From the IMG/VR virus record IMGVR_UViG_3300024308_000058, positions 1 to 25,197 of that record: a stretch of 25,197 nt of DNA; one strand, 5' to 3'. The notes beneath the pieces were generated by a model. That model was given only the letters and a program-made list of their open reading frames with translations, was not told where the DNA came from and ran no database searches. The translations under genes and the position numbers were made by a program. Numbering within the stretch: position 1 is the first letter of the stretch; each line of letters begins with the position of its first letter. Below are positions 1-25,197 of this stretch, in pieces. The DNA is from a virus.

Positions 1-42
1 AGCCGGTTGAGCGCAGGCTCCACTACACTGTAAAGCTGCGCA

Positions 43-118
<76 letters not shown>

Positions 119-399
119 TCGAATCAGGCACTTAGGATCATCCGCAGTGCCTTCTTCGTCAAGCCAGCGCCGCCCGGTGACCGCTCGGTGACCGTTTGTC
201 TTACGGATTGTCTTACGGATAGACCAACTGAACCACCTACGTTGTTCGTATCGCACTCCAATGAGATTGGTTTGGCACTTGCGCTGCGCATGATTAATTG
301 GAACAATCCCGCGTCTTGCTTAACGGAAGTGCTTGCGGCACTTGCAGGCTGTCACGAGTTGAGAGACATTGGCAGTGTGACACCCCACCCACCCCACTT
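119..399. other. non-coding gap after tRNA; candidate att/arm region
   Basis: No convincing gene is seen between the tRNA and the first micro-ORF. The open frames here have no homology I recognise and partly read through the tRNA. The region holds two back-to-back tandem duplications: an 11-base unit CGGTGACCG(C/T)T twice at 175-196, and a perfect 12-base unit TGTCTTACGGAT twice at 197-220. Tandem short repeats beside a tRNA 3' end are what integrase arm-type or excisionase sites look like, but that role is inference. No strong promoter could be assigned for the micro-ORF transcript. The best guess, TTGGCA at 272 with an AT-rich patch near 293, is poor. Confidence 0.5.
175..220. repeat. two adjacent tandem duplications (11-mer x2, 12-mer x2)
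   Basis: The unit CGGTGACCG occurs at 175-183 and 186-194 and is itself nearly palindromic. It is followed by two perfect abutting copies of TGTCTTACGGAT at 197-208 and 209-220. This is direct sequence observation; a role as integrase arm sites is inferred only from position. Confidence 0.8.
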
Positions 400-410
400 A
401 GGAGTGTGCC

Positions 411-437
411 ATGCGTGAAGTTGTCGGCGGTTTCTAA
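411..437 (+). CDS. micro-ORF 1, 8-aa peptide MREVVGGF
   Basis: This is an eight-codon ORF ending in TAA, with a perfect AGGAG Shine-Dalgarno at 400-404 and a 6-base spacer. A second copy lies 98 bases downstream. The two 27-base ORFs differ at only two positions, the third bases of codon 2 (Arg CGT/CGC) and codon 5 (Val GTC/GTT), so the peptide is identical. Such synonymous-only change, with a conserved ribosome site, suggests that translation is selected. I do not recognise the peptide. The MRE start and VVGG core recall the two ends of double-glycine bacteriocin leaders with the middle missing, but this is only a resemblance. It could instead be a regulatory upstream ORF or part of a small RNA. 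Confidence 0.5.
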   Translation: MREVVGGF

Positions 438-438
438 T

Positions 439-461
439 CAGCTCTGGATCTACTAGATCCA
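439..461. repeat. small perfect inverted repeat between the micro-ORFs
   Basis: Just after the stop of micro-ORF 1 there is GGATCT ACT AGATCC, a 6-bp perfect stem with a 3-base loop. No T-run follows, so it is not a classical terminator. It may protect or process the transcript between the two micro-ORFs. Confidence 0.5.
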
Positions 462-508
462 TCAACTGCACATTGGTAATGAAAGACCAACCCACACAGG
501 AGTGTGCC

Positions 509-535
509 ATGCGCGAAGTTGTTGGCGGTTTCTAA
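509..535 (+). CDS. micro-ORF 2, 8-aa peptide MREVVGGF (duplicate)
   Basis: This is the second copy of the eight-codon ORF, with the same AGGAG at 498-502, the same 6-base spacer and the same TAA stop, encoding the same peptide through two synonymous third-base changes. Similarity extends a few bases on each side (CAC..AGGAGTGTGCC before, TAA..AGCT after) and then stops, so the duplicated unit is roughly 55 bases. A strong intrinsic terminator follows 20 bases after the stop, which makes the pair look like a dedicated short transcript rather than the leader of the next gene. Confidence 0.5.
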   Translation: MREVVGGF

Positions 536-555
536 CTAGCTTTCCACTCGACAAC

Positions 556-587
556 TTCCGCCCGCTGATTGCGGGCGGAATTATTTT
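556..587 (+). terminator. strong Rho-independent terminator
   Basis: A perfect 10-bp stem, TTCCGCCCGC (556-565) with GCGGGCGGAA (571-580), has a 5-base loop TGATT and the tail TTATTTT. It ends the micro-ORF transcript and insulates the DUF4760 gene that starts 24 bases later. Confidence 0.93.
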
Positions 588-611
588 AGGGACTTACAGG
601 GGGAACAGGGG

Positions 612-1241
612 ATGTTGTCGTTTGCGGCGGAAGTGCTGAACTCACCAGGATTTAACAGTATCGTTTTGCTTGTAGGCGTATTTGTAGCCCTGCGTCAGCT
701 CAGGATCGCCGAGGACGGGATCAAGTCCCAGCTTCTTGCCGTCAAGCAACAGATTGATGCTTCGAAGTCGGGGCAAGATGATTCGCTTCGCGAATCAAGG
801 TTGATCGCGAAGCGTAAAGAGACCGCTCGTCTTCTTCTTGAAAGCCGGGGAGATGAAAAGCTACAGCGAGGCTGCCGTACTGTCGACCGTTACTACAATA
901 GCTCTGGTGTAAACATCAGAGATCTAGTAAGCATGGACTACAAGCCTCCAAGAGCAGTCGACGAGATTGACGCGGATTACGATAAGCGCTGCGTAGAAAC
1001 CTTGTCCGACCGAAACGATATCCTCTACCTTCTTAACCACTTTGAAAATGTGGCTATCTGCGTTGAGCGAGATATTTATTGTCGGGATATGATCGTAGAC
1101 GCATGGCGAAAGATCATGATCGACGGTTTCCGGCATTCGCGTGCGCTAATTGATGCCATGAGGACGAAGTCGGCTAATCCAAAGATTTGGGAAAAGTTCC
1201 AGCAGTTCACGCAAGAACTTGAGCGTGAGTCTCTTGGCTGA
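612..1241 (+). CDS. DUF4760-like membrane-anchored protein (moron)
   Basis: This 209-aa protein has an N-terminal hydrophobic segment (about residues 14-29), then a charged coiled-coil-like stretch (30-75), then a C-terminal domain whose block around residues 136-182 (ILYLLNHFENVAI, then DAWRKIM) looks like DUF4760. That family is frequent in prophages and integrative elements and has no established function. Likely topology is an inner-membrane anchor with a cytoplasmic domain. The start is supported by an AGGGG-rich ribosome site. The gene runs opposite to the adjacent operon, follows its own terminator and has a lower GC feel than its neighbours, all typical of a moron expressed in the lysogen. 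A superinfection-exclusion role is inference. Confidence 0.75.
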   Translation: MLSFAAEVLNSPGFNSIVLLVGVFVALRQLRIAEDGIKSQLLAVKQQIDASKSGQDDSLRESRLIAKRKETARLLLESRGDEKLQRGCRTVDRYYNSSGVNIRDLVSMDYKPPRAVDEIDADYDKRCVETLSDRNDILYLLNHFENVAICVERDIYCRDMIVDAWRKIMIDGFRHSRALIDAMRTKSANPKIWEKFQQFTQELERESLG

Positions 1242-1470
1242 GATTAGAAGCCTGACAGTCATCTGATCTACTGGTTCCTGCCTCCTTTTTCCCCAAGATC
1301 CACTTCTGGACCTCACTTTGACACCACCGGCTCCCTGCGCCAATTTTCAAAGCAGTGGGGAAGTTGCCTTTGCTCATCTCGCGGTAGATATAGCTCTTCT
1401 TCATTCCGGTCTGGGCTTCGACCTGCTCGAGCTTCAGCAGGACTTCGGGGATATTCTCAGCTGCGCCCAT
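1207..1470 (-). CDS. AlpA/MerR-type small DNA-binding protein, possible excisionase
   Basis: The protein is 87 aa with a compact winged helix-turn-helix. Residues about 11-55 (VEAQTGMKKSYIYREMSKG, then FPTALKIG, SRW, SEVQKWI) follow the AlpA pattern of 'T G.S...IYR...G.FP....G.R...W...EV..W'. AlpA-like proteins act as excisionases or activators of integrase. It is the last gene of the leftward operon, where lambdoid phages keep xis and int, but no integrase follows. The ATG has a GGAGG site upstream and overlaps the previous gene by 14 bases. Its 3' end overlaps the tail of the convergent DUF4760 gene by 35 bases. DNA binding is well supported; the excisionase role is inference. Confidence 0.8.
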   Translation of the reverse strand: MGAAENIPEVLLKLEQVEAQTGMKKSYIYREMSKGNFPTALKIGAGSRWCQSEVQKWILGKKEAGTSRSDDCQASNLSQETHAQVLA

Positions 1471-1867
1471 CTCGGGCCTCCGTTACTTCAGTGGTGGGCG
1501 CCAACAGCAGCGCAGTGTGCGAATCCGACCGCGCCGTGGACACAAGGTTTGCGATCTGTGTCAGGTCCATGGTGGGGTCATCGAAAAGGGCGAGGCCGAT
1601 CTGGGCCGTCAGCCGCTGGGTCGCCGTCTCCGCCAGCGACGCCTGCGTGTCGATGGTGGCGAGGGTATATGCGCGCCAGGCATCGCACGCGGCCTGCAGC
1701 TGCGGCTCACCGGCAAATGTGAAGGTCAATGCGCGGCCGCCGCCGCTGGCGGGGCGCGTGCTGGTCAGGGCGGTTTCGAGCGCTGCTGCAACCGCTATGG
1801 CCGCGCGCTGCTGGTGGATCAGTGGCGACCGCTCGCCCGCGGCGGCCTTGATGTGCTCAACGGTCAA
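1457..1867 (-). CDS. hypothetical phage protein (TTG start)
   Basis: I do not recognise this 136-aa protein. It is alanine/threonine-rich and mostly predicted helical by eye, with no membrane segment or metal motif. The start is TTG at 1865-1867, preceded by AAGGAG with good spacing; no ATG fits better. It overlaps the gene on each side by 4-14 bases, so it belongs to the leftward early operon and is likely translationally coupled. Confidence 0.65.
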   Translation of the reverse strand: MTVEHIKAAAGERSPLIHQQRAAIAVAAALETALTSTRPASGGGRALTFTFAGEPQLQAACDAWRAYTLATIDTQASLAETATQRLTAQIGLALFDDPTMDLTQIANLVSTARSDSHTALLLAPTTEVTEARDGRS

Positions 1868-2436
1868 TGTGATTTCTCCTTCGTATGCTCATCGATTGAC
1901 TTACGCATCTGCGCAATTCGGAAACCCCACTCGTCCCTTTCCCGCTTGCCTTCACGTTTCAACGCTTGCTCCAGTCGGTCGAGCAGCGGGAGAACCCAGG
2001 ACGGATTGAACGGCTGGGGTTTCAGCGCGATCGGCGCCGGTGGCTTGGGTGGGTTGCAGTACGGATCGGCCCAATCGAAGGGGTCGTTACAAACGGTGCA
2101 GTGGGTTCGGTCCGCCGACCAGATGTGATCCCGATTTTCCCCAGCCTTGCGGACCTCGTGGAGCAACGGCTGGGTATAAAGAGCCCGGACCTGTTCGCCA
2201 GCTGCAAGGGCTCGGTACCACTGCCTTTCATCGATCTGATACCAGAACGATCCGCCCCATTGCTCGAGCCTGACGGCCCGCTGCTGACCGAACAGACGCA
2301 TCAGCGTGGTGGCCCATCGATTCACCTGATCGGCCGGCACCGCACGACCGGAGCGGCCTGCTGCTCGCATCTCGCGCACGGCGTCACTCGCAGTCGGCGG
2401 CGGTGCTTTGCTGATGGTCGAGACATCGCCGCTCAT
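1864..2436 (-). CDS. hypothetical phage protein with a CxxC...C cysteine cluster
   Basis: The protein is 190 aa, with the start chosen as the ATG at 2436 because its ATGA overlaps the stop of the previous gene and a GGGCGGAG site precedes it; a longer frame to 2475 is possible. The middle is rich in tryptophan (WGGSFWYQIDERQWYRAL). A later segment, HCTVCNDPFDWADPYCNPPKPP, has C..C...C spacing that could bind a metal. The C-terminal 60 residues are charged and helical. Family not recognised. It overlaps the following gene by four bases. Confidence 0.65.
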   Translation of the reverse strand: MSGDVSTISKAPPPTASDAVREMRAAGRSGRAVPADQVNRWATTLMRLFGQQRAVRLEQWGGSFWYQIDERQWYRALAAGEQVRALYTQPLLHEVRKAGENRDHIWSADRTHCTVCNDPFDWADPYCNPPKPPAPIALKPQPFNPSWVLPLLDRLEQALKREGKRERDEWGFRIAQMRKSIDEHTKEKSH

Positions 2437-2759
2437 GCTCCGCCCTCGAGCAGCATCTTGGGATCGATGTGCCACCCTGCTTCACGAGCAGCACGCAGCC
2501 GTAGCTCGTTCGCATCGAACTCGTCCAGCTGCAGCGTTGTGATCGCGCCCTCGACCTGATGCGGCTGCAGGGGGCGGGACGTCCGGCCGAATGCGCGCCA
2601 AACGCTGAATACTTGGCAGCCCCAGGCGGGCGCAAGGCAGGCAAGCTGCTTGCCGTGCTCCCGGCAGTGGCGGCGGATTATGTCGCGCGCTGTTACGTGC
2701 GCGGGCGCCGGGCCGCGAAGAGCAGCGCGGATAGATGCGGCGTTGCGTCCTGGGCTCAT
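2433..2759 (-). CDS. hypothetical phage protein
   Basis: The protein is 108 aa, starting at the ATG at 2759 that overlaps the methyltransferase stop (ATGA). A longer open frame upstream lies antisense in the methyltransferase frame set and is rejected. It is arginine-rich at the N-terminus and helical, with three cysteines (RRHCREHGKQLACLAPAWGC) that are not in a classical finger spacing. Family not recognised. It is tightly packed in the leftward early operon. Confidence 0.65.
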   Translation of the reverse strand: MSPGRNAASIRAALRGPAPAHVTARDIIRRHCREHGKQLACLAPAWGCQVFSVWRAFGRTSRPLQPHQVEGAITTLQLDEFDANELRLRAAREAGWHIDPKMLLEGGA

Positions 2760-3937
2760 GCGACGTCTCCAAACGAAAGGCCAGGTTGGGCGACCCGGAT
2801 GCGCGCCTCGGCGATCGCGGCGTAGACGGGATCCTGCTCGATGCCGACGAACTGGAAGCCTTCGAGTACTGCGGCCTTGCCGGTGCTGCCGCTTCCCATG
2901 AAAGGATCCAGCACCAGGCCGCCGGCAGGGGTCACCAAGCGGCACAGGTAGCGCATGAGATCGGTCGGCTTGACGGTCGGGTGGTGGTTCCGGTTCCGCG
3001 CCCGCCAGTCGGCAGTCTCGCGATCGCGCATCGTCGCGCCAGCGGAGACCGTAGGATCCGGGCCAGCATCTAGGCCGTCGTTGCGGTCTTCACGGCTGGC
3101 TTTGGCGCAGTAGAAGAACCTCGCCGCACTGCCGGCATCGATACGGCGAGCACCTGGCCGCATTTTGAAACCAACGGCTCCTTCATTCGCGCTGTTCCGG
3201 CTGGCTTCGCCATTTCGGGGCAACGGGCCGCCCTCATAGACGGTCGAGAATCTGGCACTCCCTTTGTCGTTGCTGAGGGTGGCCTTCTGCCCAGGCGCTG
3301 CAGGAAAGGCGGCGAGAACCTCCGCGCTGCCGTCATGGATCAGATTGGCAGGCCAGCGGCCAAGCTCTTCAGCCTTGGCAACGCTTTGCTCTCCACGAGC
3401 ATGGGCAGCTGAGAGTGCATCCGGATCATGCTTCCAAGGCCGGTCCCATCCATCAGCTGTTGAGCTTATGCGACCGCCGCCAAGGGCGTCGCCGCCTGCA
3501 TCTATCCGGCATTGATCCACGTGCAGGCCGCCCGTGCCGTGCTGCTGCCAGGTAGCGGCAACCGTGCCGACCAGCGGCTTGCGGGCGACCGTGATCGGTT
3601 CGAGCGCGGGCTTCAGCGCAGTACCGCCCCAGGGGCCGTTGTGCGACTTCGGGAAGCCGCTGCCGTAGACCCACGCGATCATGTCGCGGATCTCGAAGCC
3701 GGCGTCCTCGATGCGCACGGCCATGCGGTGCTGCGTGCGGGTACCGGCGAAGGCCAGCAGGTGGCCGCCAGGCTTCAACACGCGCAGGCACTCGGCCCAT
3801 ATCTCGGTGCTGGGCACGTCGTAATCCCAGCGCTTGCCCATGAACGACAGGCCGTAGGGTGGATCGGTCACGATGGCGTCGACCGAGTTGTCGGCCATCC
3901 CGCGCATCACTTCGAGGCAGTCTCCGACGTGGATCAT
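2756..3937 (-). CDS. site-specific DNA methyltransferase, DPPY (N4/N6) class
   Basis: The 393-aa protein has DPPYG at residues 25-29 (catalytic motif IV) and the SAM-binding motif DPFMGSGSTG near 344-353. The catalytic-before-SAM motif order is that of the beta-class DNA methylases (DNA_methylase N4/N6 family). It also shows HHPTVKP before the SAM motif, typical of the family. A central insert of about 180 residues may hold the target recognition domain. The ATG at 3937 gives an ATGA overlap with the previous gene; 23 further upstream codons in frame are rejected as antisense. No cognate restriction enzyme is adjacent, so it is probably an orphan methylase that protects phage DNA from host restriction. 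Target sequence unknown. Confidence 0.92.
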   Translation of the reverse strand: MIHVGDCLEVMRGMADNSVDAIVTDPPYGLSFMGKRWDYDVPSTEIWAECLRVLKPGGHLLAFAGTRTQHRMAVRIEDAGFEIRDMIAWVYGSGFPKSHNGPWGGTALKPALEPITVARKPLVGTVAATWQQHGTGGLHVDQCRIDAGGDALGGGRISSTADGWDRPWKHDPDALSAAHARGEQSVAKAEELGRWPANLIHDGSAEVLAAFPAAPGQKATLSNDKGSARFSTVYEGGPLPRNGEASRNSANEGAVGFKMRPGARRIDAGSAARFFYCAKASREDRNDGLDAGPDPTVSAGATMRDRETADWRARNRNHHPTVKPTDLMRYLCRLVTPAGGLVLDPFMGSGSTGKAAVLEGFQFVGIEQDPVYAAIAEARIRVAQPGLSFGDVA

Positions 3938-4083
3938 GCGGCCACCCTCCGCCAGCACCAGCGTAGCCCGGCGCGCGCGGCGCGGCATGCGCGGCTGATC
4001 GCCCACAGGGTGGCGATGCCGGCCAGGAACCCGACCATGGCGAACACGTGGACCATTGCAGCGGTGAGCAGCTGGTCAGCCAT
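3934..4083 (-). CDS. small membrane protein
   Basis: A 49-aa ORF starting MADQLL has one clear hydrophobic segment (about residues 9-28, VHVFAMVGFLAGIATLWAI) followed by an arginine-rich tail (RACRAARAGLRWCWRRVAA). That pattern fits a single-span inner-membrane protein with a cytoplasmic positive tail. It overlaps the gene before it by eight bases and the methyltransferase by four, the best evidence that it is real. Function unknown. Confidence 0.65.
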   Translation of the reverse strand: MADQLLTAAMVHVFAMVGFLAGIATLWAISRACRAARAGLRWCWRRVAA

Positions 4084-4447
4084 TGGTCGGCTCCGGCTCG
4101 CTTCTTGCGTGGGTGTCGGCCTCATGCAGTAGGCGCAACAGGCCCTCCATATCAAGACTGGCAGCTGGAAGTCCCAGGTGGGCGGCGATCTGATTCCGCT
4201 TCCCCTCAGCCTGCTCCAGATAGTCAACGCGGCCCCGAAGGTCTTTGAGCGTCTGCAGCCACTTGCGCATGCTGTGGTGACCGTTGGTGTCATTCCGCCA
4301 GTCGCGCCTGCCGTCTCGATACTCGGTGACGTGCTCCACCACATCGATGGGTAGAGTGTGCAGGTGCGCGCTTACGTCGGCCTTGGCCCTTTTGATCGCC
4401 TCATCCAGCGACTCGGTAGCCTTGCTCTTACGGCTGAACCAGCTCAT
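4076..4447 (-). CDS. hypothetical phage protein
   Basis: The protein is 123 aa, with its start at MSWFSRKSKATESL set by an ATGA overlap with the upstream gene. It is hydrophilic and helical, with a leucine-heptad-like stretch (LQTLKDLRGRVDYLEQAEGKR) suggesting coiled-coil pairing. Family not recognised. It is part of the coupled leftward early operon. Confidence 0.65.
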   Translation of the reverse strand: MSWFSRKSKATESLDEAIKRAKADVSAHLHTLPIDVVEHVTEYRDGRRDWRNDTNGHHSMRKWLQTLKDLRGRVDYLEQAEGKRNQIAAHLGLPAASLDMEGLLRLLHEADTHARSEPEPTNG

Positions 4448-5547
4448 TTGCCCACCGCCTTGCCGTCGATCAGGGCCAGCAGGCGGCTTGCTTGCGAATA
4501 GATCACTCTGGAATGCGGCTGCTTCTCGGCGCTGAACGCAAATTCCTCGCCAAACTCTGCCAGCGCGATGAACTGCCCCAGGTCCACAGCCTTCGCGGGC
4601 GGGCCGTCGTAGAGCGGTCGCCATCCATTTCCGTCATGGCCGAGGCCGCGCATGGTTGCGTACTCAGCGGCACATACGAACTCGTTTCCGTCCGTGTACG
4701 CCACCGGCTCCCCCACCGGCTGGCGGGCGGCGAGGGCTTCTTCCAGCTCCTCGATCCTGTCGTCCTGCTGCAGGGCGCGGCCCGCGATCTTCTCGGCGAC
4801 CTCGACCTGCCGATTAAACGAGTCCAGCAGCTTGTCGTAGTCCTGTTGCAGCGCTGCCAGCGCATCCTGACCACCCGGGGAGGGCTGGGCGGAGAGGCAG
4901 TAGCGCTCATCTTTTGCCATCGCTGCCAGTGCCTGCTGCAAACCTTCTTCGCTGATCGTGTCGCCTTCGCACTTGTCGATCAGGTACGCAGGGAAGTTCT
5001 CCCACGGGAAGGCCACACCCACCGGCTGTCGGGCGGCGAGGGCTAATACCACGTCCTGAGCGAACGCCAGCAAGCCACCACGGTCCAGCAAGCGCACGCC
5101 GTCTTCCCGGCTTTCCTCGGCATGCACATCGGCCAGTGACAGAACGCGGTCCAGGTCCAGCTCCACTCCCTGACCAATCGGGGAGGGCTGGGCGGATAGT
5201 TCGCTCAGAACTTGAGCTGCAATGCGGCAGTCGCGGGCACGGTCAGCCCACTCGGCAAGCCCAGTTGGCATGTAGGTGCTGAGCCGGTGTGCAACCTCGC
5301 CGATGCTGCCGGATAGCCATTTCAGATCAACGTCGCCGTGATATGCCACCGGGGAGGGCTGGGCGGAGAGGGCGGCGACGGCTGCACGCACGGCATGGCG
5401 GCGTGCGATGCCTTCGAACGGCAGACCTGTTGCGCCTGCGGAATACGCATCAGCCAGAATGGCGTCGATCTCTGGCCAAGGTTGATCCCCCAGCCTCACT
5501 CTCCCACCGGGCTGCGCGTCCGCCAGGGTTGTCTTGTCGTTGCTCAT
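4444..5547 (-). CDS. repeat-linked modular phage accessory protein (Ea22-like style)
   Basis: This 367-aa protein is built from segments joined by two recurring linkers: SAQPSP at residues 61-66, 118-123 and 219-224, and AARQPVG at 171-177 and 273-279. The C-terminal part (EPVAYTDG..., then WRPLYDGPPAKAVDLGQF) matches a module seen in many phage early accessory proteins of the Ea22-like kind. A coiled coil lies around 228-272. The linker DNA is also conserved (a 17-base core at 4877-4893, 5180-5196 and 5351-5367), giving a ready substrate for recombination between phages. Function unknown. The start at 5547 is fixed by an ATGA overlap; the longer upstream frame is rejected. Confidence 0.75.
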   Translation of the reverse strand: MSNDKTTLADAQPGGRVRLGDQPWPEIDAILADAYSAGATGLPFEGIARRHAVRAAVAALSAQPSPVAYHGDVDLKWLSGSIGEVAHRLSTYMPTGLAEWADRARDCRIAAQVLSELSAQPSPIGQGVELDLDRVLSLADVHAEESREDGVRLLDRGGLLAFAQDVVLALAARQPVGVAFPWENFPAYLIDKCEGDTISEEGLQQALAAMAKDERYCLSAQPSPGGQDALAALQQDYDKLLDSFNRQVEVAEKIAGRALQQDDRIEELEEALAARQPVGEPVAYTDGNEFVCAAEYATMRGLGHDGNGWRPLYDGPPAKAVDLGQFIALAEFGEEFAFSAEKQPHSRVIYSQASRLLALIDGKAVGK

Positions 5548-5759
5548 GCCTGCATGTCCTTGCTGTTGGTGGAGCGCGCGCTGTGCGCGGCGAGGTGTTC
5601 CCAGCGTTCGGCTTCGCCCACGTAGTAGTCGTGTCGTTCCTGGCGGACGGCGGCGGTGAACTGCGCGTCGGTCAGTGCGCGCTCGGCGGCGGTGCGGTTT
5701 GCCGCTGCCATGCGGGCGGGGTCGTGGTCGAAGATGTCGAGCTGGTTGCGGTGGTCCAT
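5544..5759 (-). CDS. hypothetical phage protein
   Basis: This is a 71-aa soluble protein (MDHRNQLDIFDHDPARMAAAN start), rich in Ala, Arg and Glu with a probable helix from residue 15 to 55. I see no recognised motif. Its stop overlaps the next gene's ATG. An 18-base gap separates it from the preceding gene, the only real break in this part of the operon, and no good Shine-Dalgarno is seen. Confidence 0.6.
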   Translation of the reverse strand: MDHRNQLDIFDHDPARMAAANRTAAERALTDAQFTAAVRQERHDYYVGEAERWEHLAAHSARSTNSKDMQA

Positions 5760-5777
5760 GGAGCCGCCGGCGGAACG

Positions 5778-6023
5778 TCAGCGAAGTTGTATGCGCGGCC
5801 AGAGCGCCGGCATCTGCCGTTGCCACGATGCGTAGCCAACCCGGATGCCGTTCTTGAGCGAGCGCTGCAGGGTCTGGCCGAACTGCACGCGGAGCGAGAA
5901 CCAGCGACACGGGTGGGCAGCAACTGCCGCCGCGTACCGCTGCAGCCTCTCTTCGGGCGTTGGTGTGGCCGTGCTGACGATCACCGCGTCCAGGCCGCCG
6001 CCGATCGGATGCAGGCCGTCCAT
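5778..6023 (-). CDS. hypothetical phage protein
   Basis: An 81-aa protein beginning MDGLHPIGGGLDAVIVS, with a basic, aromatic C-terminal half (CRWFSLRVQFGQTLQRSL, then SWQRQMPALWPRIQLR). Family not recognised. The start is chosen because its ATG overlaps the previous stop (TGATG). It is coupled within the leftward operon. Confidence 0.6.
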   Translation of the reverse strand: MDGLHPIGGGLDAVIVSTATPTPEERLQRYAAAVAAHPCRWFSLRVQFGQTLQRSLKNGIRVGYASWQRQMPALWPRIQLR

Positions 6024-6217
6024 CAGCGCACCAACCTGTGCAGGTTCGGCGCGACGCGCTGGCGCTGCTCTTCCGCCTCGCGCTGACGCTGAGCGCTCGC
6101 CTGGTGCGTGCAATAGACGCGGTAGGGATGGCGGCGCGGGCGCTTCGCGCGCTCCAAGGCCGCGCGCTGGTCCGGCGTCAGGTCAGGGGCCGGGAGTTTG
6201 ATTGCGGGAGCCCTCAT
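6023..6217 (-). CDS. small basic hypothetical protein
   Basis: A 64-aa, very basic protein (RAALERAKRPRRHPYRVYCTH, then a Gln/Arg/Glu-rich helix). It could bind nucleic acid, but no family is recognised. Its ATG overlaps the preceding stop by four bases and its own stop overlaps the next start. Confidence 0.6.
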   Translation of the reverse strand: MRAPAIKLPAPDLTPDQRAALERAKRPRRHPYRVYCTHQASAQRQREAEEQRQRVAPNLHRLVR

Positions 6218-6438
6218 CCAGCACCGCCTTGTGCCCGCAGCATGCGGCGGAGATTCTTGCGCACATCAGCGATGGCTCGGCCGGCGCTGGCGCGGCGCTC
6301 AAGCACCGCGCGCGCGGCAACGTCAGCGGCTGCGGCGACCAGGTTCGGGGCGAAGCCCATACCAGTGGCGGCCGTAGCAGCTGCCTTGGCGGCGACGGCG
6401 GCGCGCTGGGCGAGGGGGTAGGTGATGGCGGCGATCAT
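6214..6438 (-). CDS. small alanine-rich hypothetical protein
   Basis: A 74-aa protein (MIAAITYPLAQRAAVAAKAAA start), mostly alanine-rich helix with a basic C-terminus (RKNLRRMLRAQ). By eye it is amphipathic rather than clearly membrane-spanning. The start is fixed by the ATGA overlap with the winged-helix gene upstream; the longer frame is antisense to nothing but lacks a ribosome site. Function unknown. Confidence 0.55.
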   Translation of the reverse strand: MIAAITYPLAQRAAVAAKAAATAATGMGFAPNLVAAAADVAARAVLERRASAGRAIADVRKNLRRMLRAQGGAG

Positions 6439-6719
6439 GCTGCACCGGCCTGGCTGATCGTGTAGCCACGGCTGCGGGTGGCATTGATGCGGTAGCCGTG
6501 CTGGGCCAGCTTCTGGCGCAGGCGGCAAATGGTCACCTCGACGGTGTTCGATTTACGGCCGGTCACGCCATAAAGGCTCTCTTCCAGCGCGGAGCGGCTG
6601 ATCGGGGTGTCACCCGCGTTGATGATCAGCTGCAGCACCTTAGATTCGGTGGGGCTCAGGGGCAGGCGCTGTGCGCCGATCATCGCGGCGCGTGGTTCAG
6701 TACGGAGGCCGGTGATCAC
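6435..6719 (-). CDS. stand-alone OmpR/PhoB-type winged-helix DNA-binding protein
   Basis: The protein is 94 aa, starting at a GTG that overlaps the upstream stop (GTGA); an in-frame ATG at 6683 is the alternative. Residues about 20-90 follow the effector-domain pattern of OmpR-family response regulators: LSPTESKVLQLII, then SRSALEESLYG, then the recognition helix SNTVEVTICRLRQKL and the wing YRINATRSRGYTI. There is no receiver domain, so it would not be phosphorylation-controlled. In this position, a few genes after PL, it may regulate phage or host promoters during early infection. The fold assignment is strong; the role is inference. Confidence 0.85.
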   Translation of the reverse strand: MITGLRTEPRAAMIGAQRLPLSPTESKVLQLIINAGDTPISRSALEESLYGVTGRKSNTVEVTICRLRQKLAQHGYRINATRSRGYTISQAGAA

Positions 6720-7231
6720 GGCGCCACCTCCACGAAGGCCAGTTCGTGCATGACGCACTGCGCCCGGGCCAGCACCGGGGAGGTGCTCGCCTCTTTGCCG
6801 TCTGCGGTCGACAGGGGGACAACCGCATTGGCCCGGACGCATGCCGCCGGGGAAATCTCATAGGAGCCGCTCAGGACGGCATCGGCCGCGTCGAGGGAAA
6901 GCTGCCAGCGCGCCGGCTCGAAGTTCTGCGTCAGCGCCGCAGTGACGCCTGCCGCACAGTCGGGCACCCGCTCCGCATCACGGAAGGCATTGAGGGTCGT
7001 GTTGGCGACGGTGGCACGCAGTGCCCAATCGTCCCCGGTGGCCAACTCATACACAGCCAGTGCGGCGCAGATGCGGGGGCTGGTGATCACCAGCCCGTCC
7101 GGCGTGTTGTCGGTAGCCGCAGCGGGTGCATCGGTTGGCGTGGCCCAGGCAATCACGCCCAGGGCGGTGAAGCACGCCAGGGCGGCCAGGCCGACGCGGG
7201 CGGTGCGCTTGGTGCTTAGGGTCAGGGGCAT
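6716..7231 (-). CDS. exported protein with SleB-like pattern
   Basis: The 171-aa protein carries a signal peptide: MPLTLSTKRTARVGLAALACF, then a hydrophobic core to about residue 28 and an AWA-like cleavage region, so it is likely periplasmic. The mature part (ICAALAVYELATGDDWALRATVANTTLN, then PDCAAGVTAAL, then W) loosely follows cell-wall hydrolase SleB proteins, where a Glu after Tyr begins the catalytic motif. This is weak by eye. The ATG at 7231 has a GGAGAGAG site; a further ATG nine codons upstream is less good. The first 18 codons are duplicated at 7809-7862, on the far side of the inserted moron. Confidence 0.65.
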   Translation of the reverse strand: MPLTLSTKRTARVGLAALACFTALGVIAWATPTDAPAAATDNTPDGLVITSPRICAALAVYELATGDDWALRATVANTTLNAFRDAERVPDCAAGVTAALTQNFEPARWQLSLDAADAVLSGSYEISPAACVRANAVVPLSTADGKEASTSPVLARAQCVMHELAFVEVAP

Positions 7232-7232
7232 G
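7178..7232. repeat. 55-bp direct repeat, copy 1 (start of exported-protein gene)
   Basis: Identical to 7809-7863 except for one base, which is a synonymous Leu codon change (CTA/CTC) on the minus strand. It covers the start codon and 18 codons of the signal peptide gene. The two copies flank the rightward gene at 7302-7778. Confidence 0.95.
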
Positions 7233-7301
7233 AACTCTCTCCGGTTCGGGAAAGGCACAGGGCGCTATGCTCTGCGCCAAGGACTCTTAGGGGGCAGAGG
7301 G

Positions 7302-7778
7302 ATGGGAGCTGTTGGTTGGATGGGCTACGTGACGTTCGCCATCGCGCTGCTCGGCGCGGTCCTTGGTGTGATCAACACCGTGATCGCCTACCGCCGTGGA
7401 GCCGTCCGCTGGAAGGTCATTCCGCGCTTGCAGATGGGTAAGAACGGCGCGCTCGAGCTCTTTGTCGATCTCGTAAACACCGGGCGCATACCCGTGTCGA
7501 TCGAAAAGGTGAGCTTGGCCGGGGGTGTGAAACTTCAGACGCGGTCGGAAGGGCTCACGGACAAGAACGGGCACCCAGGTTTTCCGCTCCTGCTCAATCC
7601 TGGCAAGAAGCGGGCAATCGGCCCGGTGCACGGCGCCACACTCAATGAAGTAGCGGTGCTCAAGCCGATCACGATCGTGGCCGAGACCGAGGATGGCCGC
7701 TGCATCAAGGTTCGCTGCACCGGCCTGCGTGAGCTCTACATGCAGCTCGAGGCTGCAAAGACGGAGCCAGCGGCGTAG
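7302..7778 (+). CDS. membrane-anchored moron, family unknown
   Basis: The 158-aa protein has one N-terminal transmembrane segment (about residues 7-29, MGYVTFAIALLGAVLGVINTV) and a soluble domain rich in beta-type residues (LELFVDLVNTGRIPVSIEKVSLAGG, then ITIVAETEDGRCIKV), suggesting an Ig-like or sandwich domain in the cytoplasm or periplasm. It is transcribed against the surrounding leftward operon. A TATGCT -10-like box (7266-7271) lies inside a GGCGC/GCGCC dyad upstream, and the purine-rich leader resembles that of the gene at 612. The 55-bp direct repeats on either side suggest it was inserted. PL transcription would run antisense through it, so expression is probably confined to the lysogen. 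Function unknown. Confidence 0.75.
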   Translation: MGAVGWMGYVTFAIALLGAVLGVINTVIAYRRGAVRWKVIPRLQMGKNGALELFVDLVNTGRIPVSIEKVSLAGGVKLQTRSEGLTDKNGHPGFPLLLNPGKKRAIGPVHGATLNEVAVLKPITIVAETEDGRCIKVRCTGLRELYMQLEAAKTEPAA

Positions 7779-7808
7779 TACCGGCGGGAAAATCAGCCAC
7801 CAAGGCCT

Positions 7809-7862
7809 CAGGGCGGCCAGGCCGACGCGGGCGGTGCGCTTGGTGCTGAGGGTCAGGGGCAT
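7809..7862 (-). pseudogene. duplicated 5' end of exported-protein gene (remnant)
   Basis: The ATG at 7862 has its own CGGAG ribosome site and encodes the same first 18 residues (MPLTLSTKRTARVGLAAL) as the gene at 7231. The frame then continues into sequence antisense to the moron, which looks meaningless. It sits about 30 bases downstream of the PL start, so it is probably the original operon head left behind when the moron cassette was inserted. Whether the fused antisense reading is translated is not known. Confidence 0.7.
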
Positions 7863-7898
7863 GGCTAGGTCTCCGTTCCGGCGGCTGCCGATGACGGA

Positions 7899-7927
7899 AC
7901 AATAGCGCTGCTATCTAACCTTTACAA
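7899..7927 (-). promoter_or_regulatory. candidate early leftward promoter PL
   Basis: On the minus strand there is TTGTAA (-35, 7922-7927), a 17-base spacer and TATTGT (-10, 7899-7904). Both boxes overlap repressor operators. A transcript would begin near 7892 and enter the leftward operon. Confidence 0.6.
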
Positions 7928-7939
7928 TAGCGATGCTGT
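7902..7939. promoter_or_regulatory. OL operators (two repressor sites)
   Basis: ATAGC GCT GCTAT at 7902-7914 and ATAGC GAT GCTGT at 7927-7939 are dyads of the same consensus (ATAGC-N3-GCTAT) found between the repressor and Cro genes. The 25-base centre spacing equals that of the two PR-side sites. They overlap the PL -10 and -35 boxes. Confidence 0.8.
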
Positions 7940-7961
7940 TTACGGGCCGTGTTTGCTTCAA

Positions 7962-7995
7962 GGAATTTCTGAATCCGTTAAGAAATCAGAATTCC
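7962..7995 (-). terminator. hairpin at end of the cI operon, possible terminator
   Basis: GGAATT-T-CTGA (7962-7972) pairs with TCAGAATTCC (7986-7995), with one bulge and a 13-base loop, overlapping the lipoprotein stop codon. There is no strong T-run on the minus strand, so terminator function is uncertain. Confidence 0.35.
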
Positions 7996-8396
7996 CAACG
8001 CTTGAGGCAGTCACTGTAGGCAGCGTCTCTAAACTCACCCGTGACCACGTCTTTGGCGGCATCACTGGTCAAGCGAGGAAGTTCATATGCTTTGTGGACG
8101 AAGCCAACGTACGGCTCACCATACTTCGTCGCCGTCGCCATGACTGTCGACATTGGGGTGCCCATCTGCCTTGCCTTCATGATGCGCTCGGCAGCAGTGG
8201 ACTCGCCTTCGCACAGTTCGGCCGTTGACCCCCTGAGCGTTTCGATAGCCTCTTGAGCTTTTGTCGCAGCCTCAGCTGCCGATGCAGAAGCGCGGGCAGC
8301 GGCTGCGCGCGCTGGATCGTTGCTAGGATTGCTTGCGTTTACGCACCCACAAAGGGCCAGCACCACTATCCCAGCGGCAGACAAGTACTTCTTCAT
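7986..8396 (-). CDS. lipoprotein in the immunity operon
   Basis: The 136-aa protein has a classical lipoprotein signal: MKKYLSAAGIVVLALCGCV, with the lipidated Cys at residue 18 (LCGC) or 16. The next 40 residues are an Ala/Ser-rich helix (ARAAAARASASAAEAATKAQEAIETL). The remainder has two further cysteines (ELCEGE and SDCLKRW) that could form a disulfide. It lies downstream of the repressor and its neighbour on the same strand with a 12-base gap, so it is probably made in the lysogen. Lysogen-expressed phage lipoproteins often block receptor use by related phages; that role here is inference. It is not an Rz1, which lies elsewhere. Confidence 0.8.
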   Translation of the reverse strand: MKKYLSAAGIVVLALCGCVNASNPSNDPARAAAARASASAAEAATKAQEAIETLRGSTAELCEGESTAAERIMKARQMGTPMSTVMATATKYGEPYVGFVHKAYELPRLTSDAAKDVVTGEFRDAAYSDCLKRWEF

Positions 8397-8408
8397 TGGG
8401 TCATGCCC

Positions 8409-8813
8409 TCATCCATAGCGGCTGCGGAGCAAGCCGGCATCTTCAAAGCTGACGCCGTCCCGCATGCAATCTTCGGCGCGCTCCAAGTCCTTATGCAGCT
8501 GGATCAGGTCATCGTCCGGAAGCTGTTCGATCCCGATGTAACCGAAACAAGCCTGATCGATCAAGAGCTGCATGGGAGCGCCCCAGCGCCTTTGAAAGTG
8601 CCGGATCATGCGGCAGTGTGATTCACGAAGTACGACGTCCATGCGGCCCGCCGGGTGCGTGATCTTCCTACTAGCTCCATCAGGTGCTGTAGCTGGCAGC
8701 TCAACCGGCTTTACGCTTCCGACCACCGTGAGCTTGGGCTTCTCGCCCATCTTCCGCTGCGCGCGCAGCGCGATCAGCTGAGCTAGCTTGTCCATCTCCT
8801 GATCGAGATCCAT
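8409..8813 (-). CDS. hypothetical protein downstream of the repressor
   Basis: This 134-aa protein begins MDLDQEMDKLAQLIALRAQRK, with GGGGAAG upstream as ribosome site. I see no recognised motif. A central segment (MDVVLRESHCRMIRHFQRRWGAPMQLLIDQ) resembles the linker of small phage regulators only vaguely. It overlaps the end of the repressor frame by 113 bases in another phase, an unusually long overlap. Its own codon pattern looks more natural in the overlap than the repressor's tail does. Expression with cI is expected. Confidence 0.65.
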   Translation of the reverse strand: MDLDQEMDKLAQLIALRAQRKMGEKPKLTVVGSVKPVELPATAPDGASRKITHPAGRMDVVLRESHCRMIRHFQRRWGAPMQLLIDQACFGYIGIEQLPDDDLIQLHKDLERAEDCMRDGVSFEDAGLLRSRYG

Positions 8814-9234
8814 CTGTACGCTTCCCCTGTTTCCTCAGATCCGCAGCAAGTGCAACGCGCAGCGCCTGGGCGAACAGATCGGGCGATTGCTCGACATCAA
8901 ATGTCTCGCCTGTGGCCAGATCTAGAGCCTTACGCACCACAGCGATGGCGGCCACGACGATATCGGCGTTAAGTCTCGCAACCTGAGACGTGCCGAAACT
9001 ATCCATCAGGCGAGCGTACTCAGCGCTTACTTCCTGGGGCTGTAGCCCGAGAACATCGGCTAAAGCCTCTGCCTTGTCCCAGGGCACTGGTCGCAAGCCA
9101 GTCGAAAATTGAGAAATGAAGCTGGGGGTGACCTCCAGTCGCTCCGCAACCAGCGCCTGGGTCAGGCCGGAGCGGGTGATGGCCTCCGCGATTGCGCGGC
9201 CCTCAGCGGTCTTGGGGTTGGCTGGCCTAGGCAT
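8701..9234 (-). CDS. CI-like phage repressor without peptidase domain
   Basis: The 177-aa protein has a Cro/C1-type helix-turn-helix at about residues 23-45 (GLTQALVAERLEVTPSFISQF), then a helical region to about 130, then a low-complexity basic tail. The S24/LexA-type Ser-Lys protease domain expected in lambda-type repressors is absent, so RecA-triggered self-cleavage is unlikely. The ATG at 9234 directly abuts an operator and has no Shine-Dalgarno, which suggests a leaderless mRNA like lambda cI from PRM. It is divergent from cro with three operators between. The last 38 residues overlap another ORF and look frame-shifted or non-functional. The repressor assignment rests on HTH plus position plus operators. 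Confidence 0.85.
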   Translation of the reverse strand: MPRPANPKTAEGRAIAEAITRSGLTQALVAERLEVTPSFISQFSTGLRPVPWDKAEALADVLGLQPQEVSAEYARLMDSFGTSQVARLNADIVVAAIAVVRKALDLATGETFDVEQSPDLFAQALRVALAADLRKQGKRTDGSRSGDGQASSADRAARAAEDGREAQAHGGRKRKAG

Positions 9235-9307
9235 ATAGCGATGCTATTTGAAGGTGTTCAGGAAGACGAACAGCGTTGCTATTTACATGGATAAATAGCA
9301 CTGCTAT
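9235..9307. promoter_or_regulatory. OR operators (three repressor/Cro sites)
   Basis: Three dyads of the type ATAGC-N3-GCTAT lie between the divergent cI and cro genes: 9235-9247 (ATAGCGATGCTAT), 9270-9282 (ACAGCGTTGCTAT, one mismatch) and 9295-9307 (ATAGCACTGCTAT). Spacings are 35 and 25 bases. The first abuts the cI start codon, the last covers the PR -10. The same sites occur at OL. Confidence 0.88.
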
Positions 9308-9310
9308 GTT
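9282..9310 (+). promoter_or_regulatory. early rightward promoter PR
   Basis: TTTACA (-35, 9282-9287), a 17-base spacer and TATGTT (-10, 9305-9310). The predicted start falls at about 9317, the A of the cro ATG, so the cro mRNA may be leaderless; no Shine-Dalgarno precedes it. Confidence 0.65.
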
Positions 9311-9316
9311 TGGCGC

Positions 9317-9589
9317 ATGAACGAGCCCAGCCACCCCGTGGTACCGATCCAAAAGGCCATCGACGCGGTAGGAGGGCAGGGCGCACTAGCGCGCCTGCTC
9401 AAGGTTCACCCCGCGTTGGTTTCGCAATGGCGCACAGGCCGTCGCCCGGTTGCCGCGCATCACATCCTGTCGATCGAGGCGATGACCCAAGTCTCGAGGC
9501 ATGAATTACGGCCTGACATCTTCGGCGAACTCCCCTGCTCGGAGACCGACCCGGACGCTGATCGGATCGTGCCGGTCGACGCGGCGTGA
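9317..9589 (+). CDS. Cro-like repressor of the YdaS family
   Basis: The 90-aa protein has a helix-turn-helix at about residues 12-40 (AIDAVGGQGALARLLKVHPALVSQWRTG) followed by RRPVAAHHILSIEAMT, the pattern of YdaS proteins. YdaS, first called an antitoxin, behaves as a Cro-like regulator in Rac-type prophages. The gene starts immediately downstream of PR and the three operators, divergent from cI. It lacks a ribosome site and may be read from a leaderless mRNA. It probably binds the same operators to lock in lytic growth. Confidence 0.85.
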   Translation: MNEPSHPVVPIQKAIDAVGGQGALARLLKVHPALVSQWRTGRRPVAAHHILSIEAMTQVSRHELRPDIFGELPCSETDPDADRIVPVDAA

Positions 9590-9697
9590 CCGCGATCCCG
9601 CCAGACCGCTGAGCCGCGATCCACAAGCCACCACCCCCCTGAATTTCGGTCGTCCTGTCCATGGCGACCACTTTGCATCGCCTCCCGAGGTGCGTAA

Positions 9698-10300
9698 ATG
9701 AAGCCTGATCCTCAGTACCACGAGCCGCGCTCCGCGGTGGTGTTCCGGCACACGACCGACGCCATCCGCAACAGCGGCCATACCGACAGCAGCCTGGCCC
9801 AGGCGATCGCCGAGCAGTACATGGCCGACGTCGCTCCTGGTGAGCGCATTCTGCAGTTCCACATCGGCGAAGATGCCGACAGCACCGAGCGCGCGCTGAA
9901 GGCAAACGCCCAGATCGTCGGCCGGATCCGCAACGGCACGGTGAAGATGCCAGTGGACCTCGAAGAATCGTGGGTCCGCGCGCTTCCGCCGCACTGGCGC
10001 GACGCATGCTCGCGTGAGCTGGCCCAGCGCTACGGCTTTCTCGGTGCCCGTATCCCGATGATGGAGCCGCATGCCGGCGTACTGGCTGTGGCCCGCCTGT
10101 CGGTGGAGTTCGGTCATACGCTCGAAGCGATCACCAACGTCCTGGCCGACGGCCGCATCTGCCCGAAGGACATACCTGAGCTGCGCCGCGCGCTGGACGA
10201 GATCGGTCAGCTTGAGGCGGAGCTGGTGACTGCCAAGCGCTACGTATCGGGTCACCTGCAGGATCTGGCGCCGCGAGCGGTGCAGGGTGCGCAGCGATGA
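9698..10300 (+). CDS. CII/YdaT-like regulatory protein (tentative)
   Basis: The 200-aa helical protein is preceded by a GAGGTGCG ribosome site. In Rac-like phages a YdaT protein follows YdaS and acts in the CII position. The segment around residues 65-110 (LKANAQIVGRIRNGTVKMPVDLEESWVRALP) has the general look of that family, and position fits, but the match is weak and no clear HTH is visible. It could instead be an unrelated early protein. Its stop overlaps the next start (ATGA). Confidence 0.6.
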   Translation: MKPDPQYHEPRSAVVFRHTTDAIRNSGHTDSSLAQAIAEQYMADVAPGERILQFHIGEDADSTERALKANAQIVGRIRNGTVKMPVDLEESWVRALPPHWRDACSRELAQRYGFLGARIPMMEPHAGVLAVARLSVEFGHTLEAITNVLADGRICPKDIPELRRALDEIGQLEAELVTAKRYVSGHLQDLAPRAVQGAQR

Positions 10301-10623
10301 GCGGCGGTGCAATGGTGAGCTGGGCAATCGCGGTGGTCGGCGAGTTCGACAGTGCTGGCCGCCGGATCCCAGAGAGCGTGGTGCCGCTTCTGCCCATGGT
10401 GGATGTAGTCCTCTGGGCCAAAGAGCAAACGCAGCCGGTGCGCGTTGATGCGCTTCAGAAGCGATTCGGCCTTTCGCGTGCGACGGCATACCGCTGGCAG
10501 CTCGCGCTGCAGGACCTCAACGACCCGGCGGCCGCAAAGCGGCGGCTTCCCAACCTGCGGCAGTTGAGCACCGCGATGGGGCGTGAGGTTCCCGTTTCGG
10601 GCCACGCGGAGGCGACAGGATGA
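10297..10623 (+). CDS. helix-turn-helix protein A
   Basis: The 108-aa protein has a clear HTH at about residues 50-70: VRVDALQKRFGLSRATAYRWQLAL. The N-terminal half is hydrophobic and probably structural. The next gene carries the same HTH signature, so the two look like diverged duplicates. The starts and stops of the pair overlap by four bases (ATGA). Likely a phage transcription regulator or origin-region binder. Target unknown. Confidence 0.75.
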   Translation: MSGGAMVSWAIAVVGEFDSAGRRIPESVVPLLPMVDVVLWAKEQTQPVRVDALQKRFGLSRATAYRWQLALQDLNDPAAAKRRLPNLRQLSTAMGREVPVSGHAEATG

Positions 10624-11006
10624 ACATCAGTCCGACCCTCGGTCTGCGCTGTGGCCCTGCGCTCCGTGCCGCTCCGGCTGAGCGAGAGCCGGCCGTAGCT
10701 CCGGTAGCCGCCGCGATGTCTGAAAAGAAGCCGCGGCGGAGCGCGCCGCAGCACGCGCTAGCCGGCTACAACACCACCAGGATCGTCATGGAGTTCATGC
10801 GCTGGGCAGTCGAGCTCAGCGATTTCCCAACCGTCGAGGCCATTGTTCGGCACTTCGGCGTGAGCCGCGCCACGGCGTACCGCTGGCGCAACAGCCTGGG
10901 TGAGACATACCGGCTGGAGACGCTGCCACCCAACGAGCATGAGATGACCAGGATTGGTAGCCCCGGTCCTGCGGCACGCGGCAAGCACGGTGTCGGGGAA
11001 CCCTGA
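10620..11006 (+). CDS. helix-turn-helix protein B
   Basis: The 128-aa protein has a disordered Pro/Ala-rich N-terminus (to about residue 45) and an HTH at about 70-95: PTVEAIVRHFGVSRATAYRWRNSL, nearly the same as the preceding gene's motif (FG-SRATAYRW). An internal start at MSEKKPRRS (residue 33) is possible. The stop overlaps the start of the replication gene (TGATG). Function beyond DNA binding is unknown. Confidence 0.75.
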   Translation: MNISPTLGLRCGPALRAAPAEREPAVAPVAAAMSEKKPRRSAPQHALAGYNTTRIVMEFMRWAVELSDFPTVEAIVRHFGVSRATAYRWRNSLGETYRLETLPPNEHEMTRIGSPGPAARGKHGVGEP

Positions 11007-12007
11007 TGATCTACTTCGAGATGTATCCGGGCGACTACCTCAAGGACACGACCCGGCTGTCCCTGACAGACCACGGCGTCTACTTCAAGCTGATGCTGGC
11101 GTACTACTCGGAAGAGCAGGCGCTGCCAGAGAGCCTGGCCGAGCTGTACATCATCGCCGGCGCAATCACTGCCGCGGACAAGGCCGCGGTCAAGAAGGTC
11201 GCAGAGCGCTACTTCCCCGTGGCAGAAGACGGATTGCGGCACAGCAAGCGCTGCGATGAGCAAATAGCCAAGGCGCAAGGCCGAATTGCGGAGGGCCAAG
11301 GCCGCCGCGATGCCCGAAAGAGCAATGAAACCGAGCGCCAGGCACGCACCCGAGCACGCAGAACCATGCTGTTCGAAGACCTGCGCGCTGTCGGCGTAGT
11401 GCCGGGAGGCATGGTCACGATGGCACAGCTGAAGGCGCTCCACGTCACGCATGTCACGGGCGACGAGCGCGTGACGCTCGACCAGTTGTCACGCGTGACA
11501 TGTCACGCAGAGTCACGTGTGACAGGTGGTGTGAACACAGGTGTGAACACGGGTACCCAGACCCCAGACCCCATTACTACTCCAGATACATCACATCTCA
11601 CTCAAGGATATCTGGGAGGCGTGACCGACGCGGGGCGTGCGTGCTTGCTGATGCGCAGGGCTGGATGCCATTCCACCAACCCGAGCCACCCAGACTTGCT
11701 GGCCGCCCTGAAGGAGGGCGTGACGCCGGAGACGCTGGGGCACACGGTCGCTGAAGGGCTGGCGCGATCGCCACCGATTACGAACCCGTTCGCCTGGGCG
11801 ATCAGGACCGCCCGCAACCGACACGCCGCCGGCGCAGCGCCGACGAACACCACCAATCCCGGAGGCCCCAATGCAAACCCTCAACTCGGTTCTGCCGAAC
11901 ACGTCGCAGAGCAGCGGCGACTCCACGAACAGCGCGAGGCAGCTGGCGGCCTTGGCAGATCAGGCAGCGATGTCATCGACGTCGAGTTCGAACCCGTCCA
12001 CCACTGA
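11006..12007 (+). CDS. DUF1376 (YdaU-type) replication initiator, O-like
   Basis: The 333-aa protein has an N-terminal DUF1376 domain (about residues 1-95: YFEMYPGDYLKDTTRLSL, then HGVYFKLMLAYYSEE), typical of YdaU-type phage replication proteins. The middle is a variable linker. The C-terminal part contains an Ala/Asn-rich linker and an acidic end (DVIDVEFEPVHH). It stands where lambda places gene O, directly before a P-like gene, and like O its central coding sequence contains a dense repeat array (11414-11551) that looks like the replication origin. It presumably binds those iterons and recruits the P-like protein. The ATG overlaps the previous stop. Confidence 0.85.
   Translation: MIYFEMYPGDYLKDTTRLSLTDHGVYFKLMLAYYSEEQALPESLAELYIIAGAITAADKAAVKKVAERYFPVAEDGLRHSKRCDEQIAKAQGRIAEGQGRRDARKSNETERQARTRARRTMLFEDLRAVGVVPGGMVTMAQLKALHVTHVTGDERVTLDQLSRVTCHAESRVTGGVNTGVNTGTQTPDPITTPDTSHLTQGYLGGVTDAGRACLLMRRAGCHSTNPSHPDLLAALKEGVTPETLGHTVAEGLARSPPITNPFAWAIRTARNRHAAGAAPTNTTNPGGPNANPQLGSAEHVAEQRRLHEQREAAGGLGRSGSDVIDVEFEPVHH
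11414..11551. repeat. iteron-like array inside the initiator gene; candidate replication origin
   Basis: GTCACG or its complement CGTGAC occurs at 11414, 11444, 11453, 11470(-), 11488, 11494(-), 11502 and 11512. Two overlapping perfect 14-bp palindromes lie at 11487-11500 and 11494-11507. A tandem 12-base repeat GGTGTGAACAC(A/G) follows at 11528-11551. An AT-richer stretch at about 11572-11608 lies just downstream, as the unwinding element does in lambda ori. The protein text shows the array as repeated VT/RVT and GVNTG. Confidence 0.75.
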
Positions 12008-12584
12008 TCCGGACCAGCGCGCTGTGAGCGCCCTGTGGACCGTGTGGGAGCGCATGGCCGGCATGTTCCCTGGGAAGTGGGTGCGCGAGAACGGTGCTGC
12101 ACCGGTGAACAATGCTGGCGGCCTGACTACCGCTGGTGAACTGTGGTTCCAGGTGATGTCCGGCATTACCCCGCGGCAGGTGGCCGAAGGCCTGGCCAAC
12201 TGCCTGCGCAGCGCGTTGCAGTGGCCGCCGAACCCGGGCCAGTTCCGTGCCATGTGCCTGGGCGTTCCCGCGCTTGCCGAGGTCGACGGCCAGATGCGGC
12301 CTGGCCAGGACCACAGCGGATTCACGGTGCTGGTGCGATCGAAGCTGGACCTGCACGCCTACCGCACCGCCGAGAGCGGCGCGCTGCAGCAGCGCATGTT
12401 GGCCAACGCTTACGAGCGGGCGGTGAAGCACGTCATGGACGGCGGTGCCGTACCCGAGCCGATGGCTGCATTGCCAGCACCCAGGCCAGAGCCGCAGGTC
12501 GTGCGCGATCGCGATGCCGCGCGAAGCGCCATGGCTGCTGCCGCTGCCGAGCTTGGATTTGGAGGCGCACATGGAGCCGGCTGA
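11871..12584 (+). CDS. lambda P-like replication protein (DnaB loader)
   Basis: The 237-aa protein has the lambda P-type core WERMAGMFPGKWVRENG, then ELWFQVMSGITPRQVAEGLANCL, then WPPNPGQFRAMC, at about residues 55-130. The first 50 residues are Ser/Thr/Asn-rich and disordered. P proteins capture the host DnaB helicase and deliver it to the O-bound origin. The ATG at 11871 follows GGAGG with good spacing and lies 137 bases inside the end of the initiator gene in another frame, as a real overlapping start. It overlaps the next gene by 14 bases. Confidence 0.85.
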   Translation: MQTLNSVLPNTSQSSGDSTNSARQLAALADQAAMSSTSSSNPSTTDPDQRAVSALWTVWERMAGMFPGKWVRENGAAPVNNAGGLTTAGELWFQVMSGITPRQVAEGLANCLRSALQWPPNPGQFRAMCLGVPALAEVDGQMRPGQDHSGFTVLVRSKLDLHAYRTAESGALQQRMLANAYERAVKHVMDGGAVPEPMAALPAPRPEPQVVRDRDAARSAMAAAAAELGFGGAHGAG

Positions 12585-13101
12585 TATCCGCGCCTACCAG
12601 CGGCAGCTGCTGCTGTTCTGCTTGGGCATCCACGGCGAGAGCACCGCAGCGGAAGCGTTGGAGCTGATGGGCAACGCCGCGCTCGAGTCAGGTGCGCCGC
12701 GTGAGGCGATGCTACTGAGCACGGCCGCCGTGGCTGGCCTTCTGCGAGAGCTGGACGGTGATGGCCTGGTGCGCAGGTGCGAGAACCGCGACAGCGGCCG
12801 CGATGGACGGCCGGTGGCGACGTGGGCTGCGACTGAGGCCGGCCGCGTGGAGCGTGCGCCGGCGCCGCCCTCGGGTCAGCAGCAGCTGGCCATGCCAATG
12901 CTCGCGCCACCCTCAGGTCAGCGCACGCGCGGCGGGTTGTCGATGGAACAGTTGATGGCACTGCTTAACGTCGAATTCGACTGCATGCTCGAGCAAATGG
13001 ACCGCGAGCACCAGGCCGCACAGCAACGCGCCCGGCAGGAGTTCGACGCATTCCGGCAGCGCGCGATGCGTGTGTGGGGCGCGATGGAGGCATCCGCCTG
13101 A
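12571..13101 (+). CDS. winged-helix-like hypothetical protein
   Basis: The 176-aa protein's start (MEPADIRAYQ) follows GGAGG. Residues about 10-90 look like a MarR/PadR-type winged helix: LLLFCLGIHGESTAAEALELM, then AAVAGLLRELDGDGLVRRCEN, then RPVATWAATEAGR. A duplicated APPSGQ linker occurs at about 93-98 and 109-114. The C-terminal 55 residues form a charged helix (LNVEFDCMLEQMDREHQAAQQRARQ). Role unknown; possibly a regulator of replication or transcription. The TGATG end couples it to the next gene. Confidence 0.65.
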   Translation: MEPADIRAYQRQLLLFCLGIHGESTAAEALELMGNAALESGAPREAMLLSTAAVAGLLRELDGDGLVRRCENRDSGRDGRPVATWAATEAGRVERAPAPPSGQQQLAMPMLAPPSGQRTRGGLSMEQLMALLNVEFDCMLEQMDREHQAAQQRARQEFDAFRQRAMRVWGAMEASA

Positions 13102-13613
13102 TGCCGCCGAAGAAGACGTCCAGCCGGTCGCTGCGCTATGCAACCGTGCAGGACATGCCGGAAGGCATGCGCCGCCTCGTGCAGGCCAGTGCGCCGACAG
13201 CCGGGCCAGCACCGGCCGCGCCGCGCGCCTACCGTCCGCCGTCTGCTGTTCAGCCCTCTGGCAACGGAAACGCCGCCGGCAAGGTCGCACGCGGCAGGCC
13301 GCGGCACGTGCCAGGGGAGATGAACAAGACCGAGGAAGCCTATGCCGCGCATCTGGCGCTAAAGCTGGCCGCCGGCGAGATCGCGTGGTTCCGATTCGAG
13401 TCCGTGAAGCTGAAGTTGGCCGAAAAGACCCACCTCACCATCGACTTCTTCGTAATGACGGCCGCCGGTGACCTGGAGGCCCACGAGGTGAAGGGCTTCT
13501 GGGAGGAAGACGCTCGCGTGAAGGTGAAGGTGGCCGCCGAGATGTACCCGTTCCGATTCCTGGCAGTCCAGCGCGCCCCTGGCGGCGGCTGGAAAACGGA
13601 GGTGTTCTCTTGA
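13101..13613 (+). CDS. DUF1064 family, PD-(D/E)XK nuclease-like protein
   Basis: The 170-aa protein has a basic, Pro/Ala-rich tail to about residue 70 and then a DUF1064 domain: NKTEEAYAAHL, FRFESVKLKLA, TIDFFVM, then HEVKGFWEEDARVKVKVAAEMYPFRF. The D115, E129 and K131 arrangement fits a PD-(D/E)XK nuclease core. DUF1064 proteins are common in phage early regions and may act as Holliday-junction or DNA-repair nucleases; this function is inferred. The ATG at 13101 overlaps the previous stop (TGATG). Confidence 0.85.
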   Translation: MPPKKTSSRSLRYATVQDMPEGMRRLVQASAPTAGPAPAAPRAYRPPSAVQPSGNGNAAGKVARGRPRHVPGEMNKTEEAYAAHLALKLAAGEIAWFRFESVKLKLAEKTHLTIDFFVMTAAGDLEAHEVKGFWEEDARVKVKVAAEMYPFRFLAVQRAPGGGWKTEVFS

Positions 13614-14404
13614 ACGCAATGATGATTGGCGGGGTCACTGTACGCCGCGACGACGTGGGCAGGTTCTGCCTGAACGACCTGCACCAAGCATCCGGTGGTG
13701 CGAAGCGCCACCAGCCCAGCGACTGGCAGCGCCTGAAGCAGACCGAGGAACTGGTGGCCGAACTGGTCAATTCCGGGGAATCCCGGGTTTACCCCATGCA
13801 CTCGGTGGCGGGCCGCTACGGCGGCAGCTACGTGGTGCGCGAGCTGGTCTATGCCTACGCCATGTGGATCAGCCCCAGCTTCAGCCTGCAGGTGATCCGC
13901 GCCTATGACGCGCTGGCGGCCGGCGCTCCCGCTCCTGACCCGATGCAAGCGCTGACCGATCCGGCGACGCTCCGCGCGTTGCTGCTGTCGTATAGCGAGA
14001 AAGCCGAGATCCTAGAGGCGCGCGTGCAGTACCAGGAGCCGCAGGTGCGTGCGCTGCTGCGGCTGACCCAGGCCGATGGCACCTTCAACATCAGCACCGC
14101 GGCCAAGATGCTGCAGGTCCAGCCTCGCCAGCTGTTCGCCTGGCTGTCCGAGCATGGCTGGATCTACCGACGCGCGGGCAGCAAGAACTGGCTGGCCTAC
14201 CAAACACGCCTGCAGCAGGGCGTGCTGGTGCACAAGGCGTGCATCCAGCGCACCGACGGTGAGCAGGAGCGCGTACACGAGCAGGTGCTGGTGACCGCGA
14301 AGGGTCTGTCGCGGCTGGCCGAGAGCATCGACCGGGACCAGATGACCTGGGCTCGGGCCGACGCGGCCATCGGTTTGCAGCTGACTGTGGAGGTGATCCA
14401 GTGA
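13610..14404 (+). CDS. KilA-N plus ANT domain antirepressor-type protein
   Basis: The 264-aa protein has an N-terminal KilA-N domain (about residues 5-105: GGVTVRRDDVGRFCLNDLHQASGG, then WQRLKQTEELVAEL, then VVRELVYAYAMWISPSFSLQVIRAYD) and a C-terminal ANT/KilAC domain (about 140-260: ADGTFNISTAAKMLQVQPRQLF, then WLSEHGWIYRR, then VTAKGLSRLAE). This pair matches phage antirepressors. The start is TTG at 13610 with GGAGG seven bases upstream; the ATG at 13619 is less well spaced. Since the CI here lacks a cleavage domain, an antirepressor may matter for induction, though this gene lies under PR and so would act after the switch opens. Confidence 0.85.
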   Translation: MNAMMIGGVTVRRDDVGRFCLNDLHQASGGAKRHQPSDWQRLKQTEELVAELVNSGESRVYPMHSVAGRYGGSYVVRELVYAYAMWISPSFSLQVIRAYDALAAGAPAPDPMQALTDPATLRALLLSYSEKAEILEARVQYQEPQVRALLRLTQADGTFNISTAAKMLQVQPRQLFAWLSEHGWIYRRAGSKNWLAYQTRLQQGVLVHKACIQRTDGEQERVHEQVLVTAKGLSRLAESIDRDQMTWARADAAIGLQLTVEVIQ

Positions 14405-14553
14405 TCTCGAAAATCCCAAGCCTGGATGAGGAAATGCACCACCAATACCTAGAAGAGAGGGAAGGTCCTATTAGGTGTCACGTCGGCGGCACCGTCTGGG
14501 ACGCCTGGCATGATGGCCGGCCCCGTTGGGTCAGCAACTGCGAGGTGGCCTGA
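14401..14553 (+). CDS. small 50-aa phage protein (GTG start)
   Basis: An uninterrupted 50-codon frame begins at GTG 14401 (overlapping the antirepressor stop, GTGA) and ends at TGA 14551-14553, which overlaps the next ATG. Its ribosome site GGAGGTGATC is a ten-base perfect match to the 16S tail, seven bases before the GTG. The protein is acidic at the N-terminus (MISKIPSLDEEMHHQYLEEREG) and has WDAWHDGRPRWV near the C-terminus. Family not recognised. Confidence 0.65.
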   Translation: MISKIPSLDEEMHHQYLEEREGPIRCHVGGTVWDAWHDGRPRWVSNCEVA

Positions 14554-15302
14554 TGTCAGTAGTAGTCGCGCCCGCGGTAGGCCTAACACCTTGTGGCAAT
14601 TGCGGCAGCGAGGAAGTGCGCATGCGCGCGCGGGGGAGCACCAGCACCCGGCGCACCGCGCAGGTCGTTTGCGCGCGCTGCAGCGCCCAGAGTGAGCTGT
14701 GCATAGGCGCAGGTGCGGAAGCTAAGGCGGTCAAGGCATGGGGACAGAAACCCCACGCGCCTCTGGCACCGCCAACAGCGAGGGTGGTGCGCGACCGGGC
14801 GCCGGTGCCAGACCTCCCCCTGCAGCGCGACCCGCTCGAACTGATTGCCCGCATGCTGGTTGGCGGAAGCTTCCGGATTCCTACGCAGGGGCGCACGCCG
14901 ACGATGATCACTGCGGCCGACGTGGCCGGAGCTGTCGGGATGATGCGTGATCCGGTGGCCAAGCAGACGGCAATTGTCGTTGTCCAACGTGCCGAAGGTA
15001 GGGCACTTGTCGCTCTGGGGCGCAGCGTGGCTAGGAGGGTGTTTCGGACATGCCGCGAAATGGGCGGCGCCGCGCCACTGCGAATTGATGATCCGGCCGA
15101 CCGCTGGCGTATGAGACTCGTGCTACAAGACGCAATCAATGACCTGGTGTGGCCAGAGAGGAAAGTGCCCGCCCAAGCTGCGGCAATGGCGGCCAAAATG
15201 CGAAAGGCTGTCTATCTTCAGGCGTACACAATTGCATCTGGTGTGCTGGTCGGCGCTCTGGAAAATGCACGTCAGGAGTTCGGCAGGCGGATATTCACTT
15301 GA
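14553..15302 (+). CDS. zinc-ribbon protein, Lar-like N-terminus
   Basis: The 249-aa protein carries C14-x2-C17 and C40-x2-C43 (PCGNCGSEEVRM, then VVCARCSAQ), followed by a helix ending AVKAWGQ. That pattern matches the Lar restriction-alleviation zinc ribbon. The remaining 180 residues are new to me: ITAADVAGAVGMM, then QRAEGRALVALGRSVARRVF, then PADRWRMRLVLQDAINDLVWPERK. It sits where lambdoid phages encode the Q antiterminator, so a role in late-gene control is the alternative. The start at 14553 overlaps the small ORF's stop. No ribosome site stands out. Confidence 0.7.
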   Translation: MSVVVAPAVGLTPCGNCGSEEVRMRARGSTSTRRTAQVVCARCSAQSELCIGAGAEAKAVKAWGQKPHAPLAPPTARVVRDRAPVPDLPLQRDPLELIARMLVGGSFRIPTQGRTPTMITAADVAGAVGMMRDPVAKQTAIVVVQRAEGRALVALGRSVARRVFRTCREMGGAAPLRIDDPADRWRMRLVLQDAINDLVWPERKVPAQAAAMAAKMRKAVYLQAYTIASGVLVGALENARQEFGRRIFT

Positions 15303-15368
15303 GTCCAGAGCGATCGAGAATCGCCCCATTCTGTGGGAGAATCTTAAGAAACAACAGGGGGGCGCTTA

Positions 15369-16310
15369 ATGGTTGAGGATAGGAAAAACCGATTTTGGCT
15401 CTGGTTGCGAGAGCTCCAATGGCCGGCGATAGCAATGAGCGTTGGGGCGATCGGAGTTGTCGTACTTCGTATGCGCTATCCGGAGGTTTTTAAGCTCGAC
15501 GCGATTTCTGTCGTGCTCATTGTATTGGCTATCCTTCCTTGGTTGCGATCAATCGTTAAATCGGTAGAGGTCGCTGGTTTAGGAAAGCTTGAGCTGCAAG
15601 ATGTTGAGAATGCAGCGCGGAGGGTTGAGGATTCCGGCTTACCTAAGCCCGATCCTAGCGAGCCGGAAGCACAGGGGACAAGTGCCGCAAGCGGAAACGT
15701 CGATGCCGCTGATAGTGACGTCGGAGTTAGGCAAGTGCAAGACGATCCCATGGTCGACAGAGCTGCCGCCGAAGCTGCTCTTGATATCGTTAGTTCGCTG
15801 CCCAGCAGGAGGGTTCAGACGATAGTCGGAGCAGGTTTTGGGAAGCCTGCTGATTCATTTTCGAAGATGCATTCTTTCGGATTCTCCAGCACGGACTTGG
15901 CGTACTCGGACAGCCGCCTAGCCGGAGCCGCGCTTCTTTTCACGCGAGGCCTGCAACGCTTGGCAAAGGAGTTCGGAATTGCGTACACGTCTGCACAGGA
16001 CACGATTTCACGGCTTTTCGGTGTCGGTGCCATCGACGCGAAACAGGCTGATGCTCTGGTCACTGCTTCGAGTCTTCTTAGAGCCGCACGTGGATTGGAG
16101 GCGAGCGGGCTTGCTGTTCAGAAGACGCTTGACGTTGTCATGGACGTCGTGGAATCGCTCGAGGTGCTAAGAAAAAAGGAGCATTCGCGTAGGACCAAAG
16201 TTTCGGCAGGTACCGCAGCTGTGGCTGATAAAACATCTGGAAACGCTAGCGTCGCTTCAGCGCAAGGTGTGGATGCTGACCGCGGAACGGAGCCCAAGGC
16301 AGAACGCTAA
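15369..16310 (+). CDS. two-span membrane-anchored moron, family unknown
   Basis: The 313-aa protein has two hydrophobic segments (about residues 18-35 and 44-59), then a conserved-looking junction (LPWLRSIVKSVEVAGLGKLEL), an acidic Ser/Pro/Asp linker (about 85-130), a folded domain (about 135-270) and a disordered tail. The two spans plus cytoplasmic domain are seen in many phage-exclusion and defence proteins, but the domain is not recognised. It has an AGGGGGG ribosome site and is lower in GC than neighbours, consistent with a moron placed between the early genes and the late-control region. Confidence 0.7.
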   Translation: MVEDRKNRFWLWLRELQWPAIAMSVGAIGVVVLRMRYPEVFKLDAISVVLIVLAILPWLRSIVKSVEVAGLGKLELQDVENAARRVEDSGLPKPDPSEPEAQGTSAASGNVDAADSDVGVRQVQDDPMVDRAAAEAALDIVSSLPSRRVQTIVGAGFGKPADSFSKMHSFGFSSTDLAYSDSRLAGAALLFTRGLQRLAKEFGIAYTSAQDTISRLFGVGAIDAKQADALVTASSLLRAARGLEASGLAVQKTLDVVMDVVESLEVLRKKEHSRRTKVSAGTAAVADKTSGNASVASAQGVDADRGTEPKAER

Positions 16311-16499
16311 GGAACATTACCGCAGTCGCCGTGAACCTTACCGCATTCGACCGAGTGCGGTAAGGAACATTACCGCAGTTGCATCGGGAACCAGAAGTTG
16401 TGCACAGTACTTACCGTGGGCGAGGTAGTAAGCAGCTCACGGAACAGCGGCCGCAGGCCTGGACTCGGGAGGTCCAGTCACCTGCGGTTCGTCGTTTCT
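16311..16499. promoter_or_regulatory. late-control region: repeat cluster and hairpins
   Basis: This is non-coding. The 16-base unit GGAACATTACCGCAGT occurs at 16311-16326 and 16364-16379. The octamer TTACCGCA is at 16317, 16338 and 16370, with its complement at 16356. This generates a perfect 10-bp dyad, CCTTACCGCA (16336-16345) with TGCGGTAAGG (16356-16365). In lambda this position holds the late promoter pR' and tR'; no clear -10/-35 pair was found here, so the role is inferred from position. Confidence 0.6.
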
Positions 16500-16500
16500 G
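16451..16500 (+). terminator. two-tier hairpin, terminator-like
   Basis: The outer stem CCGCAGG (16451-16457)/CCTGCGG (16481-16487) encloses the inner stem CTGGAC (16459-16464)/GTCCAG (16472-16477). The tail TTCGTCGTTTCTG is only moderately T-rich. It directly precedes the tRNA-like gene, so it may also be a processing structure. Confidence 0.45.
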
Positions 16501-16584
16501 GGGCGGGTTGCCCGATGGGCGCGGGGCCGGACTGTAAATTCGGCGTCTGTGACTCGCGTGGTTCGACTCCACGTCGCCCCAACA
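16500..16584 (+). tRNA. tRNA-Tyr-like (GTA anticodon), phage-borne, non-canonical
   Basis: Acceptor GGGGCGG pairs with TCGCCCC (16574-16580). The anticodon stem is CCGGA/TTCGG with loop CTGTAAA. The long variable arm (16544-16556) closes GTC/GAC as in type II tRNA-Tyr. The T arm CGTGG/CCACG has loop TTCGACT. Oddities: one extra base between acceptor and D stem, so position 8 reads G rather than the near-universal T, and the 3' end is AACA with no encoded CCA. It could be a functional phage tRNA or a decaying copy. Confidence 0.7.
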
Positions 16585-16593
16585 TTAAACAGA

Positions 16594-16629
16594 GCGGCGC
16601 CTGGATGCCTGCAAGCACCCAGGCGCCGC
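16594..16629 (+). terminator. perfect 11-bp GC-rich hairpin downstream of the tRNA
   Basis: GCGGCGCCTGG (16594-16604) pairs with CCAGGCGCCGC (16619-16629), plus an inner TGC/GCA. There is no T-run after it, so it may be a tRNA processing or protection structure, or a pause site for late antitermination, rather than a simple terminator. Confidence 0.5.
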
Positions 16630-16728
16630 CGCAGTACACGCGTTTCGCCCGCGTGCCATTGGCTTAAGCCCTGCCGCTCTCCGGAGAGCGCGTGCAGTTT
16701 GCTTAACGAATGTCGCACAGGTTGAGAC
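16630..16728. other. short non-coding stretch before the Dam gene
   Basis: Nothing convincing is seen here beyond the leader of the methylase gene. It completes the roughly 420-base gene-free region that starts at 16311. Confidence 0.5.
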
Positions 16729-17493
16729 TTGAAGACGAAGACATTGTTCCCTTGGCCGGGCGGGAAGACACGCCTGGCGAAGCACCTGCTGCCGCTGATC
16801 AACGATCGGCCCCATACCTGCTACGTCGAGGCCTTTGCTGGTAGCGCTGCCATGCTGTTTGAGCGTGCACCGGCCAAGATTGAGGTCCTGAACGACACGC
16901 ACGGCGAGCTGGTGAGGCTCTACCGCGTAGCCGCCAATCACCTGGACGAATTCGTTCGCCACTTCCGGTGGTCGCTGACCAGCCGGGAAATGTACCGGTG
17001 GGCACAGCTGCAGCACGTCGAGACGCTTACCGACATCCAGCGTGCCGCGCGCTTCTATTACCTGCAGAAGCTGAGCTTCGGCGGAAAGGTAGATGGTCAG
17101 TCGCTGGGTGTAGGCCCCACGGCAGTGAAGCGCATCAACCTGCTCCGGTTGGAACAGGATCTCAGCGATGCGCACCTTCGGTTGCAAGGTGTTGTGATCG
17201 AGCAGTTGCCGTGGCAGCGCTGCATCGAGAAGTACGACCGACCCGAGACGTTGTTCCTTCTTGATCCTCCCTATTGGGAGACGACGGGCTATGGAAGCGA
17301 GTTCGGCATGGATCAGTACGAGCTGTTGGCAGAAGCAATGGCCAAGCTCAGGGGCCGGGCAATCCTGACCATCAACGACCATCCCGCTATGCGGGCACTG
17401 TTCGACTCCTTCACTCGCGTCAGTGTCCCAATCCGCTACACCGTTGGCGGCGGCGTGGGCGTTGCGCGGAGCGAGCTCATCTATACAACCTAG
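16729..17493 (+). CDS. Dam-type DNA adenine N6-methyltransferase (D12 class)
   Basis: The 254-aa protein starts near FPWPGGKTRLA (residues 7-17; the family's N-terminal PF.KW.GGK motif). The SAM site EAFAGSAAMLF is at about 34-44 and the catalytic DPPYWETTGYG at 179-189. The SAM motif precedes the catalytic motif, the alpha-class order of Dam. Likely target adenine, sequence unknown. The first codon is TTG at 16729 with a weak CAGGTTGAG ribosome site; no ATG is available before the GGK motif. It is the first gene of the late/lysis segment, and the second methylase in this phage. Confidence 0.88.
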   Translation: MKTKTLFPWPGGKTRLAKHLLPLINDRPHTCYVEAFAGSAAMLFERAPAKIEVLNDTHGELVRLYRVAANHLDEFVRHFRWSLTSREMYRWAQLQHVETLTDIQRAARFYYLQKLSFGGKVDGQSLGVGPTAVKRINLLRLEQDLSDAHLRLQGVVIEQLPWQRCIEKYDRPETLFLLDPPYWETTGYGSEFGMDQYELLAEAMAKLRGRAILTINDHPAMRALFDSFTRVSVPIRYTVGGGVGVARSELIYTT

Positions 17494-17563
17494 CCGGGCA
17501 TCGGGTCTGGCTGGGTCTCGTGCTCCGCCTACGCGGCGGGGCTGAACCTCTGCAGGAACCGAG

Positions 17564-18052
17564 ATGACGCAGATCACTCCCCAACAGGCTGGCGGCGTGA
17601 ACGTCGTGGCCTTCCTCGACATGCTGGCTTGGTCCGAAGGTACGGACAACGGCAAGCAGACCACCAAGGACCGCGGCTATGACGTGATCGTTGGCGGGCA
17701 GTTGTTCAAGAGCTACGCCGACCATCCGCGCGTGCTGGTGGAGCTGCCGAAGCTCAAGATCCAGTCCACGGCAGCTGGCCGCTACCAGCTGCTGCGCCGC
17801 TACTACGACGCCTACAAGAAGACGCTCGGCCTGAAGGATTTCTCGCCGCTGAGCCAGGATCTAATCGCGCTGCAGCAGATCCGGGAGCGTCGCGCACTGC
17901 CGCTGATCCAGGCGGGCAAGATCCGAGAAGCCATCAAGGCGGTTAGCAACATCTGGGCGAGCCTGCCGGGCGCTGGCTACGGCCAGCACGAACACAAGAT
18001 TGCCGACCTGTTGGCCGTGTACCGCAAGGCCGGCGGGACGGTGGTGCCGTGA
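17564..18052 (+). CDS. R: endolysin, lambda R-type lytic transglycosylase
   Basis: The 162-aa protein matches lambda R almost along its length: AFLDMLAWSEGTDNG, GYDVIVGGQLF, AGRYQLL, LGLKDFSPLSQD, SNIWASLPGAGYGQ. The catalytic Glu is residue 25 (SEGT). It cuts the glycan strand by forming 1,6-anhydro ends without hydrolysis. No signal peptide is present, so release depends on the holin. A CAGGAACCGAG leader precedes the ATG. Its stop overlaps the holin start (GTGA). Here the endolysin precedes the holin, the reverse of lambda's S-R order. Confidence 0.96.
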   Translation: MTQITPQQAGGVNVVAFLDMLAWSEGTDNGKQTTKDRGYDVIVGGQLFKSYADHPRVLVELPKLKIQSTAAGRYQLLRRYYDAYKKTLGLKDFSPLSQDLIALQQIRERRALPLIQAGKIREAIKAVSNIWASLPGAGYGQHEHKIADLLAVYRKAGGTVVP

Positions 18053-18504
18053 CCGAGCCCGTGAGCACACTGAAAACCATCGTCGGGACGTTCACTGCGG
18101 CTGTTGTGGCGCCGGCAACAGCAGACGCGCTGCGGGAGGCCGAACGGGTGATCCTTGGCGTCCCGCAATCCGTGCTGCTGGTTGCCATGGCGGGAGCGCT
18201 GATCGGTGTCCTGCTGCTGCCGGAGAAGGATGCGGAGCGGGTGGCCGCTGACGCCAGCCGCCGGCGTGGCCATCGTCTCCTGCAGACCGCCGCGCGGTGG
18301 GCTGCCCTGGCCGTAGCTGTCTTGGCCTACGCCATCGTGGCCGCATGGGTCATCGCCGTTGCGGCGTCCATCTGGCCAGCACTGGCGGGCGCTCCGCAGC
18401 TGCCGTTGGCTGGCCTGTCCGGAGTTCTGATCCGCCGGCTGCTGCCGGGTTACGTGCGCATGGTGGAGCGAGCCACCGGCGCCATCGGAGGCGATAAGCC
18501 ATGA
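18049..18504 (+). CDS. holin
   Basis: The 151-aa protein starts at a GTG that overlaps the endolysin stop. It has two strong hydrophobic spans (about residues 40-57, SVLLVAMAGALIGVLLLP, and 83-108, RWAALAVAVLAYAIVAAWVIAV), perhaps a third weak one near 117-130, separated by a charged loop and ending in a charged tail. That layout, with its place between endolysin and spanin, indicates the pore-forming holin that times lysis. The family is not identified with certainty. Four bases overlap the Rz start. Confidence 0.82.
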   Translation: MTEPVSTLKTIVGTFTAAVVAPATADALREAERVILGVPQSVLLVAMAGALIGVLLLPEKDAERVAADASRRRGHRLLQTAARWAALAVAVLAYAIVAAWVIAVAASIWPALAGAPQLPLAGLSGVLIRRLLPGYVRMVERATGAIGGDKP

Positions 18505-18983
18505 GCGTACTGATTCGATTCTTTCGCGCCCTGTGGACGCTGATCGTAGGCGCCGCTGCCGATGCGCTGCAGTGGCTGAGCAAGCCCGGCAGCAAGGTCA
18601 AGCTGGTGTGCGCTGTGCTGGCCTTCGGCTGCATGGTGTCCGGGCTTACCGCCTGGGAGAAGGAACAGAAGATCCGCGACCTGAGCGCCCAGGTGATCAA
18701 GGTCCGTGCCGACTGGCAGGCTGATGCCGCCCGACTGCAGGCCGACGTGGATACGCGCGATCAGCGCCTGGCCGAGGTCGCCGCCGCACTGAGGGCCGAG
18801 GCCGAGAAGCTGGAAGCCCTCAAGGCAGAGAGCGCGGCAGCACTTCAGGACCTGGCCGTAAAGATCGAGGCATCCGAGAAGGAGGCTTCCACCTGGCGCG
18901 GTCGCTACGAACAACGGCCCGACACCTGCAAGGCAGCACTGGAGCTGCTCGATTCCGCCTGCCCAGCACTGAAGGGGTACTGA
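18501..18983 (+). CDS. Rz: Rz-type inner-membrane spanin
   Basis: The 160-aa protein has one transmembrane segment (about residues 33-51) followed by an uninterrupted coiled coil (about 55-135; Ala/Glu/Gln/Arg heptads) and two cysteines near the C-terminus. The N-terminal anchor and periplasmic coil are the i-spanin layout. It begins in the end of the holin gene (ATGA) and is followed within two bases by the o-spanin gene. Rz/Rz1 complexes fuse inner and outer membranes at lysis. Confidence 0.82.
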   Translation: MSVLIRFFRALWTLIVGAAADALQWLSKPGSKVKLVCAVLAFGCMVSGLTAWEKEQKIRDLSAQVIKVRADWQADAARLQADVDTRDQRLAEVAAALRAEAEKLEALKAESAAALQDLAVKIEASEKEASTWRGRYEQRPDTCKAALELLDSACPALKGY

Positions 18984-18984
18984 C

Positions 18985-19272
18985 ATGCGCGTCATCGTGG
19001 TTACTACCGCTGCGCTGCTGGCAGCGTGCCAAGCCGCACCGACCAAGCCGAACGCGCCACCGGCAGCCGTCATTGAGGTCCCGGTGGCCACCTATGTGCC
19101 CATCGACGCCAAGCTGCGGAAGCGCTGCAAGTGGGTGAAGGAGGCGGCGCCATCGGCCGTATTCGAAGTGAGCAACGGCCGGAAGCGCTGCCTGCTGCAG
19201 TACGAGGCGCAGTTCGACGCCATCGACCAGATGCAGGGGAACCCGGCAGCAGATGGCATGAGCGGCGGTTGA
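18985..19272 (+). CDS. Rz1-like outer-membrane lipoprotein spanin
   Basis: The 95-aa protein has lipobox LLAAC (Cys15), then a Pro/Ala-rich stretch (AAPTKPNAPPAAVIEVPVATYVP), as in Rz1. The C-terminal half with two cysteines (KRCKW, KRCLLQ) is longer than lambda Rz1. It is not nested inside Rz, as lambda's is, but follows it by one base. It is paired with Rz for membrane fusion. Confidence 0.8.
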   Translation: MRVIVVTTAALLAACQAAPTKPNAPPAAVIEVPVATYVPIDAKLRKRCKWVKEAAPSAVFEVSNGRKRCLLQYEAQFDAIDQMQGNPAADGMSGG

Positions 19273-19465
19273 CGTTGTTTCACGCGCGCCGTTTCACGGC
19301 GGGCGGGGCCCCTGGGCTTATCCACAGCCACCGGGGGGAATTCGGACCCCGGTAAAAGACAGTATTTCGGCCTCTAGGGTGCTCCACCACAGGCCACACT
19401 TTTGGCGGTTTTTGCCGGGAGAAACCGCGTTTTCAGGCCTGAATAGGCTGTGCATCGGGTAGAAC
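19273..19465 (+). promoter_or_regulatory. candidate cos region and hairpins before terminase
   Basis: This 193-base gap lies directly upstream of the small terminase, the usual place for cosN/cosB in lambda-type phages. Visible: CGCCGT TTC ACGGCG (19289-19303 area), ACCGGGG (19330-19336)/CCCCGGT (19347-19353), and GCGGTTT (19405-19411)/AAACCGC (19422-19428) followed by GTTTTC, which is terminator-like. No cohesive-end cut site can be pinned from sequence alone. Confidence 0.45.
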
Positions 19466-19969
19466 ATGGCCGACATCCACGAATTCACCAAAGGCTGGTC
19501 CGTGGCCAGGCTGGCGGATGAGTTTGGGATGGACCGCCGAACGGCCAGCAAGCGCCTGAAGGAGGCCGGTGTCCCGCCGCTGACCAAGCGCGCCGGGCAT
19601 GACGTCTATCGCTTATCCGACGCAGCCCCGGCGCTGGTGAATCCGGGTGCCGCTGCGTTTGGCGCGGAGGGCGTGGTCGATCCGCGCGACCTGCCGCCGA
19701 TGGAGCGACGCGCCTACTACCAGTCGGAGAACGAGCGCCTGAAGGTCGAGTCGACCATTGGGCAGCTGGTGCCGGCCGCAGAGGTCGAGGCCGACTACGC
19801 CGAGCTCGTGAAGAAGGTCGTGCAGTTCTTCGACACGCTGCCTGACGTGCTCGAGCGCAAGGCCGGGCTCACGCCGGAGCAGGTGGTCAAGGTCCAGGAC
19901 GAGTGCGATCGCGTCCGGCAATCCATGTACGAGGGCATCACCGATGACGACGTACGCGACAGCGCGTAA
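19466..19969 (+). CDS. terminase small subunit (Nu1/DUF1441-like)
   Basis: The 167-aa protein has an N-terminal winged HTH (about residues 8-45: KGWSVARLADEFGMDRRTASKRLKEAGV) for cos recognition, and a helical C-terminal part (AEVEADYAELVKKVVQFFDTLPDVLERKAGLT) that pairs and contacts the large subunit. It resembles the DUF1441/Nu1 type that goes with GpA-class terminases. It overlaps the large subunit by 26 bases. Confidence 0.88.
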   Translation: MADIHEFTKGWSVARLADEFGMDRRTASKRLKEAGVPPLTKRAGHDVYRLSDAAPALVNPGAAAFGAEGVVDPRDLPPMERRAYYQSENERLKVESTIGQLVPAAEVEADYAELVKKVVQFFDTLPDVLERKAGLTPEQVVKVQDECDRVRQSMYEGITDDDVRDSA

Positions 19970-22031
19970 CGTGCGCCAAGGCGTTGCCGAGATGATCAGG
20001 CCGCCGCGCCGCATTAGGGTGAGCGAAGGTGCGAGGGTGCTGCAGGTGGCCAATGCCGCAGGCGCCGCCGGTTCCTGGGATCCAGACACGACGCCCTACA
20101 TGGTCGAGCCGCTGGATACGACCGGAAGCCGCCATTACGAGGCCGTGGTGTTCGTAGGGCCGGCGCGGTCGGGCAAGACCATCTCGCTGATCGATGCGCG
20201 TCTGGCCTACCTGATCACCTGCAACCCGGCCGACGCCATGGTTGTGCAGATGTCCAAGGATGCCGCTGAGGACTACAGCAAGACCCGTATCGCCCGCAGC
20301 ATCGCCGCCAGCCCGGAGCTACGCTCCCGCCTGAGCCCGCGTGCCCACGACGACAACATCCTGCTGAAGTTCTTCCGGTCGGGAATGTCGCTGCGCATGG
20401 GCTGGCCGTCGGTGTCGGTGCTGTCGGGCAAGGACATCCACGACGTCCTGATGACGGACGTGGACAACTACACCGGCGACCTGACGATCGACGAGTGCTT
20501 CGGCCTGGGCCTGAAGCGCACGCAGACCTACATGTCCGCCGGCATGGTGGTGGCCGAGTCGAGCCCGGCAACGGACTACGCCGACGGCGCGTGGAAGCCG
20601 CTGCACCCGCACCAAGGCCCCCCGGCCGCTGGTATCGCCGCGCTGTATGCACGCGGTGACCGCCGGCGCTGGTACTGGCCCTGCCCGGAGTGCGGGGAGC
20701 GGTTTCAGGCAGCGCCAGGCTATGACGGATTCGCCCTACCGCCGATGGAGGAACTGCTCGAGCGGGTGGTGCTGGACGACGTGCAGAAGATGGCGCGGCA
20801 CTACTCGCTGCTGCACTGTCCGCACTGCGGCGTGGGGCTGCAGCACCGGTGGAAGGATGGGATGAACCGCGGCGGCGTTTGGGCTGCGGAGGGCCAGCTC
20901 GTGCACGCCGACGGCACGGTCACTGGTGAACGCCCGGAGGCGCGCATCGCCAGCTACTGGCTCGGCGGTGTCGCCGCGTCCTACCAGTCCTGGGAATCGC
21001 TGATCGAGCGCTACCTCCAGGCGCTACGCACCTTCGCCACCACCGGTGAAGAGCGCCCGCTGAAGACCACACACAACGTGGACGGGGCGATCAACTACGT
21101 GCCGATGGCGGCGCGCTCGGCCAGCGATCCGAACGAGATGCAGGAGCGCGCCGAGGTCTGGCCGGCTGGTGCTGTGCCCGCTGGGGTGCGCTTCCTGCTG
21201 GGAGAGGTCGACGTCCAGGCAAACCGCTTCGTCGTGCTGGTACTGGGCTTCGGAATCGGTGAATCCGGGCAGCTGGAGCGCTGGGTGGTGGATTCCTTCA
21301 CCCTGCGCACGTCCAAGCGCGAGGATGGCTCGGGCGGCTTCCTGCCGCTGGACCCTCCGAAGTACCTCGAAGACTGGGAACGCCTGGTCGAGAAGGTCAT
21401 CAGCCGTCGCTACCCGCTGGACGATGGCACCGGCCGCAGCATGCCAGTCCACGCCGTGGGCATCGACTGGGGCGGCAAGTCGGGCACCTCGGTGCGCGCG
21501 CTGGAGTTCTGGCGTTCGCTCAAGGCCCGGAAGCTGCACGCCAGGGTCAGACTGATCAAGGGCGATGCTCGCCGCGAGGGCGGGTTGTTCCGCGAGACCT
21601 TCCCCGACAGCAGCAAGCGCCGGGACCGCAAATCAGGCTCGAAGGGCGATGTGCCGCAGCTGCTGCTCAACGTCGACCGCCTGAAGGACACCGTCGACGC
21701 CAACGTGAAGCGGGCCGAGCCGGGTCCTGGCTACTACCACTTCCCCGACTGGCTGCCAGAGGCGTTCTACGCCGAGCTGACAGCAGAATCGAGGACGGCC
21801 AAGGGCTGGGAGAACTTGGCGAAACGACGCAATGAGGCGTTCGACCTGTGCGGCTATGCCGAGGGCATGGCGCTGTGGCTGAAGGTTCCGGCCATCAACT
21901 GGACCACGCCGCCGCCATGGGCCGCGCCGTGGGACGACAACCCAGACGTGAGGGCAGACGACGTCGCGCCGGCGCCAATGCCGCGTGCGCGCACCCGCCG
22001 CGTCATCCGAAGCAAGTACCTGGGACGCTGA
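19944..22031 (+). CDS. terminase large subunit, lambda GpA family
   Basis: The 695-aa protein has Walker A GPARSGKT at residues 72-79, the Walker B-like VLMTDVDNY, a zinc-like pair C..C (PCPECGERF, then HCPHCGVGL), and a C-terminal nuclease region with GIDWGGKSG and later acidic residues. It makes the staggered cut at cos and powers DNA packaging through the portal. Its ATG lies in the end of the small-subunit gene after GAGGG. Length is close to lambda GpA (641 aa). Confidence 0.95.
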   Translation: MTTYATARNVRQGVAEMIRPPRRIRVSEGARVLQVANAAGAAGSWDPDTTPYMVEPLDTTGSRHYEAVVFVGPARSGKTISLIDARLAYLITCNPADAMVVQMSKDAAEDYSKTRIARSIAASPELRSRLSPRAHDDNILLKFFRSGMSLRMGWPSVSVLSGKDIHDVLMTDVDNYTGDLTIDECFGLGLKRTQTYMSAGMVVAESSPATDYADGAWKPLHPHQGPPAAGIAALYARGDRRRWYWPCPECGERFQAAPGYDGFALPPMEELLERVVLDDVQKMARHYSLLHCPHCGVGLQHRWKDGMNRGGVWAAEGQLVHADGTVTGERPEARIASYWLGGVAASYQSWESLIERYLQALRTFATTGEERPLKTTHNVDGAINYVPMAARSASDPNEMQERAEVWPAGAVPAGVRFLLGEVDVQANRFVVLVLGFGIGESGQLERWVVDSFTLRTSKREDGSGGFLPLDPPKYLEDWERLVEKVISRRYPLDDGTGRSMPVHAVGIDWGGKSGTSVRALEFWRSLKARKLHARVRLIKGDARREGGLFRETFPDSSKRRDRKSGSKGDVPQLLLNVDRLKDTVDANVKRAEPGPGYYHFPDWLPEAFYAELTAESRTAKGWENLAKRRNEAFDLCGYAEGMALWLKVPAINWTTPPPWAAPWDDNPDVRADDVAPAPMPRARTRRVIRSKYLGR

Positions 22032-22032
22032 A

Positions 22033-22248
22033 ATGGCATTCACCACCAAGCAAGTCGAACAACTGGAAGCCGCGATCGCGGCCGGCGTGCTGAGCGTCCG
22101 ATATGCCGACCGCACCGTGACCTACCAGAGCCTGGTGGAGATGCGCCGCCTGCTGAAGCAGATGCGTGATGAGCTGGGTCAGGCCGCTGGTGCACCGCGG
22201 CGCCGCCGCATCGTACGCCTCTACCAATCGGGGACCGGCAATGTCTGA
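22033..22248 (+). CDS. gpW-type head-tail joining protein
   Basis: This small 71-aa protein (AFTTKQVEQLEAAIAAGVLSVRYADRTVTYQSL) closely follows the lambda W pattern of an N-terminal helix then a beta hairpin, with a basic tail. It closes the portal for tail attachment. The start follows the terminase stop by one base. An eight-base overlap with the portal start supports this order. Confidence 0.9.
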   Translation: MAFTTKQVEQLEAAIAAGVLSVRYADRTVTYQSLVEMRRLLKQMRDELGQAAGAPRRRRIVRLYQSGTGNV

Positions 22249-23722
22249 TACCGCCGAGAGCAGTTACCGCGCGGCCGGCAACGGCCGCCGCCTTCGTACC
22301 TTCCGGCCGACCTCGCTCGGGCCCAACGCTTCGCTGCTGGGCCTGCCGACGGTGCTGGCGCGAGCCCGGCACCTGGCCCGGAATGACCCGTGGATGGTCA
22401 GCGCGCTCAACAAGAGCGTGTCGAACGGCATCGCCACCGGCATCCAGGCGAAGCCGATCTGGGGCACGAAGGAGCACAAGAAGAAGGTCACCAAGCTGTG
22501 GACCCGTTGGGGCAAGTACGCTGACGCCGATGGCGTGCTGGTGTGGGAAGGCCTGCAGGCGCTCGCCTGGCGCGAGTGGAAAGAGGCCGGCGAGGTGTTC
22601 GCCCGCATCCGGTACCGGCGGCCCGAGGACGGCTTGCCTGTGCCGCTGCAGGTGCAGCTGATCGAATCGGAGCAGTGCCCGCAGCACTATAACGGCGTGG
22701 CCAGCAACGGCAACGTGATCCGGCAGGGCATCGAGGTCGATAGCATTGGCCGCCGAGTGGCTTACTGGATGTACCGGGAGCATCCCGGTGACCTGCAGCT
22801 GACGGTCAACGGCAACGAGCTGGTGCGCGTGCCGGCGGAGCAGGTGCTGCACCTGTATCGGCCGAACCGTGCGGGTGCGATGCGGGGAGTGCCGGGTTCG
22901 GCGCCGGCCCTGCTGCGCATGTTCAACCTGGACCGCCTCGATGACGCGGTGCTGGAACGCCAGGCCCTGGCCAACCTGTTCGCCGGCTTCATCACCACCG
23001 ACGCCAATGCGGAAGGAGAAGAAGGCGATGCCATCGGCGATCTGATCACCGGTGAGGACGCCGACGGCACGGCCATCGGTGGGCTGGAGCCGGGCACGAT
23101 GCAGGAGCTGCCACCCGGCCGAAAGATCACGTTCGCAGAGCCGCCCAGCGCTGGTTCGGACTACGCCGAGTTCCTGCGTGGGCACCTGCTGGCGATCTGC
23201 GCCAGCCAGGACGTGCCCTATGAGGTGCTCACCGGCGACCTGCGCAACGTCTCTGACCGCGCGCTGCGCCTGATCCTCAACGAGTTCCGCCGGGTTATCG
23301 AGCAGGACCAGTGGCTCTTCATGATCCCGATGTTCTGCCAGCGGGTCCGCGACGCCTTCATGGACCAGGCGGTGCTGTCGGGTCTGCTGAAGGTGCCGCG
23401 CTACGCGGCCCTGCGTGATGACGTGACCGAAACCCTGTGGGTGCCCGAGGGCTGGCCCTGGAGCCACCCGGTGCAGGACGTGACCTCCGAACTCAAGGCG
23501 GTGCGGTCGGGTTTCAAGTCGCGCAGCAAGGTAGTGCTGAGTGCCGGCGAGGATCCCGAACAGGTCGATGCCGAGCAGGCGCAGGACAACGCGCGTGCAG
23601 ACGCGGCCGGGCTTCGCTACGACAGCGACCCGAGGCGAACGAACACCTCCGGTGCCCGGCAGGACGACGAACCCGGCGCCTCTGGCGCCAACGACGATGA
23701 AAGGAATGACGATGACGAGTAA
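22241..23722 (+). CDS. portal protein, lambda B-type
   Basis: The 493-aa protein begins at MSDTAESSYRA. The conserved Phage_portal_2 segments are visible: ARHLARNDPWMVSALNKSVSN, a WREW region, RIRYRR, LIESEQ, VPAEQVLHLYRPNR, RGVPGSAPALLRMFNLD, and SQDVPYEVLTGD. The C-terminal 60 residues are acidic and disordered. Portal rings form the DNA channel and seed head assembly. A longer upstream frame is rejected. The 3' end overlaps the protease gene by 11 bases. Confidence 0.95.
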   Translation: MSDTAESSYRAAGNGRRLRTFRPTSLGPNASLLGLPTVLARARHLARNDPWMVSALNKSVSNGIATGIQAKPIWGTKEHKKKVTKLWTRWGKYADADGVLVWEGLQALAWREWKEAGEVFARIRYRRPEDGLPVPLQVQLIESEQCPQHYNGVASNGNVIRQGIEVDSIGRRVAYWMYREHPGDLQLTVNGNELVRVPAEQVLHLYRPNRAGAMRGVPGSAPALLRMFNLDRLDDAVLERQALANLFAGFITTDANAEGEEGDAIGDLITGEDADGTAIGGLEPGTMQELPPGRKITFAEPPSAGSDYAEFLRGHLLAICASQDVPYEVLTGDLRNVSDRALRLILNEFRRVIEQDQWLFMIPMFCQRVRDAFMDQAVLSGLLKVPRYAALRDDVTETLWVPEGWPWSHPVQDVTSELKAVRSGFKSRSKVVLSAGEDPEQVDAEQAQDNARADAAGLRYDSDPRRTNTSGARQDDEPGASGANDDERNDDDE

Positions 23723-25073
23723 GCCTGGTCTGTTGGCCCGAATGCTGGGTCGCGGCAGCCGTGCGCCCGTGGTGGCCTCGCTCGCTGCCGCGGTCCTCAA
23801 TCAGCCCCTGCTGGTGCAGCCGGCGATCGGTGAGGCACTAGTGGGCGGCTATTTGGAAGGGAAGGTCACCAGCGACGACAGCGTGCTGAAGGCCGACCGC
23901 TTCGAAGTGTCCGGCTCTGATGGGCAGCCGGTGGGCGTCGCCCAGAACCTGATCGGTGTGATCAACCTGTCCGGTGCGATGGTGAACCGGCCGATGCCCG
24001 GCGCCAGCGGCCCCGGGCCGGTGAGCTACGCCGCGGTGCGCGACACCTTCGATGAGCTGCTCAACGATGACGCGGTGACGTCCATCATCCTGCGGCTGGA
24101 TACGCCGGGCGGCATGGCGTCGGGCTGCTTCGACCTGGTCGACCACATGTTCGAGGCGCGCGGCCGCAAGCCGATGTACGCGCTGGTCGATGACCATGCG
24201 TACTCCGCCGGCTTCGCCCTCGCTTCGGCGTGCGATGAGATCTGGATCAGCCGCACCGGCGGCGTCGGATCGGTGGGCGTGGTCTGCTATCACCACGACT
24301 GGAGCGGCAACAACGCCCAGATCGGCCTGAAGGTGACGCCGCTGTTCGCCGGCGCCCGCAAGGTCGACTTCAACCCGAACTTTCCGCTCAGCGAGGAAGC
24401 GCACGCCGAGGCCATGGCCGATCTGGAGGACATGCGCACGATGTTCGTGGACACCGTGGCGCGGAATCTCGGCATGGAGGCTGAGGCAGTGCGTGCCACC
24501 GAGGCTGCCTGCTACCGCGGCCAGGCCGCCGTGGCAGTGGGCTTTGCTACCCGGCTCGGAACCTGGCACGACCTGATCGCGCACCTCGGCGCGGCCGAAG
24601 CGGCACCGCCGCCCGCGCCGGGTAATCCCGACCCGGGGGAAGAGCCGGAGGCAGCGGCAGCTCCTCCGGTGCCCGAGGCCGTACCAGAACCGCCTGCAGC
24701 CGTCGTGGAGAACCCGGCCGCAGCGCTGGCAGCCGCGATCGCATCCAGTGAACTGCCGCCGGCGCTCGCGGTGGCCCTCCTGCGCCGTCCCCCACAGGAG
24801 GGCGAACCAGTGGCCAGCGCTATCGAGTATGCGACCGAAGTGCAGGACGCCTGTGCTGCGGCGCTGCGTGGCGATGACACCCTCGCAGCCAGCTTCATCG
24901 AGAAGAACACCGACCTCGACACGGTGCGTGCACAGCTGCTGTCGATGAAAGCGGAGGAAGGCCGCAGCACCCAGGTCGTCACCGCACACCCGGCCTCAAA
25001 GGTCGACCAACGCGCCGCTGACATCAAGGCGCAGCTGAACCCCAACCACATCTACAAGAACCGAGGAAACTGA
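23712..25073 (+). CDS. S49-family capsid protease with scaffold tail (lambda C/Nu3-like)
   Basis: The 453-aa protein has an S49 (ClpP/SppA-like) fold at about residues 60-310: GVINLSGAMVN, then LRLDTPGGMASG, then the catalytic Ser motif DDHAYSAGFALASACDEIW, then GGVGSVGVVCYH. An Ala/Pro-rich hinge (about 310-360) leads to a helical C-terminal part that resembles the Nu3 scaffold, which in lambda is read from an internal start of gene C. Of several starts (23697, 23706, 23712), the last is best placed after AAAGGA. It matures the prohead. Confidence 0.9.
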   Translation: MTSKPGLLARMLGRGSRAPVVASLAAAVLNQPLLVQPAIGEALVGGYLEGKVTSDDSVLKADRFEVSGSDGQPVGVAQNLIGVINLSGAMVNRPMPGASGPGPVSYAAVRDTFDELLNDDAVTSIILRLDTPGGMASGCFDLVDHMFEARGRKPMYALVDDHAYSAGFALASACDEIWISRTGGVGSVGVVCYHHDWSGNNAQIGLKVTPLFAGARKVDFNPNFPLSEEAHAEAMADLEDMRTMFVDTVARNLGMEAEAVRATEAACYRGQAAVAVGFATRLGTWHDLIAHLGAAEAAPPPAPGNPDPGEEPEAAAAPPVPEAVPEPPAAVVENPAAALAAAIASSELPPALAVALLRRPPQEGEPVASAIEYATEVQDACAAALRGDDTLAASFIEKNTDLDTVRAQLLSMKAEEGRSTQVVTAHPASKVDQRAADIKAQLNPNHIYKNRGN

Positions 25074-25075
25074 CG

Positions 25076-25197
25076 ATGGAAATCTCCCTGGCCGGCACCC
25101 GTACCGGCGAATTCCTGCTGTCCGAAGCGGGCGGCGAGCGCAGCCGCGAACTGATCCGTCTGCCGGCCGGGCAGGGCATGCTGTCCGCCGGCACCCT
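25076..25197 (+). CDS. head decoration protein, lambda D-type (partial, 3' end off the window)
   Basis: The first 40 residues (MEISLAGTRTGEFLLSEAGG start, then LPAGQGMLSAGT) fit the HDPD head-decoration family, which stabilises the expanded capsid. A GAGGAAAC site precedes the ATG. It follows the protease gene as D follows C in lambda. The rest lies past the window's right edge. Confidence 0.8.
   Translation, partial: MEISLAGTRTGEFLLSEAGGERSRELIRLPAGQGMLSAGT

Follow-up and report, generated by a model that had tools for sequence, protein, structure and literature searches.

Two ORFs of only eight codons lie side by side near the left end of a viral genome fragment, and the locus raises the question of whether they are genes and, if so, what their product does. 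The window, that is the whole stretch of DNA analysed, comprises 25,197 nt of an IMG/VR virus record (IMGVR_UViG_3300024308_000058). An earlier note on this DNA had described twin ORFs encoding MREVVGGF with the same AGGAG, spacer and stop, a similarity extending over about 55 bases and a 10-bp terminator with a T-tail behind them; our analysis confirms each of these features (Table 1).

The micro-ORF pair precedes a terminator and a DUF4760 gene

Both micro-ORFs are preceded by AGGAG with a 6-nt spacer and end in TAA. Their starts are 98 nt apart and the only differences between the copies are at two third codon positions (CGT/CGC and GTC/GTT). The surrounding 55-nt repeat units are 87% identical; the repeat core AGGAGTGTGCCATGCGNGAAGTTGT occurs twice in the window and in none of 100 shuffled sequences with three mismatches permitted. 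The terminator, which has a T-rich tail, begins 20 nt past the stop of the second micro-ORF. A gene overlooked in the earlier note starts 31 nt past the terminator stem and encodes a DUF4760 protein, which matches PF15956 with 74.1 bits (gathering score 25). It is followed by an AlpA-type regulator gene on the opposite strand. A scan of the window with Rfam, as a source of an RNA-family explanation, found tRNA alone. An open frame overlapping the second micro-ORF was rejected; it is not conserved because GCG TGA closes it in the Stenotrophomonas geniculata relative.

The tRNA-Met gene at the left end is likely to mark the attachment (att) end of a prophage. Block AATTGGAACAATCCCGCGTCTTGCTT is a possible promoter or regulatory site; no sigma-70 consensus was found at this block. 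Elsewhere in the window the prophage carries an N6/N4 DNA methyltransferase gene (2756–4006, minus strand) and a tRNA-Tyr gene (16500–16581).

Table 1. Features of the window and micropeptides of related loci. Positions of ORFs include the stop codon.
Feature	Location	Strand	Evidence or context
tRNA-Met (CAT) gene, left end	window 43–118	+	ARAGORN, Rfam; same tRNA in L003 and L001
Block AATTGGAACAATCCCGCGTCTTGCTT	window 296–321	+	invariant in alignment with S. geniculata; surroundings diverge, including just upstream
Repeat unit copy 1, 55 nt	window 389–443	+	repeat alignment
Shine-Dalgarno (SD) AGGAG, micro-ORF 1	window 400–404	+	sequence
Micro-ORF 1, MREVVGGF-TAA	window 411–437	+	sequence; homologue L003:403–429
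Repeat unit copy 2, 55 nt	window 487–541	+	repeat alignment
SD AGGAG, micro-ORF 2	window 498–502	+	sequence
Micro-ORF 2, MREVVGGF-TAA	window 509–535	+	sequence; homologue L003:500–526
Intrinsic terminator, 10-bp stem, 5-nt loop, tail TTATTTTA	window 556–580	+	conserved in L003
DUF4760 protein, 209 aa	window 612–1241	+	PF15956, E = 1.6e-20
MKDTDGGL	L015, beside tRNA-Phe		upstream of DUF4760
MNDTAGGL	L021		upstream of DUF4760
MREVIGGL	L076, L078		upstream of DUF4760
MRDVIDGL	L071		upstream of DUF4760
MKKMYDEFDGF	L065, P2-like coliphage		upstream of DUF4760
MKKVFDEFDGF	L066, Citrobacter phage		upstream of DUF4760
MAIKREPLLVAVVVREEYEGI	L019, Pseudomonas phage D14E		upstream of DUF4760
MSMNVMTKREEYEGL	L082		upstream of DUF4760
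MTIAMANFVTNRVTDENDGY	L085		upstream of DUF4760
MIQQNDFGF	L023		upstream of DUF4760
Orphan MKKRYDEFDGF	L145 about 3083–3118; L294 2484–2519		conserved leader and terminator, phage-plasmids

The same layout of two peptide copies, terminator and DUF4760 is found in S. geniculata (L003) and in IMG/VR contig L001; since both copies are present in each, the duplication predates the split between the window and S. geniculata. Between the window and S. geniculata the region separating the copies and much of the leader have diverged and the DUF4760 proteins are 83% identical, whereas the peptide codons show synonymous changes only (CGC to CGT in copy 2); the stop of copy 1 is TAA in the window and TGA in S. 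geniculata. A distant prophage (L293), whose DUF4760 is 52% identical to that of the window, encodes MREVVGGF before this gene as AGA GAA GTC GTA GGC GGT TTC. The element was found in one of the 91 Stenotrophomonas genomes searched. Two sets of candidate loci were discarded: the IMG/VR matches to AGGAGTGTGCCATGCG in L016–L018 are coding sequence of an unrelated protein, and the L002 match lies inside the ORF of an Acidipropionibacterium gene.

A family of micropeptides is encoded upstream of DUF4760

DUF4760 homologues were collected by protein homology and their upstream regions were examined for SD-led micro-ORFs. The order SD-led micro-ORF (about 8–31 codons), terminator, DUF4760 recurs at loci from Lysobacterales, other Gammaproteobacteria, P2-like coliphages, a Pseudomonas phage and IMG/VR contigs. 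The peptides vary in length and at the N-terminus and have in common an acidic-Gly-hydrophobic C-terminus (EFDGF, EYEGL, VIGGL) no more than about four residues from the stop. Most relatives have a single peptide copy, duplication being the exception, and three different stop codons are used. The more divergent peptides, MKLNTGVGDG and MATIWGIHKF among them, were chosen by eye and are of lower certainty. The micro-ORF is unannotated at most family loci, as the earlier note had anticipated in suggesting that gene finders overlook them.

Of the 51 loci tabulated, 37 have an intrinsic terminator by automatic detection; the median distance from the peptide stop to the terminator is 19 nt (range 7–57), and the DUF4760 start mostly lies 30–107 nt past that stop. 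Four loci (L050, L053, L060 and L061) depart from this layout: their peptide ORF runs into the start of DUF4760, and no terminator was detected. The space past the terminator hardly accommodates a promoter, so DUF4760 would have to be transcribed mostly by read-through, which would leave the peptide in excess of DUF4760.

A strict rule (ATG, SD of at least 4 nt, 6–36 codons, C-terminal [DEGN]G[FYLI]) identified micro-ORFs in 22 of 61 non-redundant DUF4760 upstream regions. The corresponding controls gave 0 or 1 per replicate in 20 shuffles, 0/61 on the reverse strand and 0/57 downstream. Scanning IMG/VR for the motif alone returned 40 matches, 25 in frame with a short ORF and 15 not; DUF4760 lies directly downstream of 21 of the in-frame matches and of none of the out-of-frame matches. 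With a looser C-terminal pattern there were 130 matches, 69 of them SD-led ORFs of 8–25 codons that encode 41 distinct peptides and come in many cases from related contigs, compared with 34 matches and no SD-led short ORF for a permuted control pattern. The pattern of the window's own subfamily, MR[ED]V[VI]xG[FL], was found in seven contigs and DUF4760 is the next gene in all seven.

That selection acts on the peptide, as the earlier note proposed, is well supported by these sequence comparisons: the changes are synonymous, the identical peptide occurs in other codons and many homologues are conserved as amino acids. The pN/pS over ten ORFs of the window subfamily is 0.22, a value biased downward because three of the ORFs came via a pattern that limits amino-acid change. 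The other suggestions of the earlier note fared less well. Selection on ribosome loading alone, as in a decoy leader, leaves the conserved C-terminal residues unexplained. Export as a double-glycine peptide fails because the family as a whole does not share GG (compare EFDGF, EYEGL and ENDGY); the motif ends the peptide, whereas in the exported class GG follows a leader of about 15–30 residues and is itself followed by a cargo. A self-contained, separately terminated RNA is insufficient as the full account, since the unit consists of micro-ORF(s), terminator and DUF4760.

DUF4760 is a predicted helical membrane protein

All 36 relatives of the window DUF4760 match PF15956. The two models made with AlphaFold2 are confident and helical throughout (mean pLDDT 94.5 for the window protein and 93.8 for the other model); in them, a single long N-terminal helix with a hydrophobic stretch is predicted to precede a helical domain. 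The protein is thus a putative membrane protein, the anchoring being read from the hydrophobic stretch. A comparison of the fold with solved structures (PDB) gave no match at a significant E-value. Plant EDS1/PAD4 helical domains were the best Foldseek matches to the DUF4760 of L112 (prob up to 0.98, TM about 0.55) and were set aside because E = 0.3. PADLOC, which has no model for DUF4760, assigned the 36 proteins to no family, and the DUF4760 PHROG is listed as of unknown function. Its neighbour in coliphages is the portal gene, and the content of this region varies. Another DUF4760 subfamily exists, many members of which seem to lack an upstream peptide.

Related peptides occur without DUF4760

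Six enterobacterial phage-plasmids of 46–49 kb (E. coli, E. fergusonii and Klebsiella) encode MKKRYDEFDGF with leader and terminator and without DUF4760; the entire 49-kb record of one of them, pC161661-2, was checked and DUF4760 is absent. T4-like Karamvirus phages carry MFSLRKFDEEDFEFFDEFDGF and a terminator before gene 47. In Enterobacter phage PG7 (L285) this 21-residue MFSLRKFDEEDFEFFDEFDGF (1564–1629) and its terminator lie between a-gt.2 and gene 47, and the peptide is annotated as hypothetical only (PG7_053). In lambdoid prophages of the Proteus/Providencia type, MLDEFDGF and peptides like it are encoded after the antiterminator Q. Micro-ORFs with xDEFDGF are located just after Q, between hairpins, in L153, L206, L168, L149, L147 and the L286 region; at loci of the L149 type it overlaps what looks like the start of another gene (MMNLMVSKYPTRAD...). 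DUF4760 was not detected in a 76-kb phage (L138) with the orphan MKSAGMYDEFDGF, nor in a 231-kb phage (L132) with the orphan MRDDYEGF and a terminator. Some single orphan matches, for example MIHDDYEGF before a structural gene, may be due to chance.

Discussion

We tentatively favour the reading, at somewhat less than even probability, that the micro-ORFs are real genes for an eight-residue peptide which is the partner of DUF4760 and acts on it in trans like an antitoxin. Action in trans is suggested by the orphans, by the expected excess over DUF4760 and by the lack of an antiterminator. The peptide, produced in large excess over a DUF4760 that relies on read-through, would bind DUF4760 and hold it inactive; if the supply of peptide stopped, DUF4760 would be released. 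Such a unit could serve lysogenic exclusion or abortive infection, and the orphan peptides of other phages would be antidotes. The general form of this proposal, in which peptides of 8–31 residues recognised by their acidic-Gly-hydrophobic C-terminus neutralise DUF4760 as a prophage membrane effector and the orphans of lytic phages and phage-plasmids are antidotes, is more doubtful. The overlapping ORFs without terminator (L050, L053, L060 and L061) also fit coupling in cis, and the many DUF4760 proteins of the second subfamily without peptide count against a partnership. In some lambdoid late regions orphans occur so often that their target may be something other than DUF4760.

The main rival is a cis-acting leader peptide: when some condition, for example phage takeover, prevails, the C-terminal residues of the nascent chain would delay the ribosome on the stop codon and so alter read-through or, in the overlapping variants, DUF4760 translation. 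Antibiotic-resistance genes are known to have leader peptides of comparable length. By sequence, the locus has the SD-led short ORF and intrinsic terminator upstream of a gene that characterise an attenuator, and the position of the motif, at most about four residues before the stop, in peptides of variable length and N-terminus, the constrained stop-to-terminator distance and the existence of overlapping variants all suit a leader. However, a simple duplex test on 36 loci found no conserved antiterminator (mean z of 0.08 for the 5′ arm and 0.12 for the 3′ arm), orphan peptides exist without DUF4760 nearby, three stop codons are in use and the tabulated peptides contain no run of codons for one regulated amino acid. 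The window does have complementarity between ORF and terminator region (417–426 or 515–524 with 549–558), but this is compatible with the terminator and does not replace it. The perfect pairing of 417–426 with 549–558 was rejected as an antiterminator, as the minimum-energy fold of a relative contains both it and the terminator; no similar conserved pairing was found across the relatives. A leader peptide is possible, at well below an even chance. The second rival, which we regard as unlikely, is that the free acidic-aromatic C-terminus lets the peptide bind a putative host protein. The peptide would serve phages in several ways and DUF4760 would be just one linked gene, perhaps activated by the same target or protecting from it. 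The occurrence of DEFDGF/DDYEGF C-termini near T4-like gene 47, after lambdoid Q and in phage-plasmids is in its favour, as is the yield of SD-led short ORFs in the looser scan (69/130 against 0/34 for the permuted control); against it, REVVGGF, the form found in Stenotrophomonas, has no overall acidic character. The C-terminus may resemble SSB C-terminal tails; a literature search on SSB-tail mimicry found nothing specific.

An RNA element, in which the repeats form a small RNA (an RsmA/CsrA sponge or an RNA antitoxin) with an incidental reading frame, would account for the AGGA within possible short hairpins in both copies, the strong terminator and the ToxIN-like layout. We consider it very improbable: what relatives conserve is the amino-acid sequence rather than the RNA, MREVVGGF is written in different codons, the stop changes from TAA to TGA in S. 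geniculata and the motif occurs in frame. Chance duplication or a decaying, functionless gene remnant, to which the shortness of the ORFs might point, has a negligible probability; the control counts and the conservation in unrelated prophages refute it unless the counts prove to be artefacts.

The arrangement can be compared with several known systems. Arbitrium (AimP) is a short phage peptide in which C-terminal residues are important; the peptides described here are too short for an export signal and are paired with DUF4760 instead of an AimR-like TPR receptor. The lambda bar minigenes are ultra-short SD-led phage ORFs. These and the axe-txe minigene have a few codons and act through translation, whereas the present ORFs have 8–31 codons and a conserved C-terminal motif. 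The axe-txe minigene is described as an ultra-short SD-led ORF of a toxin-antitoxin system (PMC8708949). Attenuators and arrest peptides (TnaC, the MsrD leader, mgtC uORFs) share the short ORF, terminator and regulated gene, as well as conserved C-terminal residues beside the stop, but the present family lacks a conserved antiterminator and its peptide genes also occur without the downstream gene. In ToxIN, a repeated short antitoxin unit is followed by a terminator and then the toxin gene (PMC8860590), and phages can carry an antitoxin mimic of a type III toxin-antitoxin system (PMC3475682). The terminator between short unit and downstream gene is alike; unlike type III systems, the DUF4760-linked product is conserved as peptide and not as RNA, is usually present in one copy and accompanies a predicted all-helical membrane protein with no significant PDB match instead of a ToxN-like RNase.

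Literature searches, subscription papers and preprints excepted, found no report of a DUF4760-linked micropeptide, hardly any mention of DUF4760 and no mention of DEFDGF in connection with phages. The locus represents a conserved gene family whose entire product can be as small as eight amino acids, under the normal size limit of annotation; the DUF4760-linked module is present in 280 of 5,426 complete E. coli genomes. The micropeptide is a first, testable candidate partner for DUF4760, and its C-terminal motif provides a sequence signature for finding further loci. A tiny peptide common to prophages and lytic phages suggests a role in phage–phage or phage–host conflict. If our reading of the peptide as an antitoxin-like partner of DUF4760 is true, the unit would be a type of toxin-antitoxin system with extremely short peptide antitoxins, and with a matching counter-defence in phages.
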